Below, piece after piece: positions 1 through 63,059 of a stretch of DNA of 63,059 nt (positions within the stretch are counted from its first letter, which is position 1; every line of letters begins with the position of its first letter). This stretch comes from Candidatus Peregrinibacteria bacterium (GTDB lineage Bacteria; Patescibacteriota; Gracilibacteria; Peribacterales; Peribacteraceae), in the NCBI GenBank assembly GCA_016196225.1, contig JACPXZ010000017.1, positions 1 to 63,059 on the forward strand. The letters run 5' to 3'. The position numbers and the translations under genes are program-made. The notes beneath the pieces were generated by a model that saw only the letters and a list, made by a program, of their open reading frames with translations, ran no database searches and had not been told where the DNA came from.

Positions 1-81
1 CATTTTTTCTCCCCGCGCCAGACTACGGCTAATTTCTTCTCGTTCTTCATGAGTAAGTCGTTGATAGGTTGTGATATGCAT
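1..81 (-). CDS. IS30-family transposase, N-terminal fragment cut by window edge
   Basis: The first 27 codons of a minus-strand gene run off the window. The peptide contains YQRLTHEEREEISRSLARG, the typical N-terminal helix-turn-helix opening of IS30-family transposases. Upstream, bases 102-123 hold a sequence like an IS30 terminal inverted repeat (GTTGCGTTAG then ATTATTGAATCC), so the element probably ends near base 123. Only the start of the gene is visible, so its integrity cannot be judged. Confidence 0.7.
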   Translation of the reverse strand, partial: MHITTYQRLTHEEREEISRSLARGEKM

Positions 82-101
82 ACGGATCCATCATATGATC
101 C

Positions 102-123
102 GTTGCGTTAGATTATTGAATCC
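102..123. mobile_element. Probable terminal inverted repeat of the IS30-type element
   Basis: A 22-base segment just upstream of the transposase start resembles the outer end of IS30-family elements, which carry a GGATTCAA...CGCAAC type terminus when read inwards. The opposite end lies outside the window, so the repeat pairing cannot be confirmed. Confidence 0.4.
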
Positions 124-183
124 AAGTTACAAAAAGAACATACGGTTTATTGTTAGACAAAGGTGGCAAAAATGGATACAGCT

Positions 184-1065
184 CTATGAACGATTCAGAT
201 TTTTACCTCGCATCCATGCTGCTCCACTCATGACTCTTTTTCCCGGTTCTTGCACTTGGACAAGATGGATGGTTGATCCATTCACACATTTGAGCGCATA
301 CGCATCCGAAAACTCCTCGAGACTTGTTTCGATAAGCTTGAGTGATACCCCATGTATATCACAGATAACTCCCGGCCATGGGTTGAACGCACGCACTTTG
401 GTGTCAATTTCTTCTGCAGACAGATGCCCAAGATCAACAATCCCATCTGACCGGGAAAGCTTGGTACACATGGTGACCAATCGTGGATCCTGCGGAACGG
501 GTCGCAAGGGACACCTAAGAACATCAGTAAGAAGATCCGCACCAATTAATTTGAGACGATCATAAAGATCCAAAAATGTCGCACGGGACCCGACTGGAGT
601 GATCTTTTGACCCAGAACCGGCCCGGCATCCAGCTCTCGAACCATCTGCTGGAGTGTCACACCGGTTTCCTTGTCTCCCGCAAGGATGGCATGCTGAATC
701 GGCGAAGCTCCCCGCCACCTCGGCAAAAGCGATGCGTGGAGATTCACTGCTGCGATTTTAGGAATGGCTAAAAGTTCTTGTGAAAAAATTTGCCCGTACG
801 CAACAATGACAAAAAAATCGACCTCCCGTAACTCTTTTTGTTTCTCCAATTCTCGTATATGTACGGGTTGCAGAACTTTTATTCCATGCTTCTCTGCAAC
901 AATTTTCACCGGTGGTTCCGTCAGGATTTTTTTTCTCCCCACCCTCTTATCCGGTTGCGTGACTACCAACCGAACATCAAATGCCGGGTCTTTTACCAAT
1001 GCTTCGAGAGACGGCACCGCAAAATCGGGTGTGCCGAAGAAAACAACCGAGTGAATCGAAGTCAT
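184..1065 (-). CDS. fmt: Methionyl-tRNA formyltransferase
   Basis: Formylates the methionine on initiator tRNA using 10-formyl-tetrahydrofolate. The 293-residue product has the N-terminal formyltransferase Rossmann fold (FFGTPDFAVPSL near residues 9-20) and the catalytic set N108, H110 (NLHASLLPRWRG) and D146 (ELDAGPV). A C-terminal OB-like domain follows. I chose the ATG giving MTSIHSVVFFGTP because an in-frame extension to base 1308 is unconserved and runs through the divergent gene. A minus-strand TATACT ends 6 bases before this ATG, so the mRNA is probably leaderless. Length is slightly under the usual 310 residues. Confidence 0.95.
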   Translation of the reverse strand: MTSIHSVVFFGTPDFAVPSLEALVKDPAFDVRLVVTQPDKRVGRKKILTEPPVKIVAEKHGIKVLQPVHIRELEKQKELREVDFFVIVAYGQIFSQELLAIPKIAAVNLHASLLPRWRGASPIQHAILAGDKETGVTLQQMVRELDAGPVLGQKITPVGSRATFLDLYDRLKLIGADLLTDVLRCPLRPVPQDPRLVTMCTKLSRSDGIVDLGHLSAEEIDTKVRAFNPWPGVICDIHGVSLKLIETSLEEFSDAYALKCVNGSTIHLVQVQEPGKRVMSGAAWMRGKNLNRS

Positions 1066-1071
1066 AAAAGC

Positions 1072-1079
1072 AGTATAAT
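1072..1079. promoter_or_regulatory. Overlapping bidirectional -10 elements (fmt and SLH gene)
   Basis: The octamer AGTATAAT reads TATAAT on the plus strand (1074-1079) and TATACT on the minus strand (1077-1072). It lies 7 bases before the GTG at 1087 and 6 bases before the fmt ATG at 1065. One melted region could serve both genes. No good -35 is evident for either direction. Confidence 0.6.
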
Positions 1080-1086
1080 GAATCCC

Positions 1087-2334
1087 GTGCACTCTTTCCT
1101 CTTTCTTCTTGCGGTTTTGGTGGGATTGCCCGGATATGTATACGCTACGGATCTGGATGGGGACGGACTTCTCGATACTGTGGAAGACGGTAATCAAAAC
1201 GGCATTGTTGATGACGGAGAAACGGATTATCGGAATGCCGATACCGATGGCGGCGGCGAGGCCGACGGCGCCGAAGTCAATGCCGGCCGCAATCCTCTGG
1301 ATCGGCAAGATGACCTTACTTTTGATCGTGACAACGATGGACTCAGTAATGGAACCGAAGAGTCGTTTGGCACCGATCTGATGAACCCCGATAGCGACGA
1401 TGACGGCATTCTTGATGGCAGCGATCCTTTCCCGTTGGATACGGCGTTTACCAGCGATGCGGACGAAGACGGCATTGCCGACGAATGGGAAGAACGGTAT
1501 AACCTCACTTCCAACCGCAAAATGGACGCGCTCCTCGATGAAGACGGGGATGGATTAAGCAACGTGGAAGAATTCATCGAAGGGACAGATCCCCTCAACC
1601 CGGATAGCGATCGAGACGGCATCGTCGATGGTATGGAAAAGGATCGGGGTTCTGACCCTGCAGAGAATCCTTGTCTGATCTTTACTCCGCCGCGCGTGAG
1701 CTTTGATGATACGTTGCACCACTGGGCAGAAACATTTGTTCTACGGCTTCATCGCACAAAAATCCTCCCGGATCATCCGCGAATCATTGATGGATATGCA
1801 GAAAACAATCGTACGCTCTTCCATCCCGATCAACCCATTTCACGATTCGAACTCCTGAAAATCGCACTCCTCGGGAGTTGTATTCCCCTCGCCGAAGATC
1901 GAGAACGACTCTCTTTGAGCTTTGTTGACCTTCCGTCCACTCCCCGCCCCTTTGAAAGCGCCGACCGGATTCTCCGTCGCCGTGTCGTATATACAGCCGT
2001 CCGACATGGGATCGTCCAGGGATACACGGATGGCTCCCTCCGCCCCGACGATCCCATTAATCGCGCAGAGGCATTGAAAATTCTTCTCAAGTCCTCCAAC
2101 CTTCCCGCTCCATACACAACGCAGTCCATCACCTTTACCGATATCCAATCATCGGACTGGTTTGTGCCATTCGTCGAGCGGGCACTCTGGTATCGCCTCG
2201 TCACGGGATATGAGGATTTGACCTTCCGACCCGGGGAGTTCATCACTCGTGCCGAAGCCGCCAAACTCCTCTACTTGATCATGCTGATCAATCCATGGAT
2301 TAATGGATATGTGTTACCAGCGGAAGGCCTATAA
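1087..2334 (+). CDS. Exported SLH-domain protein with calcium-binding repeats
   Basis: Predicted cell-surface protein of about 415 residues. A hydrophobic signal peptide (SFLFLLAVLVGLPGYVYA) is followed to about residue 190 by many DxDxDGxxD repeats of the thrombospondin type 3/EF-hand kind (DLDGDGLLD, DEDGDGLSN, DSDRDGIVDG), which bind calcium. The rest is SLH-like repeats (FVDLP, GYTDGSLRPDDPINRAEALK, FTDIQSSDW, FRPGEFITRAEAAK), which anchor proteins to wall polymer. An ATG at 1078 lies inside the TATAAT, so a leaderless GTG start at 1087 is more likely. The gene at 49670-52057 has a related C-terminus. Confidence 0.85.
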   Translation: MHSFLFLLAVLVGLPGYVYATDLDGDGLLDTVEDGNQNGIVDDGETDYRNADTDGGGEADGAEVNAGRNPLDRQDDLTFDRDNDGLSNGTEESFGTDLMNPDSDDDGILDGSDPFPLDTAFTSDADEDGIADEWEERYNLTSNRKMDALLDEDGDGLSNVEEFIEGTDPLNPDSDRDGIVDGMEKDRGSDPAENPCLIFTPPRVSFDDTLHHWAETFVLRLHRTKILPDHPRIIDGYAENNRTLFHPDQPISRFELLKIALLGSCIPLAEDRERLSLSFVDLPSTPRPFESADRILRRRVVYTAVRHGIVQGYTDGSLRPDDPINRAEALKILLKSSNLPAPYTTQSITFTDIQSSDWFVPFVERALWYRLVTGYEDLTFRPGEFITRAEAAKLLYLIMLINPWINGYVLPAEGL

Positions 2335-2370
2335 AAACAATATCGAAGAACAATATACAGAATACACACA

Positions 2371-2497
2371 TGTCACCCTGAGGTGCGAGTCCTGAGCTTC
2401 ACGAAGGACGAGCCTCGAAGGGTCATCATAATGAATATTCCTTTTACGATGCTTCGAGGCTCTCTACGCTTCGCTTCGTTCGCACCTCAGCATGACA
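2371..2497. repeat. Dispersed palindromic repeat, copy 1
   Basis: The element begins TGTCACCCTGAGGTGCGAG and ends in the inverted form GCACCTCAGCATGACA, with the internal motifs CGAGCCTCGAAGG and GATGCTTCGAGGCTC. A second copy is at 4440-4517. It is non-coding, palindromic at both ends, and placed between genes like a small MITE or REP-type repeat. Confidence 0.75.
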
Positions 2498-2508
2498 AAC
2501 AATCGCCT

Positions 2509-2793
2509 TTACATCTTCGTCTTCATCTCCTGCAATGCCTCGATAAATTTATCGAGATCTTCCGAGTCAAACATGATCGTCGTCTTTTGGCCGCCACGGG
2601 ACTTCTCGGAGACCTTGAAAAACCGTCCGTTATTCGATTCTTTAAGATCGATGTAGAACGTCCGCTGACGACCGTGGATCGTGACAGAATGAACATCCGA
2701 TGCATACGATCGTCCGCCACCGGACGTAGCTGTACGACTGGTCGAATCTCCATTCGATGAAGAACCTGACAACTCTGACATGGGATCAAACAT
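2509..2793 (-). CDS. PUR-alpha-like nucleic-acid-binding protein (DUF3276)
   Basis: A 94-residue protein with a flexible Ser/Gly-rich N-terminus (to about residue 30) and one PUR repeat containing RTFYIDLKESNNGRFFKVSE and DSEDLDKFIEALQEM, matching the DUF3276/PUR family that binds single-stranded DNA or RNA. Bacterial versions usually act as dimers. It lies between the surface protein gene and metG; the 96-base gap to metG has no obvious feature. Target and role are unknown. Confidence 0.8.
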   Translation of the reverse strand: MFDPMSELSGSSSNGDSTSRTATSGGGRSYASDVHSVTIHGRQRTFYIDLKESNNGRFFKVSEKSRGGQKTTIMFDSEDLDKFIEALQEMKTKM

Positions 2794-2889
2794 ATAAAAT
2801 AAGGTAAAGAATTAAATGTTGCCCACACCCAACCTCCAGTATCGTTTCGTCTTTCGGTTTAAGCGTTGAGCATGGTTAGATTAGCATTC

Positions 2890-4392
2890 TTACAAGACCG
2901 GCGCAAAGAGAATTTTTGGCTCACCGATGCGCTTCCAATCTTTGCATGCCCCCCACTCCTTGAGATCCCCAAGAACAAAATCCTTATCGAGCATCCGATC
3001 GGCATAGGGAACATTCAATTGTCTCGAAATTTCCTGTGCGGTTCCAGGCACGAAAGGTAAAAGAAGCAAAGCAATATGCCGAAGACGCTCCGCTAAAAAA
3101 GAAAGTTCTTCTTTTTTTTCTTTACCCTTTAGTGCCCAAACTTTACGAGCATCAATATAGCGGTTACTCAAGTTCGCCAATATAAGTGGATCTTGAATGG
3201 CATTAAAAAGATCGAGATCATTCATTTTTTTCTCATACTGACCCCATCCTTCCCATTCTTCCTCTTTCTTCATCGACCCCAGATATCCATCTTCTTTGTT
3301 CATCAGCACAAGAACCCGGTTCAAAAGATTTCCAATATCATTCCGCAACTTCGCATCATAAAGTTTCGTAAACCTCTCCCACGAAAAATCCCCGTCATTC
3401 CCAACGGGGATTTCGTGCAGTAAGTAAAATCTCAACGCATCGACCCCATACTTTTCAATCACATTCGTCGGATCCACGGTGTTCCCGATACTCTTGCTCA
3501 TTTTTTGCCCATCGCTCGTGATAAATCCATGAATGAGAAGTCTGTCCGGTATGCGCACTCCTGCATGTTTCAACATCGCTGGCCAGATCAACGCATGGAA
3601 CCGCGCAATGTCCTTCCCGATCACATGAGTCACTTCCGCGGGACTATCCCAATACGAGCGATCTTCGTGATCGGTAAAAAAACCCAAACTGGAAATATAG
3701 TTTGTGAGTGCATCACACCACACATACATCACTTGCGATTCGTCTCCCGGAACAGGGATCCCCCACTCCAGACTCTCTTTGGGACGAGAGAAGGACACAT
3801 CCTCCAACCCCTGCTCAATGAGCGACAATGTTTCCGGTGCACGGAAGTCTGGAACAATCTTGTAATCGTTCTTCAATAATTTTTTAAGCCATGCAGCTTC
3901 TTTTGATAGAAGGAAAAACCAGTTCTCTTCGGTCACTTCTTCCGGAACACGCTGATGATTGGGGCACTTCCCATCTATGAGATCTTTCTTGGTCATAAAC
4001 CGCTCGCAGCCGGTGCAGTAGAGACCTTTATACTTTTTCTTTTCCAGTACTCCTGCCTTGGCAAGACGTATCCACAGTTCTCTGACGGTCGGCCAGTGTT
4101 CCTCTTGATCGGTCGTCCGAATAAAATGATCGGAGGAAATATTCAAATCATGATAGAGATCCTTAAAGAGAGGGACATTGCGATCCACCAGCTCCTTTGG
4201 CGTTATTCCTTCCCTATCTGCCGTCTGCTCAATTTTCACCCCATGTTCATCCGTCCCGATTTGGAATCTCACTTCATCTCCACTGAGTCTCCACCAACGC
4301 GCAATCGCATCCGCTAGTACCTTCTCCAACACATGCCCCATATGCGGAGGCGCATTGGGGTAATCAATGGCCGTCGTGATGTAGCGACGCAT
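2890..4392 (-). CDS. metG: Methionyl-tRNA synthetase
   Basis: Charges tRNA(Met). The 500-residue class I enzyme shows the HIGH-like PHMGH (residues 16-20), the zinc knuckle CTGCERF...GKCPNH at about 127-147, the KMSKS loop KMSKSIGN at about 300 and an anticodon-binding helical domain. It lacks the C-terminal tRNA-binding EMAP-like domain found in longer homologues. The ATG giving MRRYITTAIDYPNAPPHMGH fits the family start; a 16-residue upstream extension does not look conserved. Confidence 0.96.
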   Translation of the reverse strand: MRRYITTAIDYPNAPPHMGHVLEKVLADAIARWWRLSGDEVRFQIGTDEHGVKIEQTADREGITPKELVDRNVPLFKDLYHDLNISSDHFIRTTDQEEHWPTVRELWIRLAKAGVLEKKKYKGLYCTGCERFMTKKDLIDGKCPNHQRVPEEVTEENWFFLLSKEAAWLKKLLKNDYKIVPDFRAPETLSLIEQGLEDVSFSRPKESLEWGIPVPGDESQVMYVWCDALTNYISSLGFFTDHEDRSYWDSPAEVTHVIGKDIARFHALIWPAMLKHAGVRIPDRLLIHGFITSDGQKMSKSIGNTVDPTNVIEKYGVDALRFYLLHEIPVGNDGDFSWERFTKLYDAKLRNDIGNLLNRVLVLMNKEDGYLGSMKKEEEWEGWGQYEKKMNDLDLFNAIQDPLILANLSNRYIDARKVWALKGKEKKEELSFLAERLRHIALLLLPFVPGTAQEISRQLNVPYADRMLDKDFVLGDLKEWGACKDWKRIGEPKILFAPVL

Positions 4393-4439
4393 ATACGCTA
4401 GCTTAGCGTGAAGCAACAGATACAAACAACACACATACA

Positions 4440-4517
4440 TGTCATCCTGAGGTGCATTGCGGATTCTTTTATGATGCTTCGAGGCTCGTCCTGCCGGACT
4501 CGCACCTCAGCATGACA
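4440..4517. repeat. Dispersed palindromic repeat, copy 2
   Basis: A shorter version of the element at 2371-2497. It has the same TGTCATCCTGAGGTGC start, GATGCTTCGAGGCTCGTCC core and CGCACCTCAGCATGACA end. It sits between metG and the pilin-like gene group. The rest of the gap (4518-4584) shows only another partial CCTCGAAGGATCATTA motif from the same repeat. Confidence 0.75.
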
Positions 4518-4584
4518 AGCAATGCCTCGAAGGATCATTAAAAATTCCATTCCTCGTAGTCTTCCTATTTTTTTCTCTCCAGAA

Positions 4585-4983
4585 TTAATTAGTTGCCGCT
4601 GTGATCGCCCCCTCCACCCAGTTCATCACCGCCGGTGCCACAATGGCAATCGCAACTCCCAAAAGCGCCCACATCGCAATCTTCTTCCCTTCATTTAATC
4701 CTTCGGCATTCCCCCGGGACATCGAGATCTTTATACCTGCATAAACAAGCACCGCCACAGCCGTTCCTCCAATGATCGACGAGATGAAAAGGGTAATGGC
4801 TCTTACCACCGCAAAAACAGACTGACTTCCGCTACCGGAACCGAGTTGGCAAAATGCATTGTTACAAATCGTTGTAAACATCCCGCCCACTCCCGGTCCG
4901 CTCCCCATGAGTGTCCTCAGCACATCCGCATGTGCCGCTTGCGGTACGGAGAGAAGCCGAAAAATAGTGTCCAGTATCTGCAT
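4585..4983 (-). CDS. Pilin-like (TrbC/VirB2-type) membrane protein
   Basis: A 132-residue protein with an N-terminal hydrophobic or signal segment, a short cysteine-containing stretch (ICNNAFCQLG) and two long membrane helices near residues 60-85 and 100-120, separated by a basic loop SRGNAEGLNEGKK. This hairpin of two helices around a charged loop is the layout of VirB2/TrbC-type pilins common in Patescibacteria. It is last in a run of three similar genes with 1-3 base gaps, so they are likely co-transcribed. Assignment is by architecture only. Confidence 0.7.
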   Translation of the reverse strand: MQILDTIFRLLSVPQAAHADVLRTLMGSGPGVGGMFTTICNNAFCQLGSGSGSQSVFAVVRAITLFISSIIGGTAVAVLVYAGIKISMSRGNAEGLNEGKKIAMWALLGVAIAIVAPAVMNWVEGAITAATN

Positions 4984-4986
4984 ACG

Positions 4987-5547
4987 CTATACGCCAAAGA
5001 AGGACGTCACCGCCTGAATCGCTGCATTGGCGATATTGACGACAATAGCACCACCAATTGACCACGCAATCATAAATCGTGCACGATTGAATTCTTCGGG
5101 CTTTCCCCGTGCAAAAACAGCTCGCATCCCTCCAAATACAATGATGATGGTGAAGAGTCCGTTAAAGATCGTCACAAGCATGGTGAGAGCCGCCCCCATA
5201 AGACTCACTTCATCCGTTACCGCGACGAGTGACCCTTCGGTCACGACCACATTGACGATCATGCGCGCCATGATGGCAACGCCCAATCCCGCAAGAGCAT
5301 AGATCATGCCCCACCGCGCTTCGGTCGTTTTACCCTCATCCCCCCAACTGAACATCATATTAAATCCTGCAACCACTAAAAAAATAAGAGAAATACCGGT
5401 TGCAATTCGAAGGAGCATATCCACAATCGCCGGGATCGCTTCATCCGCAATGACATTCGACGCACCACCAACCATACCGGGCACCGGCGGGGGGGCAAGT
5501 GCAAAAACGGTATCGGGAAAACTCGTCAATATCGCTATGATATCCAT
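4987..5547 (-). CDS. Pilin-like multi-helix membrane protein
   Basis: A 186-residue protein with a cleavable-looking N-terminus (FPDTVFALAPPPVPG) and four hydrophobic segments. The second half of the first pair carries SWGDEGKTTEARWGM, and the last pair carries RGKPEEFNRARFM, so the protein looks like two VirB2-type helical hairpins in tandem. It sits between two other pilin-like genes in one apparent operon. It may form part of a type IV secretion or DNA-uptake apparatus, but no direct catalytic motif is present. Confidence 0.65.
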   Translation of the reverse strand: MDIIAILTSFPDTVFALAPPPVPGMVGGASNVIADEAIPAIVDMLLRIATGISLIFLVVAGFNMMFSWGDEGKTTEARWGMIYALAGLGVAIMARMIVNVVVTEGSLVAVTDEVSLMGAALTMLVTIFNGLFTIIIVFGGMRAVFARGKPEEFNRARFMIAWSIGGAIVVNIANAAIQAVTSFFGV

Positions 5548-5548
5548 A

Positions 5549-5935
5549 TCAATTGTAGAAAACGGGATTAAGGAACTTCATAAAGGAACTCACAACCGCA
5601 AGAAGAAGCAAACCGGCAATGGACCACAGCGCTTTGGATACCCCTTCGCTGCGCTTACTCGGATCACCACCCGAATTGAGAATCATAAACCCTCCAATAA
5701 GTACATTAAGAATACAAAACCCCGCAGCCACGCCAAAGATCCATTGTTGTGCGATCCTAAAGTAATCATAGACAATCTGAATCGTTCCAACAGGCGATGG
5801 ATTCAACGTGGTTGTCGAATCGTCCAATGACTGCAGGAGCCGTACGCCCTTCCGCGGGGGGAGCATCCCGGGTGCTGCTGCCCACACCGACCCCTCGATC
5901 CACCATCGTAAAAGAAGCTTAAAAAACATTTCCAT
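5549..5935 (-). CDS. Pilin-like (TrbC/VirB2-type) membrane protein
   Basis: A 128-residue protein with an N-terminal hydrophobic leader and two membrane helices joined by the loop NSGGDPSKRSEGVSKALW. The GGDPSKRSEG motif recurs in pilin-like proteins of Patescibacteria. It is the first of the three-gene group and ends one base before the next gene begins. By homology of layout it is a candidate subunit of a conjugation-like pilus; no experimental role is implied. Confidence 0.7.
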   Translation of the reverse strand: MEMFFKLLLRWWIEGSVWAAAPGMLPPRKGVRLLQSLDDSTTTLNPSPVGTIQIVYDYFRIAQQWIFGVAAGFCILNVLIGGFMILNSGGDPSKRSEGVSKALWSIAGLLLLAVVSSFMKFLNPVFYN

Positions 5936-5971
5936 TCATTATAGCAGATCTAATACCCAAAAGCGATAGTT

Positions 5972-6349
5972 TTACGTATGCGTTGCGACCATTTCTTCTT
6001 TTGCTTCTTCCTTCACCGCCTTGAGTTCTTTGGCAAGATACACGGTGAGGAATGTTCGGAGTGCAATGATTGCAGCGAGCTTCCCCAAATCATCCCAAGT
6101 CGGTTCGACCAACGACTCAATGATGTCCTTCCCGACGAGGAACTCGAGTCCGAGTGCCAAATGTTGTCCGAGTTCAATCCGGATATCCGAGAGAAGATTC
6201 TTCTTTTGGAAAAACTGCCAGAGGAACAAGCTCACTCCTTTGATACATCCAAACATCATGATCCCGATCCCGATGTATCCAATAATTGCCGCAACGGCAT
6301 TACTGATCATACTTAACGCCTCAACCGATTCGAAGAGAAGGAGATCCAT
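5972..6349 (-). CDS. DUF1622 family membrane protein
   Basis: A 125-residue membrane protein. A first helix (VAAIIGYIGIGIMMFGCIKG) is followed by a cytosolic stretch with RIELGQHLALGLEFLVGKDI, the hallmark of DUF1622, then a second helix (LGKLAAIIALRTFLTVYLAK) and a charged tail. The family is widespread and of unknown function. It is preceded on its strand by a short AT-rich intergenic stretch and precedes the pilin-like genes by 36 bases, so it could belong to the same transcript. Confidence 0.85.
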   Translation of the reverse strand: MDLLLFESVEALSMISNAVAAIIGYIGIGIMMFGCIKGVSLFLWQFFQKKNLLSDIRIELGQHLALGLEFLVGKDIIESLVEPTWDDLGKLAAIIALRTFLTVYLAKELKAVKEEAKEEMVATHT

Positions 6350-6408
6350 TTAATACGTGTATTTCTCTTCTATTATAACAAAAAAAAGCCTATCAATCTA
6401 CTGGAGAA

Positions 6409-6438
6409 TGGAGCTCTAAACTAGAGGCTATTAGAACT
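6409..6438. repeat. Degenerate tRNA-Gly 3'-end (att-like) copy 1
   Basis: TGGAGC followed by TCTAAACTAGAGGCT and ATTAGAACT. TGGAGC is the reverse complement of the encoded CCA plus discriminator and the first acceptor bases of the tRNA-Gly genes in this window. The sequence is nearly identical to the copy at 7664 and similar to that at 37038. It stands about 50 bases before the NYN gene and has the same orientation as all other copies. Confidence 0.6.
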
Positions 6439-6485
6439 GCGATACTCTCGGGGATGACGGTGGCGTGAGGTACGATGCCGCACAC

Positions 6486-7061
6486 ATGGCCGTTCCGTTC
6501 TTCACACTCAAAGGCAAGACGCTCGTCCTCATCGACTGGGCAAACGTCTTCCACGCGCAGCACAAGAACGGGTGGAACGTCGATACCCGCAGACTTTTCA
6601 CCCTCTTCAAGAATCATCAGGAGGTGCAGGACATCGTCCTGTTCCACGGCACCGATCAACACGCCAAGTCGGAGTCGTTCCTCAATGAGCAAGTCGCCAT
6701 CGGCTATCGCATCGTGACAAAGGCTGTGAAGAAGGTGCCGGTGACCACGGATCATGAAGGAAATCAACTCTCAAAGCTCATCCTACGGCGCAAATGCGAT
6801 TTTGATGTGGAGATCTCTAAGGAAATTCTCCTCAATCTCGATCAATTCCAGGGCTTCATCCTCGTGAGCGGCGACGGCGACTACGCTCCGATCTTCGATG
6901 TGCTCCGAGAGCGTCACAAACAAGCGATCCTCGTCTTCCCAAAGGGAGGGCTTGGACGTGAGTACATCGAACATGAACAGCGGAAGAGAGCGATCTTCCT
7001 CTGTTCACTCGAACGTCTACGACCGTTCATCGAGACAATAGTTCGACGTGGCCTGTCCTGA
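6486..7061 (+). CDS. NYN-domain (LabA/PIN-like) putative ribonuclease
   Basis: A 191-residue NYN-family protein. Conserved acidic residues of the PIN-like active site are visible: VLIDWANVF (D near residue 17), KCDFDVEISKEI and VSGDGDYAPIFD. Such proteins act as metal-dependent RNases. I start at the ATG giving MAVPFFTLKG because the strong homology starts there. It is a single-gene module, preceded by the att-like repeat at 6409 and followed by a hairpin belonging to the opposite strand. Its place in an accessory array suggests a defence or mobile role, but that is inference. Confidence 0.8.
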   Translation: MAVPFFTLKGKTLVLIDWANVFHAQHKNGWNVDTRRLFTLFKNHQEVQDIVLFHGTDQHAKSESFLNEQVAIGYRIVTKAVKKVPVTTDHEGNQLSKLILRRKCDFDVEISKEILLNLDQFQGFILVSGDGDYAPIFDVLRERHKQAILVFPKGGLGREYIEHEQRKRAIFLCSLERLRPFIETIVRRGLS

Positions 7062-7084
7062 GTGAAGCCGAAAGGGCTCACCGT

Positions 7085-7119
7085 AAAAAATATCCCGGCG
7101 GGACCGAAATCCCGTCGGG
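7085..7119 (-). terminator. Rho-independent terminator, minus strand
   Basis: The stem CCCGGCGGGA/TCCCGTCGGG (7094-7119) has a 6-base loop. On the minus strand it is followed by ATATTTTTT. It would end a transcript of the small minus-strand gene at 7187-7441; there is no T-run for the plus-strand NYN gene. Confidence 0.7.
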
Positions 7120-7186
7120 CGTGATTGGCTCCATTATAGCAACGGGATGATTTTAGTCAAAGGCTTTTTGCAGATTGGGTTTCTCT

Positions 7187-7441
7187 TTATGCCGCTCCTC
7201 CTGCTATGGCCGCTATCCCAACAGCAGAAATATCTGGGCCGTATCCGTCGGATTTGGAAAGGAGCAGAGAAAATCCCCTCTCATGAAACAATCGGACTAC
7301 TTCCTCTTTCACTGCCTCCGTTGCCTCAAAGACAATATAGTTGGCGGAAGCTTCCAGTACCTGTACTCCCTCTTTCCCTTGAAGCACGCCCCGCATCACC
7401 TGTATACCAGATGTGGGGACGGCTTCCCGCCACTTTCTCAC
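7187..7441 (-). CDS. Small hypothetical protein
   Basis: An 84-codon minus-strand frame with a GTG start. The peptide looks protein-like: a mixed alpha/beta stretch (VQVLEASANYIVFEATEAVK) followed by an amphipathic helix (EEVVRLFHERGFSLLL) and a Gly/Ala-rich tail (AVGIAAIAGGAA). I do not recognise the family. A convincing minus-strand terminator lies 70 bases downstream, which supports transcription. No Shine-Dalgarno or clear -10 is visible. It lies inside the accessory array between two att-like repeats. Confidence 0.45.
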   Translation of the reverse strand: MRKWREAVPTSGIQVMRGVLQGKEGVQVLEASANYIVFEATEAVKEEVVRLFHERGFSLLLSKSDGYGPDISAVGIAAIAGGAA

Positions 7442-7529
7442 CTAACATCTGTGCTGTCCACTTTGCCATGCCGGCATGCTGGCCTCACCAGGGCCTGTTG
7501 TCAACAGTGCAGCCATCTTTTGTTCAACT

Positions 7530-7669
7530 GCCCCAGTAGCAGATGCTCTCTGTTCGTCGCATCGCTACAGGGCACTCAGTACATGTGGCCTGCCACGAAG
7601 TCATGGAGCAGTTTTGGCATTTTTCAAAATGCCAAGCCGAAGGCTCCTGCGACATGTACTTCGTGGAGC
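7530..7669. repeat. R1 hairpin repeat, copy 1
   Basis: A 140-base repeat with one mismatch (7659) to the copy at 9528-9667. It folds into two adjacent imperfect hairpins. The left one is 7530-7573 (GCCC..GTAGC..GATGC pairing with GCATC..GCTAC..GGGC). The right one, 7593-7666, is closed by CCACGAAGT/ACTTCGTGG, with an inner perfect stem TTGGCATTTT/AAAATGCCAA at 7614-7635. The right stem ends exactly at the TGG (CCA complement) of a degenerate tRNA end. On the minus strand it holds a 43-codon frame (7524-7655) with a CxxC-x8-CxxC pattern. Confidence 0.9.
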
Positions 7670-7693
7670 TCCAAACTCGAGGCTATTAGAACT
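7664..7693. repeat. Degenerate tRNA-Gly 3'-end (att-like) copy 2
   Basis: TGGAGCTCCAAACTCGAGG then CTATTAGAACT, matching the copy at 6409 in 28 of 30 positions. It directly abuts R1 copy 1, just as the true tRNA-Gly(CCC) end abuts R1 copy 2. The zeta-toxin gene follows about 45 bases on. Confidence 0.65.
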
Positions 7694-7738
7694 GCGATGT
7701 GCCTGAGAATGAAATCCGCATGATATGCTGCAATCGTT

Positions 7739-8428
7739 ATGTCACAGAGTAACGATGCAATTATATGGGTTAAGAAGAATAAAAAGCTCATCCTAGAGCG
7801 ATTTACCGACCTTAAGAAATTTCCGAAGGAAGAGAACCCACTCACCATCTTCATGGCAGGCTCACCAGGGGCTGGAAAGACAGAGACGGCAAGGTCATGG
7901 GTAAAGAATATTGCTACCCCCATCGTCCATATTGATGCCGATGCTGTTCGATCACTGATTCCTGGATATGATGGAAAGAACGCATCTCTTTTTCAGAGGG
8001 CCGCCACTATAGGAGTAGAAAAGCTCTTCGATCACATTATCGAACATCATCAGAGTGTGATTTTAGACACCACCTTTACTCCATACGAGAAAGCAAAGAA
8101 GAATGTGGTACGCGCACTGCAGAAGGAGCGCTCGATTCTTATCATCTATGTCTATCAAGATCCGTTACAAGCATGGAATTTTGCAAAAGCGAGAGAAATA
8201 GTTGAAGGGAGGGTTGTTCCCAAAGAGTCATTCATTCGTCAGTTTTTAGAAGCACCGAAGTGTGTACAGAGCATCATTGATGAGTTTGATAGCGCCGTTC
8301 AGATTGACGTAGTACGTAAGGACATTCAAAAGGGCTCACAGCAGCAATATTTTGAGCGAATATCAAAAGTTGATGATGTGGTATCAGCAGCGTATACTAG
8401 AGACAATCTTGAACGTATTATTTTTTGA
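7739..8428 (+). CDS. Zeta-toxin family P-loop kinase
   Basis: A 229-residue protein with Walker A GSPGAGKTETA (residues 41-51), HIDADAVRSLIPGY and the LDTTFTPYEKAKK region, all typical of zeta toxins. These phosphorylate UDP-N-acetylglucosamine or related substrates and can halt wall synthesis. The family also includes non-toxic kinases. The gene stands alone after an att-like repeat and is followed 10 bases later by a 50-codon frame that could be its antidote. No epsilon- or PezA-type gene is upstream. The ATG lies 45 bases after the repeat with no Shine-Dalgarno. Confidence 0.8.
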   Translation: MSQSNDAIIWVKKNKKLILERFTDLKKFPKEENPLTIFMAGSPGAGKTETARSWVKNIATPIVHIDADAVRSLIPGYDGKNASLFQRAATIGVEKLFDHIIEHHQSVILDTTFTPYEKAKKNVVRALQKERSILIIYVYQDPLQAWNFAKAREIVEGRVVPKESFIRQFLEAPKCVQSIIDEFDSAVQIDVVRKDIQKGSQQQYFERISKVDDVVSAAYTRDNLERIIF

Positions 8429-8437
8429 TCTGCACCC

Positions 8438-8590
8438 ATGATTCTCCATGCCGCTGCCGACTTCTTCAAACTTCCGACTGCAAAGCGGCGTGCCGTCATG
8501 CTTAAAGTGGCTAAAGATGCGACCGAGATGCAGCGCGATGTCTTAAAGAAGGCTGAGAGAATGAAGAGAACTGGGAAGAAAGGCAGATAA
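8438..8590 (+). CDS. Small basic protein downstream of zeta kinase (candidate antitoxin)
   Basis: A 50-residue helical, basic peptide beginning MILHAAADFFKLPTAKRRAV and ending KKAERMKRTGKKGR. The 9-base gap to the zeta-type kinase gene implies co-transcription. Nothing in it matches a known antitoxin that I recognise. The pairing suggests a partner or antidote. Known zeta antidotes usually sit upstream and are larger, so this is only a positional inference. Confidence 0.5.
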   Translation: MILHAAADFFKLPTAKRRAVMLKVAKDATEMQRDVLKKAERMKRTGKKGR

Positions 8591-8631
8591 CTCCTGCCTC
8601 TGTAGGTTAATGGTGCACTTTATGAAAGAAA

Positions 8632-8655
8632 CCCAGCGGCAGATGCCGCTGGGTC
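8632..8655 (-). terminator. Hairpin terminator of lipoprotein gene
   Basis: A perfect 11-bp stem, ACCCAGCGGCA/TGCCGCTGGGT, with a 2-base loop lies 13 bases beyond the stop of the lipoprotein gene. On the minus strand it is followed by TTCTTTCAT. Confidence 0.8.
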
Positions 8656-8668
8656 TCATGGGGTCTTT

Positions 8669-9262
8669 CTACATGACCTCAATACGGGCTATCCCGTCGA
8701 CAAACCGAGCTCCCACCACGTCGCCGTCCTGCCGGAGGTCCATGCCAGCAGTCACAGTGATGATACGGAATGTCTTCCCCTCAGGAATCTTCTCCCCGAA
8801 GAAAAGAACCGCCAGTTCCTCACTATGATTACCTACACGGAACACGAGGAGGTGCTTCGCGGGATCCCTCCGAATGATGGTGCAGCCACAATGGGTCTCC
8901 CAGCCCGCAAATGATGCGGAAAGACCGCAGTAGTTTCCTACCTTCTTCGCAGTTTCATCGAGAAGCTCCCTCTCTTCGATATCGCGAAGAACATTGTCAC
9001 CGATGGTCATCTTCAGATACACCTCCTGGCCACAGAGGTTCTCAGCCTTCGCCACGAGAGAGAGTTTGGCATAGGCGAGAACATCCCCGCGAGCCGAGTA
9101 TTGGAGTCCCCCCGGAACCATCAACTCCTCCCGCATGAATACGGAGCAGACAGCAATGGCCGGCCCCTCTGCGGCAGGTTTCGCGGTTGCTGCGGGCTTC
9201 TCGGAAACACAGCCACTCACTAACAGAGCGAGGAACGACACGGAAAAAATGAAATCGTGCAT
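8669..9262 (-). CDS. Putative lipoprotein of unknown function
   Basis: A 197-residue exported protein. The N-terminus MHDFIFSVSFLALLVSGC is a lipoprotein signal with the lipobox cysteine at residue 18, followed by an Ala/Lys/Pro-rich linker and a globular domain with five cysteines (including NYCGLSASFAGWETHCGC). No family is recognised. The start has a good Shine-Dalgarno (AAAGGAG, 6 bases upstream) and a promoter about 80-110 bases upstream. This differs from the leaderless style of neighbouring genes and suggests a different origin or mode of control. Confidence 0.75.
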   Translation of the reverse strand: MHDFIFSVSFLALLVSGCVSEKPAATAKPAAEGPAIAVCSVFMREELMVPGGLQYSARGDVLAYAKLSLVAKAENLCGQEVYLKMTIGDNVLRDIEERELLDETAKKVGNYCGLSASFAGWETHCGCTIIRRDPAKHLLVFRVGNHSEELAVLFFGEKIPEGKTFRIITVTAGMDLRQDGDVVGARFVDGIARIEVM

Positions 9263-9343
9263 CGGATCTCCTTTCGTCATTGTGCGTACTGAAACCACCA
9301 TTCCACCGTGGAATTGGCTAGTGCTGTGAAAGACCTGATTTAC

Positions 9344-9372
9344 ATTTTGAGTGTATTTTTATAAAATGTCAA
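9344..9372 (-). promoter_or_regulatory. Promoter for lipoprotein gene
   Basis: Minus strand TTGACA (9372-9367), 17-base spacer, CAAAAT (9349-9344). It gives a leader of roughly 75 bases ending in a Shine-Dalgarno. The remaining gap up to R1 copy 2 (9373-9527) shows no gene that I can support. Confidence 0.55.
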
Positions 9373-9527
9373 TACAGTAAATTACGGCTTCTTCCTGAGT
9401 TGGAAGAACAACGGGGATCTTCTACTAACACTCCGATTGAGGAAAAGGTACACCATACCCACTAAAGTTAGAACTTTTCCTTGGCTTCTATGAGAGCTGC
9501 AAGAGGTGTTTGTAGGTGGCTGTGCCA

Positions 9528-9667
9528 GCCCCAGTAGCAGATGCTCTCTGTTCGTCGCATCGCTACAGGGCACTCAGTACATGTGGCCTGCCACGAAGTC
9601 ATGGAGCAGTTTTGGCATTTTTCAAAATGCCAAGCCGAAGGCTCCTGCGACATGTATTTCGTGGAGC
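9528..9667. repeat. R1 hairpin repeat, copy 2 (abuts tRNA-Gly CCC)
   Basis: 139 of 140 bases match copy 1 at 7530-7669. Its last six bases (TGGAGC) are the complement of the tRNA-Gly(CCC) 3' end including CCA. Similarity stops right there: this copy continues into a functional tRNA and copy 1 into a degenerate one. The minus-strand small frame seen in copy 1 starts here 8 bases after the tRNA CCA and runs to 9468 (61 codons, same CQNC...CTEC pattern). Confidence 0.9.
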
Positions 9668-9735
9668 GGGATACGGGAATCGAACCCGCATCTCGAGCTT
9701 GGGAAGCTCGCATACTGCCACTGTACTAATCCCGC
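9662..9735 (-). tRNA. tRNA-Gly (anticodon CCC)
   Basis: A cloverleaf is readable on the minus strand: acceptor GCGGGAT/ATCCCGC, D arm, anticodon stem CGAGC/GCTCG with loop TTCCCAA (anticodon CCC), T arm CGGG-TTCGATT-CCCG, encoded CCA. Its 3' end is the junction with R1 copy 2. Confidence 0.93.
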
Positions 9736-9840
9736 TTTAAAAAAACCGTCCGAACCATTGGGTCTCGTGGGTCCCAATGGTGCAGGACTCATTGTAAGGG
9801 AAAGGGGTACTGGGGGAAACCGTAGGTTTCCCTCAGAAGG

Positions 9841-9917
9841 TGGAGCGGATGACGGGGGTCGAACCCGCGACCTTCGCCTTGGCAAGGCGACGCTCTAGCC
9901 AACTGAGCTACATCCGC
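9841..9917 (-). tRNA. tRNA-Gly (anticodon GCC)
   Basis: Minus strand: acceptor GCGGATG/CATCCGC, D arm GCTCAGTTGGCTAGAGC, anticodon stem TCGCC/GGCGA with loop TTGCCAA (GCC), T arm GCGGG-TTCGACC-CCCGT, encoded CCA. It is upstream of tRNA-Gly(CCC) on the same strand. The 105-base spacer holds two hairpins (CCATTGGG/CCCAATGG and GGGAAACC/GGTTTCCC) and a T7 run on the minus strand, a likely terminator. Confidence 0.95.
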
Positions 9918-10004
9918 AATAATAGATACGCTTAGGCAAATCCTACGCATTTTTCTCCTTCACGCAACCACCCACTCTTCATTGTGAGCTTTCCCAAAAA
10001 ATGA

Positions 10005-10010
10005 TATAAT
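10005..10010 (+). promoter_or_regulatory. -10 element (TATAAT)
   Basis: A consensus TATAAT ends 14 bases before the ATG of the exported protein at 10025. The predicted leader is only about 8 bases and contains no Shine-Dalgarno. Confidence 0.6.
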
Positions 10011-10024
10011 GGCGTGTTACCTCC

Positions 10025-10666
10025 ATGAAAACAAAAATTGTTCTCCTTGGCTTCACATTCCTCATCAGTGCCAGTGTTGTACGGCTAGTGGAACCATTCT
10101 TCCCTGCCCTCAATATCCCCCTCCTTACCGCACAAACGGATTCCTCCCACCGCTCCCGCAGGGCCGCCGCGGAGCAGTCGCGCATGTGGCAAATCGGAGC
10201 CGGAGAGACGACATGGATCGATGGAGAAGATATTCGGTATTACAGCACGTTGCGTGGATACCGCTTTGAGCGTCCCTATCGTTGGCAAGCACGATCGATG
10301 GTCGAATACTCGGCTCTCCAAAGTGCCGGGTTCACTCCCTTCCCTCTCGATGAATTTGGGAGTCTTAAACACACCGACAAACCGAGTGAAGAGATTGTTA
10401 TCATTGTCCGGTCAGCTCTCGGGAAAACCCTCTCTGCTATTGTGGATCCCATTGCCGCAACAACGCCGGTGTCGATCACTTTGGGAGATCGACCGGCACT
10501 GCGCTACCAAACGGGAGATAGCCGGGAGATCGTGACCGCGGTCTTCAACAACATGCAGTATGACCTCGTCCTCATGCCAGTAAACGCAAGCGAGCGTCTT
10601 AAAAACACTTACGAACGTGCGATTGCATCGTTCAAATTCATTGACCACAAATTGCGGGTGCTCTAG
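10025..10666 (+). CDS. Exported protein of unknown function
   Basis: A 213-residue protein with an N-terminal membrane or signal segment (IVLLGFTFLISASVVRLVEP), then a soluble alpha/beta domain containing GETTWIDGEDIRYYSTLRGY and, near the end, DLVLMPVNASERLKNTYERA and IASFKFID. The pattern of beta strands followed by a final FKF strand recalls PsbP/LolA-like small exported proteins, but I cannot assign it. It starts a likely two-gene transcript with the gene at 10679 (12-base gap). Confidence 0.6.
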   Translation: MKTKIVLLGFTFLISASVVRLVEPFFPALNIPLLTAQTDSSHRSRRAAAEQSRMWQIGAGETTWIDGEDIRYYSTLRGYRFERPYRWQARSMVEYSALQSAGFTPFPLDEFGSLKHTDKPSEEIVIIVRSALGKTLSAIVDPIAATTPVSITLGDRPALRYQTGDSREIVTAVFNNMQYDLVLMPVNASERLKNTYERAIASFKFIDHKLRVL

Positions 10667-10678
10667 CATTCCTCGGCT

Positions 10679-11371
10679 ATGGCTTGGTCACCCGCCGTAC
10701 AAGATTTTTTCAAGAAAGAGGCTGATGATGCGGTCGGTTCTTTTGGAGATGATCTCAACACTCTTGTTAGTCAATACTGCATGGACCCCGGTCTCGCTCG
10801 GACAAGCGTGGACGGATTCCTTTCGGATCTCCCTCGGCATTCCGATCCACACGTTGATGGGTACATCGCCTGGACGATGATCCAACAAAGCGCGGAGATC
10901 CTTGCCAGATATGCAAGGGAAGCACAATTGCTTCTCGAAGGGAAAGATCCGATCGCGCACGATAGCCTTACGCCGGAGGATAAAACGCCAGCAGTGGATG
11001 ACAACGCCATCCGTGAGAGTGCCGGCCTTGATAAAGATGACGAAGTTGCGGATAGTTCTCTCACCGATAAGGCGCAAGAATTCGACATCACGGATGATGA
11101 TATCGGCCGGAGTGCCCGCGGTGAGAACTTTGTCTACAAAGACCCAATATTTAATGTACCTGATCCCGCAACCGTGTATCGACGGGCGACCCGACATCTC
11201 TTCTCCACAATCATTACTCAGTGTCTCGGTACTCCCCCTCCCCAACGTTTGGAAGTACTCATACAACATCAGGTCCTGACAAAGGATCAAGTGATGACCA
11301 TCGTGAGTGAAATGCGCAGAAAACTCGACAGGGGCCTCAAGATCCCCAAGATCGATGATCAGATGTCGTAA
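10679..11371 (+). CDS. Hypothetical acidic protein
   Basis: A 230-residue soluble, strongly acidic protein with no signal peptide. Residues 1-85 are helical (VQDFFKKEADDAVGSFGDDL), the middle (85-150) is a low-complexity acidic linker, and the C-terminus is helical and basic (QVLTKDQVMTIVSEMRRKL). I recognise no family. It follows the exported protein gene by 12 bases, and its last 35 bases overlap the convergent RNHCP gene. Confidence 0.65.
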   Translation: MAWSPAVQDFFKKEADDAVGSFGDDLNTLVSQYCMDPGLARTSVDGFLSDLPRHSDPHVDGYIAWTMIQQSAEILARYAREAQLLLEGKDPIAHDSLTPEDKTPAVDDNAIRESAGLDKDDEVADSSLTDKAQEFDITDDDIGRSARGENFVYKDPIFNVPDPATVYRRATRHLFSTIITQCLGTPPPQRLEVLIQHQVLTKDQVMTIVSEMRRKLDRGLKIPKIDDQMS

Positions 11372-11684
11372 TTCCGCCCGTTTGCTCCTGCATCACTCGA
11401 ATCATAGTGTCCCCATCGTCATCCGGTGCCGATTTGTTGCGGCGCAAAATTCCGCACGTTGTACACCGGTGACAGATCATAAATTCCTGTCCCTTCTGTT
11501 CAATACCGATCGGTTCCATGAGTCCATGACATATTGATGCCCGATCCCCCGGCCCCACCTCATCCACATGTTTGGAATAGAGACACTGCGGACAGTGATT
11601 GCGGCATGAACCCTTTTTGAGCGGCTGCACATCCGCTCCACAGTGTCCGCACTGGAACGATTCTTGGCGGGGAATAAAAATCAT
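11337..11684 (-). CDS. RNHCP-domain zinc-binding protein
   Basis: A 115-residue protein of the RNHCP family, named after the motif present here as CRNHCPQCLYSKHVD. Paired cysteines (FQCGHCGADV, CPQC, ICHRCTTCG) indicate two zinc ribbons. The family is often found in Gram-positives and Patescibacteria, and its function is unknown. A minus-strand TATATT (11700-11695) ends 10 bases before the ATG, so a near-leaderless mRNA is likely. Its 3' end overlaps the convergent acidic-protein gene by 35 bases. Confidence 0.88.
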   Translation of the reverse strand: MIFIPRQESFQCGHCGADVQPLKKGSCRNHCPQCLYSKHVDEVGPGDRASICHGLMEPIGIEQKGQEFMICHRCTTCGILRRNKSAPDDDGDTMIRVMQEQTGGITTSDHRSWGS

Positions 11685-11727
11685 TCGATAAAATAATATA
11701 GAATAATAAGTATAGAATCGCTGCCAT

Positions 11728-11802
11728 GCCCTCGTAGGTCAACGGATAGACCGTCAGCCTCCGAAGCTGGAGATACAGGTTCGATTCCTGTCGGGGGCAC
11801 CA
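11728..11802 (+). tRNA. tRNA-Arg (anticodon CCG)
   Basis: Acceptor GCCCTCG with CGGGGGC (one wobble pair), D arm GGTCAACGGATAGACC, anticodon stem TCAGC/GCTGG with loop CTCCGAA (CCG), T arm ACAGG-TTCGATT-CCTGT, encoded CCA. Its CCA lies two bases from the convergent tatD stop. Confidence 0.93.
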
Positions 11803-11804
11803 GC

Positions 11805-12581
11805 CTACGCCAAGGCTTCGGCCGGCAGGCCATAAAACCCTACCGTATTTGCAGTTGTCACGCGATCGACTTCTTCCAGAGATACCCCTTTCACTTCGGC
11901 GATCATCTTGGCGACTTCGACAACATAGGCAGGCTCGTTGCGCTTCCCGCGGAATTTTTTTGGCGCCAAATACGGCGCGTCAGTCTCGATCATGATCTGA
12001 TCCAAGGAACACATTTGTACCGTCCGCCGGAGTTCCTCCGCTTTGGGATAGGTGATCAATCCCGTAAACGACGCCAGATATCCCCTCTCCAAAAACCGCA
12101 CGATATCTTCGAATTTTTCACAGCAACAGTGAATCACGATCTTCTCCGGCCGAATATCATCGACGATCGCCCATGTATCCTCAATGGCCTCACGCGTGTG
12201 CACAACAACGGGGAGTCCTAATTCTTTACCGAGTTGTAATTGTTCTCTAAACACCTTCTTCTGAATATCCTTAGGAGAATGCATGTAATGATAATCGAGT
12301 CCGATCTCTCCAATACCTACTACTTTTTTAGAAGATTGAACGAGTTTTTTTAATATAGCGGGATTGGTGACTTGCCATTCTTTGGCGTTATGCGGATGCA
12401 CTCCTACGGTCGCAAAAACATTCTCATACTTCTTCGAAATCTCTATGCACTTTGTCCCTTCTTCCAATCGATCCGAAATCGTCACCATCCTCTCCACTCC
12501 CGCTTCCTTTGCCCGCACAAGAACGTCGTTCAAATCACCTTCGAATATTTTATCCGTCAGATGGCAATGGCTATCAATCAC
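11805..12581 (-). CDS. tatD: TatD family metal-dependent DNase
   Basis: A 258-residue TIM-barrel hydrolase with the metal motif DSHCHL (residues 3-8), GEIGLDYHY, VVHTREA, IHCCCE and the final IETDAPYLAPKKFRGKRNEP. All TatD signatures are present. Known homologues have 3'-5' exonuclease and repair activity. The start is a GTG overlapping by one base the TAG of the upstream coiled-coil gene, which implies translational coupling. Confidence 0.93.
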   Translation of the reverse strand: MIDSHCHLTDKIFEGDLNDVLVRAKEAGVERMVTISDRLEEGTKCIEISKKYENVFATVGVHPHNAKEWQVTNPAILKKLVQSSKKVVGIGEIGLDYHYMHSPKDIQKKVFREQLQLGKELGLPVVVHTREAIEDTWAIVDDIRPEKIVIHCCCEKFEDIVRFLERGYLASFTGLITYPKAEELRRTVQMCSLDQIMIETDAPYLAPKKFRGKRNEPAYVVEVAKMIAEVKGVSLEEVDRVTTANTVGFYGLPAEALA

Positions 12582-12823
12582 TACTCTGATACTACATGCA
12601 TGCCGACGTGTTTTCGGATTTTTACCGTGTCTTGTATGGTAGCAACAAGATCTTCGTCCAATGCATCGATACGCTCCGTAAGATGGGCAATGCTCTTGGT
12701 ATTCACATCGATGCTCTTGGTATTCGCATCAATCTTTTTCGACAATCGTTGTTCTATGCCCTGCATGTGCTCGAGTAGGACGGTATTGGTGATGTCCTTG
12801 GGTTTCTTAGTCATGCTTGGCAT
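12581..12823 (-). CDS. Small coiled-coil protein (VLLEHMQG family)
   Basis: An 80-residue protein. The N-terminal motif ITNTVLLEHMQGIEQRL is shared with the small gene at 41723-41974 (ITNKVLLEHMQGMKYEL). It is followed by a heptad-rich stretch with short repeats (IDANTKSIDVNTKSIAHL). No enzymatic motif is present. It is probably a dimerising helical protein and is translationally coupled to tatD (1-base overlap). Several such proteins sit beside tRNA genes in this window. Confidence 0.7.
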   Translation of the reverse strand: MPSMTKKPKDITNTVLLEHMQGIEQRLSKKIDANTKSIDVNTKSIAHLTERIDALDEDLVATIQDTVKIRKHVGMHVVSE

Positions 12824-12853
12824 GGTAGCAAACGCATATGGAGAGTAAAGGAT

Positions 12854-13120
12854 CTACTTCCCCCTACACCATTCTTCATCATCGTCCCCCACATTCATCT
12901 CTCGGAATCCAATACGGACGTAGAGTTGACAAGATGCTCTTCGACGCATTTTTTCAATGACCGTCTCAACATGGTATTCTTGCTGCGACTGACGCTGCAG
13001 ATCTTCGAGAAATGCCTGTATTCTATTGGCACCCATACACGATTCGAAGGTGCAATGCATCTTGGTCACGATGCCAGGATCCCGTTGATCGTGTTCAAGC
13101 CGGATTGTGAAGTCGGACAT
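12854..13120 (-). CDS. Hypothetical protein downstream of tRNA-Lys
   Basis: An 88-residue protein beginning MSDFTIRLEHDQRDPGIV, with a mixed fold and the helical segment NRIQAFLEDLQRQSQQEYHV, ending acidic. I recognise no family. It begins 41 bases after the 3' end of tRNA-Lys on the same strand. A longer frame reading back through the tRNA is spurious. It is possibly co-transcribed with the tRNA. Confidence 0.6.
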   Translation of the reverse strand: MSDFTIRLEHDQRDPGIVTKMHCTFESCMGANRIQAFLEDLQRQSQQEYHVETVIEKMRRRASCQLYVRIGFREMNVGDDDEEWCRGK

Positions 13121-13161
13121 AACAAACGTAAACGATACCACTTCGCACCATATTGCGATAA

Positions 13162-13237
13162 TGGTGGGTCGGGCGGGATTCGAACCCGCGGCCAATGCCT
13201 TAAAAGGGCACTGCTCTACCAACTGAGCTACCGACCC
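13162..13237 (-). tRNA. tRNA-Lys (anticodon TTT)
   Basis: Minus strand: acceptor GGGTCGG/CCGACCC, D arm GCTCAGTTGGTAGAGC, anticodon stem GTGCC/GGCAT with loop CTTTTAA (TTT), T arm GCGGG-TTCGAAT-CCCGC, encoded CCA. Confidence 0.95.
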
Positions 13238-13307
13238 AAAGAGGCAGGAGATGATTATAGAGAGAAAAATCGAGCAGTGATATTCTTTCTCTCGTCTTGA
13301 ACAACTA

Positions 13308-13335
13308 TTGACATTAAGTAATAAAATGATACATT
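13308..13335 (+). promoter_or_regulatory. Promoter for exported protease-like gene
   Basis: TTGACA (13308-13313), 16-base spacer, TACATT (13330-13335). It predicts a leader of about 60 bases ending in a GAAAGGAAGG Shine-Dalgarno before the ATG at 13402. Confidence 0.6.
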
Positions 13336-13401
13336 TGCAATGTTGGTTCCGGATGGTCCGGAACCTCCATCGATCCTTGGAATAGCGAAAGGAAGGTTTG
13401 T

Positions 13402-14229
13402 ATGAACAACGCAACGAAGCTCGCCTTGTTTGCAGTCGGTGTCAGTCTCCTCTCTTTGATTTTTGTGCTTTGGGTGAACCAAGAAATATCGCAACTGAAG
13501 CCCCAAGCATCGCCGCAGGAACCCACCCGGCAGGAGACGCAGACATCGGAAGGCCCAAACGTGGTGGAACTCCCCGAGAACCTCCGTCACCTCTCGGCTC
13601 TCACAGTCCAGGTGAAGACACCGTTTGGGGAAGGAAGCGGTCTTCTCGTGAAGAGTGGGGACACTCCCTACTGCTGGACTGCGGGATACCTCGTCGAGCA
13701 TCTCTACTATGAGGAGAAGGAAGCAGGCCGCAAATGGAACTCTGCCTCCATTATCATCCCGAAGGGTGATGGCTTCTGCCTCATCCCCGCGGATGTCATC
13801 CGGTACAGCGACCCTCTTGCGCCGGCACTCCTACGTCTCCGAGAAAGCCTCCCCCTCCCCGTGTCCACGGTCTTCGCCGAGAGCACTCCCGCAGTGGATA
13901 CACAGGTGTACCACGTTGGGTGTTTTCCACCGTCTTCCCCCTCCTTCACCACAAAAGGTACGGTGACGACCATTGGAGAAGTCTATGGTGGACACACCTA
14001 TGACGCAGTGTCGCAGATGGGTCTTTCCGGAAGCGGTGGCGGTGGCGTCTTCACGAAAGATGGGACATGCCTCGGCATGATGATGTTGGGACGGAACGCT
14101 GGTGATTTAATCCTCCCCGCACGAGAAATCCGCCAGTGGGCAAAGGACAAGAATGTCCTCTGGGCACTCGACTCAACTGCCCCGATGCCCTCGGAGGAGG
14201 AACTCAAAACTATCCCGATCGAGGGATAA
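13402..14229 (+). CDS. Membrane-anchored trypsin-like protein, probably inactive
   Basis: A 275-residue protein with one N-terminal membrane helix (ALFAVGVSLLSLIFVLWV), a Gln/Pro/Thr linker and a chymotrypsin-fold domain. Family landmarks can be aligned. The usual GSG-then-TAAH region is GEGSGLLV...YCWTAGYLVEHL, so the catalytic His position reads Tyr. The DxALL strand reads APALLRL without the Asp. The Ser motif reads GLSGSGGGGVF. Two of three triad residues therefore appear lost, suggesting a pseudoprotease or binding module. It has a clear Shine-Dalgarno, promoter and terminator of its own. Confidence 0.75.
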   Translation: MNNATKLALFAVGVSLLSLIFVLWVNQEISQLKPQASPQEPTRQETQTSEGPNVVELPENLRHLSALTVQVKTPFGEGSGLLVKSGDTPYCWTAGYLVEHLYYEEKEAGRKWNSASIIIPKGDGFCLIPADVIRYSDPLAPALLRLRESLPLPVSTVFAESTPAVDTQVYHVGCFPPSSPSFTTKGTVTTIGEVYGGHTYDAVSQMGLSGSGGGGVFTKDGTCLGMMMLGRNAGDLILPAREIRQWAKDKNVLWALDSTAPMPSEEELKTIPIEG

Positions 14230-14257
14230 GGAAAGGAGCTATTCCAAACTGTTACGA

Positions 14258-14291
14258 CCACTCTCCGAACATTCGGAGAGTGGTTTTCTTT
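14258..14291 (+). terminator. Rho-independent terminator
   Basis: A perfect 12-bp stem, CCACTCTCCGAA/TTCGGAGAGTGG, with a 2-base loop is followed by TTTTCTTT. It ends the protease-like gene's transcript and overlaps the region just before the next promoter. Confidence 0.9.
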
Positions 14292-14296
14292 AACGG

Positions 14297-14302
14297 TATA
14301 CT
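14297..14302 (+). promoter_or_regulatory. -10 element (TATACT), leaderless
   Basis: TATACT ends 6 bases before the ATG at 14309, so the transcript should begin at or next to the start codon. It follows the terminator T-run by 5 bases. Confidence 0.6.
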
Positions 14303-14308
14303 CTTCTC

Positions 14309-15397
14309 ATGAAGATTGCCCTCGTCCATGAGCTCCTCACGATGAAAGGCGGAGCGGAACGCGTCCTGCGCATCCTCACCGAGATGTTTCCCGATGCCCC
14401 GATCTATACGCTCCTCTACGATGAAAAAAAACTAGGCGACTGGTTCCCAAAAGAACGCATTCGAACAAGCACGCTGCAAAAATTCGCACGGTTTTCTTCA
14501 AATCATCATTATTATTTGCCCTGGTTCCCTCAAGCCATTGAACAATGGGACTTCTCCGAATTCGACCTCGTGATCTCCTCTTCCTCCGCCTTTGCCCATG
14601 GCATCATCACCAATGGAAAACCCAAACATCTTTGCTATGTTCATTCCCCTGCCCGGTATTTGTGGGATCGGACGCATGATGTTCTCCAACAAAACTCAAA
14701 AGGATTTTTAGGACCACTCAAGAGATGGTACCTCTCACATCTTTTCCATAGGTTGCGAATTTGGGATGCGGAGTCCGCCGATCGCCCGGATATGTTGCTC
14801 GCGGCATCCCGTGAAGTGGAGCGGCGCATTGAACTTTACTGGAGAAGAGAGAGTACGGTCGTCTATCCACCGGTCGAAAATTATTGGTTCGAAAGTTCTC
14901 CTTGTCATGATAAAAATTACTTCCTCATCGTCTCCACTCTCGTTCCTTATAAGAGGATCGAAATCGCAATCAAGGCGTGTAATCAACTAAAACTCCCCCT
15001 CAAGATCGCCGGAGAAGGGCCTCATCGAAAAAAATTAGAACGATTGTCTGGACCTACGATCGAATTCCTCGGATACAAAGAACACCCAGAACTTAAAAAT
15101 TTATATACTCATGCAACAGCGACCATTGTCCCCGGTGAAGAAGATTTTGGATTAGTCCCGCTCGAATCGATGGCCTGTGGCACGCCGGTCATCGCCTATC
15201 GCAAAGGCGGTGTCCTCGAAACCATCCTCGAAGGAAAAACCGGAACATTCTTTGATGACCAAAACTCATTGATGAATGTCCTCCGGTCATTTGATAGAAC
15301 ACACTTCCAACCCGCATCCTGCAAAGAGCATGCGAAGTCATTCTCTCGATCCCACTTTGAACATGCTATTCAGAGCGCCATTGACGCACTGCAATAA
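14309..15397 (+). CDS. Glycosyltransferase family 4 (GT-B fold)
   Basis: A 362-residue retaining glycosyltransferase. The N-terminus IALVHELLTMKGGAERVL is the acceptor-side Rossmann motif. The C-terminal domain shows LKIAGEGPHRKKLERL, FLGYKE and the catalytic EDFGLVPLESMACGTPVIAY, with the E-x7-E pattern that binds the sugar nucleotide. Homologues transfer sugars such as mannose onto lipids or polysaccharides. It stands alone between the protease-like gene and convergent ruvB. Donor and acceptor cannot be told. Confidence 0.9.
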   Translation: MKIALVHELLTMKGGAERVLRILTEMFPDAPIYTLLYDEKKLGDWFPKERIRTSTLQKFARFSSNHHYYLPWFPQAIEQWDFSEFDLVISSSSAFAHGIITNGKPKHLCYVHSPARYLWDRTHDVLQQNSKGFLGPLKRWYLSHLFHRLRIWDAESADRPDMLLAASREVERRIELYWRRESTVVYPPVENYWFESSPCHDKNYFLIVSTLVPYKRIEIAIKACNQLKLPLKIAGEGPHRKKLERLSGPTIEFLGYKEHPELKNLYTHATATIVPGEEDFGLVPLESMACGTPVIAYRKGGVLETILEGKTGTFFDDQNSLMNVLRSFDRTHFQPASCKEHAKSFSRSHFEHAIQSAIDALQ

Positions 15398-15410
15398 ACC
15401 ATCGGGTCCT

Positions 15411-16454
15411 CTACGAGAATGCACGCATCTGTATATCTTCAGGTGCCTGCATTCCTAATTTTTCATATGCCTTCGGGAGTGCCATCCGTCCTTTGGATGT
15501 CCGTTGAAGGTATCCCTGTTGAAGAAGATACGGTTCGTACACATCTTCAATCGTCTCTTCTTCTTCCGAGAGGAACGCTGCAAGTGTTGCAAGTCCCACC
15601 GGCCCCCCGCTAAATGTCTCCACAATGGCAGAAAGAATGGAGCGGTCCGTTGCGTCCAAACCGTCACGATCAATGCCGAGCAAATCGAGTGTCTTAAGTG
15701 CCTCTGTTTCGGTAATACGCATCTGTCCCTGAACTTGGGCAAAGTCCCGCACTGCCCGCATAAGACGATTACCGATACGCGGTGTCGCCCGACTGGAGCG
15801 GGCAATGTGATGAGCGGCACGTTCTTCGAACTGTAGCGAGAGGATTTTCCCCGCACGCTCCGCAATCGCCTGCATCTCCGGGAGAGTATAAAAATCCAAC
15901 TTGAACGTATGGATAAAACGATCCCGAAGCGGAGCACTCATGGCCCCCGCCTTCGTCGTCGCCCCTACGAGCGTAAACGGTTGCAAATTAAGCCGGACCG
16001 AACGAGCGGTCGGACCTTTCCCGATCATAATGTCGAGCACATACTCTTCCATGGCAGAATAGAGCACCTCCTCGATCTGCGGACGCAGACGATGGATTTC
16101 ATCAATAAAAAGAACATCACCCGATTGGAGATTGGTAAGGAGCGATGCCAGGTCTCCCGTCTTTTCGATCGCGGGACCGCTGGTTACGCGCACCTGCGCT
16201 TCCATTTCGCGCGCCATAATAAACGCAAGTGTGGTTTTTCCCAATCCCGGAGGACCATGGAGCAACGTGTGTCCAAGAGGTTCCTTGCGAGAGCGCGCAG
16301 CAGCAATATGAACAAGGAGATGTTCTTTGATACGACATTGACCGATGTATTCCTTAAGATGCTGCGGCCGCAGTGTCATGTCGCTCGTATCGCGTGCATC
16401 TCCCCGGAGGCCGATAACGGTGTGCGGTAACGATGTTGTACGCTTAAGAACCAT
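15411..16454 (-). CDS. ruvB: Holliday junction branch-migration helicase RuvB
   Basis: A 347-residue AAA+ motor that drives Holliday junction migration with RuvA. Walker A is GPPGLGKTT (about 67-75), Walker B LFIDEIHRL, sensor region VGATTKAGAMSAPLRDRF, and the C-terminal winged helix ends EPYLLQQGYLQRTSKGRM. Length matches the family. It lies 3 bases downstream of the exported-protein gene at 16458, so the two share a transcript. ruvA and ruvC are not in the window. Confidence 0.96.
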   Translation of the reverse strand: MVLKRTTSLPHTVIGLRGDARDTSDMTLRPQHLKEYIGQCRIKEHLLVHIAAARSRKEPLGHTLLHGPPGLGKTTLAFIMAREMEAQVRVTSGPAIEKTGDLASLLTNLQSGDVLFIDEIHRLRPQIEEVLYSAMEEYVLDIMIGKGPTARSVRLNLQPFTLVGATTKAGAMSAPLRDRFIHTFKLDFYTLPEMQAIAERAGKILSLQFEERAAHHIARSSRATPRIGNRLMRAVRDFAQVQGQMRITETEALKTLDLLGIDRDGLDATDRSILSAIVETFSGGPVGLATLAAFLSEEEETIEDVYEPYLLQQGYLQRTSKGRMALPKAYEKLGMQAPEDIQMRAFS

Positions 16455-16457
16455 TGT

Positions 16458-17021
16458 TCATTGGGAAGAAGCGACAATCGCCGCGAGTAACGCGCGGATA
16501 CGATCCAACATGGGCAATGGCACTCTCAACTCCAATAATTGATCCGCAAGATGCATAAAGATAAACCATTCTTCACTCAATTCCGGATCATGAAAAGTGA
16601 GCACGCCCGTCGACGCATTCCATTCCTCATCGTCCACCCCTTCCACATCCTCCGAAAAATTCTGATGAAGCACCGTCTTGAGGATAAGGAAGTACCGCTC
16701 TGAATGTTCGGATTGAATCCACTCAAGGAACGCCGCCCGGTCACCCTCGTACAGGAGAATCGCACGCTCCCGAGAGAGATCATCCGGTAATACATCGTTT
16801 AAAAAACCCGTATCGGGAGTAGAAATAACCGAAAACCCCTCCTGACGGATAATGTCCATTATATGATCAAAAGAAGCAACATGCGGAGGAGGAGCAGCAT
16901 TCTCCCATCCAAGGAGATTGCCGGTCAGCGATCTCTCGATCGTCAATGCATCCAGCGCAGCCACACTTCCAAGCACGATAAGAGAGCTGATCGTTATGCC
17001 AATTTTTGCTTGTAGGGTCAC
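16458..17021 (-). CDS. Membrane-anchored hypothetical protein upstream of ruvB
   Basis: A 187-residue protein with a GTG start, an N-terminal signal or anchor (IGITISSLIVLGSVAALDAL), and an acidic globular part with ILLYEGDRAAFLEWIQSEHSERY and a C-terminal helical segment (LADQLLELRVPLPMLDRIRALL). No family is recognised. It heads the ruvB transcript and is divergent from rplK across the shared palindromic -10. Eight bases separate that element from the GTG, so it is probably leaderless. Confidence 0.65.
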   Translation of the reverse strand: MTLQAKIGITISSLIVLGSVAALDALTIERSLTGNLLGWENAAPPPHVASFDHIMDIIRQEGFSVISTPDTGFLNDVLPDDLSRERAILLYEGDRAAFLEWIQSEHSERYFLILKTVLHQNFSEDVEGVDDEEWNASTGVLTFHDPELSEEWFIFMHLADQLLELRVPLPMLDRIRALLAAIVASSQ

Positions 17022-17029
17022 TGAGAGTC

Positions 17030-17037
17030 AGTATACT
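17030..17037. promoter_or_regulatory. Palindromic bidirectional -10 (AGTATACT)
   Basis: AGTATACT is its own reverse complement, so TATACT is present on both strands. It lies 9 bases before the rplK ATG and 8 bases before the GTG of the divergent gene. Both mRNAs would be leaderless or nearly so. Confidence 0.65.
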
Positions 17038-17046
17038 TGAGCTCTT

Positions 17047-17472
17047 ATGGCGAAGAAAGTCACCAAAGTGATTAAAACACAGGCTCGCGGAGGGCAAGCC
17101 AATCCCGCTCCCCCTCTCGGCCCCGCCCTCGGTCAGGCCGGTGTCGATATTGCAGGATTTTGTACCAAGTTTAATGATAAGACAAAGGATCGAATGGGCA
17201 AAATCGTGCCGGTGGAGATTACGGTTTACGAAGATCGAACTTTTTCTTTTATCCTCAAACAACCTCCCGCTTCTGCACTCATTATCGAAAAGGCCAAGAT
17301 CGAAAAAGGCAGCGGTGAACCGAATAAAAAAAAGGTGGGGACGATCACTCGCGCGCAATTGGAAGAGATCGCACAAATCAAAATGTCCGACCTTAATGCC
17401 GGGAGCATGAAGGCCGCCATGAATATTATTGCGGGCACGGCAAGAAGCATGGGGGTAGATGTAACAATCTAA
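17047..17472 (+). CDS. rplK: 50S ribosomal protein L11
   Basis: A 141-residue protein of the GTPase-associated centre. It has the N-terminal domain with [24 protein letters not shown] and the C-terminal rRNA-binding domain with [21 protein letters not shown] and [13 protein letters not shown]. It starts directly after the bidirectional -10. Unusually for bacteria, a membrane-protein gene separates it from rplA. nusG is not upstream. Confidence 0.98.
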
Positions 17473-17563
17473 TAGTTTAACAATTCAGGAATTGCGCAAT
17501 GTCTTTTTATATACATTTACCAAATCCTCACTCTAAACTGTCTTCAACCTTTCCCCTTCCCCT

Positions 17564-18205
17564 ATGTTCTCTGCAACATTCAATACGATGTTTGGTTTTA
17601 TTGGTGTGTTTTACGGCGTTCTTTTGCCATTGGTGCTTCTCCAGTTCCTGGCTCTCCTCCTCATCCCCACTCTCCTCCATCATAAGGGAGATGCGATAGA
17701 AGTCGGGAAGGCGATCTATTGTCTCCTCCTCGAGGGGTTAGGGCTTATCCTTTTGACTGCCGGCGGTATCCCCACGGTCTATTCCGTGCTCTCCGGAAGT
17801 CTCCTGCAGGATCGGCAATATCTTGCTCTCCTTCTCATTTTTGCCGCAGGAGGATTACTCTTCCTTTGGCACGACCATTTGATGCACTCAGTCGATAAAT
17901 CTGTGCGCGCTCTTCCTCAGGCAATTTTATTTTTTGCCGTTCGACTCGTCGGCATTGGAGCAATCGTATTTTCGATCCTCTCCCTTGTCCTATCGGTCAT
18001 TCTGCATCAGGAGACACTGGAACAAAATTGGTGGGTTCTCCACACCATTGTCTTTATTTATGGAGCATTCCTCTGGTGGTGCACCAGTTTTGACCATCTT
18101 GGGAAGGATCTCTTCAAAGCCGGACCATTTGGGTTTGCCGGAAAAGCCTCGCGTTCCGCCAAACTCTCCAACACGCTCTTGAGTGTGATCCGAAAAAAAC
18201 GCTAA
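17564..18205 (+). CDS. Multi-pass membrane protein of unknown function
   Basis: A 213-residue protein with six hydrophobic segments, the first two near residues 5-45, and short polar loops including LHHKGDAIEVGKAIYC and DHLMHSVDKSVRALPQ. A basic tail (ASRSAKLSNTLLSVIRKKR) is likely cytosolic. No family is recognised. It occupies the space between rplK and rplA, genes that are normally adjacent, 91 bases after rplK and 54 before rplA. The 17473-17563 gap holds no clear promoter. Confidence 0.7.
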   Translation: MFSATFNTMFGFIGVFYGVLLPLVLLQFLALLLIPTLLHHKGDAIEVGKAIYCLLLEGLGLILLTAGGIPTVYSVLSGSLLQDRQYLALLLIFAAGGLLFLWHDHLMHSVDKSVRALPQAILFFAVRLVGIGAIVFSILSLVLSVILHQETLEQNWWVLHTIVFIYGAFLWWCTSFDHLGKDLFKAGPFGFAGKASRSAKLSNTLLSVIRKKR

Positions 18206-18259
18206 TAACCGCTGAATAGTCTTGCGTGATATCGTTCCTTCCTGCAAACTGCCCGGCAC

Positions 18260-18928
18260 ATGGGCAAAAAATACGCACGGCGCGCGGCACTTTTAACAAA
18301 AAAAAGCTATCCTCTCGCGGAGGCTGTGGCTCTCTTGCCTCAAGTCAGTACCACAACGTTTGACGGTACAGCGGAAGCCCACATTCGTATTCTTGCGGAT
18401 ACCACCCAAGCCGATCAGATCGTTCGCACGACGGTCTCTCTCCCTCATGGAACCGGTAAATCCGTGCGTATCGCCGCCTTTGTGCCCGATGATCATATTG
18501 ACGCTGCCAAAAAGGCCGGAGCGAGTCGCGCCGGGAACAAAGATCTGATTGAAGAAGTAAGCGGAGGAGCCATCGATTTTGACGTCGCCATTGCCACCCC
18601 CAGTATGATGAAAGACCTCGGTAAAATCGCAAAAATTCTCGGCCCCAAGGGATTGATGCCCAGTCCCAAATCCGGAACAGTAAGTAACAATATTGCAGAG
18701 GTTATTGCCGCTCTCCAAAAGGGCCGCATTGAATGCAAAATGGATAAACAGGGCATCATCCATGTGCCTTTTGGAAAAATATCCTTTGGAGCAGATAAGC
18801 TTCAGGAAAATCTTTCCAGTCTCCTCACTGCTATTAACGAAGCAAAACCCAGCGGTATTAAAGGGGTGTATATCCAATCCATTGCTATTGCTCCAAGCAT
18901 GGGTCCGAGCATACGGCTCCAAATTTAA
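18260..18928 (+). CDS. rplA: 50S ribosomal protein L1
   Basis: A 222-residue protein forming the ribosomal L1 stalk. Family motifs are visible: KKSYPLAEAVALL, FDGTAEAHIRI, DLGKIAKILGPKGLMPSPKSGTV and VPFGKISFGADKLQENL. It is slightly shorter than the usual 230 residues because the N-terminus is trimmed. In other bacteria L1 represses its own operon. No obvious copy of the rRNA L1-binding site is visible in the 54-base leader. Confidence 0.97.
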   Translation: MGKKYARRAALLTKKSYPLAEAVALLPQVSTTTFDGTAEAHIRILADTTQADQIVRTTVSLPHGTGKSVRIAAFVPDDHIDAAKKAGASRAGNKDLIEEVSGGAIDFDVAIATPSMMKDLGKIAKILGPKGLMPSPKSGTVSNNIAEVIAALQKGRIECKMDKQGIIHVPFGKISFGADKLQENLSSLLTAINEAKPSGIKGVYIQSIAIAPSMGPSIRLQI

Positions 18929-18967
18929 GAGTATTAGAGTATTGGAATATTGGGATATTGGACGTGT

Positions 18968-19873
18968 TTATTGCTGTAGGATGCTTTTGATATCTCTCAG
19001 TTTCTCCACCTGCATCAACTGCTCTCTCATCACACTGGCGCCTTCAAATCCTTTTACATAACTTGCTAAGTGCCTTCGCATCTCGAGCATCCCCCGATGC
19101 TCTCCCTTCATCCGCACTGCCAGTTCGCAATGCATAAGAATAAACGGCGTTTTTTCGTCAAAGGATAAACGCGCACGAGTATCCCCATATTCCCGATGCA
19201 TAAAAGCATCTGCAATGTCCTGCATAAGCCATGGATTTCCAAACGTTCCCCGCCCCACCATCACGCCGTCAAGATTCTTGATCTTTGTAAGGGCATCTTC
19301 TACGGAAAAAATATCGCCATTCCCAATCACCGGGACGGATACACGGCGCTTCACTTCGTAGATCGGTTCCCAGTCTGCCGGGCCACTAAAGTGTTGTTTA
19401 TAGGTGCGACCATGGATCGCGAGAGCATCCGCACCGGCCTCAATAAGACGCTGACAAAACAACATAAGTGTATCCGTCGTATTCCATCCGAGTCGCGTCT
19501 TCACACTTACCGGGATCGAGACTGCTTTTTTTGTCGCATACACCAACTCGGCCGCTAGATCTGCATTCCGAATAAGCGCTGATCCATGACAGGATGAGAC
19601 AACTTTTGCCGCGGGACAACCCATATTGATATCAATGCCATCCGCCCCGAGATCCTCGATCACTTTTGCCGCCGAAAGAAAATGTTCCGGATCATTGCCA
19701 AAGATCTGCACGATGAACGGACGCTCCTTTGTGGGATCAAAATGCAGCATCTGGAGCGTTCGCTCAGACCCGAAATGAATGGCATCCGTGCTCAAAAATT
19801 CGGTGTAGACCACCGTGCCCGGCGCCAGCATTTTGATAAACTGACGATACGACGCGTCCGTTACTCCTGCCAT
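18968..19873 (-). CDS. dusB: tRNA-dihydrouridine synthase (DusB-like)
   Basis: An FMN enzyme that reduces uridines in tRNA D loops. Motifs: MAGVTDASYRQF, IDINMGCPAAKVV with the catalytic Cys, KTRLGWN, IHGRTYKQHFSGPADW and VMVGRGTFGNPWL. The ATG used here omits the conserved strand that precedes it. In-frame upstream codons read WDTTHRPIIALAP, matching the family, with no ATG, GTG or TTG available; an ATA at 19921-19919 lies 7 bases after a TATATT. The true start may therefore be non-AUG (317 residues). The protein has the usual helical C-terminal domain. Confidence 0.93.
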   Translation of the reverse strand: MAGVTDASYRQFIKMLAPGTVVYTEFLSTDAIHFGSERTLQMLHFDPTKERPFIVQIFGNDPEHFLSAAKVIEDLGADGIDINMGCPAAKVVSSCHGSALIRNADLAAELVYATKKAVSIPVSVKTRLGWNTTDTLMLFCQRLIEAGADALAIHGRTYKQHFSGPADWEPIYEVKRRVSVPVIGNGDIFSVEDALTKIKNLDGVMVGRGTFGNPWLMQDIADAFMHREYGDTRARLSFDEKTPFILMHCELAVRMKGEHRGMLEMRRHLASYVKGFEGASVMREQLMQVEKLRDIKSILQQ

Positions 19874-20007
19874 AGGAGCAAGAGCAATGATCGGCCGGTG
19901 AGTAGTATCCCACGAAAATATTGTGATTAATATATTGCAACATTGCGTTTATCCACGCAATAGATGAACACCGCAATACCGCAAAGTTATTGGTACAGTA
20001 CTCTCCG

Positions 20008-20358
20008 ATGTTCGCCCATCTCCTCCAATACATCGGTCCATCCATCGCCCATGCGCAGATCATCACCGACACGATATCCGGTTGTAATTTTCGAACAGGA
20101 AAACTCACTGCCGCCTGCATCCCCCTTTTTATCGGCCACGTCATTCAAGTCATTATCGGACTCATCGGAGGATTTCTCGCCGTCAATATTATCATCGCCG
20201 GATATCAAATCGCCATCGCCAATGTCATTGACGATAAAGCCGCCGGGAAAAACCGCCTTGTCTGGTCTCTTGTAGGATTTACGGTCTGTGTCAGTTGTTA
20301 CTTTATTGTTGATATTATCCTTGATATGTTCCTTTCCGGAACCTTCTCCCCAAACTAA
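20008..20358 (+). CDS. Pilin-like (TrbC/VirB2-type) membrane protein
   Basis: A 116-residue protein. The first 15-20 residues, ending SIAHA, form a likely signal peptide. Two helices follow (HVIQVIIGLIGGFLAVNIIIAG and LVWSLVGFTVCVSCYFIVDIIL), separated by a polar loop containing DDKAAGKNR. This matches the VirB2-type hairpin of the three genes at 4585-5935. A TTG-started frame begins 18 bases earlier, but the ATG is preferred. The AI-2E-type gene starts one base after its stop, implying one transcript. Confidence 0.65.
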   Translation: MFAHLLQYIGPSIAHAQIITDTISGCNFRTGKLTAACIPLFIGHVIQVIIGLIGGFLAVNIIIAGYQIAIANVIDDKAAGKNRLVWSLVGFTVCVSCYFIVDIILDMFLSGTFSPN

Positions 20359-20359
20359 C

Positions 20360-21616
20360 ATGAACGCCCCAAAAAAGACCGTGGCCTTTACGTCGTTTAG
20401 AATCATCGGTCAAAAAGCGCAGGCTCTCATTGCGAAGGCTAAGGCGCAAATAAAAAAAACGCATCCAAAACCCTCTGCCCGCGTTCCCCTCCCCAAACTC
20501 GAAGTCCATGAAGAAATGGTGGTCCGTCTCTCGATCATCGGTGTCCTCCAGGGCGCTCTCACGATTCTCGCCATTGTGGGCGCAACATGGGTGCTCATTC
20601 AGATCCTCGACAAGCTTATTCTCATTTTTCTCGCTTTTTTTGTCGCCGCCCTCATTCACCCCGGTGTCCGCACCATGGAGGAGTGGGGCATCCCACGAGG
20701 ATTGGGCATTCTTCTCCATTATTTTATCGCTCTCTTTCTCTTCCTCTTCCTCCTTTTCTCCCTTATCCCCATTATTGCAGCTCAACTGCAACAAATTGCA
20801 GTTTTTATCAGTCTCGAAGTCGATGCATTCCTTTCCAATCCCCAAATTTCACTTCCGCTCTTAAATGAGGATATCAATCACCGGCTCACCGATCTCACAC
20901 AGGTAACGCTCCAGAATATTTCGATTAACCAATTTATCGATACTCTTCAGCAGCTCGGTCAAAACCTCTCCGCTGCAGCATCGGGTTCGGTGCGATTTGC
21001 CACAAGACTTGCCGGATCGGTGGTGAACTTTCTCGTCCGAACAATCGTTGTGCTCGTTATGGCCTTCTTTATCCAGATCGAGAAAGAACGCATCACCCTC
21101 TGGGTCCAGAGCTTTTTTCCTTTGCGGTTCCGGGCATACATGGACAATAAATCCGAGGCAATCCACCACAAAATCGGCCAATGGGCACGGGGCCAAATCC
21201 TCCTTGGACTTACGGTTGGCTCTCTCGTATTTATTGCCCTGACCATTCTTCGCGTACCATACGCAGTCACTCTTGCCGTCCTTGCTGCGTTTACAGAATT
21301 TATTCCGTACATTGGTCCATTCATCGCCGCCATCCCGGCCATTCTTATCGCACTGACCCAACAGGGCTTCGTGTGGGCAATGGTCATTGCCGGCGTATAT
21401 TACGTTATTCAATGGTGTGAAAATAATCTTCTCGTCCCCCTCATTATGAAACGCGCAGTCGGCCTTTCTCCCGTAGTGATCATCAGCGCAATGCTTATCG
21501 GCATCAGCTTCTCCGATATCATTCATCCCGTTCTTGGTATCCTTTTGGCCGTTCCCATAACGACCGTTATCGCTCTCTTTCTCGATGACTGGCGCACATC
21601 ACGAGAAACAGAGTAA
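20360..21616 (+). CDS. AI-2E family transporter (PerM/YdiK-like)
   Basis: A 418-residue membrane protein. A soluble basic N-terminus of about 65 residues is followed by eight helices, with the family signature in the last third (FTEFIPYIGPFIAAIPAILIAL and WCENNLLVPLIMKRAVGLSPVVI). Members export diverse small molecules or ions, and some are antiporters. The substrate is not predictable. It is one base downstream of the pilin-like gene. The 170-base gap to clpC carries the clpC promoter. Confidence 0.88.
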   Translation: MNAPKKTVAFTSFRIIGQKAQALIAKAKAQIKKTHPKPSARVPLPKLEVHEEMVVRLSIIGVLQGALTILAIVGATWVLIQILDKLILIFLAFFVAALIHPGVRTMEEWGIPRGLGILLHYFIALFLFLFLLFSLIPIIAAQLQQIAVFISLEVDAFLSNPQISLPLLNEDINHRLTDLTQVTLQNISINQFIDTLQQLGQNLSAAASGSVRFATRLAGSVVNFLVRTIVVLVMAFFIQIEKERITLWVQSFFPLRFRAYMDNKSEAIHHKIGQWARGQILLGLTVGSLVFIALTILRVPYAVTLAVLAAFTEFIPYIGPFIAAIPAILIALTQQGFVWAMVIAGVYYVIQWCENNLLVPLIMKRAVGLSPVVIISAMLIGISFSDIIHPVLGILLAVPITTVIALFLDDWRTSRETE

Positions 21617-21750
21617 AAGAAAATAAAAAATGTTTTCTGCAAGATCTTTCCCCTGAATAGCAATCCTATTCAACGGGATAATGTTTATCTTTCTTAACAT
21701 CACTCTTCTTCCCTTTATATCCGAAGGATGATAAGATGTCCCGAATCTAT

Positions 21751-21780
21751 TTGACATGTTATCACTCGTATCCATAGACT
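21751..21780 (+). promoter_or_regulatory. clpC promoter
   Basis: TTGACA (21751-21756), 18-base spacer, TAGACT (21775-21780). The ATG of clpC follows 6 bases after the -10, predicting a leaderless transcript. No CtsR- or CIRCE-type operator is evident around it. Confidence 0.6.
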
Positions 21781-21786
21781 GCTAAT

Positions 21787-24387
21787 ATGCATCCGTTCGA
21801 TCGATTTACGCCCAATGCCAAACTTGCACTGCAAATTGCAGAGCAGGAAGCCAAAAACATGAAAAGCAATTACATCGGGACCGAACATTTGCTCCTCGGA
21901 CTTTTGAGTATCCCGAAATCCCTCGGATTTTCTATCTTTACCGGTGCGGGCGTCACTCTCGAAAATGTCCGTATTCTCCTTAAGGCATCCAAGACGGCAG
22001 ATATCGAGGGAAAACACACCAAACACGGTCTCTCCGTTTACCTCCACAATGTCATCGAACAGGCAGTCATGACCGCTCATAAGTTCCGCCATGCCAATGT
22101 CGGCACCGAACACTTGCTCCATGCGCTCGTTTCGACCGAGCGCAATGCTGCCACCATTCTCCTCGAAAACATGCAGGTGGACCCACAGGAACTCAAGTCC
22201 CATGTCGAAGAAATGTTCGGCCAAATCAATGCATTCCGACAACAGAGCCATAATGTTGAACAATCACTGGAGGCGTTTTTTCAGGGACTACAGGGCGCCA
22301 TCGCAGGCATGAATGCCGGAGGGATGCCCGGAGAACCGGAGGGCCTAAAAAGAGGAAAAACCGGGAACAGTAAAACCCCCGCATTGGATTACTTCACCGA
22401 CGACCTCATTGCGAAAGCTCGGGGCGGGAAGATGGATCCTATTATTGGACGTGACACCGAGATCGAACGCGTCATCCATATTTTGAATCGCAAGACAAAA
22501 AATAACCCCGTTCTTGTCGGCGAACCGGGTGTCGGGAAAACAGCGATTGTCGAAGGTCTTGCCCAACTCATTGCCCAAGGACGCGTCCCTGATACGTTGC
22601 GCCGCCGACGGGTTCTTATTCTTAATATGGGCGCCGTCGTTGCCGGTACAAAATATCGCGGAGAATTTGAACAACGCTTCGAGGATATCATTCGCGAAGC
22701 TGTGCAAGCCGAACATGGCGTTATCCTCTTCATCGACGAAATTCATACCGTCGTGGGGGCGGGTTCTGCCGAAGGCTCCCTCGATGCGGCAAATATTCTT
22801 AAGCCCGCATTAAGCCGAAGTTCGCTCCAGGTCATCGGCGCAACCACAACCGATGAATATCGGACGGTGGAAAAAGACCGCGCTCTCGAACGTCGTTTTC
22901 AACAAGTCCTCATCCCTGAACCGAATATCGAAGACTCCCTGAAAATCCTCCACGGCATTAAAGAATCCTATGAGCACTTTCATAATCTCACCATCCACGA
23001 CAATGCGATTGACGCTGCCGTTCGCTTAAGCAAACGCTACATCAACGATCGGTTCTTGCCGGATAAAGCCATTGACGTTCTCGATGAAACTGCCGCAGGC
23101 AAAAGCCTTCAGCGTCCCGAGTCTTCTCCGGATCTTAAAAAGATTGAAGATAAACTGGGAAAAATCATTACTCGGCAACAGGCGGCAGTAAAGGGTCAAA
23201 AATATCATTTGGCTCTTCGTCTCAAGCAAGAACAGCAAGTCCTCAAGGAGAGTCATTCGCAACTTCTGGATCAGCAAGACGGTGACCGCCGCACTCCCAT
23301 TTGCATTACGGAAGATGACATCGCGGCTACCATCAGTCGGATGACCGGGATTCCCATGACCAAACTCCTTAAATCCGAAGCCAAACGTCTCTCGCAGCTG
23401 GAACAGATCTTTCGTAAACACATTGTGGGACAGGACGAAGCCATTCGCAAAGTTGCCCGCGCCATTCGTCGGAGTCGCATAGGACTTGGCGCATCTCACC
23501 GTCCCATCGGTTCATTCCTTTTCCTCGGACCCACCGGTGTCGGCAAAACCGAACTCGTGCGCACGATTGCCAAAGAAGTCTTTATTCGTGAAGATGCCTT
23601 AATCAAGATCGACATGTCCGAATTCATGGAGCGCCACAACGTTTCACGACTGGTCGGAGCAACGGCAGGGTATGTCGGATACGAAGAGGGAGGACAGTTG
23701 ACCGAATCCGTCCGACGAAAACCCTTCTCGGTCGTTTTGTTTGATGAAATAGAAAAGGCGCATCCGGAATTCTTCAATGTTCTTCTCCAGATATTGGAGG
23801 ACGGCACCTTAACGGACGCCAAAGGAAAATCCGTCGACTTCAGCAATACCATTATCGTCATGACAAGTAATATCGGTGCCGAAAAGCTCACCAAACAAGC
23901 GGCAAAAATCGGCTTCAAGTTTGAGGACGAAGCTCAAAAAGAGGAAAAGGAATATGCATCCAAATGTCAGGAGGTTCTTGCAGAACTCAAAAATCATTTC
24001 CGACCGGAATTTCTCAACCGCGTGGATCACATCATCGTTTTCAATGCCCTCAATCAAAAACATATTCGATCCATTGTTCGCAACCAACTCGACGAACTGG
24101 AGATACGGCTCAAAGAACAAGGTTATCATTTGCGTGTCGAATCCAAGGCTATTCATCTCCTTGCCGAACTCGGCTTTGATCCAGAGTACGGGGCCCGCCC
24201 GGTCCGTCGCGTCATTCAGGAACGCATCGAAGATGAAATCGCCGAATGCATCCTCAAAAACATCTTCAAAGAAGGAGATACCATCCATATCACACAGAAA
24301 GGCAAAGATACCTTTGAACTCCTCCCCAAGTCAGATCTCCAGTGCAATCCCGAAAACGAGTCGGTCATCGCAAGGGCGATGAGTTAA
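21787..24387 (+). CDS. clpC: ClpC-type AAA+ protease ATPase
   Basis: A 866-residue Hsp100 unfoldase that feeds ClpP. It has a double Clp N-domain (to about residue 145, TEHLLLGLL and TEHLLHALV repeats), NBD1 with [16 protein letters not shown] (about 245), a middle coiled-coil domain (about 420-500), and NBD2 with [17 protein letters not shown] (about 580) and the [17 protein letters not shown] Walker B. The C-terminus [16 protein letters not shown] fits the D2 small domain. No zinc finger is present, so it is ClpC rather than ClpX. clpP is not in the window. Confidence 0.96.
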
Positions 24388-24414
24388 CCCATTCCGTCCT
24401 CACTAAAAATCTGC

Positions 24415-24420
24415 TATAAT
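24415..24420 (+). promoter_or_regulatory. -10 element (TATAAT) upstream of PrgI gene
   Basis: A consensus TATAAT lies 35 bases before the ATG at 24456. The leader contains a small hairpin (TCCCT/AGGGA at about 24428-24443) and no Shine-Dalgarno. Confidence 0.55.
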
Positions 24421-24455
24421 GGGGAGATTCCCTCTTATTAAGGGATCAACCCAAT

Positions 24456-25028
24456 ATGGATCCCATAAAAATCCCTCAAAACGTCTACGTTGAAGACCGA
24501 ATCATCGGATCTCTCACGCTCCGGCAGATTATCGTCATTGTCATTGGCGGAGGAATCAGCTACATATTTTATGCGTTCATGCAAAAAACCTACGGATACG
24601 TCGGTATCCCCCTTATGATCATCAGTGCTATTCCCATGATGATCTCCGTGGCCTTTGCCTTCGTCCGCATCCATGACTTGAGTCTCTTAAAGCTTATTCT
24701 TCTCCTCATCGAACGATCCAGTAAACCTCATATCCGTACATGGGGCCCGCGAAGCGGAATCACCATCATCATTAAAACAGAACAAGTAACACAGGAGAAA
24801 AAACATGCGCATACAGAGTCAGCAGAACAAATCCAAACATTGAGTACTCTTCTCGATACACTTCCTTCGAGGCCTATCGAAGGAGAGGAAGAGAATTTAC
24901 CGCAGAGACCCGTTAACCGAGCGTCCGTTCAGATCGAACCCCTGACCCATCCCATAGATCAGCCGATGCCTCCCGCCCGTGTATCCGTCAGCCTGTTCCA
25001 AACTCCTCCTCCCGCCAATGCCCGATAA
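24456..25028 (+). CDS. PrgI family protein (type IV secretion-associated)
   Basis: A 190-residue protein. Residues 1-90 form the PrgI domain: a short start IPQNVYVEDRIIGSLTLRQI, then two membrane helices (IIVIVIGGGISYIFYAF and VGIPLMIISAIPMMISVAFA). The rest is a polar, Pro-rich cytosolic tail. In Patescibacteria and Firmicutes, PrgI genes precede TraC/VirB4-like genes of conjugation-type machines. Here it overlaps the TraC-like gene by 11 bases, which preserves that order. Confidence 0.82.
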   Translation: MDPIKIPQNVYVEDRIIGSLTLRQIIVIVIGGGISYIFYAFMQKTYGYVGIPLMIISAIPMMISVAFAFVRIHDLSLLKLILLLIERSSKPHIRTWGPRSGITIIIKTEQVTQEKKHAHTESAEQIQTLSTLLDTLPSRPIEGEEENLPQRPVNRASVQIEPLTHPIDQPMPPARVSVSLFQTPPPANAR

Positions 25029-25788
25029 TGACACCCTCAAATCGGCAAAAAAGATTGACGATGCGGATACGCCCGAGAAAATCGAATTTGGAAAAACCGT
25101 CCGCGCTCAAAAACATCGACAAGCGGACGTCCAGCAGTTCCTCCCCATCTCCGAAATCCGCAATGACACGGTATTTCTGAAAAACGGAGGTATGCGGGCC
25201 GTACTGGAAATCGAGGCGATCAACTTTAATCTTAAGAGCGAAACAGAACAGCAGGCAATCATCGCCGGATATGGCGCCTTTGCCAACACATTGAGTTTCC
25301 CCGTACAAATCGTCATTCGATCCTACAAAACCAATATCGACCCGTATCTCAATTATCTTGAATCCGTCGGACAAAACCAACCTAATCCACTCCTCAAGGC
25401 ACAAACACTCTCGTATGCACAGTTTTTGCGACAAATCCTCGAAACGGCAGATATCATGCAAAAACGCTTCTACATCATTATTCCCTTCGACGAAGAAGAA
25501 CGAAAAAAAACGATGGTGGAAAAAATGTTCTCCTTTATGGGGAACTCAACCGATTCTGTCGGTAAGGCTTCATACCGGCATACGGAATTTAATAAGCACA
25601 ATGCCAAATTGAAGGAGCGTGTTGAACTCGTACGCACGGGACTGGAAAACATCGGACTCCGGACACACCAACTGGATACCCGTCAACTTGTCGAAGTCTA
25701 CTATCAGATCTATAACCCACTGACCTCGATCAGCCAAAAGCTCCCGGAGGATCTAGAACTCCTTCATATCAAAAAGGACGTTCTATAA
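25018..25788 (+). CDS. TraC-like protein, N-terminal (non-ATPase) domain only
   Basis: A 256-residue protein matching the N-terminal region of conjugative TraC/VirB4 proteins: VQQFLPISEIRNDTVFLKNG, RAVLEIEAINFNLKSETEQQ, SFPVQIVIRSYKTNIDPYL and LDTRQLVEVYYQIYNP. It stops where the ATPase half would begin and has no Walker motif. In many Patescibacteria the ATPase is a separate next gene. Here the next gene encodes ribosomal protein S1, so the partner must be elsewhere or lost. Confidence 0.75.
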   Translation: MPDNDTLKSAKKIDDADTPEKIEFGKTVRAQKHRQADVQQFLPISEIRNDTVFLKNGGMRAVLEIEAINFNLKSETEQQAIIAGYGAFANTLSFPVQIVIRSYKTNIDPYLNYLESVGQNQPNPLLKAQTLSYAQFLRQILETADIMQKRFYIIIPFDEEERKKTMVEKMFSFMGNSTDSVGKASYRHTEFNKHNAKLKERVELVRTGLENIGLRTHQLDTRQLVEVYYQIYNPLTSISQKLPEDLELLHIKKDVL

Positions 25789-25789
25789 T

Positions 25790-25818
25790 TTGACACACCG
25801 TCAAAACTTCTACAAAAT
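25790..25818 (+). promoter_or_regulatory. rpsA promoter
   Basis: TTGACA (25790-25795), 17-base spacer, CAAAAT (25813-25818). It predicts a leader of about 70 bases, unlike the leaderless genes nearby. Confidence 0.5.
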
Positions 25819-25836
25819 ACACGCGCTGGAATTGCT

Positions 25837-25881
25837 CGTGCGAGGATATCAGCCAATCTCTTTATCTTTTCCACTCGCACG
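25837..25881 (+). promoter_or_regulatory. Stem-loop in the S1 leader (possible autoregulatory element)
   Basis: CGTGCGAG (25837-25844) pairs perfectly with CTCGCACG (25874-25881) across a 29-base pyrimidine-rich loop, ending 13 bases before the S1 start codon. No Shine-Dalgarno is present. Ribosomal protein S1 represses its own translation in other bacteria, so a leader structure here is plausible. Confidence 0.4.
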
Positions 25882-25894
25882 CTCGTTTTCGACT

Positions 25895-27262
25895 ATGCCG
25901 CGACCACCAACCATCCCCAATCACCCCATGGAGGAACTTCTCAAAAAGTCCCCTCCCCCTTTTCAGAGTCGCCCGGGAGAATTGGTGGATGGAATGGTAG
26001 TATTTCGGGGAAAGAACAAATTACTTATCGATCTTGCGGGGATCGCAACGGGGATCGTCTCGGGGCGGGAGCTGCGGGATTCCTTCAATACCTTCCGCCA
26101 ACTCAATGTGGGCGATACCGTTGCCGCCCTGATCCTCGAGGAAGAAAACGACGAAGGACTGGTCGTATTAAGTCTCCGCATGGCGAGCCAGCAAAAGGCA
26201 TGGGAACGATTCCATCAGCTGGTCGAAAAAGACACAACGATGGAATTCAAAGCAGAGGAAGCAAACAAGGGAGGGCTTCTCAGTAACATCGACGGGATCC
26301 GCGCGTTCCTCCCTGTAAGTCAACTCGCTCCTGCCAACTATCCTCGCGTCAATAATGCCGATGCTGTCGAAATTATCGCTCGTCTCCAAAAATTTGTCGG
26401 CCATACCTTCCTCGTCAAGATTATGACGATGGACAAAGAGGCGGGGAAAATCGTGGTTTCCGAACGCGAAGCGATGTCCGAGCAACGTGCAAAAGCACTG
26501 GAAAAGTTGCGCGTTGGAGAAGTGAAAGAAGGTATCGTAAGCGGTATCGTAAAGTTTGGACTGTTCGTCACATTCGAAGGACTGGAAGGTCTCGTCCATA
26601 TTTCCGAAATAGCTTGGGGACATGTCAAAAATCCCGCAGAATATGCGGACGTCGGTGATCGCGTAACCGTCAAGGTCATCGGAATGGACGGTGAAAAGCT
26701 TTCTCTCAGTATCAAACAACTTGCCAAAGATCCATGGGAAGAAGTTGCCGAGCGGTATCCGGTAGGTAAACACGTGCAGGGAACAGTTGTGCGATTTGCC
26801 GACTATGGCGCTTTTCTTCGCCTCGAAAAAGACATCAACGGCCTTGTTCATTTATCGGAACTCGCTCACCACAAAGTTGCTGACCCGTCGGAGATCCTTA
26901 CCATCGGGCAAAAGGTGGAAGCACAGGTAATCAACATTGATATCGACGAACGTCGTATCGGCCTCTCCATCAAAGCCATCCTTCCCATCGACAAAAAGAC
27001 TCTCGAGCGCCTCAAAAAGGAACGAGAAGAGGAAGAAGAAAAAAAGAAAGCGGAAGCTTCTCCAAAAGAAGAACCTCAACAGGAGGAACCTAAAGAGTCA
27101 ACAAAGAAAAAAGGGAAGGAATCCAAAAACGAATGGATCGCATCCAAGAGTGGCAAAAAATATTACCCCGTTGATTCTGCCGCAGGCAAAAAGATCAAAG
27201 AGGAAAATCGGGTGTACTTTGCAACGGAAGAGGAGGCGAAGAAGGCAGGATACTCTGCTTAA
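25895..27262 (+). CDS. rpsA: 30S ribosomal protein S1 with C-terminal Ada-like domain
   Basis: A 455-residue protein with four S1 OB-fold repeats (about 25-95, 105-195, 210-285 and 300-370), the last two with KEGIVSGIVKFGLFVTFEGL and VQGTVVRFADYGAFLRLE. A highly charged Glu/Lys linker follows (375-410). The last 40 residues (EWIASKSGKKYYPVDSA, then KIKEENRVYFATEEEA and KKAGY) resemble the Ada metal-binding fold without its cysteines. It binds mRNA on the ribosome. I start at the ATG giving MPRPPTIPNHPMEELL; earlier in-frame sequence lies in the leader. Confidence 0.93.
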   Translation: MPRPPTIPNHPMEELLKKSPPPFQSRPGELVDGMVVFRGKNKLLIDLAGIATGIVSGRELRDSFNTFRQLNVGDTVAALILEEENDEGLVVLSLRMASQQKAWERFHQLVEKDTTMEFKAEEANKGGLLSNIDGIRAFLPVSQLAPANYPRVNNADAVEIIARLQKFVGHTFLVKIMTMDKEAGKIVVSEREAMSEQRAKALEKLRVGEVKEGIVSGIVKFGLFVTFEGLEGLVHISEIAWGHVKNPAEYADVGDRVTVKVIGMDGEKLSLSIKQLAKDPWEEVAERYPVGKHVQGTVVRFADYGAFLRLEKDINGLVHLSELAHHKVADPSEILTIGQKVEAQVINIDIDERRIGLSIKAILPIDKKTLERLKKEREEEEEKKKAEASPKEEPQQEEPKESTKKKGKESKNEWIASKSGKKYYPVDSAAGKKIKEENRVYFATEEEAKKAGYSA

Positions 27263-27594
27263 AGAGACTGCTGACTCAAAAAGTGCAGGTGAATATAAAA
27301 CACCATCTGTCCTCCCCCTCGCCCCACATGGAACGTAAGGCGGTAGCCATCAATCCCGCGATTTTTCGCAAATTGCTGTGCCGTGCGAATAAGTAACCCC
27401 GGCACATGTGCGGTTTCGTCCGTAAGATCCGCGATGGAGGGAATAACGTCATTCTCTTTTTTGGGAATAAAAAGAAGATGCGTCGGAGCTGCGGGATTGA
27501 TGTCTTTAAATGCCATCACCTCCTCATCCTCATAGACAATATCCGCAGCGGCCTTCTTATCCCGTATATCATGGAAAATCGTACGTTCTATCAT
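27259..27594 (-). CDS. HIT family nucleotide hydrolase
   Basis: A 111-residue HINT-type protein: TIFHDIRDKKAAADIVYEDE, AFKDINPAAPTHLLFIPKK and HVGRGGGQMVFYIHLHFLS. The histidine triad reads YIHLH instead of HxHxH, keeping the two last histidines including the nucleophile. It hydrolyses nucleoside phosphoramidates in homologues. It is convergent with rpsA (4-base overlap). A minus-strand TAAACT (27609-27604) ends 9 bases before the ATG. Confidence 0.92.
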   Translation of the reverse strand: MIERTIFHDIRDKKAAADIVYEDEEVMAFKDINPAAPTHLLFIPKKENDVIPSIADLTDETAHVPGLLIRTAQQFAKNRGIDGYRLTFHVGRGGGQMVFYIHLHFLSQQSL

Positions 27595-27640
27595 ACAAAT
27601 AGCAGTTTACATTGATTTTTAAGTCAAAAAATGGGAAAAT

Positions 27641-28126
27641 ATGGAAGAAATGCCCCATTCCCCCACCTCACCAGAGAAGGCCTCACCGTCCCCTGAATCT
27701 GATCAAAAAATCCTCCTTGTCGAACAGCCAAAATCAGCCCGTCTCGACTCATTACTTGATGAAATCGGGAAAATTACCGAATCCGCCCCCCAGACGACGC
27801 GTGAAGATCACGGAGGAGGAGGCTCACTCTCCGGCGGGAGCTCTTCCACAATCTCCCTACGAGAAGGATTAATATCCTCTCTCCCCGAAGCCCCCGTCAT
27901 GCAGGCACAATTACAAGCGCACATCGAACAGGAAAAACAGCGCCTTCGTCGCGAAGCTCGCCGGATTTCCCGTCTTGGACAACCGGGACGGGCATATCAC
28001 CTCAACGAACTCTACAAACAAATTCGCCAATTGCAGTCCCTCCTTGCCACTATTCTCGTGGCATCGTACGAACATCTCAAACGATTTTTTGTCCGTACCT
28101 TCATCGATCGTCAACCAATTCTCTGA
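27641..28126 (+). CDS. Hypothetical protein with helical C-terminus
   Basis: A 161-residue protein. The first 95 residues are low complexity, rich in Ser, Pro and Gly (GGGGSLSGGSSS). The C-terminal 60 residues are helical and basic (HIEQEKQRLRREARRISRLG and HLNELYKQIRQLQSLLATIL). No family is recognised, and it has no signal peptide. It lies between HIT and a small convergent membrane gene. The short gap upstream shows no clear -10. Confidence 0.55.
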   Translation: MEEMPHSPTSPEKASPSPESDQKILLVEQPKSARLDSLLDEIGKITESAPQTTREDHGGGGSLSGGSSSTISLREGLISSLPEAPVMQAQLQAHIEQEKQRLRREARRISRLGQPGRAYHLNELYKQIRQLQSLLATILVASYEHLKRFFVRTFIDRQPIL

Positions 28127-28133
28127 CTCAATA

Positions 28134-28391
28134 TTATTTGGAAGAATGCTTCTTGTCCTTGTGATGTTTCCCCTTATCTTCCAAAGAGTTGGATATCCAC
28201 TCGATCGCCTTATCCGTAAGCGAAAGCGGTTTTAAGATTACCGTTTCCAATTCTTCCGTTATGCCCTCAATCCGGCGGGTGATCTTACGCAGATCCACGA
28301 CGATGAAGAGAATGTTGTAAAGGACAAACACCAAAAAAACATCCACAATGATGCGAAGAACCGTCGTAAGATCAAATGATTGCTCGAGCAC
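28134..28391 (-). CDS. Small single-helix membrane protein
   Basis: An 85-residue protein with a GTG start. One long membrane helix (VLRIIVDVFLVFVLYNILFIVV) is followed by an amphipathic region (KITRRIEGITEELETVIL) and a Lys/His-rich tail (EDKGKHHKDKKHSSK). No family is recognised. It is convergent with the hypothetical gene at 27641 and divergent from the TPR protein, whose promoter lies within 40 bases of its start. Confidence 0.6.
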   Translation of the reverse strand: MLEQSFDLTTVLRIIVDVFLVFVLYNILFIVVDLRKITRRIEGITEELETVILKPLSLTDKAIEWISNSLEDKGKHHKDKKHSSK

Positions 28392-28418
28392 AATAGAGAA
28401 AAAAGGGTAAACCTATCG

Positions 28419-28424
28419 TACAAT
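28419..28424 (+). promoter_or_regulatory. -10 element (TACAAT), leaderless
   Basis: TACAAT ends 6 bases before the ATG at 28431, so transcription should start at or next to the start codon. Confidence 0.5.
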
Positions 28425-28430
28425 AGCTCC

Positions 28431-30014
28431 ATGCGGTTACGCAATACGTTTCTTCTGATCCTTCTCCCGCTCCTCCTCTATGTGCCGTATCTCCACAATG
28501 ATTTCGTTGCGCTCGATGATGAACTGCTCATCCTCGATAATCCCACCGCACACGGTCTCTCATGGAAAAACATTCAAAACGCCTTCCTGTCCTATGATCC
28601 TGAACTTTATATTCCTCTTACTCTCCTCACATACCAAACCGAATACGGTCTATTCGGCCAGAGCTCATTCCCCTATCACACAACAAATCTCCTCCTCCAT
28701 CTTGGGAGTACCGTCCTTCTCCTATACATCTTCCGAAAACTGCTTGATGAAAAAACGGCACTCGTTGCAGCTCTCCTTTTCGGAATTCACCCCCTGAATA
28801 CCGAAACGGTGATGTGGGCCAGCGCGAGGAAGGATGTGCTCATGGGATTCTTCTTCTTATTGAGTATGTATTTTTATATGTCCGAACGAAAGCGTTTAAG
28901 CATATCGGCATTTCTCCTTGCCTGTCTTGCCAAAGTCACTGCGGTCACTCTCCCATTCATACTCCTTGCCATAGATATCGTACAAAAAAAACCCATCGAC
29001 TCCAAAAATATCCGAAGCAAACTCCCCTACTTCATTATTTCTATCGTCTTCATCATCATTGCACTCTTCGGTAAACACACACCAACCTCTCTCCTTACCC
29101 CTATCCTCATTTCCTTCGTCGCCGTCCCCTTTTCTCTCGGGAAATTTCTGCTCCCCATCAACCTATCGATCTTCTACCCCTTCACCGATGATGTGTTTTG
29201 GAACCACCCCCGTATTCTTATTGGCTTCCTCATTGTCGCGACAATCACCATCGCGGTATGGATCCTGCGGAAACGATCTTCCCTCCCTCTACTTTCCTGG
29301 ATCGTTTTCCTTATGCTCCTTGCCCCTTCCCTCACCAATGTTCTTAAGGGGGGAGAATATGGTTCCATAGATATCTATATCACCTCCGATCGCTATATGT
29401 ATCTGCCGATGATCGCCATTCTTCCTCTCATTGCGTACATCCTTTTACGCCGCCCGATGCTCTTCGCAACTCCCATCATTATTTTTGCTCTTTCGTACGC
29501 GACATATTCCCAAGCAAAAACATGGACCAATAGCGAGACGCTCTTCACTCACGTGATCGCCTCACAAAAAAACGCGCACGTGGCGTATAACAACCTTGCG
29601 GGCATCTATGCAAAAAACCGAGAATACGAACGTGCTCTCAAACTCTACGAACGGTCTAAAGCAATCAAACCCACATGGCGAACTCTCTTTAACCTCGGCC
29701 AGATCTACGGGTCTCTTGGGCGATCCCCCGATGCCATCGATGCCTACCAAGAGCTCCTCCTCATCCGTCCGGATTATGCCGAAGCTCTCGCGCAACTTGG
29801 CGGTCTCCTGCTTCGCCAAGGGGACACAGGGAATGCATTGTTACTCCTCGAACGTGCCCGCATGCTCGATCCCAACCTCACATCCGTCCACTATAACCTC
29901 GGTTTGATCTACGAACACACAGGGAATACAACACGTGCCCATGAATCGTTCGAACGCGTACTCCAACTCAACCCTTCGGATTCGCAAGCACAGAAAAAGT
30001 TACAAAACTTTTAG
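28431..30014 (+). CDS. Multi-pass membrane protein with TPR repeats (TMTC/GT-C-like)
   Basis: A 527-residue protein. About ten membrane helices span residues 5-370. Sequence features match TMTC-type GT-C glycosyltransferase-like proteins: DFVALDDELLILDNP after the first helix, FGIHPLNTETVMWASARKD and ITSDRYMYLPM. At least three TPR units fill the C-terminus (about 390-525: AYNNLAGIYAKNREYERALK, FNLGQIYGSLGRSPDAIDAY, VHYNLGLIYEHTGNTTRAHE). Eukaryotic TMTCs O-mannosylate proteins. Here the role in glycosylating surface proteins is inference. Confidence 0.82.
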   Translation: MRLRNTFLLILLPLLLYVPYLHNDFVALDDELLILDNPTAHGLSWKNIQNAFLSYDPELYIPLTLLTYQTEYGLFGQSSFPYHTTNLLLHLGSTVLLLYIFRKLLDEKTALVAALLFGIHPLNTETVMWASARKDVLMGFFFLLSMYFYMSERKRLSISAFLLACLAKVTAVTLPFILLAIDIVQKKPIDSKNIRSKLPYFIISIVFIIIALFGKHTPTSLLTPILISFVAVPFSLGKFLLPINLSIFYPFTDDVFWNHPRILIGFLIVATITIAVWILRKRSSLPLLSWIVFLMLLAPSLTNVLKGGEYGSIDIYITSDRYMYLPMIAILPLIAYILLRRPMLFATPIIIFALSYATYSQAKTWTNSETLFTHVIASQKNAHVAYNNLAGIYAKNREYERALKLYERSKAIKPTWRTLFNLGQIYGSLGRSPDAIDAYQELLLIRPDYAEALAQLGGLLLRQGDTGNALLLLERARMLDPNLTSVHYNLGLIYEHTGNTTRAHESFERVLQLNPSDSQAQKKLQNF

Positions 30015-30016
30015 CA

Positions 30017-30111
30017 CCCCTCCCGACGGGAGGGGACAAAGGGGAGGGGGTAAGAGCAAAAAAATATATAAATCTCATCCCCCCTCCTTAATCCTCCCCC
30101 GTCGGGGGAGG
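30017..30111. repeat. Inverted-repeat cluster between convergent genes
   Basis: Two GC-rich hairpins (CCCCTCCC/GGGAGGGG at 30017-30035 and CCTCCCCC/GGGGGAGG at 30093-30111) flank a further long-range pairing of AAGGGGAGGGGG with CCCCCCTCCTT, with an A-rich loop. It can act as a bidirectional terminator. The type resembles dispersed GC-rich repeats found in many genomes. Confidence 0.65.
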
Positions 30112-30127
30112 TACTCCAGAGAATAAG

Positions 30128-31333
30128 TTAAAGAAGAACCAAAATCCCTGTTCCGTACATCAAGAGGAGCCCCAATAAAAATCCCAGAACGTTGGAGAGC
30201 GTAAAGAGCGATTTCCACCGTCCGCCGGCCATATGGTGAAGAATATCAAACGACACATCGAAGATTGCTCCCGACCCAATCCCAAGGAAAAGCACCCCCA
30301 CAACCGGAGAATATGCAAACCCTCCAAGGAGGGTCCCGACAATCGTCGGACCCCCCGCAAGTAATCCCATCAGAACGAGATGCGGGAATGCACGTTTCAT
30401 TGTAAACGCATGACGGATCATCGGAGCGACAATCGCAATCCCTTCCGTGAGGTTATGCGCCATGAATCCAAGTACGAGCGCCCCCCCGAGTGCAACCTCT
30501 CCCAATGCATACGCGCTCCCGATCGCAAGACCCTCTCCAAGGTTATGAAACCCAATTCCAAGCGCAATAAGATACCCCCAAACAAGAGAACGCGTATCGC
30601 CTCCAAACTTCTGCACGGCAAACTCCGTACGATACGATACACTTCCCAAAATCAAAACGGAGAGCAGGATCCCGATGAGCAGGAGCCCTTCCCCGTTCAG
30701 GGCTCCCGGTACCTCTTCAATAAGTTCCAATCCTTCTGCCAACGTATCCACCCCCAAAAAAAGGAGGAGTCCGATCGTGAGCGCTAGGAAGAACGAATAC
30801 CCATTCTCTTTAAACCGTCGCATCCACGGGAACCAGAGAAGTCCCAGAAGAACGGGGATCACCCCGACATAGAGTCCGAGAAGGATGAATGTTTGAATAT
30901 GGACTTTATCCAAGACCGGCGTCAGGAAGGACACATCTATGTCTTTCTCGAACGTGACACCATTCCGCGAGATCAGCGTAAACGAAAGTGGATCGCCATC
31001 TGTCCAGGGATAAAAGATCGATACCCAACCGCGCTCAAGAGGCTCAAGGGTGATCGTGGGCTCCATACTGAACTGCCACAACACTTCGTTCACGGTGAGC
31101 TGGGCCACCGTCACCGGTTCCGGCCCATCGTTGAAGACATGAAGAACAATATGTTCCGGTGTAAAGGTTATCCGCTGGATCATAAGATTCTCGATCGGTG
31201 GAATATCCGCCTCAAACACTCCGAGGAGTCCATGCTGCAAAAAAACCCAGACCAGCCCCCCAAAAGCGAGGAGTGGAACCAGTATATGAATCCACCAATA
31301 CCAACGCCGAGAATCGCACTGCACCTCATTCAT
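30128..31333 (-). CDS. ZIP family metal transporter with extracytoplasmic domain
   Basis: A 401-residue protein. An N-terminal helix (IHILVPLLAFGGLVWVFLQ) and an exported beta-sandwich-like domain of about 120 residues precede eight ZIP helices. The metal-binding motifs are GIGFHNLGEGLAIGSAY and GFMAHNLTEGIAIV. ZIPs import zinc, iron or manganese into the cytosol. It overlaps the stop of the multicopper oxidase gene by 8 bases (ATGAATGA), so the two are co-expressed. The extra domain is unusual for ZIP proteins and could interact with the oxidase. Confidence 0.85.
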   Translation of the reverse strand: MNEVQCDSRRWYWWIHILVPLLAFGGLVWVFLQHGLLGVFEADIPPIENLMIQRITFTPEHIVLHVFNDGPEPVTVAQLTVNEVLWQFSMEPTITLEPLERGWVSIFYPWTDGDPLSFTLISRNGVTFEKDIDVSFLTPVLDKVHIQTFILLGLYVGVIPVLLGLLWFPWMRRFKENGYSFFLALTIGLLLFLGVDTLAEGLELIEEVPGALNGEGLLLIGILLSVLILGSVSYRTEFAVQKFGGDTRSLVWGYLIALGIGFHNLGEGLAIGSAYALGEVALGGALVLGFMAHNLTEGIAIVAPMIRHAFTMKRAFPHLVLMGLLAGGPTIVGTLLGGFAYSPVVGVLFLGIGSGAIFDVSFDILHHMAGGRWKSLFTLSNVLGFLLGLLLMYGTGILVLL

Positions 31334-32375
31334 GGACACCGGGGTCATCAACGACATGGAACATCCCCATCCATCCGAGTTCCGCAAATTCCGTCACGTG
31401 CGCATGGAACATGTACATCCCCGGCTCTTTAAACGTGGTATCGAGGATCGCCCGTTCCCCCTGCCCCATAACAATGATATCCGTAAAAAGATCCGGCACC
31501 ATTTTTGTCCCCGTATCGTAGTGATCGAAGAACGTCGCATGAAGGTGGAAGGAGTTCACCGGATCAAACTCAAGCATGTTGCTCAAATGAATACGGACAC
31601 GTTCGCCGGTACGGATGGGGATCGGATCATACGCATACGCAAACGCACGACTGTTCACCGCATAAATCTCGTTTGACCCGTCAAAGTTCACGTCAAAGCC
31701 ATTCATCACCATCACCAGCTCACGATCCGGTTTGGGGCGGGTATCCACCTTGGGATCGACGATGTATGCGCCATAGAGTCCACGAGTAATGTGATGCGAA
31801 ACCGGATAACTGTGACAATGATAGAGATGCGTCCCGTAAGGCTCTGCCTTGAATTCGTACGTAAAAGATTCTCCGGGAAGTACCAATTGATCCGGTGCCG
31901 ATCCATCCATACTCGACGCATGGAACCCATGGAAGTGCATGGTATGAGGCTTGCCCCCGCGGTTATCAAACGTGATGCGTATCGTATCCCCCTCCGTCGC
32001 CCGTACCGTCGGCCCCGGGACCTGCCCATTGTAGGTCCATGCAGGATAAAAGACGCCGGGTGCCACTTCGATTTCCTTATCCTCGATATAAAAAAGATAC
32101 TCCCGGAGCATTGTCCCGTCGGGAAGTATCTTTTCTTTATAATACTTTTCACGCTCCTCTGTCGGGAGATTGTTAAAATTCCATGTCGTGAGGAATGCGA
32201 GCGGGTCAAAATCCTGCGTCAAAAAGTCTCCCGTCGCCCCGATCTTCTCCTGTGCGATCTGCTGGAGCTTCTGCATCGCCGCATCATCAGGCACTCGTGC
32301 ACACCCCACCAGGATCAACGCAACCCCAATGAATGCCATACCATGCGCCAATGTGCGGGAGAAAATCCTTTTCAT
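31326..32375 (-). CDS. Lipoprotein multicopper oxidase (two cupredoxin domains)
   Basis: A 349-residue protein with lipobox LVGC (Cys25) and two cupredoxin domains. Copper ligands are visible: HFHGFH (147-152), HLYHCHSYPVSHH (183-195), FHLH near 268 and MFHAH near 322. The type 1 site in domain 1 has H, C and H but a Leu where Met is usual. Two-domain oxidases work as trimers with copper at the interfaces. It is upstream of and overlapping a ZIP transporter gene, suggesting metal oxidation coupled to uptake or detoxification. Confidence 0.87.
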   Translation of the reverse strand: MKRIFSRTLAHGMAFIGVALILVGCARVPDDAAMQKLQQIAQEKIGATGDFLTQDFDPLAFLTTWNFNNLPTEEREKYYKEKILPDGTMLREYLFYIEDKEIEVAPGVFYPAWTYNGQVPGPTVRATEGDTIRITFDNRGGKPHTMHFHGFHASSMDGSAPDQLVLPGESFTYEFKAEPYGTHLYHCHSYPVSHHITRGLYGAYIVDPKVDTRPKPDRELVMVMNGFDVNFDGSNEIYAVNSRAFAYAYDPIPIRTGERVRIHLSNMLEFDPVNSFHLHATFFDHYDTGTKMVPDLFTDIIVMGQGERAILDTTFKEPGMYMFHAHVTEFAELGWMGMFHVVDDPGVHE

Positions 32376-32430
32376 AGAGAAAAGATGTCATTATTGGCGA
32401 ATGGCCAAAAAATGCAATAGAATAACTATA

Positions 32431-32519
32431 GTCCCAGTACTATTACAACCGCTTGCCCGGCGTAGCTCAGAGGACGAAGTCAGGTGATGGGTCCGACTAG
32501 GAGTCTGTGCCCCTGACGG
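32431..32519. repeat. E element copy 1 with partial att-like end
   Basis: It starts with a partial att-like end (CCAGTACTATTACAACCG), then CTTGCCCGGCGTAGCTCAG, GACGAAGTCAGGTGATGGGT, CCGACTAGGAGTCTGTGCC and CCTGACGG. The middle resembles the 5' half of a tRNA (CGTAGCTCAG...). Related copies are at 37890, 40262 and 34059. The antiporter gene follows 74 bases later. Confidence 0.65.
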
Positions 32520-32593
32520 AAACTTCCGTTCAATAAGCCTGTTGCATCGGAATTGCCAAGTACAGCAATAATCAATATCATGCCAATCACACT

Positions 32594-33982
32594 ATGTGCG
32601 CAAAGCGCTCTTTGCAGAGGAATTTCTTTCTCCTGTTTATCATTGGTCTGGTCTTGGGAAGCAGTGCACTCGCTGCGACGGAAGGAGCTGCGACTGAAAC
32701 AGGAGTACATTCCTATGCTTCTACGCTCTTCTGGATGGCGATCTTGCTCCTCTTTGGGAAATTTGCCAGCCTCGTGGAGAGAATCGGACAGCCGTCGGTG
32801 CTTGGAGAACTCGTAATCGGCGTTGCTCTTGGGAATCTGACATTACTCGGGATAACCGCATTTGAATCTGCTGAGGCCGATCCGCTTCTCCGCTTCCTCG
32901 CGGAATTGGGTGTCATCATCCTGCTTTTCCAGATTGGACTGGAGTCAAACATCCAGAAGATGGGAAAGGTGGGTATTCCTGCATTCCTTGTGGCGGCTGT
33001 CGGAGTTGTCGTGCCGTTCGTGCTCGGCACCTACGTTGTGGGTCCGTATCTACTCCCTGGTCTCACATCCCAAGCGTATCTCTTCCTTGGCGCGGCACTC
33101 ACTGCCACATCCGTCGGCATCACTGCTCGTGTATTCAAAGATCTGGGTAAACTCCAAACGCCGGAGGCACAGATTGTTCTCGGGGCGGCAGTCATCGATG
33201 ATGTCATTGGTCTCGTGATTCTGGCTGTCGTGTCCGCGATAGCAACGGCGGGAACCGTGAGTGCCGGTGTCATCGCCCTCATTACGGGGAAGGCAGTGTT
33301 CTTCCTCATCGGCTCTATCGTTCTTGGTGTCCTTCTCGCTCCATGGCTGGGATGGATTTTTTCAACAATCCATACGGGTGTTGGCATGAAATTCACGCTC
33401 GCCATTACTTTCGGTCTCTTGCTCGCCGCCGCAGCACAAGAGATCGGACTCGCCCCGATTGTTGGAGCGTTCGCAGCAGGCTTGGTCCTCGACCCTGTCC
33501 ATTTCCGGTACTTCCAAGACTTCCATGTCGTGGATGACGTGCGGGCGGCGATCAAAGGCAGCGATCCTGCCCTTCAAAGGAGAGTACAAGAAGCAATTAA
33601 ACCCCATGCAGAACGCCACATCGAGTACCTCATCGAACCCTTAGGGCATTTCCTCGTGCCGCTCTTCTTTGTGATGACGGGCATGAGCGTGAACCTTCTC
33701 ACACTCTTCGATCCATCAATCATTCTCGTCGCTCTCGGAGTCACCATAGTAGCGTTCGTCGGTAAAATCGTGGCAGGTTTGGCGGCGGGGAAAAGGGCAA
33801 GGAAATGGCTCGTTGGCTGGGGCATGGTACCGCGCGGTGAAGTCGGTCTCATCTTTGCAACAATCGGCAGAGGATTAGGTGTTGTGACAGATGAGTTGTT
33901 CTCGGTAATCGTGATCGTCGTCATTCTTACGACGCTCTTAACGCCGCCTATTCTTGCATTCCAGTTGAGAGGAACGAAATGA
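32594..33982 (+). CDS. CPA2 family monovalent cation/proton antiporter
   Basis: A 462-residue protein with an N-terminal signal-like helix (FFLLFIIGLVLGSSALA) and 12-13 helices of the Na+/H+ or K+/H+ exchanger fold. The transport motif GAAVIDDVIGLVIL contains the paired Asp of electrogenic CPA2 members. FGKFASLVERIGQPSVLGEL and MVPRGEVGLIFATIGRGLG are also typical. No KTN/RCK regulatory domain is attached. It is the leftmost module of the tRNA-Gly(UCC) array, preceded by E element copy 1. Confidence 0.88.
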   Translation: MCAKRSLQRNFFLLFIIGLVLGSSALAATEGAATETGVHSYASTLFWMAILLLFGKFASLVERIGQPSVLGELVIGVALGNLTLLGITAFESAEADPLLRFLAELGVIILLFQIGLESNIQKMGKVGIPAFLVAAVGVVVPFVLGTYVVGPYLLPGLTSQAYLFLGAALTATSVGITARVFKDLGKLQTPEAQIVLGAAVIDDVIGLVILAVVSAIATAGTVSAGVIALITGKAVFFLIGSIVLGVLLAPWLGWIFSTIHTGVGMKFTLAITFGLLLAAAAQEIGLAPIVGAFAAGLVLDPVHFRYFQDFHVVDDVRAAIKGSDPALQRRVQEAIKPHAERHIEYLIEPLGHFLVPLFFVMTGMSVNLLTLFDPSIILVALGVTIVAFVGKIVAGLAAGKRARKWLVGWGMVPRGEVGLIFATIGRGLGVVTDELFSVIVIVVILTTLLTPPILAFQLRGTK

Positions 33983-34058
33983 CTTTCTAATATTGCAATG
34001 AGTTGTATTTCCGATTATCAGTACAAGAAAATTTGTCTTGAATAAACCATGAATCAGA

Positions 34059-34122
34059 TGGAGCTGGTACCTGGAAATTATTACAACTATGATGCGTCCG
34101 ACTAGGAGCCTATGTCCATAAG
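34059..34122. repeat. Degenerate tRNA-Gly 3' end plus short E element
   Basis: TGGAGCTGGTACCTGGAA then ATTATTACAAC (34059-34087) closely matches the copy at 37890. It is followed by GCGTCCGACTAGGAGCC and TATGTCCATAAGG, the right half of the E element. The MFS gene follows about 80 bases later. The surrounding gap (33983-34205) holds nothing else that I can identify. Confidence 0.65.
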
Positions 34123-34205
34123 GTTTTCGGGCGTCTGAGCGAAGAAAAGATAGAGCTTACTTCCACAATCGCACACGTTTGGCCGATTCAGGATACATTG
34201 ATAAC

Positions 34206-35381
34206 ATGGCCTCAATGATGCACCTTCCCACTTTCCTCAAAGTTTTTTATACGTACCAATTCCTGCATGATTTCATTTTGATATATGCAGTAGATAAATT
34301 GTTTTTTGTACAAAACGGTATTTCTCTAACACAAGTTGCCACGTTACTTTCTATTTGGGCGGCAGCTTCTTTCTTACTTGAGATTCCGACTGGTGTACTG
34401 GCAGACAAATGGAATAGGCGTTCCATGTTGATATTGGGAAGTTTATTTTATGCCGTGTGTTACAGCATTTGGCTCTTGTATCCGACATTTGAATGGTTTT
34501 TGATTGGTTTTATTTTTCGCTCTCTTGCCTCCACCTTCTCCAGTGGAACTTTGCAGGCATATACCTACGATTTCCTAACAATTCATAAAAGGCAGGACTT
34601 GTTTGAGCAGATTTGGGGCAGAGGGCGAGCCTTTAATTTGGCAGGTCTGGCACTAGGTTGGGTCTTTGGTGGCATCGTCAGCGAGTATTCGTACTGGTGG
34701 GTATTAGTGCTTTCTGCTGGCGCAGGTGTCGCTACCACTATTGCTGCGTTTTTCTTTCCGAACATTCAGAAACAAGTGCCGCTTAATGAACCGAATCCTT
34801 TTCATTTTCTTCGTGAGGGTCTTGCTTATGCATTTACCCATCGCGTCATTCTCAATGTGTTTTTGTATACTGCCATTGTCAGGTCGTCGTATGCAGTCAT
34901 AGATGAATATTGGCCTATTTTGTTCCAGCAATATGGCATGCCAAACACAGTTCTTGGCATTTCAGTAGCTGTTGCCAGTCTCTGTGGCGGCTTCGCAGGT
35001 ACGAATGCTCATCGGTTCAAAAAACAGCCGTGGAACATTCTTAATCAAGCTACGCTTTATATGAGTGTGGTATTGATTGCCACAGCATTTGTAAAATCTG
35101 CTTTCATCATCATATTTCTTCTGACTTTTGAGGTAGTTTTGGGAGTAACAAGCGTTTTGGCCGAAGGTGTCATTCAGCGAAATGTTGCGCAGCATCAGCG
35201 AGCAACGATGGCATCCGTGAATGCCATGTTTGTAGAAGTGGCCATTGTGACTGGTCTCATGTTTGGCTTTATATCAGATAAGGTGGGCATTCAATATGGC
35301 TACGGGTTCTTTGGCATCTTTATCTTGATGTATTTGGTAGCGCAGTACTTCGTTAATCCAAGAAAATTAATTTCTGCGTAG
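34206..35381 (+). CDS. Major facilitator superfamily transporter
   Basis: A 391-residue protein of 12 helices. The loop after helix 2 carries LEIPTGVLADKWNRRSML, the MFS motif A variant, and helix 4 has FIFRSLASTFSSGTLQAYTYDFL. It resembles single-polypeptide drug or metabolite exporters. Its DNA is clearly richer in A and T than that of its neighbours, which suggests acquisition. I start at the ATG giving MASMMHLPTF; a TTG-started frame begins 27 bases earlier. It is a single-gene module between att-like repeats. Confidence 0.85.
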   Translation: MASMMHLPTFLKVFYTYQFLHDFILIYAVDKLFFVQNGISLTQVATLLSIWAAASFLLEIPTGVLADKWNRRSMLILGSLFYAVCYSIWLLYPTFEWFLIGFIFRSLASTFSSGTLQAYTYDFLTIHKRQDLFEQIWGRGRAFNLAGLALGWVFGGIVSEYSYWWVLVLSAGAGVATTIAAFFFPNIQKQVPLNEPNPFHFLREGLAYAFTHRVILNVFLYTAIVRSSYAVIDEYWPILFQQYGMPNTVLGISVAVASLCGGFAGTNAHRFKKQPWNILNQATLYMSVVLIATAFVKSAFIIIFLLTFEVVLGVTSVLAEGVIQRNVAQHQRATMASVNAMFVEVAIVTGLMFGFISDKVGIQYGYGFFGIFILMYLVAQYFVNPRKLISA

Positions 35382-35404
35382 CAAAAGGGTGGGTGTCTTT
35401 AAAA

Positions 35405-35545
35405 GCCAGACTACGTGCTCTGGCGCTTCCGACTTCGTCCATTGGGCTACGAGGGACAGGTCATCCGGCAGCCTTCGTGAACTTATTATAAAAGCTGGCC
35501 TGCCGGCCGTAGCTCCTCCGCAGAGGAGCGAAGGCTGGAGCGGGT
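35405..35545. repeat. R2 hairpin repeat, copy 1
   Basis: A 141-base repeat matching 41474-41616. It contains the hairpin GCCAGA/TCTGGC, then a long hairpin closed by CAGCCTTCG/CGAAGGCTG with an inner stem GCTCCTC/GAGGAGC. The right arm ends at TGG of a degenerate tRNA-Gly end (35536-35565: TGGAGCGGGTTACTGGAA then TTTATTACAACC), whereas copy 2 abuts the intact tRNA-Gly(UCC). The layout parallels R1, though the sequence is different. Confidence 0.85.
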
Positions 35546-35565
35546 TACTGGAATTTATTACAACC
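35536..35565. repeat. Degenerate tRNA-Gly 3'-end (att-like) copy 4
   Basis: TGGAGCGGGT is identical to the 3' acceptor complement of tRNA-Gly(UCC) for ten bases, then decays into TACTGGAATTTATTACAACC. It overlaps the end of R2 copy 1. The small coiled-coil gene follows 47 bases later. Confidence 0.65.
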
Positions 35566-35612
35566 ACAACAGTCACTTGTTTGTAGAGAAAGTATCATTA
35601 TGATAATGAGCA

Positions 35613-35867
35613 ATGAATGGTTCTGCACCAGTGACACAGGGAGATATGAAGGTCGTGAAGGATGATATTCGGTTGATAAAGGATGATATTCGGTTGATAA
35701 AGGATGATGTGCAAAGAATAGAGAAGAAATTCGATCAGAAGTTCGAGAGACTTTACGAGGCGGATGATCAGATTCTGACTGTTCTTACAAATATGGATAA
35801 GCGCCTTATGGGCAAGGTTGAAGACCATGAAAAACGTATTGTTCGTCTGGAGGAGGCAGTGGCATAG
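35613..35867 (+). CDS. Small coiled-coil protein with tandem repeat
   Basis: An 84-residue, highly charged coiled-coil protein. Near the N-terminus a 7-residue unit (IRLIKDD) is repeated, encoded by a perfect 21-base tandem repeat at about 35655-35705. The rest keeps heptads (RIEKKFDQKFERLYEADDQ). It has no signal peptide. It resembles the helical proteins at 12581 and 41723 in size, charge and placement, but lacks their VLLEHMQG motif. It is a one-gene module of the array. Confidence 0.65.
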   Translation: MNGSAPVTQGDMKVVKDDIRLIKDDIRLIKDDVQRIEKKFDQKFERLYEADDQILTVLTNMDKRLMGKVEDHEKRIVRLEEAVA

Positions 35868-35942
35868 CGTTAATTTCATCTCGAAAGGGACCCTTTGGAT
35901 TTGGGAGTTAGTATCCAGATGAAAAGGATTCTGATTCTTCAA

Positions 35943-36065
35943 TTATTTTCCAGTCCGATCCAATTCTTCGCCAGCCCATGCGACTATTTTGGACAATGGA
36001 TGTCCACTTTTCTGGGCAAGGGCCTCCAGTTTTTTGTGTATCTCCCATGGAATATACGAGCCCAT
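35943..36065 (-). CDS. Truncated ribbon-helix-helix-like small protein
   Basis: 40 residues: MGSYIPWEIHKKLEALAQKS then GHPLSKIVAWAGEELDRTGK. The pattern of a strand followed by two helices is like the C-terminal half of CopG/RHH antitoxins. The frame continues upstream only as far as the IS1595 inverted repeat at 36087, so the gene was probably cut by the insertion. No partner toxin is adjacent. Confidence 0.4.
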   Translation of the reverse strand: MGSYIPWEIHKKLEALAQKSGHPLSKIVAWAGEELDRTGK

Positions 36066-36086
36066 TCCGGCACCAGTGACGATAGA

Positions 36087-36922
36087 GGGGACTACACCAG
36101 ATATGAGTTGGTGAAAATGAGAGAATGTGGCCTCCACTTCTTCTTTTTCACCCATTATGTCTGCAAGAACAATTTTCTGTCGGTTTTGTGGGGCGGCCGG
36201 TGCGCATCGTTTCGGGAAAGATCGACGACACCGTCAGCGCTACCAGTGTTCGCATTGCTCCAAAGTCTTTCTTCGGAGGACCAACACGGTGAAGAGTGGG
36301 AGTCATCTCTCTGATCGTCAATGGGAGATGGCCATGAAGCTGTTTGCGACAAGGGCTGGTATGTCTGCTGCAGACCTGAGCAGGGTGCTCGGCATCAATC
36401 CGAAGACCGCACAGAAGCTCAACAGAATCTTCCGACATGTCGTCCAGGGATTGCGACCCCACCGTATTCCCGGTGTCTCAGAGTGGGATGAGAGTACCTT
36501 TAGCACGCAATGGGTACTGGGAGGTGTCTCGAGAGACTCGAAGCAGTGCCTGCTCGAATGCATCCCAGACCGACGTGAAGACACGATGTGTCCCCGCGTA
36601 CTGCGAGCGGCAGGACCGGGGGGCTCGTCTTCACCGATGAGCATCTGGGCTACAACGGTCTCTATCGTCACATGACGGTCTGCCACAGCAGGGAGTTCGT
36701 GAACAGTGATGCACGCTTCGTCCACACGAATACCCAGGAGGGTATCTGGGGTCACTGCAAGACCTTGTCGTGGCACATCTACCGTGGCTTCCCCAAGGCT
36801 TCCTTACCCCAATTTCTGTCGGAATGCATGTTTCGCTACAATATTCGCATCTACTCTACGAGAGTCTCCGTTCTTTCTGCCCTTCTCTCTCGAAAAACCA
36901 ACTCATATCTGGTGTAGTCCCC
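36087..36922 (+). mobile_element. IS1595-family insertion sequence
   Basis: Perfect 26-base inverted repeats lie at 36087-36112 (GGGGACTACACCAGATATGA then GTTGGT) and at 36897-36922. They enclose a transposase with an ISXO2-type DDE domain and N-terminal zinc ribbon. I see no clear target duplication. The element is 836 bases, somewhat short for the family, and its transposase frame is broken. Confidence 0.88.
36157..36917 (+). pseudogene. IS1595 transposase, frameshifted
   Basis: The N-terminal zinc ribbon (CRFCGAAGAHRF...YQCSHCSKVFLRR) and first half through EWDEST are in one frame. The catalytic remainder (GGLVFTDEHLGYNGLYRHMT, then NTQEGIWGHCKTLSWHIYRG) is in another. The switch falls within about 36590-36625, near a run of six G. 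Either the gene is dead, a single-base error exists, or ribosomal frameshifting on the G-run joins the halves. Both inverted repeats are intact, so the insertion is probably recent. Confidence 0.85.
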
Positions 36923-37037
36923 CATGTGCGTGCAGGGTAGAGCTTTTATGGTAGTGTGAAAAGGGAAAATTTGTGCTCATGCCTGTGCGTGCGACGGCGG
37001 ACAGCCTTCGCCTCGCAGATCATTCCAGTTCTTTGGC

Positions 37038-37066
37038 TGAAGCTCTAAACCGAAGGTTATTAGAAC
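37038..37066. repeat. Degenerate tRNA-Gly 3'-end (att-like) copy 5
   Basis: TGAAGCTCTAAACCGAAGG then TTATTAGAAC, most like the copies at 6409 and 7664. It lies 17-180 bases beyond the IS. The rest of the gap (36923-37037) holds no gene that I can support. Confidence 0.5.
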
Positions 37067-37105
37067 CGTTTGGGAGATTAAGAGGTGTGTCCTGTGAAGA
37101 GCGTA

Positions 37106-37807
37106 CTACTTCTTTGTAGCTTTAAGAATCGTTTGTAGCATCTGGCGACTCTGTATTCCAGTGGAGCAAAACACACGAAAACCATTATTCGAGAGGGGCA
37201 TAGAATCAACAAGGTGATGCAGACGTGTCTCCCATAATTCAGGGTTATCAGGATATGGGTCGACACAGGTAACCTGGTCTCCGTCCAACTCCTGAATGAG
37301 AACGCAATGTGAGGTACGATTATTCTTAGCACACCTTATGCTTTCCAATGCATGATTAGCATACGAAACCATAATATCATTCCCCTGCAGGATGTTTTTT
37401 CGTACAAATCCAGTAATATCCCCAATGGTATCGGGGGAAATGTACTGACTTCTCAGATCAATTTTTTTTCTACGAAAGAACGAATTGAGTGTTTTTACAA
37501 TGGAATGAGCTCCATATGTTTTCAACTTTTTTGATCGTGATGTCTTGATATCCTCGTAAAAAGCTTCTGCGTAATCTTTTGGTATCACAAGCCCCATTGC
37601 TTTTCCTATGGTTCCTTGCGGGAAAAGAGGTAGATTTCTTCTATAGAGAATCATCTGAATGCATGCAGGTACACAGCAATAATCTTTCTGAAAAAAGGGG
37701 ATGTACATTGGTTCGATTGCGACGCGTGACGATTCCTGTTCCGAATTCATGTGTTCAGTCATTAGTGTGCTAAGAAAGGAAAGCGGCTCAGGATAGGCAA
37801 AAAACAT
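37106..37807 (-). CDS. Papain-fold (C39-like) cysteine peptidase-like protein
   Basis: A 233-residue protein. The segment FQKDYCCVPACIQMILYRR resembles the catalytic Cys helix of C39/papain-like peptidases. SHCVLIQEL and VTCVDPYPDN supply a plausible His and Asp/Asn. The middle holds VRKNILQGNDIMVSYANH. No transporter or signal peptide is attached, so it acts in the cytosol or is exported by an unknown route. It is a single-gene module oriented against most of its array neighbours. The start is uncertain because several Met codons lie within the first 20. Confidence 0.65.
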   Translation of the reverse strand: MFFAYPEPLSFLSTLMTEHMNSEQESSRVAIEPMYIPFFQKDYCCVPACIQMILYRRNLPLFPQGTIGKAMGLVIPKDYAEAFYEDIKTSRSKKLKTYGAHSIVKTLNSFFRRKKIDLRSQYISPDTIGDITGFVRKNILQGNDIMVSYANHALESIRCAKNNRTSHCVLIQELDGDQVTCVDPYPDNPELWETRLHHLVDSMPLSNNGFRVFCSTGIQSRQMLQTILKATKK

Positions 37808-37889
37808 ACTAATAGCAATAAGTTAAGTTCGATTCCGCTTATGGTCATGCAAAATCAGCCTCTATTTAGCGAATGAAAACAAAATTTGG

Positions 37890-37987
37890 TGGAGCGGGTA
37901 CCTGGAAATTATTACAACCGCTTGCCCGGCGTAGCCCGGATGGCAAAGTCGGGTGATGGGTGTGTCTAGGAGTTTGTGTCCTTGAGG
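37890..37987. repeat. Degenerate tRNA-Gly 3' end plus full E element
   Basis: TGGAGCGGGTACCTGGAA then ATTATTACAAC (37890-37918); the first 11 bases are identical to the tRNA-Gly(UCC) 3' end complement. Then CTTGCCCGGCGTAGCCCGG, ATGGCAAAGTCGGGTGATGG and GTCTAGGAGTTTGTGTCC. The E part can fold as CCCG...GCC/GGC...CGGG. This is the most complete copy of the composite. The gap between 37808 and here has no other feature. Confidence 0.75.
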
Positions 37988-38014
37988 TAATCAATACATT
38001 GATACAATAAGAAC

Positions 38015-38569
38015 ATGTCTATACCAGCGGAAAATCGTTTAGAATGTCCTCAAGATATGAAACTCGTAGGACCATCATTGGAGTACAAGAAAAGTTTTGA
38101 GGAAGCCATCGAGGAATTACGAAAAACCGGAGATCGTATGGGTCTATGGGAAGACATCGGTTCTCCAAAAAACATTGAGGAGTACATCCGTCTTCGAAAA
38201 GACCATTCTCAAGGGAAAGATTTGCCCACAGGATACATTCCATCAACAACCTACTGGCTTCTTGATAATGGAAAAGTGGTTGGTGAAGTGCATGTTCGTC
38301 ATCAACTCACAGAACACCTTCGCAACGAAGGAGGACATATCGGCTACTGGATCAGACCAACTAAACGTCAACAGGGATATGGTAAAAAGATTCTTGAACT
38401 TGCTCTTGAGAAAGCAAGGGATCTGGGTATCGAGAAAGCATTGGTTACCTGTGATACAACCAATACCGCATCAAAGAGGATCATCGAATCTAATGGTGGT
38501 GTTCTCGAACAAGCAAAAGACCCTCAGGGAAAACCCAAAAAGCTTCTCTATTGGATTGATCTAAAGTAG
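38015..38569 (+). CDS. GNAT family N-acetyltransferase
   Basis: A 184-residue acetyltransferase. The acetyl-CoA loop reads RPTKRQQGYGKKILELALEK (Q/RxxGxG variant), and GEVHVRHQL and HIGYWIRP supply the preceding strands. The C-terminal SKRIIESNGGVLE is typical of GNATs. The acyl acceptor is unknown. It is the first gene after the composite repeat at 37890 and lies 25 bases before the deformylase-like gene. Confidence 0.88.
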   Translation: MSIPAENRLECPQDMKLVGPSLEYKKSFEEAIEELRKTGDRMGLWEDIGSPKNIEEYIRLRKDHSQGKDLPTGYIPSTTYWLLDNGKVVGEVHVRHQLTEHLRNEGGHIGYWIRPTKRQQGYGKKILELALEKARDLGIEKALVTCDTTNTASKRIIESNGGVLEQAKDPQGKPKKLLYWIDLK

Positions 38570-38594
38570 ATCTGCATCCTAGAAGTTTTTGTTC

Positions 38595-39143
38595 ATGAAC
38601 ACTGTACAATCTCATGCCATGAAGAAATGGCTCACTCTCATTGGTGCGTTCGTGGTCGTGATGATCGCACTCTTCATGTTTCTCAAATATCAGAAACAGA
38701 TTGAACTTGGCATTGTCCAAGCCCCAAATGCTATTCTTCACACGTTCAGTGAACCGGTGAATGAGATTGATGAAGAAGTGCAAAAAGTTGCTGTAGAACT
38801 CAAAGAAAAACTCCAGAAGCTGGATCGCAAATGGAGTCTGTTTGGTTTGGGGCTGGCAGCACCGCAGATCGGCTACAGCACTCGCATTATTGGGATAAAG
38901 CGCTCATACGGGGATTATCAGATCATGATCAACCCAGAAGTGGTAGAACAGAAATGGTCTGTTCCGTTTGTGTCCACCTGTTTTAGTCTGAAAGGTTTAC
39001 ACGTTCTTCGTCGCAATCTCTGGATGAAGGTGCGGTATACCGATATCAAAAACAATGGACATGAAGAAATTTTCCGGTGGGGACGTGCGACGGTTCTCCA
39101 GCAGGAGATCGATCATATTAATGGGGTGTTGGTGAGTGATTAG
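38595..39143 (+). CDS. Membrane-anchored peptide deformylase-like protein, altered active site
   Basis: A 182-residue protein. An N-terminal membrane helix (WLTLIGAFVVVMIALFMFL), absent from normal deformylases, precedes a deformylase domain. Motif 1 is GLGLAAPQIG (intact). Motif 2, normally EGCLS, reads STCFSL. Motif 3, normally HExDH, reads QQEIDHING, so the first metal-binding His is Gln. Catalysis by the usual Fe/Zn mechanism looks doubtful. It may be a pseudoenzyme or have a new role at the membrane. It overlaps the convergent adenosine deaminase-like gene by 4 bases. Confidence 0.78.
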   Translation: MNTVQSHAMKKWLTLIGAFVVVMIALFMFLKYQKQIELGIVQAPNAILHTFSEPVNEIDEEVQKVAVELKEKLQKLDRKWSLFGLGLAAPQIGYSTRIIGIKRSYGDYQIMINPEVVEQKWSVPFVSTCFSLKGLHVLRRNLWMKVRYTDIKNNGHEEIFRWGRATVLQQEIDHINGVLVSD

Positions 39144-40210
39144 GAGGATACATCAAATCCTCTCCTTCTAAATTCTTCAAAAATCCATTCTCGTTCCTTG
39201 GCACTGCAAAATGCTCCGAAGATTGCATTGCGACTGAGCGTTTGGACATGATTTATATCAAAATTATATGCCTTGCATGTTTCTACAAAGACATCAGCAA
39301 GGGATGTATGATCCATTGCCGGATCATCCGAATGGAGAGAGACAAGAACGTTACGATCGAGAAGTTCTTGTAAACGCAGGTCTCGCACGTCGTCTATCAC
39401 CATAGAGGCCAAATTGGAAAGAGGACACGATGCAATACGTGTTCTTAGTTGGACCACGTGCTCTATTGCCTCTGGCATGTCAGGAAGTAGTATTGCGTGT
39501 CCCAGTTCATCTGCTCGTAAATCGATCAGTGACGTTATAATATTTTGACGAAGTTTTTCCGGTGTTTTTGCCACCTCTCCTGCATGAACGCAACGGCGAA
39601 GATTTGAACCAAATGTAAGTCGAAATGCGTCGACATGCAACTCTGGCGGATAATCGATCTCATTGCACGCGAGATCAATGGCAACCACGCCCTTGTCCTG
39701 GTATTTCAGCGCTGCTCGTGCAACCTCCGGACCAATCGTAACGTTTTCTCGGCCGATGCATGCGATAAGTTTGACAAGAGTTCCTGTTTTTTCAAAACCT
39801 CTTTGAAGACCGATGAGCGTGTTTTCAATTGCGCCCTCCAATGTGAGTCCTTTTCGTAAATGGTATTGTGGCGCAAAACGTGTTTCAGCGTAAACAAAGT
39901 TTTGGGCAGCCAGATCTCGTACATGCGTTTCCGCGACATCTTGCAATCCTTCCGGGGTCTGCATAAGAGAAATGACAATATCAAATGTACGTAGTAGATG
40001 ATCAAAGTCTCTGGATGTTCGAATGTCCCGACTGTCATCAAATTGAAAGTACGTTTTTAACGCATCGAGCGATTGTTCGGGGATATGTGGAAGAGTGACA
40101 CCATATTCCTGGGCGATGCACCAAATATCCTCCGGGTTGATTGCTCCATCAAGATGCAAGTGCATCTCGATTTTTGGCATATTTTCCAGAAACGTACGGT
40201 CAGGTTTCAT
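39140..40210 (-). CDS. Adenosine deaminase family protein
   Basis: A 356-residue metal-dependent deaminase. Motifs: MHLHLDGAI (zinc ligands), CVHAGEV, LGHAILL and VSLHSDDPAMDHTSL (the family SLNTDDP variant). Homologues deaminate adenosine or adenine for purine salvage. All zinc ligands and the catalytic Glu appear present. It lies in the accessory array, convergent with the deformylase-like gene. Adenine deaminase is an alternative, since the two cannot be told apart by eye. Confidence 0.88.
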   Translation of the reverse strand: MKPDRTFLENMPKIEMHLHLDGAINPEDIWCIAQEYGVTLPHIPEQSLDALKTYFQFDDSRDIRTSRDFDHLLRTFDIVISLMQTPEGLQDVAETHVRDLAAQNFVYAETRFAPQYHLRKGLTLEGAIENTLIGLQRGFEKTGTLVKLIACIGRENVTIGPEVARAALKYQDKGVVAIDLACNEIDYPPELHVDAFRLTFGSNLRRCVHAGEVAKTPEKLRQNIITSLIDLRADELGHAILLPDMPEAIEHVVQLRTRIASCPLSNLASMVIDDVRDLRLQELLDRNVLVSLHSDDPAMDHTSLADVFVETCKAYNFDINHVQTLSRNAIFGAFCSAKEREWIFEEFRRRGFDVSS

Positions 40211-40261
40211 AAAAAGGGAGGAACTGTATCATGTGATGATTGTTTTACAAGGCGCCGATAT

Positions 40262-40324
40262 CCCGGCGTAGCCCGAAGGGCGAAGTCGGGTGATGGGTGG
40301 TTCTAGGAGTTTGTGTCCATGAGG
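40262..40324. repeat. E element copy 3
   Basis: CCCGGCGTAGCCCGAAGGG, CGAAGTCGGGTGATGGGT and TCTAGGAGTTTGTGTCC, then ATGAGG. It has a clear hairpin (CCCG...GCCC-GAA-GGGC...CGGG). The preceding TTTTACAAGG is a weak match to the att-like end. It lies between two minus-strand genes. Confidence 0.7.
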
Positions 40325-40331
40325 ATCGGGG

Positions 40332-40619
40332 TTAATCCTCGGGAGTTGGCTTACATTTTTTGCACGGCCGATATCCCTCCTCAACTGCATCATCCCATGT
40401 GTGAAAGAAAACCCGATTCTCCTTCTTCATACGCATGCCAGACCTACAATCAAGACGTCCAAATATTTTTCCTGGTCTCCAGCCAGCGTATTTTCCCGGA
40501 ATTTCACTAAGAATAATTTCTCCCCCTTTCAGAATCTTATAGAGCTTCTTTCGCGTTTTCCCATGCAAGAAAGAAATGGCTGATGTCTGCTGACTGTCCT
40601 CTTCTTTTGCTTCTGACAC
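40332..40619 (-). CDS. Ada-type metal-binding domain protein
   Basis: A 95-residue protein ending in an Ada-like zinc domain: GKIFGRLDCRSGMRMKKENR, VFFHTWDDAVEEGYRPCKKC. Three of the four usual Cys ligands are present; the second is Ser. The N-terminal half is basic (HGKTRKKLYKILKGGEIIL). Such stand-alone domains are common in Patescibacteria and may bind damaged or specific DNA. A GTG start two bases after the upstream gene's stop is preferred over a TTG-started extension. The same fold, without cysteines, ends ribosomal protein S1 here. Confidence 0.75.
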   Translation of the reverse strand: MSEAKEEDSQQTSAISFLHGKTRKKLYKILKGGEIILSEIPGKYAGWRPGKIFGRLDCRSGMRMKKENRVFFHTWDDAVEEGYRPCKKCKPTPED

Positions 40620-40621
40620 CT

Positions 40622-41146
40622 CTAGCGATCTACGTTTGATATTGATGGACAAAACTGCTGACGAAACAGCGTAAAGATTTCTGCTCGTGCCTGCTCCGTG
40701 AGAGGTTCTAACGATTTTGTTGATTTAGGAGCTTCTCTACTCCACGGTTCTCCTGTCACCATGAGCGTGATAGCTGGTTCATCAATAGGTGCAACAAAAT
40801 GCCAATCATTAAGGTCAACCATTTCGTATCGAGAGCCTGGTTGCATGGTAAGCACCTTATCTATAGGAGGGTTATCGTCACCACCCCCGTGACCAACTCC
40901 CATTTTATATGGTGCAGAACCCGGGAGAAGAAGCATTGCCGATGGCCATGGATGTGGATGAAAGAGTGCCTCTTCCGGCTTACATGGATGAATACGATGG
41001 AGATAGATTCGATAGATATCTCGCCATTGTCTCCAAAGACGTTCAACTCGTGGGGGGTGATAGTTCACATCTTTTCCCACCCAAGCGGATTCATCTTTCA
41101 GAAGCTCGGGGAGTTCCAGCTCTACTTGTTTTAGTACATCCAGCAT
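40622..41146 (-). CDS. Cupin-like hypothetical protein
   Basis: A 174-residue protein. FHPHPWPSAMLLLPGSAPYK, MGVGHGGGDD and DLNDWHFVAPIDEPAITLMV suggest a cupin barrel with two or three histidines as metal ligands. The N-terminal helical part (LWRQWRDIYRIYLHRIHPC) is basic. I do not recognise a named family. It is translationally linked to the downstream Ada-like gene and belongs to a three-gene minus-strand module with the GIY-YIG gene. Confidence 0.6.
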   Translation of the reverse strand: MLDVLKQVELELPELLKDESAWVGKDVNYHPPRVERLWRQWRDIYRIYLHRIHPCKPEEALFHPHPWPSAMLLLPGSAPYKMGVGHGGGDDNPPIDKVLTMQPGSRYEMVDLNDWHFVAPIDEPAITLMVTGEPWSREAPKSTKSLEPLTEQARAEIFTLFRQQFCPSISNVDR

Positions 41147-41190
41147 AGGCGGGGAATAGTATCAGTTGTATTTCCGGTTAACTATCACAT

Positions 41191-41445
41191 TTATGACATA
41201 TTCTTCCGTGCAAAGTGCTTAAATCTGAAAGCACTACCTGAGCCTGTTTTCATATGTTTTTCAAATGCAATCGCTTTCTTCTCATCACGGAAACCACAAA
41301 ACCATTCAACATGCCACGGTCTTTTGCTTTTTGTAGCATCAACTGAACCTTCGTTGTGCTCTTTGAGGCGATCATTAATATCGGACGTATGCCCCACATA
41401 CTGATCGCCGTTCTTATTTTTAAGAATATAGACGAAATGCCACAT
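41191..41445 (-). CDS. GIY-YIG nuclease (UvrC/homing-endonuclease-like, short)
   Basis: An 84-residue single-domain protein: HFVYILKNKNGDQYVGHTSD (GIY reads VYI, YIG reads YVG), NDRLKEHNEGSVDATKSKRP and the C-terminal IAFEKHMKTGSG containing the catalytic Glu. Stand-alone domains like this are abundant in Patescibacteria and frequently sit beside tRNA genes. Here it lies 29 bases from R2 copy 2, next to tRNA-Gly(UCC), on the same strand. An in-frame extension to 41511 reads through the repeat and is rejected. Confidence 0.88.
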   Translation of the reverse strand: MWHFVYILKNKNGDQYVGHTSDINDRLKEHNEGSVDATKSKRPWHVEWFCGFRDEKKAIAFEKHMKTGSGSAFRFKHFARKNMS

Positions 41446-41473
41446 GCATTTCGATTGTAGGGAAAAACATATA

Positions 41474-41616
41474 GCCAGACTACGCGCTCTGGCGCTTCCG
41501 ACTTCGCCCATTGGGCTACGAGGGACAGGTCATCCGGCAGCCTTCGCATAGTCATATAAAAAAAGCTGGCCTGCCGGCCGTAGCTCCTTCGCAGAGGAGC
41601 GAAGGCTGGAGCGGGT
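41474..41616. repeat. R2 hairpin repeat, copy 2 (abuts tRNA-Gly UCC)
   Basis: It matches 35405-35545 except for a variable 15-base stretch in the middle and a few substitutions that preserve pairing or lie in loops. The closing stem CAGCCTTCG/CGAAGGCTG ends at TGG, the complement of the tRNA CCA, so the hairpin directly abuts the mature tRNA end. Confidence 0.85.
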
Positions 41617-41681
41617 AGCGGGAATCGAACCCGCGTCATCAGGTTGGAAACCTGAGGTAATAGCCACTATACCATACCCGC
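41607..41681 (-). tRNA. tRNA-Gly (anticodon TCC)
   Basis: Minus strand: acceptor GCGGGTA/TACCCGC, D arm GGTATAGTGGCTATTACC, anticodon stem TCAGG/CCTGA with loop TTTCCAA (TCC), T arm GCGGG-TTCGATT-CCCGC, encoded CCA. Its 3' end is the junction with R2, and degenerate copies of this end recur to its left. Confidence 0.95.
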
Positions 41682-41722
41682 ATGTTGCCGATGTGCTTCT
41701 TCATTGCATTATAGAGTAATGC

Positions 41723-41974
41723 CTAGACGGATATTTTCTCTAACTTCCTTTGATGCTTTGCCTGCATGGCAATAGTCGCCTCCAAGTCTTCCTGTAATGC
41801 CTGACGATGTTCTTTAGCTTCTTCAAAACCTCTATCCACTTTCTGTTCCAGACGTACGACGTCATTTTTGACACCTCGTATTTCCTGTTTCATGTCCTTC
41901 ATTTCCTGTTTCAATTCATACTTCATGCCCTGCATGTGTTCCAGAAGAACTTTATTAGTGATCTCATCCGCCAT
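41723..41974 (-). CDS. Small coiled-coil protein (VLLEHMQG family)
   Basis: An 83-residue, strongly heptad-patterned protein beginning MADEITNKVLLEHMQGMKYE, followed by LKQEMKDMKQEIRGVKNDVV. The N-terminal motif is shared with the tatD-linked gene at 12581. It lies 42 bases upstream of tRNA-Gly(UCC) on the same strand, so it may be co-transcribed with the tRNA. No function is recognised. Confidence 0.7.
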   Translation of the reverse strand: MADEITNKVLLEHMQGMKYELKQEMKDMKQEIRGVKNDVVRLEQKVDRGFEEAKEHRQALQEDLEATIAMQAKHQRKLEKISV

Positions 41975-42001
41975 GGACTGGATTCTACAGTAATGATTGA
42001 T

Positions 42002-42065
42002 AGACACAAACTCCCGATCTGTTTCATAGAGTCTTTCGATCTTTTTCTCTAATCTCTAAATATCC
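42002..42065. repeat. Inverted E-type element with TCTTTCGAT tail, copy 1
   Basis: AGACACAAACTCCCGATC, then GAGTCTTTCGATCTTTTTC and TCTAATCTCTAAATATCC. The start is the reverse complement of the E-element motif TAGGAGTTTGTGTC. The tail matches the copy at 42825. It precedes the TSUP gene by 25 bases. Confidence 0.6.
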
Positions 42066-42089
42066 TTATACGTTCACTGACTCCATACC

Positions 42090-42815
42090 ATGCCCATAGA
42101 AATCATTGCCATCGGTATTCTCACGCTCATTGCCTCCACCGTCGGAACAATGACCGGATTTGGCACGTCGACAATCATGATTCCTGTTTTGCTCTTTTAT
42201 TATCCCCTTCCACAAGCTCTTCTTCTTGTCGGCATCATCCACTTCGTTGGCGATATTTGGAAAATGATCCTCTTCCGCAAGGGGGCGACGTGGAATCTGT
42301 TGCTGCTCTTCGGGATTCCCAGTGTCCTTGCTGCCTATGCAGGCGCTCGTCTCACCCTGACAACGGAACCAACTTTGCTTTTGAGAATCCTCGGGGCTGC
42401 CCTCATCACATACATGTTCTTCCTTCTCTTCCATTCATCATGGAAGTTGCCAAAGTCGAACGCAACTGCAGTGGCGGGCGGCGCATTATCGGGATTGATG
42501 GCAGGCATCTTTGGGGTAGGAGGGGCAGTGCGAGGAGCGTTCCTAACCGCCTTTGATTTTCCTAAACACGTTTACATCTTCACCACCGGTGCCATCGCCT
42601 TCATGACCGATTCCATCCGCCTCCTTACCTATGGGATCGGCAATGTGAATCTGCCAAAAGAGCTCTGGTATGGAATGATCCTGTTTCTACCACTTTCCTT
42701 TGCCGGTGCATGGTTTGCGAAAAAGACTGTTGGGCATGTTTCGGAAAAAACATTTCGACAAATCATTGCCCTGTTTCTCGCTCTTGTTGGAATAAAGTTC
42801 CTGCTGTTTCCATAA
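42090..42815 (+). CDS. TSUP (TauE/SafE) family membrane protein
   Basis: A 241-residue protein with seven to eight helices. The two family signature regions are IASTVGTMTGFGTSTIMIPV in the first helix and AGGALSGLMAGIFGVGGAVR after the midpoint, both the glycine-rich half-repeat of TSUP. Members export or import sulfite, sulfoacetate or other anions. It is a single-gene module between two inverted E-type elements, right of tRNA-Gly(UCC). Confidence 0.9.
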   Translation: MPIEIIAIGILTLIASTVGTMTGFGTSTIMIPVLLFYYPLPQALLLVGIIHFVGDIWKMILFRKGATWNLLLLFGIPSVLAAYAGARLTLTTEPTLLLRILGAALITYMFFLLFHSSWKLPKSNATAVAGGALSGLMAGIFGVGGAVRGAFLTAFDFPKHVYIFTTGAIAFMTDSIRLLTYGIGNVNLPKELWYGMILFLPLSFAGAWFAKKTVGHVSEKTFRQIIALFLALVGIKFLLFP

Positions 42816-42824
42816 ACGGTTCAC

Positions 42825-42885
42825 GGACACAAACTCCTAGACCCAAAGGATCTTTCGATCTTTTTCTCTCATCTTTGAATATCCG
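42825..42885. repeat. Inverted E-type element with TCTTTCGAT tail, copy 2
   Basis: GGACACAAACTCCTAGACCC, AAAGGATCTTTCGATCTTTT, TCTCATCTTTGAATATCC. It is the reverse complement of the E-element core joined to the same tail as at 42002. It lies 10 bases after the TSUP stop. Confidence 0.6.
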
Positions 42886-42973
42886 CCTTTGTTGATAGTG
42901 TAGAACCATTCATTGGTGACCAATGTAGTGATCCTTTCTTTAAAAACAAGGAATCGCTAAACTCCTTCACCCT

Positions 42974-43591
42974 ATGCTCGAACAAGTAGAACTTCCAAAT
43001 GATGAAAGTTTATACAACGAAAGATTTTATGCACTGTACCGTGAGTATTTGCAAGAGCCGACTGTGCGCGCCAACCACGATCATGTTTTTCGGATGTTTG
43101 AGCAGTTTGCGCCAAAGGATCTCCGTGTCATGGATCTTGGTTATGGACTCGGTGAGTACTCTCTCCATGGCCATTATACGCAATATGCAGGTATTGATCT
43201 TAATACCACAGGACAAGTACCAAACTTTGTGCAGGCCGATTACCATGATCCATTATTTTTCTCTCGCATTCCATTCATTCCGACAGCTTTCACCAGTCTT
43301 TTCTCCATCGAGTGCTGTCATCCGGCAGAAGAAAAATACGCTCTCTACGAAAAACTATTTAAAAGCATCCCTTCTCTACAAGTCGCATTGGTAGGGGGAT
43401 TTTTTTATGAGAAGAGTCGTCATTTAGAGACCGTTCAAGAAACAGGTGGCATCATAAGTTATCAAACAGTTGAGGACCCTTCGCAGTATATCTCCGACAC
43501 TTTTTCCGAACTCAGGATGCATATACAAACACCATCCAAGATGTTCGGAGATGATGTCATCGAGGTTTGGAAAATCCTCAATCGACACTAA
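42974..43591 (+). CDS. SAM-dependent methyltransferase-like protein
   Basis: A 205-residue protein. VMDLGYGLGEYSLHG is a class I SAM-binding motif I in degenerate form (usual GxGxG reads GYGLG). AGIDLNTTGQ is motif II, and QADYHDPLFF corresponds to the acidic adenine-binding strand. The substrate domain is unknown. It has no neighbours in the same transcript. The 42886-42973 gap contains no further feature. It is the rightmost gene of the accessory stretch. Confidence 0.7.
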   Translation: MLEQVELPNDESLYNERFYALYREYLQEPTVRANHDHVFRMFEQFAPKDLRVMDLGYGLGEYSLHGHYTQYAGIDLNTTGQVPNFVQADYHDPLFFSRIPFIPTAFTSLFSIECCHPAEEKYALYEKLFKSIPSLQVALVGGFFYEKSRHLETVQETGGIISYQTVEDPSQYISDTFSELRMHIQTPSKMFGDDVIEVWKILNRH

Positions 43592-43612
43592 ACAAGAGTC
43601 GTAAAAATATGG

Positions 43613-43618
43613 TATAAT
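43613..43618 (+). promoter_or_regulatory. -10 element (TATAAT), near-leaderless
   Basis: TATAAT ends 9 bases before the GTG at 43628. There is no Shine-Dalgarno between them. Confidence 0.6.
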
Positions 43619-43627
43619 ATCCTTAAC

Positions 43628-44197
43628 GTGAAACACACAGTACTTCAATACGTAAAATTCATTATTCTCGTTCTCTGTTTCCTCCTCGCATACCTCCTGT
43701 ATCAGGGGGGCGCATTCCATACACTTATCGAAGCGCTCAACGGGCATGGATATATCTCCGTATTTCTTGCAGGTCTTCTCTTTAGCTCTGCCTTCACGAC
43801 ACCGTTTGCCATCGGTATGTTCGTAGAACTCGCACCGGATGTCTCTCCGCTCTTTGCTGCACCTGTGGGAGGACTCGGGGCGATGCTGGTGGATCTCTCT
43901 ATCTTCGAATACGCTCGCTTTTCCTTCCATGAAGAATTTCATCATTTTTGGAACCTGCACTGGATTCGACGCATAGGGTGGCACTTTCACCATCACTGGT
44001 TCCTTAAAAACATCCGTATTTACCTCCTCTGGTCCGTTGCCGGTCTCATCATTGCATCGCCCTTCCCCGATGAGCTCGGTGTGACACTCCTCAGTAGTGT
44101 TACCGACGTGCGGACACGCTTATTTGCTCTCTTTTGCTTTGGATTCAACACCATTGGTATTTTTCTTATTCTGATGGGAGCCAGAGCCATCGGATAA
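43628..44197 (+). CDS. Multi-pass membrane protein (possible VTT/DedA relative)
   Basis: A 189-residue protein with a GTG start and four to five helices. A His-rich cytosolic stretch (HEEFHHFWNLHW, WHFHHHWFLK) separates them. IIASPFPDELGVTLLSS near residue 145 resembles the re-entrant motif of VTT/SNARE-associated (DedA) proteins, but the fit is partial. The histidine cluster could bind metal. It stands alone between the methyltransferase-like and potassium-transporter-like genes. Confidence 0.6.
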   Translation: MKHTVLQYVKFIILVLCFLLAYLLYQGGAFHTLIEALNGHGYISVFLAGLLFSSAFTTPFAIGMFVELAPDVSPLFAAPVGGLGAMLVDLSIFEYARFSFHEEFHHFWNLHWIRRIGWHFHHHWFLKNIRIYLLWSVAGLIIASPFPDELGVTLLSSVTDVRTRLFALFCFGFNTIGIFLILMGARAIG

Positions 44198-44272
44198 GGG
44201 CGTTCACGTATAAGAGCACTCGCCCAGCACATTGCATGACGAGTGTTTTATCTATATCTTTACCATAGATTC

Positions 44273-46120
44273 ATGAAAAGCGATACCATATTCACCAAGC
44301 TGCGCAAAATATTTCTCGGAAAGCCGCTTGCAACGAGCGCCATTGTGCATGAGCGACTCACCAACATGCAGGGATTGGCAATTTTTGGAGCTGATCCCCT
44401 CTCTTCCACTGCATATGCGACAGAGGAAATTTTGCTGGTACTCGCAATAGTCGGTACCAGTGCTTTTTCGATTGCGATCCCGATTGCCCTCTCCATTTTT
44501 TGTCTCATTTTCGTTGTGGCAATTTCTTATCATCAAGTTATTCACGCCTATCCACAAGGAGGAGGAGTCTACAATGTCGCCCATAAGAATCTTGGCGAAT
44601 ATCCGGCCCTTATCGGTGCGGCATCTTTGCTGATTGACTATGTCCTGACAGCGGCGGTATCTACTGCAGCGGGTGTTGCGGCAATCACATCGGCGGTTCC
44701 CGACTTTTACCCCCATCGGGTGACGATCGGCATCGGGGTTGTTGTCGTCCTCATGTGGATGAATCTCCGCGGTGTTCGTGATTCTGGGAGAGTATTTTCC
44801 ATCCCTACCTATATCTTTGTGGCGTCGTTTGTTGGGATGATTGGATATGGAGTATGGCGCTATGTGAGTGGGACGTTCCCTGTCACGCACGCACTGGAGG
44901 TTCCTATTGAACCCATGGGGGCACTCGGGATACTCCTGATACTCCGGGCATTTGCCGCCGGCTGTACGGCGATGACGGGTATCGAAGCTATTTCGAATGG
45001 GACACAGGCGTTCAAGAGTCCGGAGGCAGAGAACGCTGCAAGAACACTTCGGCGTATGGCATATATGCTCGGGGGCATTTTCTTAGGCATTACCGTGCTC
45101 GCGTACTGGGGGCGAGTGACTCCACTTGCAGAGGAGACCATCATCTCCCAAATTGCGAAGCTTCTCTTCGATCAATCCCCGCTCTATTTCTTTATCCAAG
45201 GGGCAACGGCACTCATCTTGCTCCTCGCGGCAAATACGCCGTTTGCCGATTTTCCTCGTGTTGCATCACAACTGGCACAAGACGGCTATCTCCCGCGGCA
45301 TTTTCGTAACCTTGGTTCCAAACTTGTTTTTGCCAATGGCGTGATTCTCCTCGCCTTCTTTGCTGCCGCACTCATCTATATGTTCGAGGCTAAAGTTCAT
45401 GCGCTTATCCCGCTCTATGCGGTAGGGGTATTCCTCGGATTCTCGCTCTCGCAACTCGGCATGATTGTCCATTGGCTCCACAAGGGTCCCGGACACCAAA
45501 AAAATATTCTCATCAATGTCATTGGCTTGGTGACGACCGCCATCGTTTTTATCATCGTCTTCCTGTCAAAGTTCCTTCACGGCGCATGGATACTGATCCC
45601 GGCAATTCTTTTCATTGTGAGCTTCATGCGCGGGATCAAGCGGCATTACTTCAAAGTGGAGCATGTCCTTGCACTGAACGGTCAACCACTCCCTAACGTT
45701 ATGCCAGAGAAGACAGCGGTATTGCTCGTCTCTCGTCTCAATCGTGGGACACTCTATGCGCTCAAACTGGCACAATCATTTCAACCGGCTCACATCCGTG
45801 CGGTCCACAGCGCTATTGATCCTGAAGAGGGCGAAGAGGTTCGGCGGCAATGGGAAAAACACGTTGCCGATATTCCGATTGATATTCTCAATACAGAATA
45901 TCGTGATCTTATTGGCCCCATTCTCCGTTATTTGAAAGATCTTGATGCCAAATGGGAAAATAATTCGCTCATTGTCTTCCTCCCGCAAACCGCGCTCAAC
46001 CGATGGTGGCATTTTTTTCTTCATAACCAAACGAACAAGAAAATCCGTCTCGCCATCGAACAAGACCCCGACATTAATCCCGATATTTACGAAGTAACGG
46101 TAAAAACTCCCCGGCAGTAA
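44273..46120 (+). CDS. APC-superfamily potassium-transporter-like protein (KimA-like)
   Basis: A 615-residue protein with 12 membrane helices and a cytosolic C-terminal domain of about 160 residues. DPLSSTAYATEEILL in helix 1 and the YPQGGGVYNVAHKNLG loop match KimA/KUP-like amino-acid/polyamine/K+ transporters. In KimA the C-terminal domain binds c-di-AMP. Here the tail has VLLVSRLNRGTLYALKLAQS. No riboswitch is visible upstream; the leader is very short. Substrate assignment to K+ is by family. Confidence 0.8.
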   Translation: MKSDTIFTKLRKIFLGKPLATSAIVHERLTNMQGLAIFGADPLSSTAYATEEILLVLAIVGTSAFSIAIPIALSIFCLIFVVAISYHQVIHAYPQGGGVYNVAHKNLGEYPALIGAASLLIDYVLTAAVSTAAGVAAITSAVPDFYPHRVTIGIGVVVVLMWMNLRGVRDSGRVFSIPTYIFVASFVGMIGYGVWRYVSGTFPVTHALEVPIEPMGALGILLILRAFAAGCTAMTGIEAISNGTQAFKSPEAENAARTLRRMAYMLGGIFLGITVLAYWGRVTPLAEETIISQIAKLLFDQSPLYFFIQGATALILLLAANTPFADFPRVASQLAQDGYLPRHFRNLGSKLVFANGVILLAFFAAALIYMFEAKVHALIPLYAVGVFLGFSLSQLGMIVHWLHKGPGHQKNILINVIGLVTTAIVFIIVFLSKFLHGAWILIPAILFIVSFMRGIKRHYFKVEHVLALNGQPLPNVMPEKTAVLLVSRLNRGTLYALKLAQSFQPAHIRAVHSAIDPEEGEEVRRQWEKHVADIPIDILNTEYRDLIGPILRYLKDLDAKWENNSLIVFLPQTALNRWWHFFLHNQTNKKIRLAIEQDPDINPDIYEVTVKTPRQ

Positions 46121-46124
46121 AATG

Positions 46125-46130
46125 TATACT
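46125..46130 (+). promoter_or_regulatory. -10 element (TATACT), leaderless
   Basis: TATACT ends 7 bases before the ATG at 46138, so the transcript should begin at or next to the start codon. Confidence 0.6.
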
Positions 46131-46137
46131 ACTCTCG

Positions 46138-47070
46138 ATGATCGAATATCAACGGCTGATCATGGCCGATACCGTCCGGACCGCGGCTTTTGAGAAGGCT
46201 CTGCGTACAGTCGTCAAACCCGGCTGCACCCTCGTCGATGTTGGATCAGGAACGGGGTTCCTCGCTTTCCTTGCTTCCAAATTTGGAGCAAAGCGCTGCA
46301 TCCTTATCGAACGAGAACCGGAGTTCATTAAGATCAGCAAAGAGATGGCACGACGGAGTAACATCACGAACTGTACATTTATTTGTGGAGATTCACGCGA
46401 TATCAAAAAATCATTCAATGCCGACATCGTCATCTCCGAAACCTTGGGGAACTTCGCGTACGAAGAAAACATCATCGAGACGCTGCCTGACGCCCGGCGG
46501 TTCTTAAAGTCCGGTGGAGTGATGATCCCCCAAAGTCTCCGCATACATGCCGCTCCCGTCGTACGTGCTGCGCAATGGAAAGAAGTCACCGTATGGGATC
46601 GAGTGGGTTTTGATCTCGATTGGTCCCCATGTAAGGAGCGATCAGTGAACAACATGTATGTCAAAAAAGTGGAGAAGGCCGACCTTCTCCCCGTCCCTTC
46701 TCATACGACGCAGTGGGATGAAGTTTTATTCGCACATGGAAAAATCAAAAGCATCCGCAGTGCAAATCTCTCATGGAAACTCAACCACCCCGCAACGATC
46801 TACGGCATATGTCTCTGGTGGGACTGTACCCTCATCCCGGGGATCACTCTTTCGACAAGTCCATTCGCTCCCCCCACACACTGGCAACAAATCTTCCTCC
46901 CGATCCCCGATCCGATCGCCGGTGCTTCTCATGATACGATCGCATGCACCCTTCGATCCGATTCACGCCGGTCCGTAAAGATTAATGTGCAATGGGAGGT
47001 GTTACACAAAGACAAGACTGGGAAGGAACTTGTACAATGTCGCATGGACATGCGTCGAGGAGCGAGTTGA
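46138..47070 (+). CDS. Protein arginine methyltransferase-like enzyme
   Basis: A 310-residue class I methyltransferase with PRMT hallmarks. MADTVRTAAFEKAL resembles the N-terminal substrate helix. VDVGSGTGFLAFLASKFGAK (33-52) is motif I. ISETLGNFAYEENIIE carries the double-Glu loop (E101 and E109/E110). PPTHWQQIFLPI near residue 246 is the THW loop, followed by a beta-barrel region. PRMTs are common in eukaryotes and rare in bacteria. Possible targets include Arg-rich RNA-binding or surface proteins. No partner gene is obvious. Confidence 0.85.
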   Translation: MIEYQRLIMADTVRTAAFEKALRTVVKPGCTLVDVGSGTGFLAFLASKFGAKRCILIEREPEFIKISKEMARRSNITNCTFICGDSRDIKKSFNADIVISETLGNFAYEENIIETLPDARRFLKSGGVMIPQSLRIHAAPVVRAAQWKEVTVWDRVGFDLDWSPCKERSVNNMYVKKVEKADLLPVPSHTTQWDEVLFAHGKIKSIRSANLSWKLNHPATIYGICLWWDCTLIPGITLSTSPFAPPTHWQQIFLPIPDPIAGASHDTIACTLRSDSRRSVKINVQWEVLHKDKTGKELVQCRMDMRRGAS

Positions 47071-47161
47071 CTAAAAAAATAAATAGTATACTCTAGTTTA
47101 GTTGTTCGTTGACAACACTGGCTCGTTTGGAAAACCCAAAATCTTTTTAAGGAGGTGTTGT

Positions 47162-48022
47162 ATGTCGTCCAAATTCCCTTCGGACGTTGCCGTCGCATCC
47201 GCACTGGGGTCCGTGATCGCGCTCTCTGTTGCGCTGACCCTTGGTTGGTCCCCGTACCTCTGGCCTTTGGTTGGCCTGATCGCAGGACCGTTCTGTTACC
47301 GCCCACGTGAGGTGACTGCAACGATCGTTGCATTGAGTCACGCTCTCTATCGAACGCTGCGCAAAGGAATGCTTCCGGGTCCCACCACCCTGTGGATTAT
47401 GGGTGATGTGCTTTTGATCTTCGTTTCGATGGCAGTGATCCCCCTTATGGTCACGCTGCTGCTCATCGGGATGGGTATCCTGCCGCAGACTGCTCCTGAT
47501 GGAACTTCCGCCTTCGTCGTTGTTGCTCTGGGCCCAATGTGGATGAGCATGGCGTGTGGAGCCTTGGCATTGATCGCATGCTGCTCCATCATCCCAGAAC
47601 TCGAAACCCGTTGGAGTATGCCAATCACACGACTCGTCCTTCTGCCGCTTACAGGGCAAAACGGGTACCGAGTTTTCGGGACTCCCCGAAGAGATCGGAA
47701 ACTCACGCGGAAGGAAACATTCACCCTGTGTCTTTTCCTCCCGCCACTCTCACAGATGGCCATGCTCCTCTGGCTATTCATCATCCTCGATCTCCTCGTA
47801 ACATTGGTACTCGCATGCGCAAGTACCAAACGGATCGCGGCGATGTTTGGATCAACCATTGGATGCACTGCCGGCATGATCGCCGCACTCTGCGGGATCA
47901 CGTTTGCTCCAACAATTCTGGTGGTGGGAGCCAGCACGGGATGGTTTGCAGGACCAGTCCTCTACCTCCTACGTGAACACTTGGCAAACTCTCCAAGGAC
48001 AGTCCCCACCAACTCCTACTAA
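47162..48022 (+). CDS. Multi-pass membrane protein of unknown function
   Basis: A 286-residue protein with about seven helices in three groups and a cytosolic loop (GYRVFGTPRRDRKLTRKETF). No family is recognised. It begins after a perfect Shine-Dalgarno (AAGGAGGTG, 4 bases before the ATG), has a leader of about 60 bases downstream of a TATACT at 47087-47092, and ends in a strong terminator. It shares this expression layout with the genes at 8669 and 13402. Confidence 0.7.
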   Translation: MSSKFPSDVAVASALGSVIALSVALTLGWSPYLWPLVGLIAGPFCYRPREVTATIVALSHALYRTLRKGMLPGPTTLWIMGDVLLIFVSMAVIPLMVTLLLIGMGILPQTAPDGTSAFVVVALGPMWMSMACGALALIACCSIIPELETRWSMPITRLVLLPLTGQNGYRVFGTPRRDRKLTRKETFTLCLFLPPLSQMAMLLWLFIILDLLVTLVLACASTKRIAAMFGSTIGCTAGMIAALCGITFAPTILVVGASTGWFAGPVLYLLREHLANSPRTVPTNSY

Positions 48023-48050
48023 GTCAAGTACGATTCCAACGAGCCTCCTC

Positions 48051-48084
48051 ATCCCTCATGCCGATCAGTGTGAGGGATTTTTTT
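48051..48084 (+). terminator. Rho-independent terminator
   Basis: An ATCCCTCA/TGAGGGAT stem of 8 bp with a 12-base loop is followed by seven T. It ends the membrane-protein transcript and just touches the stop of the convergent sigma-factor gene. Confidence 0.85.
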
Positions 48085-48664
48085 ATCGAACAAGTGTCTC
48101 CTCAAGTTCTTTACGCAAACGCTTGCGGGCAATATGGAGACGGCGCTTAATCGTCCCCATCGGTGCATCAAGCCGATCAGCTATTTCCACTAAACTCTGC
48201 TCATCAAAATGGAATGCATTGATGACGTCTTTGTCTATGGGTCGAAGTTTCGCAACCACCCGATGCAGAGATTCGACTTCTTCTCTCCGTACCATGGCGT
48301 CTATCGGAGAATCCTGAGTTATCCTGTAATCAATATGCTTCACGATACCCACATCTTCCACAGACCATGCTCTGCTGCCACGAATCATCATATTAATCGC
48401 AAAATGCCGTGTTGTTGTCTTAAGCCACCCCAGAAAAGCCGCGGGGTCTCTGACATCGCAAATCTTGCGTAACGCCTGCAGGAATACCTCTTGCGCAATA
48501 TCATCTGCCAAATGTGTATCATTACTTATCCTGTATGCAATTCTCCGCACAATCGGTGCACACCGGACAATGAGCTCCTCCCACGCATGAAGGTCCCCCT
48601 CCTGCACGTACATCACAAGTGTGGCCAGAGGCGTTTCTGCTTCGATATGCTCTAAAGGCGGCAT
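48083..48664 (-). CDS. ECF-type RNA polymerase sigma factor
   Basis: A 193-residue sigma-70-family protein. Region 2 has RRIAYRISNDTHLADDIAQE and FLGWLKTTTRHFAINMMIRG; region 4 has LRPIDKDVINAFHFDEQSLV and PMGTIKRRLHIARKRLRKEL. It directs transcription of a regulon, usually under control of an anti-sigma partner, which is not evident nearby. A minus-strand promoter (TTGACA at 48700-48695, 16 bases, TATTAT at 48678-48673) predicts a start about 2 bases before the ATG. Confidence 0.93.
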   Translation of the reverse strand: MPPLEHIEAETPLATLVMYVQEGDLHAWEELIVRCAPIVRRIAYRISNDTHLADDIAQEVFLQALRKICDVRDPAAFLGWLKTTTRHFAINMMIRGSRAWSVEDVGIVKHIDYRITQDSPIDAMVRREEVESLHRVVAKLRPIDKDVINAFHFDEQSLVEIADRLDAPMGTIKRRLHIARKRLRKELEETLVR

Positions 48665-48672
48665 AGAATAAG

Positions 48673-48715
48673 ATAATAATATACTATTGAAAAATGTCAA
48701 TATTTCTCATATACT
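48673..48715. promoter_or_regulatory. Overlapping divergent promoters
   Basis: Minus: TTGACA (48700-48695), 16-base spacer, TATTAT (48678-48673), for the sigma factor. Plus: TTGAAA (48687-48692), 17-base spacer, TATACT (48710-48715), for the gene at 48726. The two promoters interlock, so polymerase binding to one should exclude the other. Confidence 0.65.
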
Positions 48716-48725
48716 GTCCATAGAT

Positions 48726-49079
48726 ATGCATCAACCACTTCGTGGTGGGCTCCCTGAGCCCAATCGCAACGGCAAATACACGCACTTTACCTTCGAGAAA
48801 CTCCTCGCGGATATACGTGAACGGGAGCGGACCGGTGCGATCCCGCAGTTTTGGGAATCGATTGACGAAGAGGCATTCCCACTCACTGATCCAACATTCC
48901 ATACCGGCAATGGAGAAGGCGGAGAACTGCATGACCGAAGCAAGTCGCATCGCACAGGGAACACGCTATGCCATCCACCGGATCACACAAGAATAACGAG
49001 TCCGCTTTACGACAAGTTATATTTATGCTGGCATGACTTGCACATAAGACGGATGTTCATTTACCGTTACTCCCTATGA
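48726..49079 (+). CDS. Hypothetical protein divergent from sigma factor
   Basis: A 117-residue frame beginning MHQPLRGGLPEPNRNGKYTH, then FTFEKLLADIRERERTGAIP. Its stop overlaps the ATG of the next gene (ATGA), the coupling used throughout this window, which supports the frame. A competing frame ends in SRIAQGTRYAIHRITQE at 48996 and also looks protein-like, so a frameshift near 48900 is possible. No family is recognised. It may be co-regulated with the sigma factor through interlocking promoters. Confidence 0.55.
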   Translation: MHQPLRGGLPEPNRNGKYTHFTFEKLLADIRERERTGAIPQFWESIDEEAFPLTDPTFHTGNGEGGELHDRSKSHRTGNTLCHPPDHTRITSPLYDKLYLCWHDLHIRRMFIYRYSL

Positions 49080-49474
49080 AACGCACGACCAAACGGACCC
49101 GCCTGTCCGGCAGGCAGGCAACATCTAAAAAGAAGACAAAGAAATTGAAGAAAACCAAGGCGGTAAAATCCAAAAAGGTAAAAAGGGTCAAGGCTGCCAA
49201 ATCCAAAAAGGTAAAAAAGGTGAAGACTGCAAAACCGCTGGCAAAAGTCATCCACTACTACGACCGGATCGGTGTTGCAATCGTTGCCGTGAATAAGGCG
49301 CTTAGTGTGGGTGAAACCGTAACGTTCCAAAAAGGAGTAGAAGAATTCACCCAATGTATTGGGTCCATGCAAATGGAGCACGAGAGTATTTCGAAAGCCA
49401 AGAAGGGAGCCGAAGTGGGTATCAAGGTAGACAGTCCCGTTAAGGAAGGCGCCCTTGTTCTCCCCGCCGCTTAA
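49076..49474 (+). CDS. EF-Tu domain-2-like protein with lysine-rich N-terminus
   Basis: A 132-residue protein. Residues 1-55 are an extremely Lys-rich, histone-H1-like tail with repeats (KSKKVKRVKAAKSKKVKKVK). The C-terminal 75 residues match the small translation-elongation-factor-like family: KVIHYYDRIGVAIVAVNKAL, GETVTFQKGVEEFTQCIGSM, QMEHESISKAKKGAEVGIKV. The basic tail suggests nucleic-acid binding. Near the start the DNA carries a GCCTGTCCGGCAGGCAGGC motif like a repeat, here translated. Confidence 0.8.
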   Translation: MKRTTKRTRLSGRQATSKKKTKKLKKTKAVKSKKVKRVKAAKSKKVKKVKTAKPLAKVIHYYDRIGVAIVAVNKALSVGETVTFQKGVEEFTQCIGSMQMEHESISKAKKGAEVGIKVDSPVKEGALVLPAA

Positions 49475-49513
49475 ATTGCCAAATAGAGCCCCAATTCTTT
49501 ATTAAAGAGGATA

Positions 49514-49542
49514 TTGTAAAAAAGAGAGGTGTTTGCTATACT
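49514..49542 (+). promoter_or_regulatory. Promoter of candidate small RNA
   Basis: TTGTAA (49514-49519), 17-base spacer, TATACT (49537-49542). Transcription would begin near 49549, far from any start codon. Confidence 0.5.
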
Positions 49543-49548
49543 ATTGAA

Positions 49549-49648
49549 GTCATCGTTCGTGGGATTAAGCCTAAAAACTTTACTCATGAATGGGTGACCA
49601 AAAACAAACACCGTCTCCAGGGTTCGCCCCGAAAGGCGGGTTTGTTTT
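49549..49648 (+). ncRNA. Candidate intergenic small RNA
   Basis: An approximately 100-base transcript is bracketed by the promoter above and a terminator (CGCC-CCGAAA-GGCG then GGTTTGTTTT at 49625-49648). No protein frame of note lies inside. It does not match SRP RNA, RNase P, tmRNA or 6S signatures that I know. It ends just before the TAGAAT promoter of the large surface protein. Confidence 0.45.
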
Positions 49649-49656
49649 ATATGGGC

Positions 49657-49662
49657 TAGAAT
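49657..49662 (+). promoter_or_regulatory. -10 element (TAGAAT), leaderless
   Basis: TAGAAT ends 7 bases before the ATG at 49670, immediately after the small-RNA terminator. Confidence 0.5.
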
Positions 49663-49669
49663 AGTCACC

Positions 49670-52057
49670 ATGCTCTTCACGGTGGGTCTTCTTCTGATGG
49701 CTATGATCCCGGTGGCCCATGGAAAGACTCTGACATTCAGCGATACCATCCCGCCCCGAACCATCGACTGGGAAGATACTCTCACGTTCTCCAAATTCCC
49801 TCCCGGTATCGGTGCTCTCACGGGGATCGATATTGCGATTAATGCATCTATTGACGGATCACTCGCAGTGGAAAATCTACATGATACTGCGTCCACTATT
49901 TCGTCCACCACCGATGTCGATATCCAACTCACTCGACCGGACGGTTCGGAGCTTGCCACGTCCATTGCCACGCAAACCAATGCGGATGCCTTTCCCGTCT
50001 TCGATGGGTCTCCCGACCTTCAGGGCGCATCCGCTAAAACATATCCCCTTTCCGCACAGAAAAATGAAATTATTTCACTTACCGATCTCTCCGAAACCGA
50101 CCTCAACCTTTTTACAGGAGTAGACACTATCCAACTCCCCGTCCTTGCCAAAGGAACAACCGGATTTGTAAGTGTTGGACATGTCCTCACCGAAATCAAC
50201 ATCGCCTCCTCTGCGACGATCACCGTCACCTACACCTATGGCGAACCCGATGTTGCGATCCAAGTGGTCCCTCAAGGCGCATTACGTATAGGACAAGATA
50301 TGAGCTATATTCTCCTTGTCCAAAATGTCGGTACGGATCCCTCGGTTGGTCTGATCACCGTCACGGATACCTATCCCAACTCGTTCAGTCTCAAAAATAT
50401 TGGCGGAGCGGACTGGACGTGCACCGAAAATAATGGTGTCAATACCTGCACTCATCCCGGACCGCTCCAGCCGGGTACCACCCTCCCGATCCTCTCGGTC
50501 ACTTTGCATATCGGCTCATCGTCTCCCCCTACGCTCTCCAAAACATCATCCGTCACGATCAGAGGGGATATTAATACCAACAATAATACCGTCACGACGG
50601 GACTCCTCATTGCAGGAACAGCATCCGATAATGCATACCAACCACCCGACTACCATTTCTCCAACACTCCTCCTGCCGCTCCCTCCGGACATCTCCCGCC
50701 AACAAATTCTGGAACCTCGACCCCCTCTCCTCCTCCGAGCACGGAGAAACCATTCTCCTTCGGACAGGAACATGGTGCCTTTGGAGGTCCCACAAAACCC
50801 TCAACAGGGAGCGTCCTGATCTTTGATGCCGAGGGATGTCCTATTTCGCAAGAATTTCTTTCCCCCCATCCACCAACCAAGTCGTGTTCTCTCTTTGACC
50901 CTGAAAAACTTTCTTCAGGATCATTTTCACGTGAGGAGATCATCCATACCGCTCTTTTGGCTCACTGTATTGCGATCAAAGGAACAACCATTCAAACGGC
51001 AAAAGAGCGCACCCTGATCACCGGAGACCCCCGCCCGGAGGATCCGGCCACCAATGCCGAAACTCTCGCTGTACTTCTCCGTGCAAGTCATGCACTTCCG
51101 CGTGGATACCAACTTCAGACTGCACTTCATTGGTATGCCCCCTACCTTCACTTTGCACGCCTGCATCACATCATTCCTCTCAATTTTGATCCTCATGGAT
51201 TACCGACACGCGATACACTCATCACCCTCATCAAGAACACTCAATTTCTCAACCCCAACCCGAATGTGCACCGCAGTTCATTCGTTCCCATTCGCCTTGT
51301 AGGGGATTTCGAACCCATTGAGGGTACGACATGCAAAGAGCGGGACCCGCATGTCGTGTCCTGTCTTGCCTATGACCCCTGGAGAGAAATCTCTTTCTCG
51401 GATATCCGTTCGACAGATCCTGTATTCGACGCCATCGATCTCCTGCGTCTCACGCGCATCGCCCCGCAGGGAGACTACATCTTCTCCGGTCACGGCAATC
51501 ATTCGACCGGTATCCAACAGACACACTTCCAAAAAGGATCGTTCGAATTTCAACCTTTGCGGCCCGCAACGCGTCTTGAGATCGTGAAGATAGCCCTCAT
51601 CAGTAACTGCATTCCCATCCTCGACTATATCCCGCTTGGGACTCCAACATTTACCGACATTCATAAAGGATTTCTCAGGGATGAGATCCATGACTTTACC
51701 GCCCGCGTGTTCTATACCGCCGCTCTCCACGGCATCATCAAAGGATATCCCGATGGATCGGCACGCCCGCATGCTCCGGCAGATCATCTCGAAGCGATGG
51801 CCATCCTCCTTCGCGCTGCCGGTGCAATCCCGAACGAATATGCTCCCCAATCCTTCCATATTCCCGAGCTCCATACAGACGGTTGGTATGCTCCATATGT
51901 TTCGTTTGCATCGGAGCATCAATTCATCCCCCTCTCCCCGCTCAATTCTCCCATCGCCCGCAGCACCCTAAGCATACTCCTCACAAAAACAATGGAATAC
52001 AGCGAGGACATCCGCGTAAGAGCCTATATGTCCTCCATCCATCCGCTCCTCCAATAA
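49670..52057 (+). CDS. Large exported surface protein with DUF11-like and SLH domains
   Basis: A 795-residue protein. A signal peptide (FTVGLLLMAMIPVAHG) is followed by a beta-rich region, a DUF11-like repeat (about 195-310: PDVAIQVVPQGALRIGQDMS, LVQNVGTDPSVGLITVTDTY), a Pro/Ser/Thr linker (320-375) and several SLH-like units to the end (including FTDIHKGFLRDEIHDFTARV and GYPDGSARPHAPADHLEAMA). The C-terminus resembles the surface protein at 1087. It is presumably an S-layer or wall-anchored protein. Confidence 0.82.
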   Translation: MLFTVGLLLMAMIPVAHGKTLTFSDTIPPRTIDWEDTLTFSKFPPGIGALTGIDIAINASIDGSLAVENLHDTASTISSTTDVDIQLTRPDGSELATSIATQTNADAFPVFDGSPDLQGASAKTYPLSAQKNEIISLTDLSETDLNLFTGVDTIQLPVLAKGTTGFVSVGHVLTEINIASSATITVTYTYGEPDVAIQVVPQGALRIGQDMSYILLVQNVGTDPSVGLITVTDTYPNSFSLKNIGGADWTCTENNGVNTCTHPGPLQPGTTLPILSVTLHIGSSSPPTLSKTSSVTIRGDINTNNNTVTTGLLIAGTASDNAYQPPDYHFSNTPPAAPSGHLPPTNSGTSTPSPPPSTEKPFSFGQEHGAFGGPTKPSTGSVLIFDAEGCPISQEFLSPHPPTKSCSLFDPEKLSSGSFSREEIIHTALLAHCIAIKGTTIQTAKERTLITGDPRPEDPATNAETLAVLLRASHALPRGYQLQTALHWYAPYLHFARLHHIIPLNFDPHGLPTRDTLITLIKNTQFLNPNPNVHRSSFVPIRLVGDFEPIEGTTCKERDPHVVSCLAYDPWREISFSDIRSTDPVFDAIDLLRLTRIAPQGDYIFSGHGNHSTGIQQTHFQKGSFEFQPLRPATRLEIVKIALISNCIPILDYIPLGTPTFTDIHKGFLRDEIHDFTARVFYTAALHGIIKGYPDGSARPHAPADHLEAMAILLRAAGAIPNEYAPQSFHIPELHTDGWYAPYVSFASEHQFIPLSPLNSPIARSTLSILLTKTMEYSEDIRVRAYMSSIHPLLQ

Positions 52058-52071
52058 ATTAAAAAATGTGG

Positions 52072-52077
52072 TATAAT
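52072..52077 (+). promoter_or_regulatory. -10 element (TATAAT), near-leaderless
   Basis: TATAAT ends 10 bases before the ATG of the M23 peptidase gene. The stop of the surface protein is 15 bases upstream, so both may be expressed together or separately. Confidence 0.55.
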
Positions 52078-52087
52078 AGCTATAACA

Positions 52088-52882
52088 ATGCAAACACCGA
52101 CACAAAAAGCCACCCTCTGGACCATTTTTCTGACCCTCACGGTCACCTATACCTTCGTCTTTGTTGCCAAAGTGGTCTATGCGGAGCGAACCCCACGGAC
52201 ATCGTCCGATAACTTCCCGCCACTTGAATGTGCCATCTCTCCATTTGGATTTACCCCCGATTGGGGAAGTATGGACAATCTCGAAAAACTTTCCCGTTCG
52301 TTCTGTCACATTGATCCAAAAGAATTTATTCCCCCTCCGCCCTACGATATTACCGCACTTAAGACTCCGCTGGAGGAACTTAATCACGAACCAAAAACAC
52401 AAGTTCAAAAAAATATTCTCACGATGAAACTCTTTTATTCGACACGACACTTCGGGATCTATGATCTTGATTCCGATGAATATGTCACCCCCGATCATCC
52501 CGGCATCGACTTTAAGATGCCCGCCGGGACTTTGGTTTATGCGATTGCAGGAGGGATTGTAAACAGTGTAGAACAAAAGAACGAGGGGCTCGGGAATACC
52601 ATCATTCTCGAACACCGTCTCCCTGACACACGCGAGAAGGTATATTCCATCTACGGTCATCTGAGTCACACCCTCGTTCACCCTGGCGAATCCGTGAGCC
52701 CCGGGAGCCTCATCGGGACAGTGGGAACGACGGGGAATACCTCCGCCCCCCATCTCCATCTCCAGATCGACCGCGATCGGGGACTTATCCGGCATATTCC
52801 CTATATCCCGGCCCCCGGCATCACCGTAGAGCAAGCAAACCGCTGGACGATTCACCCAATGGAATTCATTGAGAACTACTAA
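52088..52882 (+). CDS. M23 family (LytM-type) peptidoglycan endopeptidase
   Basis: A 264-residue protein with an N-terminal membrane anchor or signal (IFLTLTVTYTFVFVAKVVYA) and a C-terminal peptidase M23 domain. Zinc-site motifs are present: HPGIDFKMPAGT, YGHLSHTLVHPGESV, GNTSAPHLHLQIDRD. The catalytic His and ligands appear intact, so it likely cleaves peptidoglycan cross-links. The middle region (60-130) is unassigned. Its neighbours are surface proteins. Confidence 0.9.
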   Translation: MQTPTQKATLWTIFLTLTVTYTFVFVAKVVYAERTPRTSSDNFPPLECAISPFGFTPDWGSMDNLEKLSRSFCHIDPKEFIPPPPYDITALKTPLEELNHEPKTQVQKNILTMKLFYSTRHFGIYDLDSDEYVTPDHPGIDFKMPAGTLVYAIAGGIVNSVEQKNEGLGNTIILEHRLPDTREKVYSIYGHLSHTLVHPGESVSPGSLIGTVGTTGNTSAPHLHLQIDRDRGLIRHIPYIPAPGITVEQANRWTIHPMEFIENY

Positions 52883-52903
52883 ACATCTGCTACACTGCCC
52901 TCC

Positions 52904-53506
52904 GTGCTTCGTACGTTCACATCGCTCCTCATCGCCAGCTTTCTCCTCATCCTCTTCCCCGCAGCAGTTTTTGCGCAAGAACAAGAAAATGATCTCTCTC
53001 CGGAGCAAATCGTTCAAGAATGCGAGCGACGGACGGGATTTAAAGCGACTGATCGGGCGGCAAGAGTCTTTATTTTTCGGCGATGTATTCAAACGATTCA
53101 GGATGAAAAATCAAACAAAGAACGTGCAAAAGTCAAAGCAACCCATCGTACCAACCTCCAACAACGTGCCACCGCGACGTTTGATCGTCGGGGAATGGGA
53201 GATAGGACAATACTTCGTCGTGTGCGTCCGCAGAGAAGCACGGGCGTGCAGCGCGTGTATACCGACCAAACAAAATTTCAATCCATCCAATTCAACCGCG
53301 GACGCGCTCCGGACCTCCCCGAATCCCCCGAAGATGAGCAGATACAACGGGCAAAGGTTAATACCTCTCAAGACCGGTACCAACTGCAAAAACTAGCTGA
53401 ATCCTGTCCCAACCTTTCAGGATTCCGAAAAGATCTTTGTATCCGGAGTCGGCTTCAACAAGGAAGCCCCCGACGTTGGACGAAGGAGTCTCGACAACGG
53501 GAGTAG
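52904..53506 (+). CDS. Exported basic protein of unknown function
   Basis: A 200-residue protein with a GTG start, a clear signal peptide (SLLIASFLLILFPAAVFAQE) and an Arg/Gln-rich, mostly helical mature part. Four cysteines are spaced to pair (ECERR, FRRCIQ, ESCPNLSGFRKDLCIRSR). No family is recognised. TACACT at 52891-52896 ends 7 bases before the GTG. It lies just downstream of the peptidase gene. Confidence 0.6.
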   Translation: MLRTFTSLLIASFLLILFPAAVFAQEQENDLSPEQIVQECERRTGFKATDRAARVFIFRRCIQTIQDEKSNKERAKVKATHRTNLQQRATATFDRRGMGDRTILRRVRPQRSTGVQRVYTDQTKFQSIQFNRGRAPDLPESPEDEQIQRAKVNTSQDRYQLQKLAESCPNLSGFRKDLCIRSRLQQGSPRRWTKESRQRE

Positions 53507-53528
53507 TTCTGCTAGTATCTCTCTCCCT

Positions 53529-54041
53529 ATGAACCTTCCGGGTCATCTCGCACCCCAAGAAAGCGATCAATTGTCCTATGCTCCTGATCATTTCGAGTGG
53601 CCGCGATGCCCAGAAGCGGATATTGTTCTTAAAAATCTCACCATATCCATTCTTCAGAATCATCAATTCGCCGGTCGTCTTGCGGAGCGGATGAAAAACG
53701 AAACCAGTACCCGATTTTTCGATTGGCTTGATCATGTTCGTCTCCCTCCTGATCATCCTGTCCTTGCAGAGCTCCAGCAACATGGATTTATAGAAGAGAT
53801 CGGTGGAGCAGATGAGAAAGATAAAACTGTTCTCTGGCATCCGCATGCGGAATTTCCCAGAATCCTCATTGATCCGCAAACGAAGAATCCCGCTGCTGCG
53901 ATCCACGTCGAATCGGTAGAGGATTTTCTTCGTGTGCGGGGCATTCTCTCCAATACAACGATCGAAGGGGCCCCCGGTTCATCCTTACGCCAAACGCATA
54001 TCGACGAAGGCGCAAATCATGGAACATCCGGTGGCCGGTGA
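53529..54041 (+). CDS. Hypothetical protein, N-terminal part of a possibly split gene
   Basis: A 170-residue frame containing SYAPDHFEWPRCPEADIVLK, ERMKNETSTRFFDWLDHVRL and LWHPHAEFPRILIDP. The last 15-20 codons (EGANHGTSGGR) look less protein-like and overlap the next frame by 23 bases. TAGTAT at 53514-53519 ends 9 bases before the ATG. No family is recognised. It reads naturally as the first half of one protein with the gene at 54019. Confidence 0.6.
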   Translation: MNLPGHLAPQESDQLSYAPDHFEWPRCPEADIVLKNLTISILQNHQFAGRLAERMKNETSTRFFDWLDHVRLPPDHPVLAELQQHGFIEEIGGADEKDKTVLWHPHAEFPRILIDPQTKNPAAAIHVESVEDFLRVRGILSNTTIEGAPGSSLRQTHIDEGANHGTSGGR

Positions 54042-54549
54042 CGTCCTCTTTCTCGATGTCGATCTTTTTCCAGACGAAGCAGGAATCGACTTTTCCACCG
54101 AACCGATGAAACAGCGCAAGGAATATCATACCGTCGGCCGTTGGTGCGCACTCCATGGAGATTCGATCCTCCAAGCCGGCATGCATCACCTCGAAGCACA
54201 ATTTGATTTCGCCGCTCTCAAAAGAGATCTGAGTGTACAAGGGATCGAAACCATGACAAAATTCACCGATTTCCCAGAACTTCAACAGGCGTTCACCACC
54301 GGTGAGCAGTGGAACGTCGACCCGGCTCGACTCACCCGTGCTCTCCAAACAAGAGCGATTGATGCGGCAACCTTCGAACACATTCGCACACAGGGACACG
54401 CCATTGGAAGTCATTTAGAAAATCTCGAACGAAACTCCGGATACAAAGGATTCAATAAAAGCGGCGTTGATGCGATTCTGCGCGCAGTCGATCCACAAAG
54501 AGCGGCAATACAACAAGAGATTGCTACGACACTTTCAAAGAATAGTTAA
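54019..54549 (+). CDS. Hypothetical protein, C-terminal part of a possibly split gene
   Basis: A 176-residue frame starting MEHPVAGDVLFLDVDLFPDE, with KQRKEYHTVGRWCALHGDSI, HHLEAQFDFAALKRDLSVQG and a helical end. The frame is open for 87 bases before this ATG, so a +1 shift near 53990-54030 could fuse it to the preceding gene. Alternatively the 23-base overlap reflects translational coupling of two subunits. I recognise no family. Confidence 0.6.
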   Translation: MEHPVAGDVLFLDVDLFPDEAGIDFSTEPMKQRKEYHTVGRWCALHGDSILQAGMHHLEAQFDFAALKRDLSVQGIETMTKFTDFPELQQAFTTGEQWNVDPARLTRALQTRAIDAATFEHIRTQGHAIGSHLENLERNSGYKGFNKSGVDAILRAVDPQRAAIQQEIATTLSKNS

Positions 54550-54577
54550 GTCAACTTTACATTTTGTTGAACATCGT

Positions 54578-54583
54578 TATACT
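54578..54583 (+). promoter_or_regulatory. -10 element (TATACT), near-leaderless
   Basis: TATACT ends 9 bases before the ATG at 54593. Confidence 0.55.
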
Positions 54584-54592
54584 GAGTAGTTG

Positions 54593-55603
54593 ATGTCCAC
54601 GCACCTGCAACGTGCCAAACATCCGCCTATTGATTTGATTGAAGGAACATACATTAATCATGAACGCACATTCCCCCTCCCTTTATCGACCCAACAAGCG
54701 CAACACATCCGCGATGCGTACTGGATAGCTCTCCAGGACGAAAACGCCATTGTCGCAGAGGGAAAATTGTTCATTCCCCGAATAAAACCGGAAAAAAAGA
54801 AATTGATTATCTTTGAAGGGGGAATGCCGGGGGATGGGAGCTGTGCTTCTATCGAAAAAAATTACCTATCCACCTTCATGCAACATGGCTACCACACACT
54901 CATCCTCCGACATCTCGGAGCATGGATCGATGCGGATGGTCGAAAAAATCAAGAATCCATGATCATGTGTCCCGAACGGACCGATATCGGTAAAAAACGC
55001 GGCGAACGTACATTGGGGGAACAGCATCCTTACAATATTCAGCAACTTGCCAACGAAGTCGTCGCTGCAACCAACATCGTGGGGAAACATGTTGACGAAA
55101 TCGCCCTCATCGGCCACTCCTCGGGGGCATTAGCGGATTTGTGGGCTATTCCAGATATCGAAACGTCTATCCGCAATCGCGTTACTCACATCATCAGCCT
55201 TGCCGGACTTACAGGAGGTATTGAGAATTTAAACTGGCTTAAACGATGGGGGCTCCGGCAACATCTTGCAAGATGCAAAAACTATCTCAATCTCACAGAC
55301 CCCGCAAAAAATATCCAGATATTGCAGGACATGTTCAAACGAGTGTACCAGAGTCACCTCCCTCCAAACACGATGCTTATCCAAGTAAGTACTCCTCGCG
55401 ATGAGTTCATTCACCCCGATGCGGCACGTCGCTATCAGGAACATCTCGGTCGCGGACTCATTATCATGGATGAGACGCAGACAGAAAAAAATTATCACCA
55501 TTTGAAAAACCTTCGGGCAGATACTCTCCTGCGCCTCTTAAAGACGTATCATCCCGATGCCAAGCACACAGTAACCGTCCGACGCCGGGAACCGAAAAAG
55601 TAG
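54593..55603 (+). CDS. Alpha/beta-hydrolase fold protein
   Basis: A 336-residue protein. LIIFEGGMPGDGS supplies the oxyanion-hole loop, LIGHSSGALADLWA the nucleophile elbow (GHSSG), VSTPRDEFIHPDAARRY a plausible catalytic Asp and KNYHHLKNLRAD a plausible His. The substrate is unknown. No lid or membrane segment is obvious. It lies directly upstream of the mevalonate genes but has its own promoter and no recognised isoprenoid role. Confidence 0.75.
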   Translation: MSTHLQRAKHPPIDLIEGTYINHERTFPLPLSTQQAQHIRDAYWIALQDENAIVAEGKLFIPRIKPEKKKLIIFEGGMPGDGSCASIEKNYLSTFMQHGYHTLILRHLGAWIDADGRKNQESMIMCPERTDIGKKRGERTLGEQHPYNIQQLANEVVAATNIVGKHVDEIALIGHSSGALADLWAIPDIETSIRNRVTHIISLAGLTGGIENLNWLKRWGLRQHLARCKNYLNLTDPAKNIQILQDMFKRVYQSHLPPNTMLIQVSTPRDEFIHPDAARRYQEHLGRGLIIMDETQTEKNYHHLKNLRADTLLRLLKTYHPDAKHTVTVRRREPKK

Positions 55604-55604
55604 G

Positions 55605-55610
55605 TATACT
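55605..55610 (+). promoter_or_regulatory. -10 element (TATACT) for the isoprenoid gene cluster
   Basis: TATACT ends 10 bases before the idi ATG. The next four genes overlap each other, so this is the likely promoter of idi-uppS-mvk-mvaD. Confidence 0.6.
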
Positions 55611-55620
55611 GCTCTTACTT

Positions 55621-56136
55621 ATGAGGAATCCCCTTGTCACTCTCGTCAATGAGAACGGGAAGATCATCGGCACCGCTGATCGTGAGAGCGCCCACTCCGG
55701 TAAAGGAAAACTTCACCGCGCATTTTCGATCTTCATATTCAAAAAAAATGACGTTCTTCTTCAAAAACGCGCGCCGCATAAACTCTTTGGCAGTCTCTGG
55801 ACGAATACCTGTTGTTCACATCCACGTCCCAATGAAACGGCGATCGATGCAGCTTTGCGGCGCCTCAAGGAAGAATTCGGGTTCGATTGTCCTCTGACAG
55901 AGTGTGGTTCGTTCATTTATAGAGCACATGATAAAAAGGGAACGGAATATGAATACGATATCGTGTTTGTCGGAGAAATTTCTGACAGAACTCCAGTCAC
56001 ACCTGATACGAACGAGATTGCAGAATGGAAATGGATGAATATCGAGGAACTCAAAGACGATCTTAAGAACAATCCGGAAAAATATTCTCCATGGCTTCCT
56101 CAAGCTCTAAAATATGCATCTTGCGATCATTCCTGA
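55621..56136 (+). CDS. idi: Isopentenyl-diphosphate isomerase, type 1
   Basis: A 171-residue Nudix-fold enzyme interconverting IPP and DMAPP. The active-site Cys lies in NTCCSHPRP (residues 62-70), and the metal-binding Glu cluster in RRLKEEFGFDC and GTEYEYDIVFVGE. LHRAFSIFIF and NEIAEWKWM are also typical. It starts the isoprenoid cluster and overlaps uppS by 23 bases. Confidence 0.95.
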   Translation: MRNPLVTLVNENGKIIGTADRESAHSGKGKLHRAFSIFIFKKNDVLLQKRAPHKLFGSLWTNTCCSHPRPNETAIDAALRRLKEEFGFDCPLTECGSFIYRAHDKKGTEYEYDIVFVGEISDRTPVTPDTNEIAEWKWMNIEELKDDLKNNPEKYSPWLPQALKYASCDHS

Positions 56137-56776
56137 CGGCAATCGTCGCTGGGCACGAGCGAAGAAAATCCATCCGTGGAAGGGTCATGAACAGGCCATA
56201 CAAAACTTTCGATCCATCACGGATTTTTGCCGCAAGGATCCGCGCATTGATATCCTCACAGTTTGGTGCTTCTCGACCGAAAACTGGAAGCGAGACCCCA
56301 AGGAAATCGCCGAACTATTCCGCATGCTCGAAGACTATCTGCGTAAAGAACGTCAAGGATTTATTAAAGAACACACCCGATTCGTCCATTCCGGACGGCG
56401 TGACCGGATCCCTAAAACACTTTCAACATTAATAGCAGAAGTAGAACAAGAGACTTTAGATCAAACCGAATTCATCCTCCATTTCGCCGTTGATTACGGC
56501 GGCAAAGATGAAATCGTCCGCGCAATACGCAAAATCAAAAAAACAGAAACGATCACCGAAAAAAACTTTCAAACATATCTCGACCACCCCTCTCTCCCCG
56601 ATATCGATCTCGTCATCCGCACTTCCGGTGAACAGCGCACGAGCAACTTCTTCCTCTGGCAAAGTACGTACGCCGAATGGATCTTCTCCGAAAAATTCTT
56701 CCCAGATTTTAGCGTGACAGATCTCACCGCAGCACTTGACACCTATGCAGAGCGTCAGCGACGATACGGTTCGTGA
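56114..56776 (+). CDS. uppS: Undecaprenyl (cis-polyprenyl) diphosphate synthase
   Basis: A 220-residue cis-prenyltransferase making the polyprenyl carrier for wall and glycan synthesis. AIIPDGNRRWARA carries the catalytic D8; WCFSTENWKRDPKEI, AVDYGGKDEIVRA, DIDLVIRTSGEQRTSNFFLW and YAEWIF are all present. It starts inside the idi gene and its TGA overlaps the GTG of the mevalonate kinase gene, indicating tight coupling of IPP supply and use. Confidence 0.96.
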   Translation: MHLAIIPDGNRRWARAKKIHPWKGHEQAIQNFRSITDFCRKDPRIDILTVWCFSTENWKRDPKEIAELFRMLEDYLRKERQGFIKEHTRFVHSGRRDRIPKTLSTLIAEVEQETLDQTEFILHFAVDYGGKDEIVRAIRKIKKTETITEKNFQTYLDHPSLPDIDLVIRTSGEQRTSNFFLWQSTYAEWIFSEKFFPDFSVTDLTAALDTYAERQRRYGS

Positions 56777-57657
56777 AGCTCACGGCATCTGCATGTGGCA
56801 AAATCATCGTTAGTGGCGAATACGCAGTTGTTTTTGGGTATCCAGGGATTTCGGTTCCCGCTCCCCTCACCCTTCAAGCCACATTCGAACAAACAAATAT
56901 TCATTCAATGAAGATCCTCTGGCCCGAGGCAGAGGGAACATTGTGGATCCCCTATCTCCGCAAAATTATCGATCTTTGCATCGAGCCTGGCGCTCCCTAT
57001 GCCGGGACACTCACGATAGAAAATACTATCCCTCTCCAAAAAGGGATGGGGTCCTCCACCGCCCTCGTCATTGCCATATCACGCGCACTTCTTGGATCTA
57101 ACTGCAAAGAACAAGCTCTCTCCATCGAAGATCGCGTGAACCCCGGCCACAGCGGCCTCGACTTTGAAGTGATTTGGAACAAAAAACCGATCCTCTTCCG
57201 CAAGGGAAAGCCACCGGAGTTCCTTGATACATCAATTAATCAATTAATTGATACATCTCATAATTTTTCTCTTATTGATACGGGAAAACCGGATCAAACC
57301 ACCGCCGAGCTTGTCGCATGGGTTGCTGCTCGTCAACACGAACCCGGCGTCGCGGCTGCCCTTCAAACCATCGGCCACTGCACCGAACGATTATTAAAGG
57401 GAGAAGATATCAAAGAAATATTCAAAGCCCACCATCGAGCACAAGTGACTCTCGGTATCGTCCCATCTCACGTCCAAAATTTCATTGCAGAGATCGAAGA
57501 ATCCGGCGGTGCGGCAAAGGTTATCGGCGCAGGAGGCCGTTCAGGAGGAGGTGGTATTGTCCTTGCTCTAGCCAAAAATACGTCTACGCTAGCAGCGTCG
57601 TATGGCTACCGCTGTCTCAACGCCCAACATCGCCTTCATCAAGTATTGGGGGAATAG
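56773..57657 (+). CDS. mvk: Mevalonate kinase (GHMP family)
   Basis: A 294-residue GHMP kinase with a GTG start. Motif 1 is ACGKIIVSGEYAVVFGYPG, motif 2 ENTIPLQKGMGSSTALVIA, and NPGHSGLDFEVIWNKKP is the substrate loop. Motif 3 reads KVIGAGGRSGGGGIVLAL, with two extra residues in the glycine loop. It phosphorylates mevalonate. A short tandem stretch (INQLIDTS, encoded by ATCAATTAATCAATTAATTG) lies in a surface loop. The last 56 bases overlap mvaD. Confidence 0.9.
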   Translation: MKLTASACGKIIVSGEYAVVFGYPGISVPAPLTLQATFEQTNIHSMKILWPEAEGTLWIPYLRKIIDLCIEPGAPYAGTLTIENTIPLQKGMGSSTALVIAISRALLGSNCKEQALSIEDRVNPGHSGLDFEVIWNKKPILFRKGKPPEFLDTSINQLIDTSHNFSLIDTGKPDQTTAELVAWVAARQHEPGVAAALQTIGHCTERLLKGEDIKEIFKAHHRAQVTLGIVPSHVQNFIAEIEESGGAAKVIGAGGRSGGGGIVLALAKNTSTLAASYGYRCLNAQHRLHQVLGE

Positions 57658-58600
57658 AAATCAGGAACTTCGTCTCCCCGCCGCTGATTCGCTCTCGATG
57701 ACCTTAGACTCCCCCACTGTCGAAGTTTCGATCGAACCCGCAGATACGTTTTCGGTACATTCAGAAAAAGAGCTTTCTGCAAACGAGATTGAACGTTTTA
57801 AGAAACACCTTGAACTCACAAACATATATCTCAAAAAATTAAACTTCAAACTTCAAACTTCAAACTTCAAACTTACTATTCATTCTCACATCCCTCCCGC
57901 GATCGGCCTCGCCTCCTCTGCAGCGGTTTTTTCTGCCGTCGCCAAGACCTACACAGAGCTGCTGAAAGAATCAGGGATCGAACTTACGGATGAACAAACG
58001 AGTGTCATCGCACGGCTCGGCTCCGGTTCCGCTGCGCGTTCCGTCATGGGAGGATTTGTGGCCCTACGGTGTCACGGTGAGTGTGCCATCGATAGTGCGT
58101 TCGCAGTCCAAGTGGCAGATGAAAACCATTGGCCACTCCACGACATCGTTGTGTGTCCCTCTTTAAAAGAAAAAAAACATGGATCGACCGAAGGCCATCA
58201 CCTTGCACACACAAGTCCCCACTTCAACACACGTCTCAAGAACATGCTCCGACGCCAGCAGGAGTGCATCGATGCCATTCTTCAAAGAGACTTCGAAAAA
58301 CTCCAACGGGTTGCGGAAGAAGATGCACAGGATCTGCACAAAGTGGCAGAGACCAGCAATCCCCCACTTCAATACCTAAACAGCGAAACCCATCGCATCC
58401 TGCATGAAATTATCGCACTGCGCACTCAAAAACATCTTGCCGTCCTCTATACCATGGACGCTGGCCCTACCGTTCATCTCATCTGCACCGAAGATGCTGT
58501 TGAATCTGTTAAAGATTTCGCCTACACCCAAAAAGAGTGTACCATGTTTGAAACAAAAGTTGGGAGCGGCGCGAAAACCAGAATACCCGCAAAATTTTGA
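57602..58600 (+). CDS. mvaD: Diphosphomevalonate (or phosphomevalonate) decarboxylase
   Basis: A 332-residue GHMP-family decarboxylase. NIAFIKYWGNRN (9-20) and PAADSLSMTL are N-terminal signatures, AIGLASSAAVFSAV is motif 2, SGSAARSVMGGFV corresponds to SGSACRS, and TMDAGPTVHLI carries the catalytic-loop Asp region. Sequence alone does not tell whether the substrate is mono- or diphosphomevalonate. A TTCAAAC tandem repeat near 57845 encodes LNFKLQTSNFKLTI in a loop. It is the last gene of this transcript, followed by a terminator used on the other strand. Confidence 0.9.
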   Translation: MATAVSTPNIAFIKYWGNRNQELRLPAADSLSMTLDSPTVEVSIEPADTFSVHSEKELSANEIERFKKHLELTNIYLKKLNFKLQTSNFKLTIHSHIPPAIGLASSAAVFSAVAKTYTELLKESGIELTDEQTSVIARLGSGSAARSVMGGFVALRCHGECAIDSAFAVQVADENHWPLHDIVVCPSLKEKKHGSTEGHHLAHTSPHFNTRLKNMLRRQQECIDAILQRDFEKLQRVAEEDAQDLHKVAETSNPPLQYLNSETHRILHEIIALRTQKHLAVLYTMDAGPTVHLICTEDAVESVKDFAYTQKECTMFETKVGSGAKTRIPAKF

Positions 58601-58603
58601 TTC

Positions 58604-58671
58604 AAAAAACCGCCCCCCAGAGGGGGCGGGAGTTCGAGCACCTTTTGGTGCAACTTCGGAATCGTCAATCC
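58604..58671 (-). ncRNA. Candidate small RNA downstream of mvaD
   Basis: A 65-70 base minus-strand transcript is bracketed by a good promoter (58705-58678) and a strong terminator (CCGCCCCC/GGGGGCGG stem then TTTTTT at 58609-58604). It contains the hairpin GCACC-AAAA-GGTGC and the segment GGATTGACGATTCCGAAG, which recurs at 58767-58785 within the tRNA-like sequence. No usable frame: ATG is followed at once by GAT TGA. Confidence 0.5.
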
Positions 58672-58677
58672 ATAACC

Positions 58678-58705
58678 AGTATAACAAAGCACTCATATTT
58701 GTCAA
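58678..58705 (-). promoter_or_regulatory. Promoter of the minus-strand small RNA
   Basis: TTGACA (58705-58700), 16-base spacer, TATACT (58683-58678). Both hexamers are close to consensus. Confidence 0.6.
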
Positions 58706-58747
58706 TGGATCCCCTACCACGTATGCTTGGTTTACCGCCACTGGTAC

Positions 58748-58818
58748 GGGGCGGGCTTGGTGCGGCTTCGGAATCGTCAATCCAGAAGCCGGGGGTTCGA
58801 TTCCCCTCCGCTCCACCA
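58748..58818 (+). other. tRNA-like element with intact 3' half, no assignable anticodon
   Basis: The acceptor pairs GGGGCGG with CCGCTCC, the T arm is GGGGG-TTCGATT-CCCCT, and CCA is encoded. The space between is only 36 bases and folds as GGCTTCGGA/TCC-A-GAAGCC with an 8-base loop, leaving no room for normal D and anticodon arms. The inner part duplicates sequence from the small RNA at 58604. It may be a degenerate tRNA or a tRNA-mimic. Its CCA overlaps the A of an AGGAGG 14 bases before the HMG-CoA reductase ATG. Confidence 0.5.
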
Positions 58819-58837
58819 GGAGGCGGTTCTCTCCTCT

Positions 58838-59980
58838 ATGCGTTCATCATCCCCTGACCAACGCCGCGCCTCTCTTGAAAAAATGTTATCAATTGATCTC
58901 TCTGCCCTCTCCATCGATCCCAAACAACTCGGCGATGCCGATCAAAAGAATTGCGAACAGATGTTTGGGCATGTCCCGATCCCGGTTGGATATGCAGGAC
59001 CACTCCCCATCACGTTTAGTTCTGGAGAAAGTGTAGACATCCATCTCCCTTTGGCAACAACCGAAGGAGCACTCGTTGCAAGTGTAAACCGGGGATGTAA
59101 AGCACTGCGCGAAGCGGGAGGAGTAAAGGTGGAGTCTGTGTATCATGGAGTGACGCGGTCATTGGCATTTAAATTAAAAAACAACAAACAACAACCATGT
59201 CAAAAAATCATAGATGCTATCCATCAAATGCAGCACGAATGGAAAATGGTTGGCGAATCAACAAGCAACCATCTCAAAATTCTCAAATACGATATTGATA
59301 TCGAAGCCCCCTACCTCTTCCTCACGATCTATGCCGATACCGATCGGGCGATGGGAATGAACATGGTAACGATCGCGGCACAGAAGATTGGCGAATGGAT
59401 TCAGAAAAACTTGAATCTTGAATTCATCACCGTTGCCGGGAACGTGGATAGCGACAAAAAGCCGAGTAAACGAACTCATGATCGCGGTCGCGGATACGAA
59501 GTCACAGCTTCGGCCACGATTTCTGCTGATGTCATTTCCAATATTCTCAAGACGACGCCAGATACCATGGTCGAAGTCGCCAACGCAAAACTCGATGCGG
59601 GTTCGCGCATCGCTGGCGCACTTGGATCAAACCTCCATGCCGCCAACATCATCGCCGCCCTCTATTTGGCAACAGGACAAGATGCAGCACATGTTGTCGA
59701 AGGATCTATGGCAGATACAGAATGTAAAATGAAAAATGAAAAATGTAAAATTACAATACGCATACCAGCCATTCTTGTGGGTACTGTCGGAGGTGGCACA
59801 GAGCTCCCTGCCCAACAACAGTGTTTAAACATCCTCCTACAATCTAAAACCTCCCATCTAAAACCCACACAACAGTTAGCTGAGTCCATCGGCGCCGCGG
59901 TCCTCGCCGGCGAACTCTCGCTCCTTGCTGCATTATCCTCCCATCATCTGGCACAATCTCACAAGACACTTGCACGATGA
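58838..59980 (+). CDS. mvaA: Hydroxymethylglutaryl-CoA reductase (class I)
   Basis: A 380-residue enzyme making mevalonate from HMG-CoA with NADPH. Signatures: PVGYAGPLPI, PLATTEGALVASVNRGCKAL (catalytic Glu), DRAMGMNMVTIA, GNVDSDKKPSKRTHDRGRGY (catalytic Lys), ALGSNLHAANIIAALYLATG and QDAAHVVEGS. Class I is usual for archaea and eukaryotes. An AAATGAAAAATG-type tandem stretch near 59725 encodes KMKNEKCKI in a loop. I prefer the ATG giving MRSSSPDQRR; the frame runs back through the tRNA-like element. Confidence 0.93.
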   Translation: MRSSSPDQRRASLEKMLSIDLSALSIDPKQLGDADQKNCEQMFGHVPIPVGYAGPLPITFSSGESVDIHLPLATTEGALVASVNRGCKALREAGGVKVESVYHGVTRSLAFKLKNNKQQPCQKIIDAIHQMQHEWKMVGESTSNHLKILKYDIDIEAPYLFLTIYADTDRAMGMNMVTIAAQKIGEWIQKNLNLEFITVAGNVDSDKKPSKRTHDRGRGYEVTASATISADVISNILKTTPDTMVEVANAKLDAGSRIAGALGSNLHAANIIAALYLATGQDAAHVVEGSMADTECKMKNEKCKITIRIPAILVGTVGGGTELPAQQQCLNILLQSKTSHLKPTQQLAESIGAAVLAGELSLLAALSSHHLAQSHKTLAR

Positions 59981-61026
59981 AGTCTGCCATTATTAGTTTC
60001 GGCCGTTACCTCCCCCGCTACCGCATCAAGTCGGCGGAAATCGCCGCACACTGGGGGAAGGATCCAAAAACAATCGAGGGATCGTCCGGCATTCACGAAA
60101 AAACGGTCGCCGGGAAGGATGAAGACAGTTTCACCATGGCCTTCGAGGCAGCAAAAGTAGCCCTCGAATATTCTTCCATAAAACCAACCGAAATCTCCGC
60201 CTGTTTTGTTGGCTCCGAATCGCACCCCTATGCGGTCAAGCCGACAAGTGCAATGCTGGTACAGGCTCTCGAGCTTGATCCATTCTCTCATGCGGCAGAT
60301 CTCGAATTCGCTTGTAAGGCAGGGACCGCAGGCATCCAAATTGTGGATAGCATGGTTCGATCGGGACAAGTCCAATATGGACTTGCGATTGGTACGGATC
60401 GCGCGCAAGCCCGACCCGGTGACGCATTGGAATACACTGCCGCCGCGGGAGCCGCGGCGTTTATTCTCGGACCAACCCCGAACCAGAGCAAGCACGGTTC
60501 AGGGCAAGAAAAATCCACCTCCGCCCTGTGTCGTATTGAAAAAACTCTTTCATTTACAACAGATACGCCCGATTTTTGGCGTTCACAAGGAGAAAAGTAT
60601 CCCGAGCACGCCGGACGATTCACCGGAGAACCGGGCTACCTAGCCCATGTACGCGAAGCTCTTCGCGGGATTCTGGAGACGTGCAGCGTCAAACCATCAG
60701 ATGTCGACCATCTCATTCTCCACATGCCGAACGCCAAATTCCCTCTCAAAATCGCGAAAGAATTTGGATTCACCAAAGAGCAAATTCAAACGAGCTTTAT
60801 TGTTCCATCGATCGGCAATACCTACAGCGCCTGTTCTCCGATTGGTCTTACGTATGTGCTCGAAAAAGCCAAAAAGGGTGAAATAATCCTCATGGTTTCG
60901 TATGGATCGGGTGCCGGATCGGATGCATTCCTTATGACGATGCTCCGGGATGGATCCCCCCTCCCCCCGGACAAACGGGAGGTGGTAAATCTCTCCTACG
61001 GTGAGTATCATGCTCTCGCTGTATGA
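59977..61026 (+). CDS. Hydroxymethylglutaryl-CoA synthase (archaeal type)
   Basis: A 349-residue thiolase-fold enzyme condensing acetoacetyl-CoA with acetyl-CoA. The catalytic Cys is C113 in DLEFACKAGTAGIQ; ESHPYAVKPT and HMPNAKFPLKIAKEFGF supply the Glu and His regions; GNTYSACSPIGLTYVLEKA is near the C-terminus. Length and motifs match the short archaeal form, which works in a complex with thiolase and a DUF35 protein. It overlaps both neighbours by ATGA, in exactly that company. Confidence 0.93.
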   Translation: MKSAIISFGRYLPRYRIKSAEIAAHWGKDPKTIEGSSGIHEKTVAGKDEDSFTMAFEAAKVALEYSSIKPTEISACFVGSESHPYAVKPTSAMLVQALELDPFSHAADLEFACKAGTAGIQIVDSMVRSGQVQYGLAIGTDRAQARPGDALEYTAAAGAAAFILGPTPNQSKHGSGQEKSTSALCRIEKTLSFTTDTPDFWRSQGEKYPEHAGRFTGEPGYLAHVREALRGILETCSVKPSDVDHLILHMPNAKFPLKIAKEFGFTKEQIQTSFIVPSIGNTYSACSPIGLTYVLEKAKKGEIILMVSYGSGAGSDAFLMTMLRDGSPLPPDKREVVNLSYGEYHALAV

Positions 61027-62147
61027 ATGCTGATGTCTTTTTGATTGGAGGAGGTCTGACCTCATTCGGGGAACATTGGAATAAGAACATTCGTACCCTT
61101 ATGGATGAGGCAATGAGTTCGGCCATTAATGCGGCTAGTATAACCGCCCTCGATATCGATGTGATCGTTGTCGCCAATATGTTGGGAAACCTAATCAACA
61201 ACCAATCACATCTCGGTGCACTGGCTTCTTCTCTCCTTCCTCACAAACCGCCGGCGCTGCGAGTCGAGGCCGCCTGCGCGTCCGGAAGCATGGCCATCCA
61301 TACCGCCTGCGCCCTCCTCGAATCCGGCAAGGCCAAGACTGCACTCGTTATCGGGGTGGAAAAGATGACAGATAGCGATGCGGACACGATCTCCCATGCG
61401 CTCATGGGCGCTGCGGATGAGGAACATGATCAATCGTGCGCACTCACCTTCCCGGGGATCTTTGGCCTCATTGCGCAGCGCTACATGTACGAATACGGAC
61501 TCACCCGTGATGAATTATCCCTCGTTAGCGCAACACACCACCGTAACGCTCTTGATAATCCTTTTGCACAGTTCCATACAGAAATCTCAACCGACGATGT
61601 CAGCGATAGTGCTCCGGTGGCGGACCCCTTGCGACTCCTCGATTGCTCACCCATCAGCGATGGAGCGGCAGCATGTATCTTGAGCGTCAGCGAAACCCTG
61701 AGCCAATCGAAGGGCTCATGTATCCGTATTGCCGCATCACAAATTGCCAATGACACATTGAGTATTACGGAGCGCCCGGTACTGACCTCTTTTTCTGCCA
61801 CCAAAGATGCCATGGAACGTGCGCTTACCGAAGCAGCCATTTCTCGTGAAGAGATTCAATGTATCGAACTTCACGACTGCTTTTCGATCGCCGCTCTCCT
61901 CAACCTCGAGGATATGGGGTTTGCAGATCCGGGGAAAGGAATTAGCTTCTATCAACAATCATCGCTCCCCATTAACAAAAGCGGGGGCTTAAAAGCCTGC
62001 GGACATCCCGTCTCCGCAACGGGCATTAAACAGATTATTGATACGGCAAAGTATCTCAAAACCGAGAACCGCCAATGGGGTCTCGCACAAAACTTCGGCG
62101 GAGTGGGAGCAACGTGTGGAATTCATATTCTTGAACGCACAGTATGA
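61023..62147 (+). CDS. Acetyl-CoA acetyltransferase (archaeal-type thiolase)
   Basis: A 374-residue thiolase making acetoacetyl-CoA. The nucleophile is C85 in VEAACASGSMAIH, ELHDCFSIAALLNLEDMG takes the place of the NEAF loop, and GGLKACGHPVSATGIKQI carries the second catalytic Cys/His. This SCP-x/archaeal subclass has HDxF instead of NEAF. It overlaps HMG-CoA synthase upstream and the DUF35 fusion downstream by ATGA each, consistent with assembly of a single channelling complex. Confidence 0.93.
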   Translation: MNADVFLIGGGLTSFGEHWNKNIRTLMDEAMSSAINAASITALDIDVIVVANMLGNLINNQSHLGALASSLLPHKPPALRVEAACASGSMAIHTACALLESGKAKTALVIGVEKMTDSDADTISHALMGAADEEHDQSCALTFPGIFGLIAQRYMYEYGLTRDELSLVSATHHRNALDNPFAQFHTEISTDDVSDSAPVADPLRLLDCSPISDGAAACILSVSETLSQSKGSCIRIAASQIANDTLSITERPVLTSFSATKDAMERALTEAAISREEIQCIELHDCFSIAALLNLEDMGFADPGKGISFYQQSSLPINKSGGLKACGHPVSATGIKQIIDTAKYLKTENRQWGLAQNFGGVGATCGIHILERTV

Positions 62148-63049
62148 CATCGTTCACTCCTCCATCTCTTTACCGGCAACAAAAGGATAGGAATAAAAAA
62201 TTCCAGGGAGGCACTGTACTTTCCTATTCCGTCGTTCACACTCAACCTCACCCATTAACCATCGGATTGATCCAATTGGATGACGGCACCAAGGTCATTG
62301 GTCAGATTGCCGCCTCGTCCCCTCCGCATATCGGTCAGCATTTACACCCATGCATGCGCCTCATGGAAATTTCCCCCAATGGTCTTCGTCGTTATGATGT
62401 CGTTTACGAAGGCGGCACCAACCAGGATGCAACGACTAAAAACAAGCCCTTCCCCGGTTACATTCTCGCACTGACCGGCCCCTCAGGCGTCGGCAAATCC
62501 ACAATCAGCCGCCTGCTCGTCACAATGTTTAAAGACATTGCTCCTGTCCCTATCCTCACCACCCGCAAACGCAAAGAGAGCGATAACGACAACGAATATG
62601 TCTATGTGTCCAAGAACAAATTCGCGGACCTTCAAAAGAAAAGAGAGATCGTTGCCTTTGCTCACCTCGCCGATACCGATGATACGCGATGGTACGGGTA
62701 CCGTGCGCAGGATATCGAGCAGATTTGGGCGAAGGGAATGCTTCCGGTTGTCATCACGGAACGCCATCTCCTCCAAGGACTCGCCGATCACTTTGGACGG
62801 CGCTCAATTCTCTCGCTCGGCCTTCTCCCCCCTGGACAGAGTAAAAGAGCAATGCTAAGTACTCTTCTCCACCGTCTCCGGGAGCGCGGACGCGACAGTG
62901 AAGAAAGTATCCAAGATCGCATCAAGCACGCCGCAAAAGATCTTACATTTTTTGAAGACCGCAAAGATCTCTTTGATCAACTCATCATCACAAGCAATCT
63001 CAATGACATCGTCGTTTCCGTCCGCGGCCTCCTCCCCCATCTCGCTTAG
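62144..63049 (+). CDS. DUF35 OB-fold fused to guanylate-kinase-like P-loop domain
   Basis: A 301-residue fusion. Residues 1-92 match the DUF35 partner of archaeal thiolase/HMG-CoA synthase (SLYRQQKDRNKKF, GGTVLSYSVVHTQPHPLTIG, LDDGTKVIGQIA), lacking the usual zinc ribbon cysteines. From residue 106 a guanylate-kinase-like domain begins: GYILALTGPSGVGKSTISRL (Walker A 112-119), LTTRKRKESDNDNEYVYVSK in place of the GMP-binding TTRxxRxGE segment, and WYGYRAQDIEQIWAKGMLPV. The phosphate acceptor is unknown. Because no phosphomevalonate kinase is visible in the cluster, this domain is a candidate. The gene ends 10 bases before the window edge. Confidence 0.85.
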   Translation: MTSFTPPSLYRQQKDRNKKFQGGTVLSYSVVHTQPHPLTIGLIQLDDGTKVIGQIAASSPPHIGQHLHPCMRLMEISPNGLRRYDVVYEGGTNQDATTKNKPFPGYILALTGPSGVGKSTISRLLVTMFKDIAPVPILTTRKRKESDNDNEYVYVSKNKFADLQKKREIVAFAHLADTDDTRWYGYRAQDIEQIWAKGMLPVVITERHLLQGLADHFGRRSILSLGLLPPGQSKRAMLSTLLHRLRERGRDSEESIQDRIKHAAKDLTFFEDRKDLFDQLIITSNLNDIVVSVRGLLPHLA

Positions 63050-63059
63050 TGCCCCGGAC

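Follow-up and report, generated by a model that had tools for sequence, protein, structure and literature searches.

The question raised by this locus is how a succession of small gene modules came to lie behind a tRNA gene, with short sequences resembling the end of that tRNA set between them. The window, by which we mean the whole stretch of DNA analysed (63,059 nucleotides), is one of the contigs of a Candidatus Peregrinibacteria genome of 1.085 Mb. A previous sequence-only reading had claimed an array of separated modules behind tRNA-Gly(UCC), and this is confirmed here.

An array of gene modules behind tRNA-Gly(UCC)

The modules carry one to six genes each, with same-facing sites between them, and follow each other from tRNA-Gly(UCC) toward lower coordinates in the order R2, GIY-YIG, cupin-like and Ada; deaminase, deformylase and GNAT; C39-like; insertion sequence and coiled coil; R2 and MFS; and antiporter. 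The gene calls made before (antiporter, MFS, coiled coil, C39, GNAT, deformylase, deaminase, Ada and GIY-YIG) were supported by Pfam, the C39 match being weak and the "cupin" having none. The features of this array, of the other side of its tRNA and of the companion array are the following.

41607-41681, minus strand: tRNA-Gly(UCC), which anchors the UCC array at its 3' end (attB, on the low-coordinate side); every site faces the same way
41473-41606, minus strand: R2 hairpin module, directly behind the CCA of tRNA-Gly(UCC)
41191-41511, minus strand: GIY-YIG nuclease gene, the first gene past tRNA-Gly(UCC), with relatives in about 22 other loci
40622-41146, minus strand: cupin-like gene, without Pfam match
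40332-40652, minus strand: Ada zinc-binding domain gene (Pfam)
39140-40210, minus strand: adenosine deaminase gene (Pfam)
38589-39143, plus strand: peptide-deformylase-like gene (Pfam)
38015-38569, plus strand: GNAT acetyltransferase gene (Pfam)
37106-37807, minus strand: C39-like peptidase cassette (weak Pfam match, below cut-off)
36087-36922, plus strand: insertion sequence with perfect 26-bp inverted repeats and a split transposase frame, inside the coiled-coil module
35613-35867, plus strand: coiled-coil gene, with relatives in arrays of genome G001 (loci L029 and L030)
35404-35535, minus strand: second R2 hairpin module (repeat comparison)
34179-35381, plus strand: MFS transporter cassette (Pfam)
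32594-33982, plus strand: Na+/H+ antiporter cassette (Pfam)
42090-42815, plus strand: TSUP gene of a relic cassette that is inverted and lies beyond tRNA-Gly(UCC) as seen from the array; homologous with a cassette of genome G019 from its ATG through the E motif
42824-42840, plus strand: E motif in opposite orientation, 9 bp past the TSUP stop
9662-9735, minus strand: tRNA-Gly(CCC), anchor of the companion array
7664-7723, minus strand: attachment site of type 2, CCC array (pattern/profile match)
6409-6468, minus strand: attachment site of type 2, CCC array (pattern/profile match)
6465-7061, plus strand: NYN-domain gene cassette, CCC array, 82-88% identical in amino acids in three other genera

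The presence of R2 at the tRNA and at one internal end also held, since its copies at 35404-35477/35484-35554 and 41473-41546/41555-41625 showed 97% and 92% identity. The idea that such repeats belong to the system held only in part: the R repeats are dispensable REP-like hairpins and not its unit. The suggested check on base composition per module gave 40.7-53.3% GC versus 49.5% outside the arrays. The inverted position of the TSUP relic fits the repeated tRNA inversion observed between species.

The separators are a single site of about 60 bp

The separators had been described as degenerate tRNA-Gly 3' ends, with E elements as separators of their own. Same-facing ends were found as claimed at 34059-34087, 35536-35564, 37038-37066 and 37890-37918, but neither description held. 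Alignment revealed a gap-free unit of about 60 bp, made up of E (TGGACACAAACTCCTAG) and, downstream, CATCAT-GTT(G/C)TAATA-N14-GCTCCA, in which GTT(G/C)TAATA begins 14 nt past E and GCTCCA follows 14 nt further on. As E keeps this distance from GTTSTAATA unless a hairpin insert splits the two (37920-37954 in the window, and several cases in loci L062 and L125), E and the "tRNA end" are parts of a single site. Moreover, likeness to tRNA-Gly is confined to the final 6-13 nt, GTTSTAATA and the middle being conserved non-tRNA sequence, and the separators are thus half-sites with a tRNA tip and not worn tRNA copies. In the window, E is exact at 37966 and 40303 and has three mismatches at 34102 and 32497. 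The copies of the site in the UCC array are listed below.

34059-34118, minus strand: complete 60-bp attachment site (E plus GTTGTAATAA..GCTCCA; profile E-value 1.9e-13, the site being in the training set)
35536-35564, minus strand: attachment site without E, then the second R2 copy (pattern/profile)
37038-37066, minus strand: decayed attachment site (GCTTCA, without E; pattern/profile)
37890-37982, minus strand: attachment site with hairpin insert (E at 37966-37982; GTTGTAATAA..ACCCGCTCCA at 37890-37918)
40247-40319, minus strand: exact E motif (40303-40319), hairpin and decayed attachment half (motif/repeat comparison)
32441-32513, minus strand: distal site relic with E, hairpin and GTTGTAATA, its CCA end lost (motif/repeat comparison)

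Across the 1.085-Mb genome, a strict pattern for the site end had five matches, three in the UCC array and two at the CCC locus, with none on the opposite strand and none for a reversed-pattern control over the same genome. Folding disclosed no hairpin in the site (z-scores of -1.9 to +1.5 in 13 sites) and no consensus structure, which argues for a duplex DNA site; on this basis, we rejected the attC-like hairpin that inspection by eye had suggested between E and the att half. Genes running in the tRNA direction often obtain their stop codon from E (..DTNS*). We considered that E might encode a conserved C-terminal peptide, DTNS, and rejected it: the nucleotides vary without codon pattern and E is kept beside reverse-oriented genes, so that E is a DNA motif.

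Distribution of the sites in Ca. Peribacteria

A pattern derived from the window found 10 more sites in four other genera, with no control matches, and, within the order Ca. Peribacteria, a profile based on sequence only detected sites in 33 of 74 genomes, belonging to 26 of 40 genera; the maximum was 11 in one genome (G049), mostly within one array. Among 84,980 bacterial and archaeal species genomes, the exact pattern matched 16 times; 15 of these were Peribacteria MAGs, and the remaining one is probably due to chance. Analogous sites were present behind Leu, Trp, Asn, Arg and Thr tRNAs. Hence, the proposal of a general system rather than chance held, and more broadly than it had been put.

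The sequence-only reading had proposed to test whether the copies lie beside tRNA-Gly. A tRNA lay on the locus for 47 of the 59 sites collected, and all 47 sites were downstream of it and on the same strand (median distance, 2.1 kb). Units had a median length of 1.32 kb (quartiles 0.85-1.98) and mostly one or two genes. Of the genes in arrays that encode 100 aa or more, 62 were codirectional with the tRNA; 31 had the opposite orientation. Cassette families recognized by Pfam include GNATs, small P-loop kinases, and NYN and GIY-YIG nucleases. There were exceptions to the match of site and tRNA, namely a Gly-type site behind tRNA-Thr (L074) and a GCTCCA-ending site behind tRNA-Leu (L254).

Carriage by phages or plasmids was considered and rejected: viral contigs contained no attachment site and no relative of the enzyme described below, and the best plasmid and phage recombinases were just 22-28% identical to it. 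Two E matches in viral contigs look accidental; the sequence around them is common to the two and holds no tRNA, site or recombinase.

Serine recombinases at tRNA ends and their sites

In two other genomes (G014 and G065), large serine recombinases lie directly behind tRNA-Gly(UCC); Pfam scans identified PF00239, PF07508 and PF13408, with a Y.RKS motif. These proteins are of about 540 aa, and their genes are convergent with tRNA genes, whose 3' ends they overlap; the final codons of the Gly-type recombinase (WSG-stop) are read from the tRNA gene itself. The recombinases belong to a radiation carried by more than 50 of the 74 genomes. Within a set distance limit to the tRNA 3' end, 18 of 36 recombinases measured converged on it and none was codirectional, and several others also adjoin a tRNA. 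The target tRNAs observed were Gly, Leu, Asn, Cys, Arg, Thr, Glu, Gln, Lys, Ile, Val, Ser and Met; enzyme clades broadly track tRNA identity, with switches such as that from Asn to Arg. Full elements also carry a companion gene of 449/453 aa without known domain. A CcrA/CcrB pair would fit these sizes, but was discarded because the second gene has no recombinase domain. An AlphaFold model of the recombinase built without alignment was uninformative (mean pLDDT 36). In the genome of the window itself, we found no intact recombinase, only broken or short recombinase genes.

Full elements at two Asn tRNAs and one Arg tRNA end 6.2, 9.4 and 13.2 kb away, respectively, in GTTCTAAGTTNNTCCARTRCGGRGNNCCA, and carry there the last six bases of their own tRNA (GAGCCA, GAGCCA and GTACCA). 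The pattern GTTCTAAGTTNNTCCARTNNNGNGNNCCA had exactly three matches in the 74 genomes, all of them the distal ends of these recombinase elements. The distal site is 29 bp long and finishes in those six bases. In the same way, the sites with E that follow Leu, Trp, Asn and Thr tRNAs finish in the last six bases of their own tRNA. Over all tRNA types, E was followed by the last six bases of the own tRNA in 28 of 55 cases, and by the ends of other tRNAs in 6 of 330. The right half (AGTAACCCGCTCCA) differs from the local tRNA at 1-3 fixed positions. Since the R1 profile model is blind to Asn, Arg and Thr sites, only the common design of the site classes speaks for their kinship. The tRNA-Gly sites of the window share the design of the element ends, and on this ground we read the "degenerate tRNA ends" as P.B' junctions, that is, serine-integrase attachment junctions.

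For seven elements, none of them from the window, we rebuilt attP from the distal P and the tRNA-adjacent P' halves. The dyad was centred at tRNA positions 71/72, or -6/-5 when counted from the tRNA end, and none of 2000 shuffles was as good. Judged from sequence alone, the rebuilt attP looks as that of a serine integrase should, with a central dinucleotide that would be tRNA-specific (GC for Gly).

Gain, loss and exchange of cassettes

Strain-level gain or loss at the boundaries had been put forward as a check, and comparisons at the same-genus level showed that synteny breaks at the tRNA 3' end. In the pairs G015/G013, G064/G066, G064/G067 and G066/G067, nucleotide similarity of the upstream flank stops at this end (0 to +3) and returns after inserts of differing length (0.8 vs 2.9 kb in G015/G013; about 0.1, 1.8, 2.6 and 10.9 kb in G064, G066, G067 and G065). 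None of these comparisons provided a clean pair of empty and filled sites, G066 and G067 differing by more than one unit, and neither an excised circle nor a precisely empty site was seen.

Some cassette genes are common to several genera, with amino acid identities of 82-88% (NYN) and 85% (TSUP) against 62-68% for MetG in the same genera. That NYN and TSUP are more alike than MetG favours movement over stripped remnants. The core baseline is this one gene, and it is possible that the cassettes are just slow-evolving; for the TSUP copy of G004 (81%), the margin over MetG is unclear. Small cassettes start exactly after CCA with a hairpin, terminator or promoter and hold no recombinase scrap; they also lack the P' half that full elements have beside the tRNA. 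At L253, cassettes lie in tandem at a distance of 0.7 kb, and the 44-bp sites at their ends are identical.

Proposed mechanism and alternative explanations

We believe that the successive stacking of gene cassettes at the tRNA-Gly 3' end by a large serine recombinase is the likely explanation for the array (probability about 0.68), its catalysis and the mobilisation of cassettes in trans being inferred. In this model, the enzyme would join circular DNA bearing a P half to the tRNA end, integration restoring the tRNA and shifting older cassettes outward, so that each "degenerate tRNA end" would be a P.B' junction closing one inserted unit on its distal side. The majority of cassettes, which have no recombinase, would depend for their movement on the Gly-specific enzyme that a full element supplies in trans, and the nearest genes may be expressed from the tRNA promoter or from the cassette's own start. 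As its own enzyme is missing or broken, the window array is presumably immobile now, or reliant on incoming elements.

Against this reading stand the lack of an intact recombinase in the genome of the window, the fixed differences between the right half and the local tRNA, the two sites behind tRNA-Thr and tRNA-Leu, and the fact that neither an excised circle nor a precisely empty site was seen. A further point is that serine integrases normally need both attP halves, yet the cassettes are without P'. Either the enzymes tolerate a variable right half and act in trans, or the cassettes are stripped full elements; stacked arrays, we infer, already require tolerance of a variable attB right half. 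The second option leads to fossil accretion, a possible explanation in which the cassettes are the remains of full serine-recombinase islands whose integration module was deleted, the small ones never having mobilised themselves. In its favour, full elements occur at the same tRNAs, P' and recombinase are missing from every small cassette, the window holds decayed sites and an insertion sequence, and Dehalococcoides islands with and without integration modules have been explained by accretion (PMC3146451). It does not account well, however, for cassettes that open directly at CCA with no scrap of a recombinase, a consistent unit length of about 1.3 kb with one or two genes, direct genes that often draw their stop codon from the site, or the tandem cassettes of L253.

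Two further explanations seem very unlikely. An integron-like system, in which a tyrosine recombinase would use the 60-bp site in the role of attC and the tRNA end in that of attI, is suggested by the polarity, the single-gene cassettes, the stop codons supplied by the site and an anchor beside a presumably strong promoter. Against it, the 13 folded sites gave neither hairpin nor consensus structure, and the sites in which serine-recombinase elements end follow this design. A dedicated tyrosine recombinase was also sought and rejected: the PF00589 proteins are Xer-like, apart from one on a small contig; none was matched in G001, which carries four sites; and no array locus encodes such an enzyme, the only two examined loci that do having been chosen for it. 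Alternatively, homologous recombination between repeated sites or REP-like hairpins after DNA uptake could shuffle cassettes without any recombinase. This is supported by the R/R2 repeats (about 130 bp, 92-99% identity within arrays) and the hairpins in and around sites, but repeats alone would not lead one to expect site conservation across genera, with tRNA-specific ends and an attP dyad.

Comparison with known systems

The closest described relatives of the stacked arrays are the Dehalococcoides ssrA islands and the SCC/ECC elements. In the former, a serine recombinase of about 540 aa (DsiB) is encoded on the reverse strand and overlaps the RNA 3' end (McMurdie 2011, PMC3146451), and tandem islands follow downstream, marked off from each other by short copies of the RNA 3' end that have a conserved motif immediately before them; many of these islands have no integration module (PMC3146451). 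A recombinase so placed, adjoining attL, was found in the Peribacteria relatives and not in the window. Dehalococcoides islands have one target (ssrA) and 20-bp repeats, whereas those of Peribacteria use many tRNA species, with 6-13 bp of tRNA identity, a common E motif and mostly 1-2-gene units; they also lack a counterpart of the second, small serine recombinase DsiA, but have the companion of about 450 aa. SCCmec and the Enterococcus cassette chromosome (CcrAB) are similar in their serine recombinases, their location at the 3' end of a conserved gene, their tandem elements and a dyad in attR/attECC (PMC6222049). However, the SCC target is rlmH and not a tRNA gene, and the Peribacteria enzymes, at 54-68 bits versus NCBI cut-offs of 700-900, are not members of the Ccr family. 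The feature expected of large serine integrases, an attP dyad around a central dinucleotide common to attB, was met in the seven elements.

Integrons (SCI/CALIN) share polar, mostly single-gene arrays, an anchor site, stop codons in the site and arrays without integrase; in contrast, the Peribacteria arrays have a double-stranded serine-type site and a tRNA anchor, and neither attC hairpin nor integron integrase. The tycheposons of Prochlorococcus and Methylophilaceae are likewise tRNA-anchored cargo islands in streamlined genomes, but they use a tyrosine recombinase, span 4-200 kb and have no per-cassette site described (PMC10872708). Searches of the literature on Patescibacteria integrons or tRNA cassettes yielded nothing on this system, and a 2016 paper describing complete Peribacteria genomes uses neither "integrase" nor "mobile" in its main text. 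As far as this literature shows, the multi-tRNA range, the 1-2-gene units and the common E motif are new.

Significance

How ultra-small, streamlined Patescibacteria gain genes is an unresolved question. The order-wide signature of site-specific capture described here predicts the borders of acquired genes and can be scanned for in any metagenome, and the likely enzymes are named: serine recombinases of tRNA ends, a radiation whose targets include many tRNAs. A bolder reading, which we put forward tentatively and would not yet back against its alternatives, is that of a serine-recombinase counterpart of the integron: tRNA genes would be fixed capture platforms and promoters in Peribacteria, where tRNA-specific recombinases, working in trans, would capture non-autonomous single-gene cassettes with a one-sided 60-bp site, stack them and pass them between genera. 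These results suggest that serine recombinases may be able to build integron-like arrays, and that tRNA genes would be docking points for acquired genes in Ca. Peribacteria, much like integrons elsewhere.

Repeats and promoter-like sequences at cassette junctions

In several genera, a palindromic repeat of about 130 bp (R, CGWAGTACACGTCGC...) lies directly 3' of CCA. Its positions were:

Window 9528-9661, R repeat
Window 7530-7663, R repeat
Fetched loci L126, L127 and L129, R repeat

Attachment sites were also interrupted internally by other GC-rich hairpins. By their sequence, these hairpins and the R repeat are REP-like elements favouring such junctions. Several first cassettes open with TTGACA immediately 3' of CCA and become A/T-rich for a stretch about 17 nt further on (tRNA ends of loci L062, L072, L076 and L118). 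On sequence inspection, these cassettes thus have a promoter-like sequence at their base 1.

Array gene content

At many tRNA-Gly loci, few array genes are as common as those for small GIY-YIG nucleases, which often come first behind the tRNA and could conceivably play a homing-like role at its end. The coiled-coil module of the window hosts an IS (36087-36922) whose 26-bp terminal inverted repeats are perfect and whose transposase frame is split. In genome G001, the tRNA-Gly(CCC) array contains a gene whose sequence looks reverse-transcriptase-like by eye (L029:7540-8373). Separately, the 6.3-kb contig G000:C10 (L024), possibly a plasmid or a contaminant, carries a small toxin-like gene and encodes a tyrosine recombinase of 280 aa.

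Inversions and exceptions at tRNA loci

Beyond the window's tRNA-Gly(UCC), a TSUP gene is framed by two E-like motifs and a 41-bp direct repeat:

42001, plus strand, E-like motif
42824, plus strand, E-like motif
41990-42900, whole segment

This segment appears to be the inverted relic of an earlier array.

In several same-genus pairs, tRNA-Gly(UCC) and about 130 bp lying upstream of it are flipped between otherwise conserved flanks (L098-L137 and others). The genome pairs were:

G007/G008
G052/others
G055/G057
G003/G004
G059/G060
G025/G026

Two loci depart from the rule that a site ends in the last six bases of the tRNA it lies behind: a Gly-type site downstream of tRNA-Thr (L074 7330-7382), and a tRNA-Leu whose downstream site ends in GCTCCA (L254 13035). 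Both may stem from target switching by the enzymes.
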